Source of the DNA: Candidatus Aegiribacteria sp.
Lineage (GTDB): Bacteria; Fermentibacterota; Fermentibacteria; Fermentibacterales; JCC-6
Direction of reading: 5' to 3'
NCBI GenBank assembly: GCA_030600975.1
Contig: JAUVUL010000010.1
Span: forward strand, 1 to 11,512
DNA: 11,512 nucleotides
This document shows, piece after piece, positions 1 through 11,512 of the stretch (position 1 is its first letter; each line of letters opens with the position of its first letter). Below the pieces are notes generated by a model. It was not told where the DNA came from and did not search any database. It worked only from the letters and a program-made list of their open reading frames with translations. Made by a program: the position numbers and the translations under genes.

Positions 1-633
1 TGTCTTGTTCGCGAGGACAATGTCTTCGAAAGCTTTCAGGCTGAACTTGGCAAATTCCACAGCATCACGGGCAACATCCTCGATTTCTTTCCTTTCCTCC
101 TCGTTGAGCCCTTTTGAGACTCCTCCGGGAATCGATGAAACCGGATGTATGGTCTTTCCGCCCAAGGTCTTGATGACCTGATGACATCTGTGTCTTGTGT
201 TAATCACCTTGAGGCCTGTTTCCTTGCCGACCTTTGCAATAACGCCCAGGATATTTCTGACCTTCGGGTCTGAATCAGGCCCCACTATGAAATCAGGTCC
301 TCCGAGAATGTAGAAATGAGTTGCATGATCGGTTACGAAGAATGCGCTGTAGAGCAGCTCCCTCAACTTTTTTGCTGCTGAAGGGATTTCTACTCCGTAG
401 ACGGCATCCGCAGCCTTTGCAGAAGCCAGGTGGTGAGCTTCAGGGCAGACACCGCATATCCTGGTGGTTATCCTTGCCAGTTCCTCAACAGGGTGACCCT
501 CACAGAATGCTTCGAATCCCCTGAGCTCCGGAACCTGGAAATAGACATTATCAACATTACCTGCATCATCAAGAAATATCTCTATCTTCCCGTGACCCTC
601 AAGGCGGGTTATCGGGTCAATGCTAATCCGCAT
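1..633 (-). CDS. mvhA: [NiFe]-hydrogenase large subunit, MvhA-like, 3' end cut by window edge
   Basis: This is the large catalytic subunit of a group 3c-type, F420-non-reducing cytoplasmic [NiFe] hydrogenase, which oxidises or evolves H2. Only the first 211 residues are in the window; the frame stays open to base 1. The N-terminus reads MRISIDPITRLEGHGKIEIF, typical of the family. The L1 nickel-site motif RITTRICGVCPEAHH is at residues 54-68, with C60 and C63 as the N-terminal Ni/Fe ligand pair and H67 following. The C-terminal DPCxxCxxH ligands and the cleavable tail would lie beyond the edge. The ATG at 633-631 fits the family start and has a modest GGTG upstream. That leader and the first codons lie in the arm of an inverted repeat (624-806). 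The small subunit gene is immediately upstream, about 170 bases away, an unusually long gap for this compact operon. Family is certain; the Mvh assignment rests on MvhG, MvhD and Hdr neighbours. Confidence 0.95.
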   Translation of the reverse strand, partial: MRISIDPITRLEGHGKIEIFLDDAGNVDNVYFQVPELRGFEAFCEGHPVEELARITTRICGVCPEAHHLASAKAADAVYGVEIPSAAKKLRELLYSAFFVTDHATHFYILGGPDFIVGPDSDPKVRNILGVIAKVGKETGLKVINTRHRCHQVIKTLGGKTIHPVSSIPGGVSKGLNEEERKEIEDVARDAVEFAKFSLKAFEDIVLANKT

Positions 634-806
634 ATTTCACCAGCTTTCGTTTCGAAGCGTCGCAGACAGTTGTGGATACAAGGCTTGCGAGTGCAGACTC
701 CGCAGGCGTACTTAGATAGTACGTCGAGGACGGATGTACGAGCGTAACGAAGTAGACGCAGCTGTATGCGTCGCTGCAGTAGAATGCTGGCGAGATTTGC
801 GGGTTA
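624..806. repeat. Imperfect long inverted repeat (ERIC/MITE-like) between mvhG and mvhA
   Basis: The arms 624-669 and 762-806 are reverse complements of each other at about 34 of 46 aligned positions with one gap. The outer tips read TAATCCGCAT and TAACCCGCAA when each is read inward. The centre holds a perfect 6-bp stem, CGTACT (707-712) and AGTACG (718-723), with a 5-base loop. The whole segment could fold as one long imperfect hairpin in RNA or single-stranded DNA. The mvhG stop codon (804-806) is the tip of one arm and the mvhA start codon (631-633) lies inside the other. No transposase is encoded. Length and shape resemble ERIC or other non-autonomous palindromic elements; only one copy is in this window, so dispersal in the genome is inferred. 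Confidence 0.7.
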
Positions 807-1775
807 TTCTTTGTAGTCATCTGTAGTCTTCCTCCGGAGTATTGAATGCGGCAGGCTGAAGCGGTAGAAGAGACCTGCGGGGCAGGGGATCTGTTCCATT
901 ATCCTGTCCACTTCATCAGGGTCCTCGGAGTCTATTACTGAACCGAGGGCACTCACTATTTTCGCGCCCTGGTCAAATACTCCAGGCGGAGGCCCATAGC
1001 ACCCCCTGCACGGCATTCCGACTGAAGGGCAGAGAGCTTCACAGCCCGCACGTGTTCCTATTCCCGCGCAGTATATACCCTGTTCGAGCAGGCAGATGTC
1101 CGGTTCAGGCATGATCTGGTGGGGTCTGAAAAAACCGGAGATTTTCGTTTCTTTCTTCTCCAGCGGGCAGTCGTCGCACACGATCTTTGTGCCTGCACCT
1201 ACTACACTGCCCTTTTCAGGAAGATTGCCTTCTAGCACAGCTTCCAGTACGGCCCATGTCTGATCCGCGACAGGAGGGCATCCGGGAACGTAGTAATCCA
1301 CATCCACAACCTGATCGAGTGTGTATACCGTATCGTAGAGTTCAGGCAGTTCGAGTATCCCTTCAGGTACTTCCGTTCTGGTCCGGGGGTAGATACTCTC
1401 CGGATTGTCCATTGAAGGTACTTCGATGTAGCTGCGCCTGAGGATTTCCTTACGGGTTTTCAGGTTGGCAAGTCCCGGTATGCACCCTTCATAAGCGCAC
1501 GAGCCATAGGCCACGAGTAGTTTCGATTTCTGCCTGAGAAGCTCCGCCATCTCCTCGTTCTCCGAATTCCTTATGGCTCCGTTAAACAGACATAGATCTA
1601 TCTCCCCATCCTCCATCGCTCTGACGTCATCGTATTTAATATCGATAGCGCAGGGCCAGAAAACGATCTCCACCGCTTCGGAAAGAGGAAGTATTCTATC
1701 TCCTATATCCAGTATAGCAATTTCACACCCACCACAACTTGCAGCCCAGTAGAAGGCTACTTTCGGTTTGCTCAT
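804..1775 (-). CDS. mvhG: F420-non-reducing [NiFe]-hydrogenase small subunit, MvhG-like
   Basis: The small electron-transfer subunit of the hydrogenase passes electrons from the [NiFe] site toward MvhD and HdrA. It has 323 residues. The proximal cluster ligands are visible as C14-x2-C17 (ASCGGCE), C93 (GSCAYEGC) and C166 (PGCPP). A cysteine-rich C-terminal half (C200, C203, C228, C236, C245, C249, C256, C259) fits the further iron-sulfur clusters of the three-cluster MvhG/FrhG type. There is no signal peptide or twin-arginine motif, so it is cytoplasmic. I chose the ATG at 1775 because AAAGAGGA sits just upstream and the MSKPKVAFYW start is family-like; a longer in-frame reading to 1880 would run into the flavoprotein gene. 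The gap to the flavoprotein stop is 19 bases. The TAA stop coincides with the tip of the inverted repeat that separates it from mvhA. Confidence 0.93.
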   Translation of the reverse strand: MSKPKVAFYWAASCGGCEIAILDIGDRILPLSEAVEIVFWPCAIDIKYDDVRAMEDGEIDLCLFNGAIRNSENEEMAELLRQKSKLLVAYGSCAYEGCIPGLANLKTRKEILRRSYIEVPSMDNPESIYPRTRTEVPEGILELPELYDTVYTLDQVVDVDYYVPGCPPVADQTWAVLEAVLEGNLPEKGSVVGAGTKIVCDDCPLEKKETKISGFFRPHQIMPEPDICLLEQGIYCAGIGTRAGCEALCPSVGMPCRGCYGPPPGVFDQGAKIVSALGSVIDSEDPDEVDRIMEQIPCPAGLFYRFSLPHSILRRKTTDDYKE

Positions 1776-1781
1776 GAATAA

Positions 1782-1789
1782 TCCTCTTT
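1782..1789 (-). promoter_or_regulatory. Ribosome binding site deciding the mvhG start
   Basis: The minus strand reads AAAGAGGA six bases before the ATG at 1775. It supports this start over the longer in-frame reading that overlaps the upstream gene. Confidence 0.7.
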
Positions 1790-1794
1790 CCTCA

Positions 1795-3474
1795 TCAGGA
1801 CAGGGTTCCGAAGTATTCCTTCGTGAGCTGCTTTTTCCTGACCTCCGGATTGCTATAGTCCGGCAGTAGCATGGGAGCAATTCTCTCTTCCTTTATGCCG
1901 GCGGCTTCCACCTCTTCATTGTAGCGTTTCACATGATCAAGATTTACTTGATCACTTTCAACATGTTCATTTGCGTATTCAGCAGCATGTATACCTGCTA
2001 TCCTGCCAAACACGATAACATCGAGGAGAGAATTACCCATTAGCCTGTTCTCGCCATGAACTCCCCCGGACACTTCACCAGCGGCGAATAGACCGGGTAC
2101 ATTGGTTTCACATTTGTTGTTGATATTCAGCCCACCGTTCTGGTAGTGCAGCGTCGGGTGGATGAGCATGGGCTCCTTTGATATATCGATTCCAAACCGT
2201 CTGAAAAGGATATGTTTGCCGGGGAACTCTTTCCTTACTGTTCCTTCGCCCTTGAGCATGTCGATCATTGGAGAATCCAGCCATACTCCGAATTTGCCCG
2301 TGGGAGTGGGGACTCCGTTACCTCTTCCATCCGGGCTGCATTCGCGGATAATGCAGGCTGCCTCAACATCCCTTGGTTCGCGCTCGTAAACGAACTGCTC
2401 ACCGTGGATGTTAAGTACATTCGCGCCAGCGCCACGGAATTTTTCTGTTATCAGAATTCCCTCTGCCTGTTCAGGGAATACCACTCCTGTGGGATGGTAC
2501 TGCACCGTATGAAGGAAGGAAATAGGTACACCGGCTCTGTAAGCCATGACGATGCCATCCGCTGTGGCACCGTAGTGGTTGGTTGTCATGAAATTCTGTA
2601 TGTGCAGCCTTCCGCTTCCCCCGGTTGCTATTATGACAGACTTGGCTTTCACAAAAAGGTACTCGGCTGTTTCAAGGTTGTAGAGAATAGCACCTGCGCA
2701 GCGCCCCTTATCATCCAGGACCAGTTCCACCGCGGGACAGAATTCTATAACATCTATCATATCCGTGTGATTTCTGGCTTCGTCACGGATGGTCTTCATT
2801 ATTTCGGCACCGGTGATATCTGCAGCGTAGTGCATCCTCTTGCGGCATGTTCCACCACCATGCATGGTCTGCATTCTGCCGTCTTCGAACTTGGAGAAAG
2901 ATGTTCCCATCCCTTCGAGCCATCTTAGAGCGTCCGGTGCATTCTGGACCATGGTGTATACTAGTTCCGGGTCATTCACGAAGTGACCGCCTCCCAGAAT
3001 GTCCAGATAATGGTAGTAGGGAGAATCCTTACCGACCTTATCAGCTGCCTGAATACCACCCTCGGCCATCATAGTATTAGCGTCTCCATGGCGAAGTTTT
3101 GTCGCGATCGTAACCTTTGCACCGTTCTCAGCAGCAAGAAGCGCAGCCGCGGTTCCGGCTCCACCTGCGCCGATCACAAGAACATCAGTTTCGAAATCCG
3201 GTTCGAAAAGGTTGACAAGATGGGGATTTACCCTGCTTTTAGCTTCAAGGAGATCCACCATTTCGTTACTGATTGCATAACCTTTGCTTGGGCCGACTTT
3301 GATCTCACGGCGTGTTCCTTTGATAAAATCCGGATGGAAATCTCTGAGAATCGGTTCCCTTTCCTCAAGTTTGAGAGCAGGGAATTCCTCATCGTTCTTC
3401 TTTCTCTCCACCCTTGCAGGACGGGTGGCCACCACTTTTTCTATAAGCTTCTTCAGCGATTCAGGATACGGCAT
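1795..3474 (-). CDS. FAD-dependent fumarate reductase/succinate dehydrogenase-type flavoprotein (TfrA/FrdA-like)
   Basis: A 559-residue flavoprotein of the SdhA/FrdA/NadB/TfrA superfamily, which oxidises or reduces C4 dicarboxylates or related enoates. The FAD dinucleotide motif GAGGAG is at 102-107. Residues matching the fumarate reductase active site are all present: H327 (QYHPTG), T343-E344 (ILITE), R368 (EPRD), H443 (HYQNGG) and R477 (GENRLMGNSL). At the position of the histidine that covalently binds FAD in FrdA there is N133 (ANTMMAEGG), as in aspartate oxidase, so FAD is probably non-covalent. About 95 charged residues precede the FAD fold, longer than in FrdA. No membrane anchor gene is nearby, so it is probably soluble. 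The ATG at 3474 is chosen for the GGAGG six bases upstream. The gene follows an SdhB-like partner by 30 bases, inside an Hdr-Mvh cluster. Fumarate is the best guess for substrate, not proven. Confidence 0.85.
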   Translation of the reverse strand: MPYPESLKKLIEKVVATRPARVERKKNDEEFPALKLEEREPILRDFHPDFIKGTRREIKVGPSKGYAISNEMVDLLEAKSRVNPHLVNLFEPDFETDVLVIGAGGAGTAAALLAAENGAKVTIATKLRHGDANTMMAEGGIQAADKVGKDSPYYHYLDILGGGHFVNDPELVYTMVQNAPDALRWLEGMGTSFSKFEDGRMQTMHGGGTCRKRMHYAADITGAEIMKTIRDEARNHTDMIDVIEFCPAVELVLDDKGRCAGAILYNLETAEYLFVKAKSVIIATGGSGRLHIQNFMTTNHYGATADGIVMAYRAGVPISFLHTVQYHPTGVVFPEQAEGILITEKFRGAGANVLNIHGEQFVYEREPRDVEAACIIRECSPDGRGNGVPTPTGKFGVWLDSPMIDMLKGEGTVRKEFPGKHILFRRFGIDISKEPMLIHPTLHYQNGGLNINNKCETNVPGLFAAGEVSGGVHGENRLMGNSLLDVIVFGRIAGIHAAEYANEHVESDQVNLDHVKRYNEEVEAAGIKEERIAPMLLPDYSNPEVRKKQLTKEYFGTLS

Positions 3475-3480
3475 TGCTGA

Positions 3481-3485
3481 CCTCC
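3481..3485 (-). promoter_or_regulatory. Ribosome binding site deciding the flavoprotein start
   Basis: A GGAGG on the minus strand ends six bases before the ATG at 3474. It favours this start over one six codons upstream at 3492. Confidence 0.75.
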
Positions 3486-3504
3486 AATCCAATTCTCATA
3501 CTCA

Positions 3505-4248
3505 TCAGACGTACCTCGCATCCGCAGGTGTCCAGTCTTCCTCTGCCATCTGAGGTTCCGATTCCCGGGATTTGTACAACTCCTTCAGTTCTTCCGTTGA
3601 TTTACTCATCAAATCCCTCAGAGGTTCTTCGAACTTACCGCTATCTATCTGCTTGACTCTTTCGTGCAGATGTTCCGCTCTGAGGATTATGTGTCTTGCA
3701 TGCAACCGTCTTGCAAGGATGGCTACATTGAACTGTACTTCTTCCGCAGGACATCTGGAGGCACAGAGACCACACATGATGCAGTCAAATGATGTTTCGG
3801 CGGCACCTGCTATGTCACCCCTTATGGCCTGAGCCATGTAGTGCATAACATCTATGTCCATCGGGCAACCCTGGCTGCATGCATTGCACCCTATGCATTT
3901 GAAGATCTCGGGGTACAGGGCAGCGAGCTCGCCACCGGTTCCATTCATCTCTTCAATATCGAAGGATGACCTGTTCCCGGGATAAAAGGGCATTATCATC
4001 AGGTGCATTCCCGGCTGCACAACGGTCTGACAGGCCAGTCCAACCTGAAGTTTATAGCTGTCAGGTGTTCTGAATACGGTACCGCAGGCACCGCACACTC
4101 CTCCACGGCAGCCGCAGCCCCTTATGTGCTGATAGCCGGCGTATTCCAGTGCTTTCTGAATCGTAAGGCTTGCTGGTACTTCATACCTTTTCCCCATGAA
4201 GAAGATGGGAACAAGCAAGTCTGCGGTTGTTTCTGACGGTTCTGTCAT
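3505..4248 (-). CDS. SdhB/FrdB/TfrB-like iron-sulfur protein, [2Fe-2S] plus two [4Fe-4S] motifs
   Basis: A 247-residue electron-transfer protein, the likely partner of the flavoprotein that follows it. Residues 1-90 form a plant-type ferredoxin domain with C47-x4-C52-x2-C55 (CGCRGGVCGACG) and C73 for [2Fe-2S]. Two full CxxCxxCxxxCP motifs follow: C118/C121/C124/C128 (CIGCNACSQGCP) and C156/C159/C162/C166 (CIMCGLCASRCP). Respiratory SdhB has a [3Fe-4S] site, whereas here both distal sites look like [4Fe-4S]. Methanogen TfrB continues into CCG domains resembling HdrB; these are absent here, and HdrB is a separate gene in the same operon. The ATG at 4248 overlaps the mvhD stop as ATGA, with GGAGA upstream, suggesting coupled translation. 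No transmembrane segment is seen. The C-terminal ~60 residues are charged and may be helical. It could relay electrons between HdrC or HdrA and the flavoprotein. Confidence 0.85.
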   Translation of the reverse strand: MTEPSETTADLLVPIFFMGKRYEVPASLTIQKALEYAGYQHIRGCGCRGGVCGACGTVFRTPDSYKLQVGLACQTVVQPGMHLMIMPFYPGNRSSFDIEEMNGTGGELAALYPEIFKCIGCNACSQGCPMDIDVMHYMAQAIRGDIAGAAETSFDCIMCGLCASRCPAEEVQFNVAILARRLHARHIILRAEHLHERVKQIDSGKFEEPLRDLMSKSTEELKELYKSRESEPQMAEEDWTPADARYV

Positions 4249-4664
4249 TTTGCCATCTCCCTTACCGCGAGTTTAAGCGGCCCTTTTGAACGCAGTTCCT
4301 CTGTAAAATCATTCATTACATTCGCGAATTTCGCTCCCTCTGCAGCCGAGATCCACTCCAGTCGAAGGCGCCTGGTATCAATCCCGAAATCATCCAGCAA
4401 GCGGTTCAGGAGGGATACGCGAGCCTGTGTCTTGTAATTGCCATCCTCGTAGTGGCAGTCTCCAGGATGACATCCTCCTATGAGAACCCCGTCGGCGCCC
4501 TCATGGAATGCCCAGAGGATATGTTCAGGATCAACCCTGCTGGAACACATGAATCTGATATTAACTCCATTGGGCCTGTATTTCAGCCGGGAGGTGCCTG
4601 CCAGATCCGCACCGGCGCTGGTACACCATTTGCACAGAAAGCAGACGATCTTGGGCTCAAACAT
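4245..4664 (-). CDS. mvhD: Methyl-viologen-reducing hydrogenase delta subunit, MvhD
   Basis: MvhD is the small [2Fe-2S] protein that links the MvhAG hydrogenase to HdrA in bifurcating complexes. It has 139 residues and is full length. Family hallmarks are CFLCKWCTSAGADLAGTSR (residues 8-26, with C8, C11, C14), C40 in RFMCSSRVDP, and GGCHPGDCHY at 63-72 with C65 and C70. The start at 4664 shares one base with the HdrA stop (TGATG), and GGGAGG sits six bases upstream; an in-frame extension to 4748 would lie inside hdrA and is not family-like. Its stop overlaps the next start as ATGA. In typical clusters mvhD is adjacent to mvhG and mvhA; here the two fumarate-reductase-like genes intervene. Confidence 0.95.
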   Translation of the reverse strand: MFEPKIVCFLCKWCTSAGADLAGTSRLKYRPNGVNIRFMCSSRVDPEHILWAFHEGADGVLIGGCHPGDCHYEDGNYKTQARVSLLNRLLDDFGIDTRRLRLEWISAAEGAKFANVMNDFTEELRSKGPLKLAVREMAK

Positions 4665-6619
4665 CACACACCTCCCAAACTGGCTGTTACCATGGATTTG
4701 ATCTGGGAATCCGAGAGATTCCTCTGTTGAGTCGCTCCGCAGGCGCATGCGGCCACGCAGGAGCCGCAGCCTTCGCAGAGAGCTTCATTGACGATTACTA
4801 TTTCCTTCTCTTCATCGTATTCCCGAGCATCGTATGGGCAAACGGAAATGCAGATCCGGCAGCTTCCGCAGAGATCTTCATCAACCCATGCGACTGCAGG
4901 ATCCTGCTCCAGATGATCCCTTGAGAAGAGGGAGATCACCTTGCATGCTGCCCCGCTGGCCTGGGCGACCGTTTCCGGTATGTCCTTTGGTCCCTGAGCA
5001 GCTCCGGCTAAGAAGAAACCGCTGTTGATGCTTTCCACCGGGCGCAGCTTCGGATGTGCCTCGGCCAGGAAGCCGTTGGGTCCCGTCTGTATTCTGAGTT
5101 TCTTTACCAGCTCAGCCGTGCTGTCCTTAGGAACAACTGCAGTGGCCAGGACAACAAGATCAGCCGCGATTTCTATGTTCCTGCCGGTAAGGGTGTCCGT
5201 TCCCCAGACCACAGTTTTGTCACCGTCTCGGAATATTTTCGCAACCTTGCCGCGGAGATAGATGATATTCTCTTCCTCTTCGGCGTTATGGTAGAATTCT
5301 TCGTAGCCTTTTCCACCCGTTCTGATGTCTATATAGAAGATGTAGGGCTGGCCATCATGAACACGGTGCTTGTACAGAAGAGCATGTTTCGTTGTGTACA
5401 TGCAGCAGATCTTGGAGCAGTAGGGTTTGTAGCGCTCAGGATCCCTTGAACCCGCGCACTGAACGAAGACGATCTCCTTCGGAACCTTACCGTCAGAGGG
5501 TCTCCTTACCTCTCCGACGGTTGGGCCGGATGCTGACAGAAGGCGTTCAAAGGCCAGTCCATCAATGAGATCGGGAACATCACCTGCGCCGTATTCGGCC
5601 AGGTCAGCAACTGGAAGGGTTTCAAAACCGGTAGCGACTATAATGGCTCCCACTTCTTCTTCGACGAACTGATCTTCCTGTTCGAAATTTATTGCACCTA
5701 TCTCGCATACCTTTTCGCACAGGCGGCATTTTCCTGTTTTGAAGTAGATGCAGCTGTCTTTATCGATTACCGGTTTGTTGGGGACCGCCTGGGGAAAGGG
5801 AACGTAAATTGCCCCGTGTGTTGCAAGCTCCCTGTCAAAGGCGGAGGAGACTTTTGCAGGACATTTTTCCATGCAGAGGCCGCAACCGTTACATTTGGAC
5901 CAGTCAACAAAGGAAGCTTTCCGCCTTATCTTGACTTTGAAATTACCCACGTATCCGGAAACCTCTTCTATTTCGGAATAAGTCATGAGTTCGATGTTCG
6001 GATGTTTGCCTGCTGCAACCATCTTCGGTGTTAGAATGCACTGAGAACAGTCCAGGGTTGGAAATGTTTCAGAAAGCTGGGCCATATGCCCGCCGATGGA
6101 TGAATCCTTTTCTACAAGGATAACCTTATAGCCTGAATCAGCGATATCCAGGGAAGCCTGGATACCGGCGATGCCGCCACCGATCACAAGAGCCTTCTTT
6201 GTAATCGATACAGGAATCGGTTCGAGCGACTCGTTCAGCCTTGTCTTCTGAACTATTGTAGCGACAATATGAATGGCCTTACTGGTCGCCTTTTCTCTGT
6301 CTGAATGGACCCAACTGCACTGTTCGCGGATGTTCGCTATTTCGCACTGCCAGGGATTCAGTCCTGCCTCCTCTGCGGCAGCTCTGAAAGTGGATTCATG
6401 AAGATTAGGGGAGCAGGCAGCGATGATAATTGCATCCAGCTTTTCTTCTACTATCTTTTCCCGGACGAGGGTCTGCCCTGGTTCGGAGCACATGTAAATG
6501 TAATCCTGGGCATAGGCTACACCATCCATCTTCATCGATTCCTCGGCCACACGTTTAACATCGACCGTTTCAGCGATATTTATACCGCAATGGCAGACGA
6601 AGACTCCTATTCTTTTCAT
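4664..6619 (-). CDS. hdrA: Heterodisulfide reductase subunit A, electron-bifurcating flavoprotein
   Basis: HdrA carries the FAD that splits electron pairs between ferredoxin and the HdrBC side. It has 651 residues, the classical methanogen-type length, without a fused MvhD. The N-terminal domain has CHCG (C9, C11), C44 (MCSEPGQ) and C69 (ACSPNLHES). The thioredoxin-reductase-like FAD domain has GGGIAG at 147-152, SIGGHMAQLSETFPTLDCSQC at 174-194 (C191, C194) and the ATGFE stretch near 329. An inserted ferredoxin domain has C243/C246/C249/C253 and C290/C298/C301/C305. C388, C401, C405 and C406 lie in the second FAD half. A C-terminal ferredoxin domain has C584/C587/C590/C594 and C615/C618/C621/C625, the likely route to and from ferredoxin. 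The start overlaps the hdrB stop as ATGA, with a GGGGGTGAGGA leader. The gene ends in a one-base overlap with mvhD. Confidence 0.97.
   Translation of the reverse strand: MKRIGVFVCHCGINIAETVDVKRVAEESMKMDGVAYAQDYIYMCSEPGQTLVREKIVEEKLDAIIIAACSPNLHESTFRAAAEEAGLNPWQCEIANIREQCSWVHSDREKATSKAIHIVATIVQKTRLNESLEPIPVSITKKALVIGGGIAGIQASLDIADSGYKVILVEKDSSIGGHMAQLSETFPTLDCSQCILTPKMVAAGKHPNIELMTYSEIEEVSGYVGNFKVKIRRKASFVDWSKCNGCGLCMEKCPAKVSSAFDRELATHGAIYVPFPQAVPNKPVIDKDSCIYFKTGKCRLCEKVCEIGAINFEQEDQFVEEEVGAIIVATGFETLPVADLAEYGAGDVPDLIDGLAFERLLSASGPTVGEVRRPSDGKVPKEIVFVQCAGSRDPERYKPYCSKICCMYTTKHALLYKHRVHDGQPYIFYIDIRTGGKGYEEFYHNAEEEENIIYLRGKVAKIFRDGDKTVVWGTDTLTGRNIEIAADLVVLATAVVPKDSTAELVKKLRIQTGPNGFLAEAHPKLRPVESINSGFFLAGAAQGPKDIPETVAQASGAACKVISLFSRDHLEQDPAVAWVDEDLCGSCRICISVCPYDAREYDEEKEIVIVNEALCEGCGSCVAACACGATQQRNLSDSQIKSMVTASLGGV
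4671..4676 (-). promoter_or_regulatory. Ribosome binding site deciding the mvhD start
   Basis: GGGAGG on the minus strand lies six bases upstream of the ATG at 4664, inside the last codons of hdrA. It supports the short start over the longer reading frame. Confidence 0.75.
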
Positions 6620-7560
6620 TCCTCACCCCCCTTACCGGTACTGATTCCGATCTTATCCAGAACAGGGGTGACATCAACATAGTGCTTTTCAAACCCCTGT
6701 CTGCCGTATTCAACACCAAGTGCAACTGAGAGAAGCTGAGTAAAATAGAATATCGGAACAGGTTTAAAATCGGAATAGGCTTCAGTTATAGCCTTCTGTC
6801 TTGAATCAAGATTGTAGAAACACAGTGGACAGCTGACCACAACGGCATCTGCCCCGCTGTTTCTGGCTGAAGTGAGTATTCTGTAGCACAGCCTTGTGGA
6901 AGCGTCAGGACTGGAGACTGACAGATACGAACCGCAGCACTCCGTTCTGTAAGGGTATTTTACGGGCTTGGCATCCAGAGCGGTGATGAAATCCTCGATT
7001 ATCGAGGGATTCTCAGGGTTGTCCAGCTGTATTTCGTTCTGGGGTCTCAACATGACGCAGCCGTAATAGGGGGCGATCTTGAGTCCCTTCAATGATCTTT
7101 TAAGGCTTTCAGTGATCTTTTCGTAACCCAGTTCATCGCGCAGGTATTCCATGAGATGAATAACATTAACTTCGCCTGCGTAATCTTCCCATAGGGAATC
7201 ATCTTTCTCAAGATAGTCCCTTTCAGGTGTATCATCTGCAAGGAAGGCATTCACTCTTTTCCTGGTGATTTCATCGGATTTTATAATAAAATTTGTACGC
7301 TTCAGGGTGTTATAGCAGAAGTCGCATATTGTTATAAGAATATCTCTTCCTGAATCACGTACATCCTTCAGAATTCTGGAAGGGGCAACTAGGTTCATTA
7401 CCCTTTCTTCAGATACCGGGGGAACCGCCCCGCAGCAGGTCCATGTATCCAGCTCGTCCAGTTCAAAACCCAGTCTCACGGTAGCATCCCGTGCTGAGCG
7501 GTCGAGATGGGAGGACCGCTCATTAAGGGCACAGCCCGGATAGTAAGCAATCTTGGCCAT
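6616..7560 (-). CDS. hdrB: Heterodisulfide reductase subunit B, CCG-domain protein
   Basis: HdrB is the subunit that reduces the disulfide (CoM-S-S-CoB in methanogens) using two non-cubane [4Fe-4S] clusters. The protein has 314 residues. The first CCG domain is complete: C10, C42-C43 and C79-x2-C82, matching the C-x31-CC-x35-CxxC spacing. The second is also complete, with the C of YYGCVMLRP, then ECCGSY and CPLC. Nothing essential for disulfide chemistry is visibly missing, so this is more than a structural relic. The ATG at 7560 has GGAGG four bases upstream and starts the typical MAKIAYYPGC; the longer frame to 7677 would overlap hdrC. The gap to hdrC is 13 bases and the stop overlaps hdrA by four. 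The natural disulfide in a bacterium lacking coenzymes M and B is unknown. Confidence 0.95.
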   Translation of the reverse strand: MAKIAYYPGCALNERSSHLDRSARDATVRLGFELDELDTWTCCGAVPPVSEERVMNLVAPSRILKDVRDSGRDILITICDFCYNTLKRTNFIIKSDEITRKRVNAFLADDTPERDYLEKDDSLWEDYAGEVNVIHLMEYLRDELGYEKITESLKRSLKGLKIAPYYGCVMLRPQNEIQLDNPENPSIIEDFITALDAKPVKYPYRTECCGSYLSVSSPDASTRLCYRILTSARNSGADAVVVSCPLCFYNLDSRQKAITEAYSDFKPVPIFYFTQLLSVALGVEYGRQGFEKHYVDVTPVLDKIGISTGKGGEE

Positions 7561-7564
7561 GTTT

Positions 7565-7569
7565 CCTCC
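7565..7569 (-). promoter_or_regulatory. Ribosome binding site deciding the hdrB start
   Basis: GGAGG on the minus strand lies four bases before the ATG at 7560. It supports the short HdrB start instead of an extension of 39 codons into hdrC. Confidence 0.75.
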
Positions 7570-7573
7570 AGTT

Positions 7574-8017
7574 CTAGGTTGCCAGTTTTCTATAGACCCC
7601 AACAAGCCCCGGCTGAGGGACGGAAGCTGCCAGTTCCGGATCGATCTGATCCGGGCCGAAATGGTCAATTCCCTCATCCATCGCTATCTGCCTGAGTGCA
7701 TCCATCACTGCCTGTATGTCGATTCCTTTGGGGCATCTGACTGTACACTGGAAGCAACTTGCACAGATCCATATCGTTTCACTGTTGATAATGTCATCGT
7801 TTTGTCCCAGCTGAACCAGTCGTATGACCCTGTTGGGGAGAATGTCCATCTCCTGGGCCAGGGGACATCCGGATGAGCAGTTTCCGCACTGATAGCAGGC
7901 GTCCATATTCTGTCCGCTCAATTCATTCACCCGCTGTTTGAACCCGGTATTGACTATTTCAAGTGTCAGCCGGATCGGAGGGTTTTTTGGAGGAGCCAGC
8001 CCCATATTTTCACTCAT
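7574..8017 (-). CDS. hdrC: Heterodisulfide reductase subunit C, double [4Fe-4S] ferredoxin-like
   Basis: HdrC carries electrons from HdrA to the catalytic HdrB. This copy has 147 residues, shorter than the roughly 185-200 usual for methanogen HdrC. It has two complete cluster motifs, CYQCGNCSSGCP (C41, C44, C47, C51) and CASCFQCTVRCP (C85, C88, C91, C95), in the helical fold of the family. The shortening is mostly at the C-terminus, which still ends in a conserved-looking Gly-Pro-Asp and VPQPGLVG stretch. The ATG at 8017 has GAGAGGAGA about nine bases upstream; a second ATG at 8005 lacks such a site. The gene follows the maturation protease by 33 bases and precedes hdrB by 13 bases. Confidence 0.94.
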   Translation of the reverse strand: MSENMGLAPPKNPPIRLTLEIVNTGFKQRVNELSGQNMDACYQCGNCSSGCPLAQEMDILPNRVIRLVQLGQNDDIINSETIWICASCFQCTVRCPKGIDIQAVMDALRQIAMDEGIDHFGPDQIDPELAASVPQPGLVGVYRKLAT

Positions 8018-8050
8018 ACCGCTAATTCTCCTCTCGGTGTGGTATTGGAG

Positions 8051-8527
8051 TCATGTACCATACAGTTTGGAAAGAAGTTCTCGATTGATAATCTCTTCAG
8101 CAAATTCAGGTAGAAGCTCCCCCAGAGCAGGGGAAAGACCGTCTTCATACACTTCAGGCCTGCTTATTTCGATCCCATAGATCCTAACGTATTCGGGCAT
8201 TGAAAGACCCAGTGCATTACCGATATCCTGAAGCTGTTCTATAGAAAAATGATGAGCCGAGATCGGGGAAGAGCTGCGTTTCCGAAACTCAATCTCCATA
8301 AGTTCTCCCGGTTCGGCCTGACCAGTCGTGATAGAGTCTATGACGATAAGCCGATGGTGTCCTGAGATTTCATCCACCAACCTTATCAGAGAAACTGAAG
8401 TGGAAAGTACTGTCACTCCTGAGCCTGTTCCTAATCTATTCCCGATGAATTCAGCTACAGAACAACCTATTCCATCATCGCCGAGGATCGGATTTCCAAG
8501 ACCCAGGATCATTGTGCTGCTGGGCAT
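8051..8527 (-). CDS. [NiFe]-hydrogenase maturation endopeptidase (HycI/HyaD/FrcD family)
   Basis: This protease removes the C-terminal tail of the hydrogenase large subunit after nickel insertion, and so should mature MvhA at the far end of the same operon. It has about 158 residues, normal for the family. The opening ILGLGNPILGDDGIG (residues 7-21) contains the conserved acidic nickel-sensing residue D17; the other expected ligands are D64 (VIDSITTG) and H92 or H93 (SAHHFS). The start is uncertain: I took the ATG at 8527; a TTG at 8542 and an ATG at 8512 are alternatives, and none has a strong ribosome binding site. It is the first gene of the hydrogenase/Hdr run and may mark its beginning, although no clear promoter is seen in the short space before it. 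Confidence 0.9.
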   Translation of the reverse strand: MPSSTMILGLGNPILGDDGIGCSVAEFIGNRLGTGSGVTVLSTSVSLIRLVDEISGHHRLIVIDSITTGQAEPGELMEIEFRKRSSSPISAHHFSIEQLQDIGNALGLSMPEYVRIYGIEISRPEVYEDGLSPALGELLPEFAEEIINRELLSKLYGT

Positions 8528-8547
8528 TGTCTCAGTTTTCAATTGGT

Positions 8548-8567
8548 ACCGGTCTTGTTTAACCGGT
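8548..8567 (-). other. Short inverted repeat between the lipoprotein and protease genes
   Basis: Two copies of the self-complementary hexamer ACCGGT, at 8548-8553 and 8562-8567, can pair around an 8-base loop. They lie in the ~50-base gap where the transport/envelope genes end and the hydrogenase genes begin. A run of seven G (minus strand) precedes it. No U-tract follows, so an intrinsic terminator is not supported; an operator is possible but unproven. Confidence 0.3.
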
Positions 8568-8577
8568 GGCCCCCCCT

Positions 8578-8925
8578 TCAGGGTTCTCTGACAGAACCTG
8601 TCTCTATGGCGTAATCAAAATAATACCAGAAATAGTATACTATTTCCTCATTCGAAAATGTGTCTATCAGTTCCGCATTTACAATAGAATCTAGAGTGCT
8701 GTTCACTTCTTGGAACTCATTCCTGGCTCCTTCAAGCAGGAGACCAACGTGTTCGCAGTCTTCTCTGCCTGAGATGGAATCAAATTCCGTCCTGACATTG
8801 TCCGGAAGGGAAGCTCTGAAAGTATCAAGTCTTTTCTGTCTTCCTTCAGCCCGGGTTTCAGTGTTGCAGGATGAGACCATGAATATCACCAGTAAGAACA
8901 GAAACATATAAGTGGGTAATGTCAC
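8578..8925 (-). CDS. Small predicted lipoprotein, unknown function
   Basis: A 115-residue protein I do not recognise. The N-terminus is a hydrophobic segment (MFLFLLVIFMVSSC) ending in a plausible lipobox with C20, followed by a polar, helical-looking mature part rich in Glu, Asp and Arg. The C-terminal part contains an aromatic patch, YYFWYYFDY. It is likely lipid-anchored in the envelope. The start is probably the GTG at 8925, which overlaps the stop of the preceding PorV-like gene as GTGA; an ATG at 8907 would still leave a full signal peptide. No clear ribosome binding site precedes either, which favours coupled translation from the upstream gene. The tight link suggests a shared envelope role with the outer-membrane protein. 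Confidence 0.65.
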   Translation of the reverse strand: MTLPTYMFLFLLVIFMVSSCNTETRAEGRQKRLDTFRASLPDNVRTEFDSISGREDCEHVGLLLEGARNEFQEVNSTLDSIVNAELIDTFSNEEIVYYFWYYFDYAIETGSVREP

Positions 8926-9830
8926 AGAGTAATGCCAAGGCTGAATCTGTGAATGTTCCCTAGATCCGCAAAGGGTTTGAATGCGTAATCAAAAGAGAAT
9001 ATGTCCCAGTTAGTACCTGCACCGAATGCAAGGGCATCAAAAATACTTCCACCGGCATTGTCGGCAGCGTTCTTGTCATGAAGATTCCCCCCAGCCCTGA
9101 TCGAAAGCATTTCCACAGGGTAATACTCAACGCCGAGGGCTGCATCGAAATCCCCCTGAAGAGGATAACTTGCATCGGCGGCGACCAGCAGCCTGTTGTT
9201 AAGAAATTCAGCCGATGCTCCCGCTGCAATTGTTGTGGGTACGGGATCATTTTCCCGGTAGAACGCCTTGGTCTGAATGCCTGCGTTCCTTACGACAAAT
9301 CCGAATGAAATAAGGGAAGGTTTGTACCATGCTCCCACATCCACAAGAAAAGCATTCCCGCTGTATGAATCGATACTTGAATATACGAACTTCGCAGTTG
9401 TTCCAACGGAAAAGGACTGTCCGAATTTATGCACGTAGGTTCCTCCGAGCGAAACACTGTTAGTGCTGAATTCCTCGCCGTTTCCCGTGGGATTCATCAT
9501 AGTGGTTCTTATGAAGCTGCCTCCATAAAAGTAATTCACGGAAACTCCTACAAGATCATCTCCAGAGGGATTAACCCATCCCACAAATCCAGCCTGCATA
9601 TCCATCAGATAACCTGTATAAGTAGAAGTAAACATCTGCTCCTGCATTCCGGCCAGTGTAGCGGGATTCCAGTACAGACCCATGGGATCCCCATGAACTG
9701 CTGTGAAAGCGCCCCCCATCGCAACAGCTCTGGCACCGACGGGAACCTGCAGGAAGGCGAAACCTGCTGTACCAGCAGATGCTGAGCCTGAAATTATTGC
9801 CAGCATGACTGCTGCCAGAATTTTCTTCAT
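8922..9830 (-). CDS. PorV/PorQ-family outer-membrane beta-barrel protein (UPF0164-like)
   Basis: A 302-residue outer-membrane protein of the PorV/PorQ group, distantly FadL-like. A signal peptide covers residues 1-19 (lysine pair, hydrophobic core, SASA before the cut). The mature protein starts with the family signature: AGFAFLQVPVGARAVAMGGA, then HGDPMGLYWNPATLAG. Alternating strand-like segments rich in Gly, Ser and aromatic residues follow, and it ends in IHRFSLGITL, a reasonable outer-membrane strand. In Bacteroidota some family members serve type IX secretion, but many candidate-phylum genomes carry numerous unrelated copies, so a secretion role is not claimed. The ATG at 9830 has GGAGA six bases upstream. 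It follows a small secreted protein by 50 bases and its stop overlaps the lipoprotein start. Confidence 0.85.
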   Translation of the reverse strand: MKKILAAVMLAIISGSASAGTAGFAFLQVPVGARAVAMGGAFTAVHGDPMGLYWNPATLAGMQEQMFTSTYTGYLMDMQAGFVGWVNPSGDDLVGVSVNYFYGGSFIRTTMMNPTGNGEEFSTNSVSLGGTYVHKFGQSFSVGTTAKFVYSSIDSYSGNAFLVDVGAWYKPSLISFGFVVRNAGIQTKAFYRENDPVPTTIAAGASAEFLNNRLLVAADASYPLQGDFDAALGVEYYPVEMLSIRAGGNLHDKNAADNAGGSIFDALAFGAGTNWDIFSFDYAFKPFADLGNIHRFSLGITL

Positions 9831-9880
9831 TGATATTCTCCGTTTCGCAGTTCTTTAGAATAACAGATAGACTATGACCA

Positions 9881-10315
9881 TTAATCGTTCCAGTCAACAG
9901 GGGAAAATGCCCATACAACTGCAACACTGTCACTCCTGAAACCCCTGATCATGTCATATACGCATATAATCAATCGTTTCCCTTCGGATACCTGTGCTGA
10001 ATCGAGCCTGAGAACAGGATAATCGTCCGGCATTGAATCTTCCAAAAACCAGTCCTCTCCCTCCAGTCTTAGACCCAAGTCAAGGATATTGTTCCCGCCC
10101 AGGGTTGCGTAGAAACCTCCAGTTGATGAATTCAACGGGGGATAGACCATAATAGTACATGGTTCAAGAAGGTTGAGCCTGCATTCGATTATTCCGATTC
10201 CGGTATAACCCTGGGATGACAGCCTCTCAAGGAAAGCTAAAGCTTCCGAATGAAGAGTGCCTCCTGATTTTGGAATTACCACCACCAGTAATACGAAGAA
10301 TAAAATTCTTTTCAA
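9881..10315 (-). CDS. Small secreted protein of unknown function, probable TTG start
   Basis: I do not recognise this 144-residue protein. Starting at the TTG at 10315 gives a clean signal peptide, MKRILFFVLLVVVIPKSGG, and AAGGA lies a few bases upstream at the end of the permease gene. An ATG at 10369 is in frame, but it would overlap the permease by more than 50 bases and bury the signal sequence, so I prefer TTG. One base separates its start codon from the permease stop, which implies coupled translation. The mature part looks strand-rich and acidic, with three cysteines (C45, C53 and one in LIICVYD) and a tryptophan near the C-terminus. The export signal and position beside ABC permease and outer-membrane genes suggest an envelope role. 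Confidence 0.65.
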   Translation of the reverse strand: MKRILFFVLLVVVIPKSGGTLHSEALAFLERLSSQGYTGIGIIECRLNLLEPCTIMVYPPLNSSTGGFYATLGGNNILDLGLRLEGEDWFLEDSMPDDYPVLRLDSAQVSEGKRLIICVYDMIRGFRSDSVAVVWAFSPVDWND

Positions 10316-10316
10316 A

Positions 10317-11105
10317 TCAATCCTTGATTCCGGATCTGCTGTAACTTGCAACAATGCGTTTCTGAACAAAAAGGAAAAGGATTACGAGGGGCATTGTGCA
10401 AAATGTTGAAGCCGCCATCAGAAGCTCGAAGTTGCTGGACTGCTCCTGGTTGAAATACGACAATCCCACCTGGAGCACTCTGAGGTTCTCCGAATGTGTT
10501 ACAACCAGGGGCCACATGAAACTGCTCCATGATCCGATGATATTAAACAGAATAACCGTAACGATTACCGGCTTGGAAAGAGGCAGGACTACCTTCCATA
10601 GATATTTAAGCCTCCCGCAGCCATCAAGAATAGCTGCTTCGTACAGGGTTTTGGGAATAGTCTTGAAATGCTGCCTGAGAAGGAATATGCTGAAAACATT
10701 CGTTGTCCAGGGTATTATCAGAGCCATATAAGTGTTTATCCAGCCGAGCTTTGCAAGAATAACATATGAGGGAGCGAGGTAAACAGGCTGAGGCACCATC
10801 ATCGTTGAAAGGAAGAGCAGAAAAAGAGTATTTCTTCCCCTGTATTTCATTGTGGCAAAGGAATATGCAGCCAGGCTGGCTGTTACCAGTACTCCTGCTA
10901 CGGTGAGCAGCGTAACAAGCAGCGTGTTAAGAAAATACCTGCCGAATGGAACCTTGGTCCATGCTTCAACGTAATTGCCCAGGCCTCCCTGCTGGAGAGA
11001 GGTGTTAACCATCCAGAGGAAGGGGAGCAGCATGACAATACCCCCCAGTATCAGGAAGAAATGCTTGGTGATACTCATTGCTGTTGTTCTTGGATTCATC
11101 GGCAT
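10317..11105 (-). CDS. Carbohydrate-type ABC transporter permease, MalG-like (second permease)
   Basis: An inner-membrane permease of the MalG/UgpE group, pairing with the preceding MalF-like permease to import a sugar or related solute. It has 262 residues with about six membrane segments (near residues 14-32, 57-80, 92-115, 122-143, 178-200 and 228-248). The ATPase-docking EAA loop is present at 156-180: EAAILDGCGRLKYLWKVVLPLSKP. The first periplasmic loop (WMVNTSLQQGGLGNYVEAW) is about 15-20 residues shorter than usual. The ATG at 11105 shares one base with the stop of the upstream permease (TAATG); an ATG two codons later is also possible. No ATPase or binding-protein gene is in the window, so the substrate cannot be named. 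Confidence 0.9.
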   Translation of the reverse strand: MPMNPRTTAMSITKHFFLILGGIVMLLPFLWMVNTSLQQGGLGNYVEAWTKVPFGRYFLNTLLVTLLTVAGVLVTASLAAYSFATMKYRGRNTLFLLFLSTMMVPQPVYLAPSYVILAKLGWINTYMALIIPWTTNVFSIFLLRQHFKTIPKTLYEAAILDGCGRLKYLWKVVLPLSKPVIVTVILFNIIGSWSSFMWPLVVTHSENLRVLQVGLSYFNQEQSSNFELLMAASTFCTMPLVILFLFVQKRIVASYSRSGIKD

Positions 11106-11446
11106 TATGAGTAATACACCCGCTTACCCGCAACCCTGCGCTGAACAATCGTAAGCGAAAGGAGGATGAGAAAGAGGAAAACGGAGATAGCGCTTGCGTA
11201 ACCGATATCAAACCGGTCGAATGCCTTCTGGAAAAGGTAGAAAACCATTACATTTGTCGTTCCCAGTGGTCCCCCGCCGGGAGGAGGCGTCATAACGTAA
11301 ACCAGAGCAAATGTCTTGAACGACACGATCGTACTCATGATAAGCACGTAGTAAGTCGTTGGTGAAAGGAGAGGCCACGTAATGTGACGGAATGTGCCCC
11401 AGGCACCCGCTCCGTCCAGTCTTGCCGCTTCGTAGCCGGTGTATCT
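11105..11446 (-). pseudogene. C-terminal fragment of MalF-like ABC permease, broken or misjoined upstream
   Basis: About 113 codons encode the C-terminal third of a MalF/UgpA-type permease. The fragment begins inside the expected RYTG-YEAARLDGAGAWGTFRHITWPLLSP region, which includes the EAA loop and Pro-containing end (EAA at about 11423-11431). Two membrane segments follow (around LIMSTIVSFKTFALVYVMT and SAISVFLFLILLSLTIV), and it ends in VYYS overlapping the next start. Immediately before the first codon given here the frame meets a TAG (11449-11447), and the sequence beyond does not encode the hydrophobic helices that should come first. It is therefore either a truncated gene or an intact gene whose 5' part is lost to a bad join at the sequence end. 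Type is given as pseudogene only because the reading frame is broken here. Confidence 0.75.
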
Positions 11447-11512
11447 CTATAAGAAAATATCTTTTTTTTGAACAAGGGTAGGAAGTGCAACGAACGGGTT
11501 AGGTGTTTGAAA
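11447..11512. other. Discordant sequence at the right edge
   Basis: These 66 bases are about 35 percent GC, below the rest of the window, contain a run of eight T, and fit none of the frames expected for a MalF-like permease. One minus-strand frame enters from the edge and ends at the TAG at 11449-11447 after about 21 codons; I recognise nothing in it. A misassembled contig end or a real insertion or rearrangement are both possible. Confidence 0.5.

Follow-up and report, generated by a model that had tools for sequence, protein, structure and literature searches.

In well-studied bacteria, fumarate is usually reduced by membrane-bound machinery. Hydrogenobacter thermophilus reportedly uses a soluble multi-subunit fumarate reductase in its reductive TCA cycle, which resembles the system described here in being soluble and differs in taking its electrons from NADH. 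In the HdrABC-MvhADG complex of hydrogenotrophic methanogens (PDB 5odc), the acceptor is CoM-S-S-CoB, and the excerpted text of PMC11223495 describes methanogen TfrB as a protein with one [2Fe-2S] and two [4Fe-4S] clusters that oxidises CoM-SH and CoB-SH. Among the high-potential acceptors that one review (PMC5861303) lists in a passage on characterised bifurcating enzymes, fumarate is missing. A description of FrdAB wired to Hdr-Mvh was likewise not found in the open-licence literature, a weak absence since only open-licence papers were covered. Here, we analysed a window of 11,512 nucleotides from Candidatus Aegiribacteria sp. (contig JAUVUL010000010.1) in which an frdBA-like pair lies inside an Hdr-Mvh cluster. 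The reading that we favour, and to which we give about an even chance, is a soluble, cytoplasmic fumarate reductase with HdrABC as its foundation, fed here by H2 and probably bifurcating to ferredoxin.

Gene order and subunits of the cluster

Nine genes, all on the minus strand, lie in the order protease-hdrC-hdrB-hdrA-mvhD-frdB-like-frdA-like-mvhG-mvhA. Refined coordinates bear out this one-strand order, proposed in an earlier sequence-only reading, as well as the placement of the frdBA pair between mvhD and mvhG rather than at a cluster end. The hydrogenase maturation protease, of the HyaD/HycI type (8051..8527; TIGR00072, 87 bits, cut-off 47), is followed after 33 bases by hdrC (7574..8017; TIGR03290, 79 bits, below the cut-off of 160; Fer4_8/Fer4_17) and, after a further 13, by hdrB (6616..7560), in which PF02754 matches in two stretches. 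HdrB overlaps by 4 bases with hdrA (4664..6619), which encodes FAD and ferredoxin domains and scores 790 bits against NF040770, a model whose cut-off of 1100 is set for a longer HdrA-MvhD protein. For HdrA, HdrB and MvhD there are counterparts in Hdr complexes of solved structure; over nearly all of its 651 residues, HdrA aligns with HdrA chains of bifurcating complexes, 8rvu_a (E 7e-209, residues 3-648) and 5odc_A (3-640). A 1-base overlap leads to mvhD (4245..4664; PF02662, 167 bits, above cut-off; 5odc_D match), and a 4-base overlap to the frdB-like gene (3505..4248, 247 aa), with one [2Fe-2S] and two [4Fe-4S] motifs. The frdA-like flavoprotein gene (1795..3474, 559 aa; PF00890, 259 bits) begins 30 bases further on, and mvhG (804..1775; PF01058; NF045875, 221 bits, below the cut-off of 450) 19 bases beyond that.

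The claim that overlaps or gaps stay under 35 bases except before mvhA also holds, the largest other gap being the 33 bases behind the protease gene. The 170-base gap between mvhG and mvhA (634..803, minus strand) is a dispersed repeat with 36 matches in the window's genome (G000), its own copy counted. In the nine relatives whose junction was inspected, the repeat is absent and there is a 17-base overlap of mvhG and mvhA. Only the first 211 codons of mvhA are present (1..633; PF00374, 84 bits; NF041785, 226 bits for this fragment), as contig C384 begins inside the gene; in the relative locus L008, MvhA is complete.

The cysteines of the FrdB-like protein are invariant in 32 sequences, and its second half resembles HdrC. 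Against the TfrB model (NF004898, cut-off 385), FrdB, HdrC and HdrB, encoded by separate genes, score 32, 30 and 41 bits. A fold search with the FrdB model (pTM 0.57) returned only weak, low-TM-score matches, to the complex I 75 kDa subunit, RnfC and, at rank 26, HdrC. For the FrdA-like protein, the best NCBIfam model is TfrA (NF004900, 342 bits, below the cut-off of 718); the NadB model (TIGR00551) gives 278 bits, below its cut-off of 453, and the structure model is closest to E. coli FrdA. We reject the identification of this gene as the NadB of its genome, which has a separate NadB on contig C381 scoring 504. Each of the 42 genomes of the phylum has one weaker match of about 30-37% identity; of these, it is the copy in the window's genome that we name NadB. 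The weaker relatives of FrdA include urocanate reductase.

Recurrence of the pair and its metabolic context

FrdA of the window type is present in 20 of the 42 genomes. Confinement of the order to this one contig, a possible refutation, was checked across the phylum, and the order recurs in relatives: it is retained in 12 of the 19 other carriers as far as contigs allow, seven with the whole order, protease included, and five in agreement as far as their contigs extend. One further carrier has mvhD, with mvhGA located elsewhere. The remaining six are without hydrogenase genes; neither a full mvhD nor a close mvhA relative was found in them, and hdrA-frdBA is kept. H2 is therefore not the general donor. 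The frdBA pair belongs primarily with HdrB/HdrC; what can go missing is the hydrogenase. The same parts are arranged in other orders at loci L016, L019 and L043, and one carrier (G041) also has a 49% paralogue of FrdA.

The sequence-only reading had named the acceptor as fumarate or another enoate. Its first option is now favoured, and the second disfavoured, by a dicarboxylate-type site in FrdA and because FrdA co-occurs with SucD and one fumarase type. Residues H327, T343, E344, R368, H443 and R477, mapped on 1nek, are invariant in 36 sequences; we take them to correspond to the dicarboxylate-site residues in SdhA numbering. SucD occurs in 17/20 FrdA carriers and in none of the 22 other genomes (Fisher 4e-9, uncorrected for kinship), the carriers in which no SucD was found over the cut-off being G015 (92% complete), G018 and G024. 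The 18 best fumarase-beta matches (at least 166 bits) are all in FrdA-carrying genomes, where SucD adjoins fumarase in a sucCD-fumAB operon, with a malic-enzyme-like gene alongside in 5/9 genomes inspected. A search for the membrane anchor family Sdh_cyt (PF01127), the only anchor family sought, found it in none of the 42 genomes and in 7/14 controls. RnfC (over cut-off in 34/42 genomes) and 2-oxoacid oxidoreductase (NF006412, 38/42) do not discriminate, since they are common throughout the phylum. Methylmalonyl-CoA mutase was rejected as a partner, being absent from four carriers (G006, G009, G013 and G041) and present in 22/22 non-carriers.

Proposed electron flow and alternative explanations

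We infer a physical complex, bifurcation, an electron path and a direction of flow as follows. H2 would be oxidised by MvhA/MvhG, and MvhD would relay the electrons to HdrA, whose FAD would split them, half to ferredoxin and half via HdrC and HdrB. FrdB would receive this second half from HdrB, and FrdA would reduce fumarate to succinate, for a net reaction of 2 H2 + fumarate + oxidised ferredoxin -> succinate + reduced ferredoxin. Succinate would then pass to SucCD, and reduced ferredoxin to Rnf or 2-oxoacid synthases. In relatives lacking the hydrogenase, another donor would feed the HdrABC-FrdAB core. With ferredoxin at -420 mV, the computed energy of the forward reaction is about -85 kJ at 1 bar H2 and about -28 kJ at 1 Pa; with ferredoxin at -500 mV and 1 Pa H2 it is -13 kJ. 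Bifurcation is thus energetically allowed, since the forward reaction is exergonic at both H2 pressures.

A thiol:fumarate reductase mode, which we regard as unlikely, would have HdrABC reduce a small or protein disulfide while HdrB and FrdBA oxidise the dithiol with fumarate, a thiol carrier joining the two halves. To our knowledge, no such carrier is known for the phylum, and DsrC is an unlikely standing substrate of HdrB, occurring in only 2/20 FrdA carriers. In support of this mode, the ten HdrB cysteines, aligned with 8rvu_b, include those of both non-cubane clusters with the two CCG motifs intact, and both HdrB and FrdB show similarity to segments of TfrB, the thiol oxidiser of the PMC11223495 excerpt.

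Operation in reverse, in which succinate and reduced ferredoxin would be confurcated to release H2 during syntrophic growth, is improbable. The subunits could in principle run either way, and a sucCD-fumAB operon with its malic-enzyme-like neighbour suits both directions, yet this mode would demand that H2 be very low and ferredoxin strongly reduced, since even at 1 Pa H2 the forward reaction yields 13 to 28 kJ. Asn133, invariant in 36 sequences, also replaces the histidine that links FAD covalently, a replacement that, by analogy with E. coli FrdA mutants, fits fumarate reduction better than succinate oxidation.

We find it similarly hard to credit that FrdAB is a separate fumarate reductase merely co-transcribed with Hdr-Mvh. 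Across many phyla, 18/80 FrdA-like loci are without a nearby hdr gene, as such independence would predict, several of these being limited by short contigs and five having membrane-type redox genes instead. Against this stand the placement of the pair inside the mvhD-mvhG interval, where its start overlaps mvhD, its persistence with hdrA after loss of the hydrogenase genes, and 24/80 loci that keep hdrC and hdrB beside the pair with no hdrA within 10.5 kb; in all, hdr genes lie near 62/80 loci. Genes for sucCD, fumarase or 2-oxoacid:ferredoxin oxidoreductase lie near 21/80; by a rough, uncomputed estimate of one sucCD operon per ~3 Mb, chance would place one near fewer than one of the 80. A neighbour family of ~380 aa (c6) occurs at 14 loci and was matched by no NCBIfam model at 1e-10. 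That the substrate is an enoate other than fumarate is very improbable, for although FAD_binding_2 flavoproteins reduce several enoates and urocanate reductase is a weaker relative, the six dicarboxylate-site residues are invariant and the neighbouring or co-occurring genes are those of fumarase and succinyl-CoA synthetase.

Beyond the favoured H2-fed fumarate reductase of this locus, we propose, somewhat more tentatively and at slightly less than an even chance, that the HdrB-FrdB-FrdA module serves different donors across many phyla as an entirely cytoplasmic stand-in for complex II, with fumarate, reached via HdrB-docked FrdAB, as the high-potential acceptor in flavin bifurcation by HdrA. 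If so, H2-driven fumarate reduction would, with no need for quinones, supply Rnf and 2-oxoglutarate synthase with reduced ferredoxin, the form in which cells that lack a membrane fumarate reductase would conserve the large H2-to-fumarate energy drop. Genomes in which fumarase and SucCD are present and no complex II anchor can be recognised would also gain a fumarate/succinate step, and the prediction could be tested on thousands of related proteins, at least 7,999 candidates having been scored, all matching.

Comparison with described systems

HdrL3 of Desulfobacterium autotrophicum HRM2, an Hdr-type protein that reportedly contains a predicted fumarate reductase domain and whose gene is followed by mvhD, is described in the excerpt of PMC2702500 as one large fusion that includes an NADH site, with no separate FrdBA or MvhGA alongside. 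MetVF-HdrABC-MvhD of Moorella and relatives, as outlined in extracts of PMC7325909 and PMC5861303, similarly adds a flavoprotein for a metabolic acceptor to an Hdr core and MvhD; its acceptor is methylene-H4F, and those extracts include neither a hydrogenase nor FrdAB. SdhABE/methylmenaquinol:fumarate reductase (class E), in the sections available of PMC2680327, shares a flavoprotein, an iron-sulfur subunit with a second [4Fe-4S] cluster and an HdrB-like cysteine-rich partner (NF042965, 134 bits), whereas it uses a membrane quinone and the window proteins fall below the model cut-offs (NF042982, 237 of 1100 bits for FrdA). Methanogen TfrAB is closer in that FrdA is nearest TfrA, that FrdB, HdrC and HdrB each correspond to a portion of TfrB, and that the predicted clusters are those given for TfrB in the PMC11223495 excerpt. 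Unlike TfrAB, the locus distributes the TfrB parts over several genes and joins the pair to HdrA and a hydrogenase, and its proteins fall far short of both cut-offs (718 and 385). Methanogen HdrABC-MvhADG shares several features with the locus: HdrA, HdrB and MvhD match 5odc chains, MvhA of the L008 relative matches 5odc_F, and the Ni-hydrogenase has its own protease. The locus differs in its bacterial host, in the FrdBA pair between mvhD and mvhG, and in an acceptor that is probably fumarate rather than CoM-S-S-CoB.

The gene cluster and its repeat insertion

An earlier sequence-only reading had placed nine genes on one strand in the order protease, hdrC, hdrB, hdrA, mvhD, frdB-like, frdA-like, mvhG and mvhA. 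Open reading frames and family matches recovered all nine on the minus strand, and the tight spacing that it described was borne out, with small gaps or overlaps throughout save for 170 bases ahead of mvhA. This gap (634-803) is a dispersed repeat, some 170 bases long, with 36 matches in the MAG (G000; 2.17 Mb, 391 contigs, 61% complete), of which the window is contig C384. In all nine relatives whose junction was inspected, there is a 17-base overlap of mvhG with mvhA; in the window, the insertion has parted the two genes and broken the overlap. From its ancestral start, mvhA now reads through 65 codons to a dead end; its frame resumes at an ATG at position 633 and is readable only to codon 211. 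The restart ATG reads as belonging to the end of the repeat, and a repeat copy at about 301-480 of L149, a fetched stretch, has inverted ends of about 20 bases.

Upstream of the cluster (8578-11347, minus strand) lie genes for a sugar-type ABC permease, two proteins of unknown function (162 and 115 aa) and a PorV-like 302-aa protein, a set also found upstream in the related loci L116, L119, L123 and L125, including those that lack the hydrogenase. G000 carries five FlpD/MvhD genes (L001-L005). Four of them lie outside the window, and the stretches fetched for three of these four include an HdrA-like ORF, indicating that several Hdr systems coexist in this genome.

Subunits and predicted cofactors

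The FrdA-like protein (559 aa) belongs to the FAD_binding_2 family. Among NCBIfam models TfrA scores highest, at 342 bits against a cut-off of 718 and so well short of it, and the structure nearest to its predicted fold (mean pLDDT 82, pTM 0.86) is E. coli FrdA. Aligned with E. coli SdhA (1nek), residues H327, T343, E344, R368, H443 and R477 pair with those of the dicarboxylate site, which we take to be H242, T254, E255, R286, H354 and R399 of SdhA. All six are invariant across 36 sequences with identity down to 55%, as is Asn133, which replaces the flavin-linking His of SdhA. An enoate other than fumarate is a rival candidate for the substrate of this conserved site. Unlike SdhA, the protein lacks the C-terminal domain, and its N-terminal ~93 residues have no counterpart in the alignment. 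A second FrdA-like paralogue (49% identity) is encoded at 97872-99482 of contig C51 in G041, a genome that also carries a 76% copy.

In the FrdB-like subunit, cysteines suited to binding one [2Fe-2S] and two [4Fe-4S] clusters are invariant in 32 sequences; the same clusters are reported for TfrB (PMC11223495). Its second half is partly HdrC-like (32% over 56 residues). HdrA aligns over residues 3-648 of 651 with 8rvu_a and MvhD matches 5odc_D, both from known Hdr complexes, while HdrB retains the cysteines of both non-cubane clusters. A relative, L008, encodes full-length MvhA with both nickel motifs.

Conservation, probable hydrogenase loss and loci beyond the phylum

Strong FrdA matches occur in 20 of 42 Fermentibacterota genomes, G000 included. 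They span four of the nine genera and include 17 of the 19 genomes of the window's own genus. A search for the same order elsewhere, proposed by the sequence-only reading, was made by fetching and reading the neighbourhoods of the other 19 carriers. The order is complete, protease included, in seven (L116, L117, L120, L121, L122, L131, L132), and five more agree with it up to contig limits (L118, L128, L129, L130, L134); in G006, a second contig carries the end of frdA along with mvhG and mvhA. Six carriers (L119, L123-L127) keep hdrA-frdBA and, where the contig extends that far, hdrC and hdrB, with no full mvhD, mvhG, mvhA or protease within these stretches, that of L127 being too short to show regions beyond the cluster on either side. 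At genome level, no MvhA match in these six exceeds 40% identity, and in G024 there is no match at all. All six have an in-frame remnant of the mvhD C-terminus (37-51 codons) between hdrA and frdB, overlapping the frdB start; its retention may serve translational coupling alone. Since a tree based on HdrA, FrdB and FrdA combined puts the six in three places, loss of the hydrogenase genes probably happened on two or three occasions, with HdrABC-FrdAB retained. The remaining carrier, G041, has hdrCBA-mvhD-frdBA and a separate mvhD-mvhG-mvhA-protease set about 20 kb off.

We surveyed more widely the best 80 of 577 loci from one scan; L006-L010 match five of the phylum contigs in length and were not treated as independent. 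FrdB was recognised next to FrdA in 72 of these 80. Within ~10.5 kb, an hdr gene is present at 62 of the 80; at 24, hdrB and hdrC occur but hdrA does not, and mvhG or mvhA is found at eight, five of these being L006-L010. Beyond the phylum, hydrogenase genes accompany three of these loci: L016 (hdrC, hdrB, a GltD-HdrA fusion, frdB, frdA, mvhD, mvhG, mvhA, protease), L043 (fumA, fumB, sucC, sucD, hdrC, hdrB, frdB, frdA, hdrA, mvhD, mvhG, mvhA) and L019 (hdrCBA-mvhD-frdBA, then 2-oxoacid oxidoreductase genes, plus a fragment of mvhA ~9 kb upstream). The same parts in differing orders argue for a joint function of Hdr, Frd and Mvh, to be weighed against the rival reading of separate enzymes sharing one operon. 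That 18 of the best 80 loci, several on short contigs, have no hdr gene nearby counts against a universal Hdr link. Five of these 18 (L011, L012, L044, L045, L077) have, mostly as judged by eye, membrane-type redox genes in place of hdr: molybdopterin oxidoreductase, NrfD-like, multihaem and FMN-type genes, of which only the molybdopterin protein was checked. Their FrdBA is perhaps a membrane-linked version. A family of ~380-aa proteins with iron-sulfur motifs (c6), matched by no NCBIfam model at 1e-10, lies near frdB at 14 loci, mostly after mvhD (L013, L014, L015, L018, L020, L021 and others), and may be a further electron donor subunit.

Pathway context, mechanism and known systems

SucD exceeds its cut-off in 16 of 42 phylum genomes, or 17 with G000, where it is split across two contigs. 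All 17 carry FrdA, and none of the 22 genomes without FrdA has SucD over cut-off (Fisher p 4e-9, kinship ignored, both traits lying in the same four genera); restricting the comparison to the 24 genomes with completeness of 90% or more gives 10/1 vs 0/13 (p 6e-6, kinship ignored). The FrdA carriers without SucD over cut-off, split G000 aside, are G015, G018 and G024. The best 18 fumarase-beta matches (at least 166 bits) are all in FrdA carriers, other genomes having weaker ones. Reading the sucD or fumB stretches of nine genomes showed sucCD and fumarase genes together, with those of G000 split across two contigs, fumA not called in G007, and sucD not called in G041, though the SucD search places it there. 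In five of these genomes a malic-enzyme-like gene comes next; the one copy checked falls under its model cut-off. In G041, hdrCBA-mvhD-frdBA lies among genes for isocitrate dehydrogenase, an aconitase-like protein and fumarase, as well as suc genes. Among the best 80 of 577 loci, 21 have SucC, SucD, FumA, FumB, KorA or KorB within ~10.5 kb (Suc 9, Fum 5, Kor 9). NCBIfam named these families from one representative each, suc and fum over model cut-offs and the Kor-type matching 2-oxoacid oxidoreductase models under theirs.

Sdh_cyt was found in none of the 42 genomes (controls, 7/14), nor was the futalosine quinone family (controls, 4/14), in a search that covered the futalosine route only. RnfC exceeds its cut-off in 34 of 42 genomes and in 17 of the 20 FrdA carriers, G000 not among them, and 2-oxoacid oxidoreductase alpha in 38 of 42, G000 included.

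The nesting of FrdBA with HdrCB, then HdrA, MvhD and MvhGA, suggests that electrons would reach FrdA by way of HdrB/HdrC, with the hydrogenase one of several donors. The physical assembly, the bifurcation and the direction of the FrdAB-Hdr-Mvh reaction are inferred. With ferredoxin at -420 mV, textbook potentials put the bifurcating reaction at about -85 kJ under 1 bar H2 and -28 kJ under 1 Pa; if ferredoxin is at -500 mV, the value at 1 Pa is -13 kJ. A thiol-carrier mode and the reverse reaction are rivals to this H2-fed fumarate reduction.

The acceptors listed for characterised HdrA complexes are CoM-S-S-CoB and methylene-H4F (PMC5861303). We found no published description of FrdAB wired to Hdr-Mvh in the open-licence literature; the nearest printed cases found were HdrL3 of D. 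autotrophicum, with a reported predicted fumarate reductase domain (PMC2702500), and ANME-2 sdhB fused with tfrB (PMC11223495).
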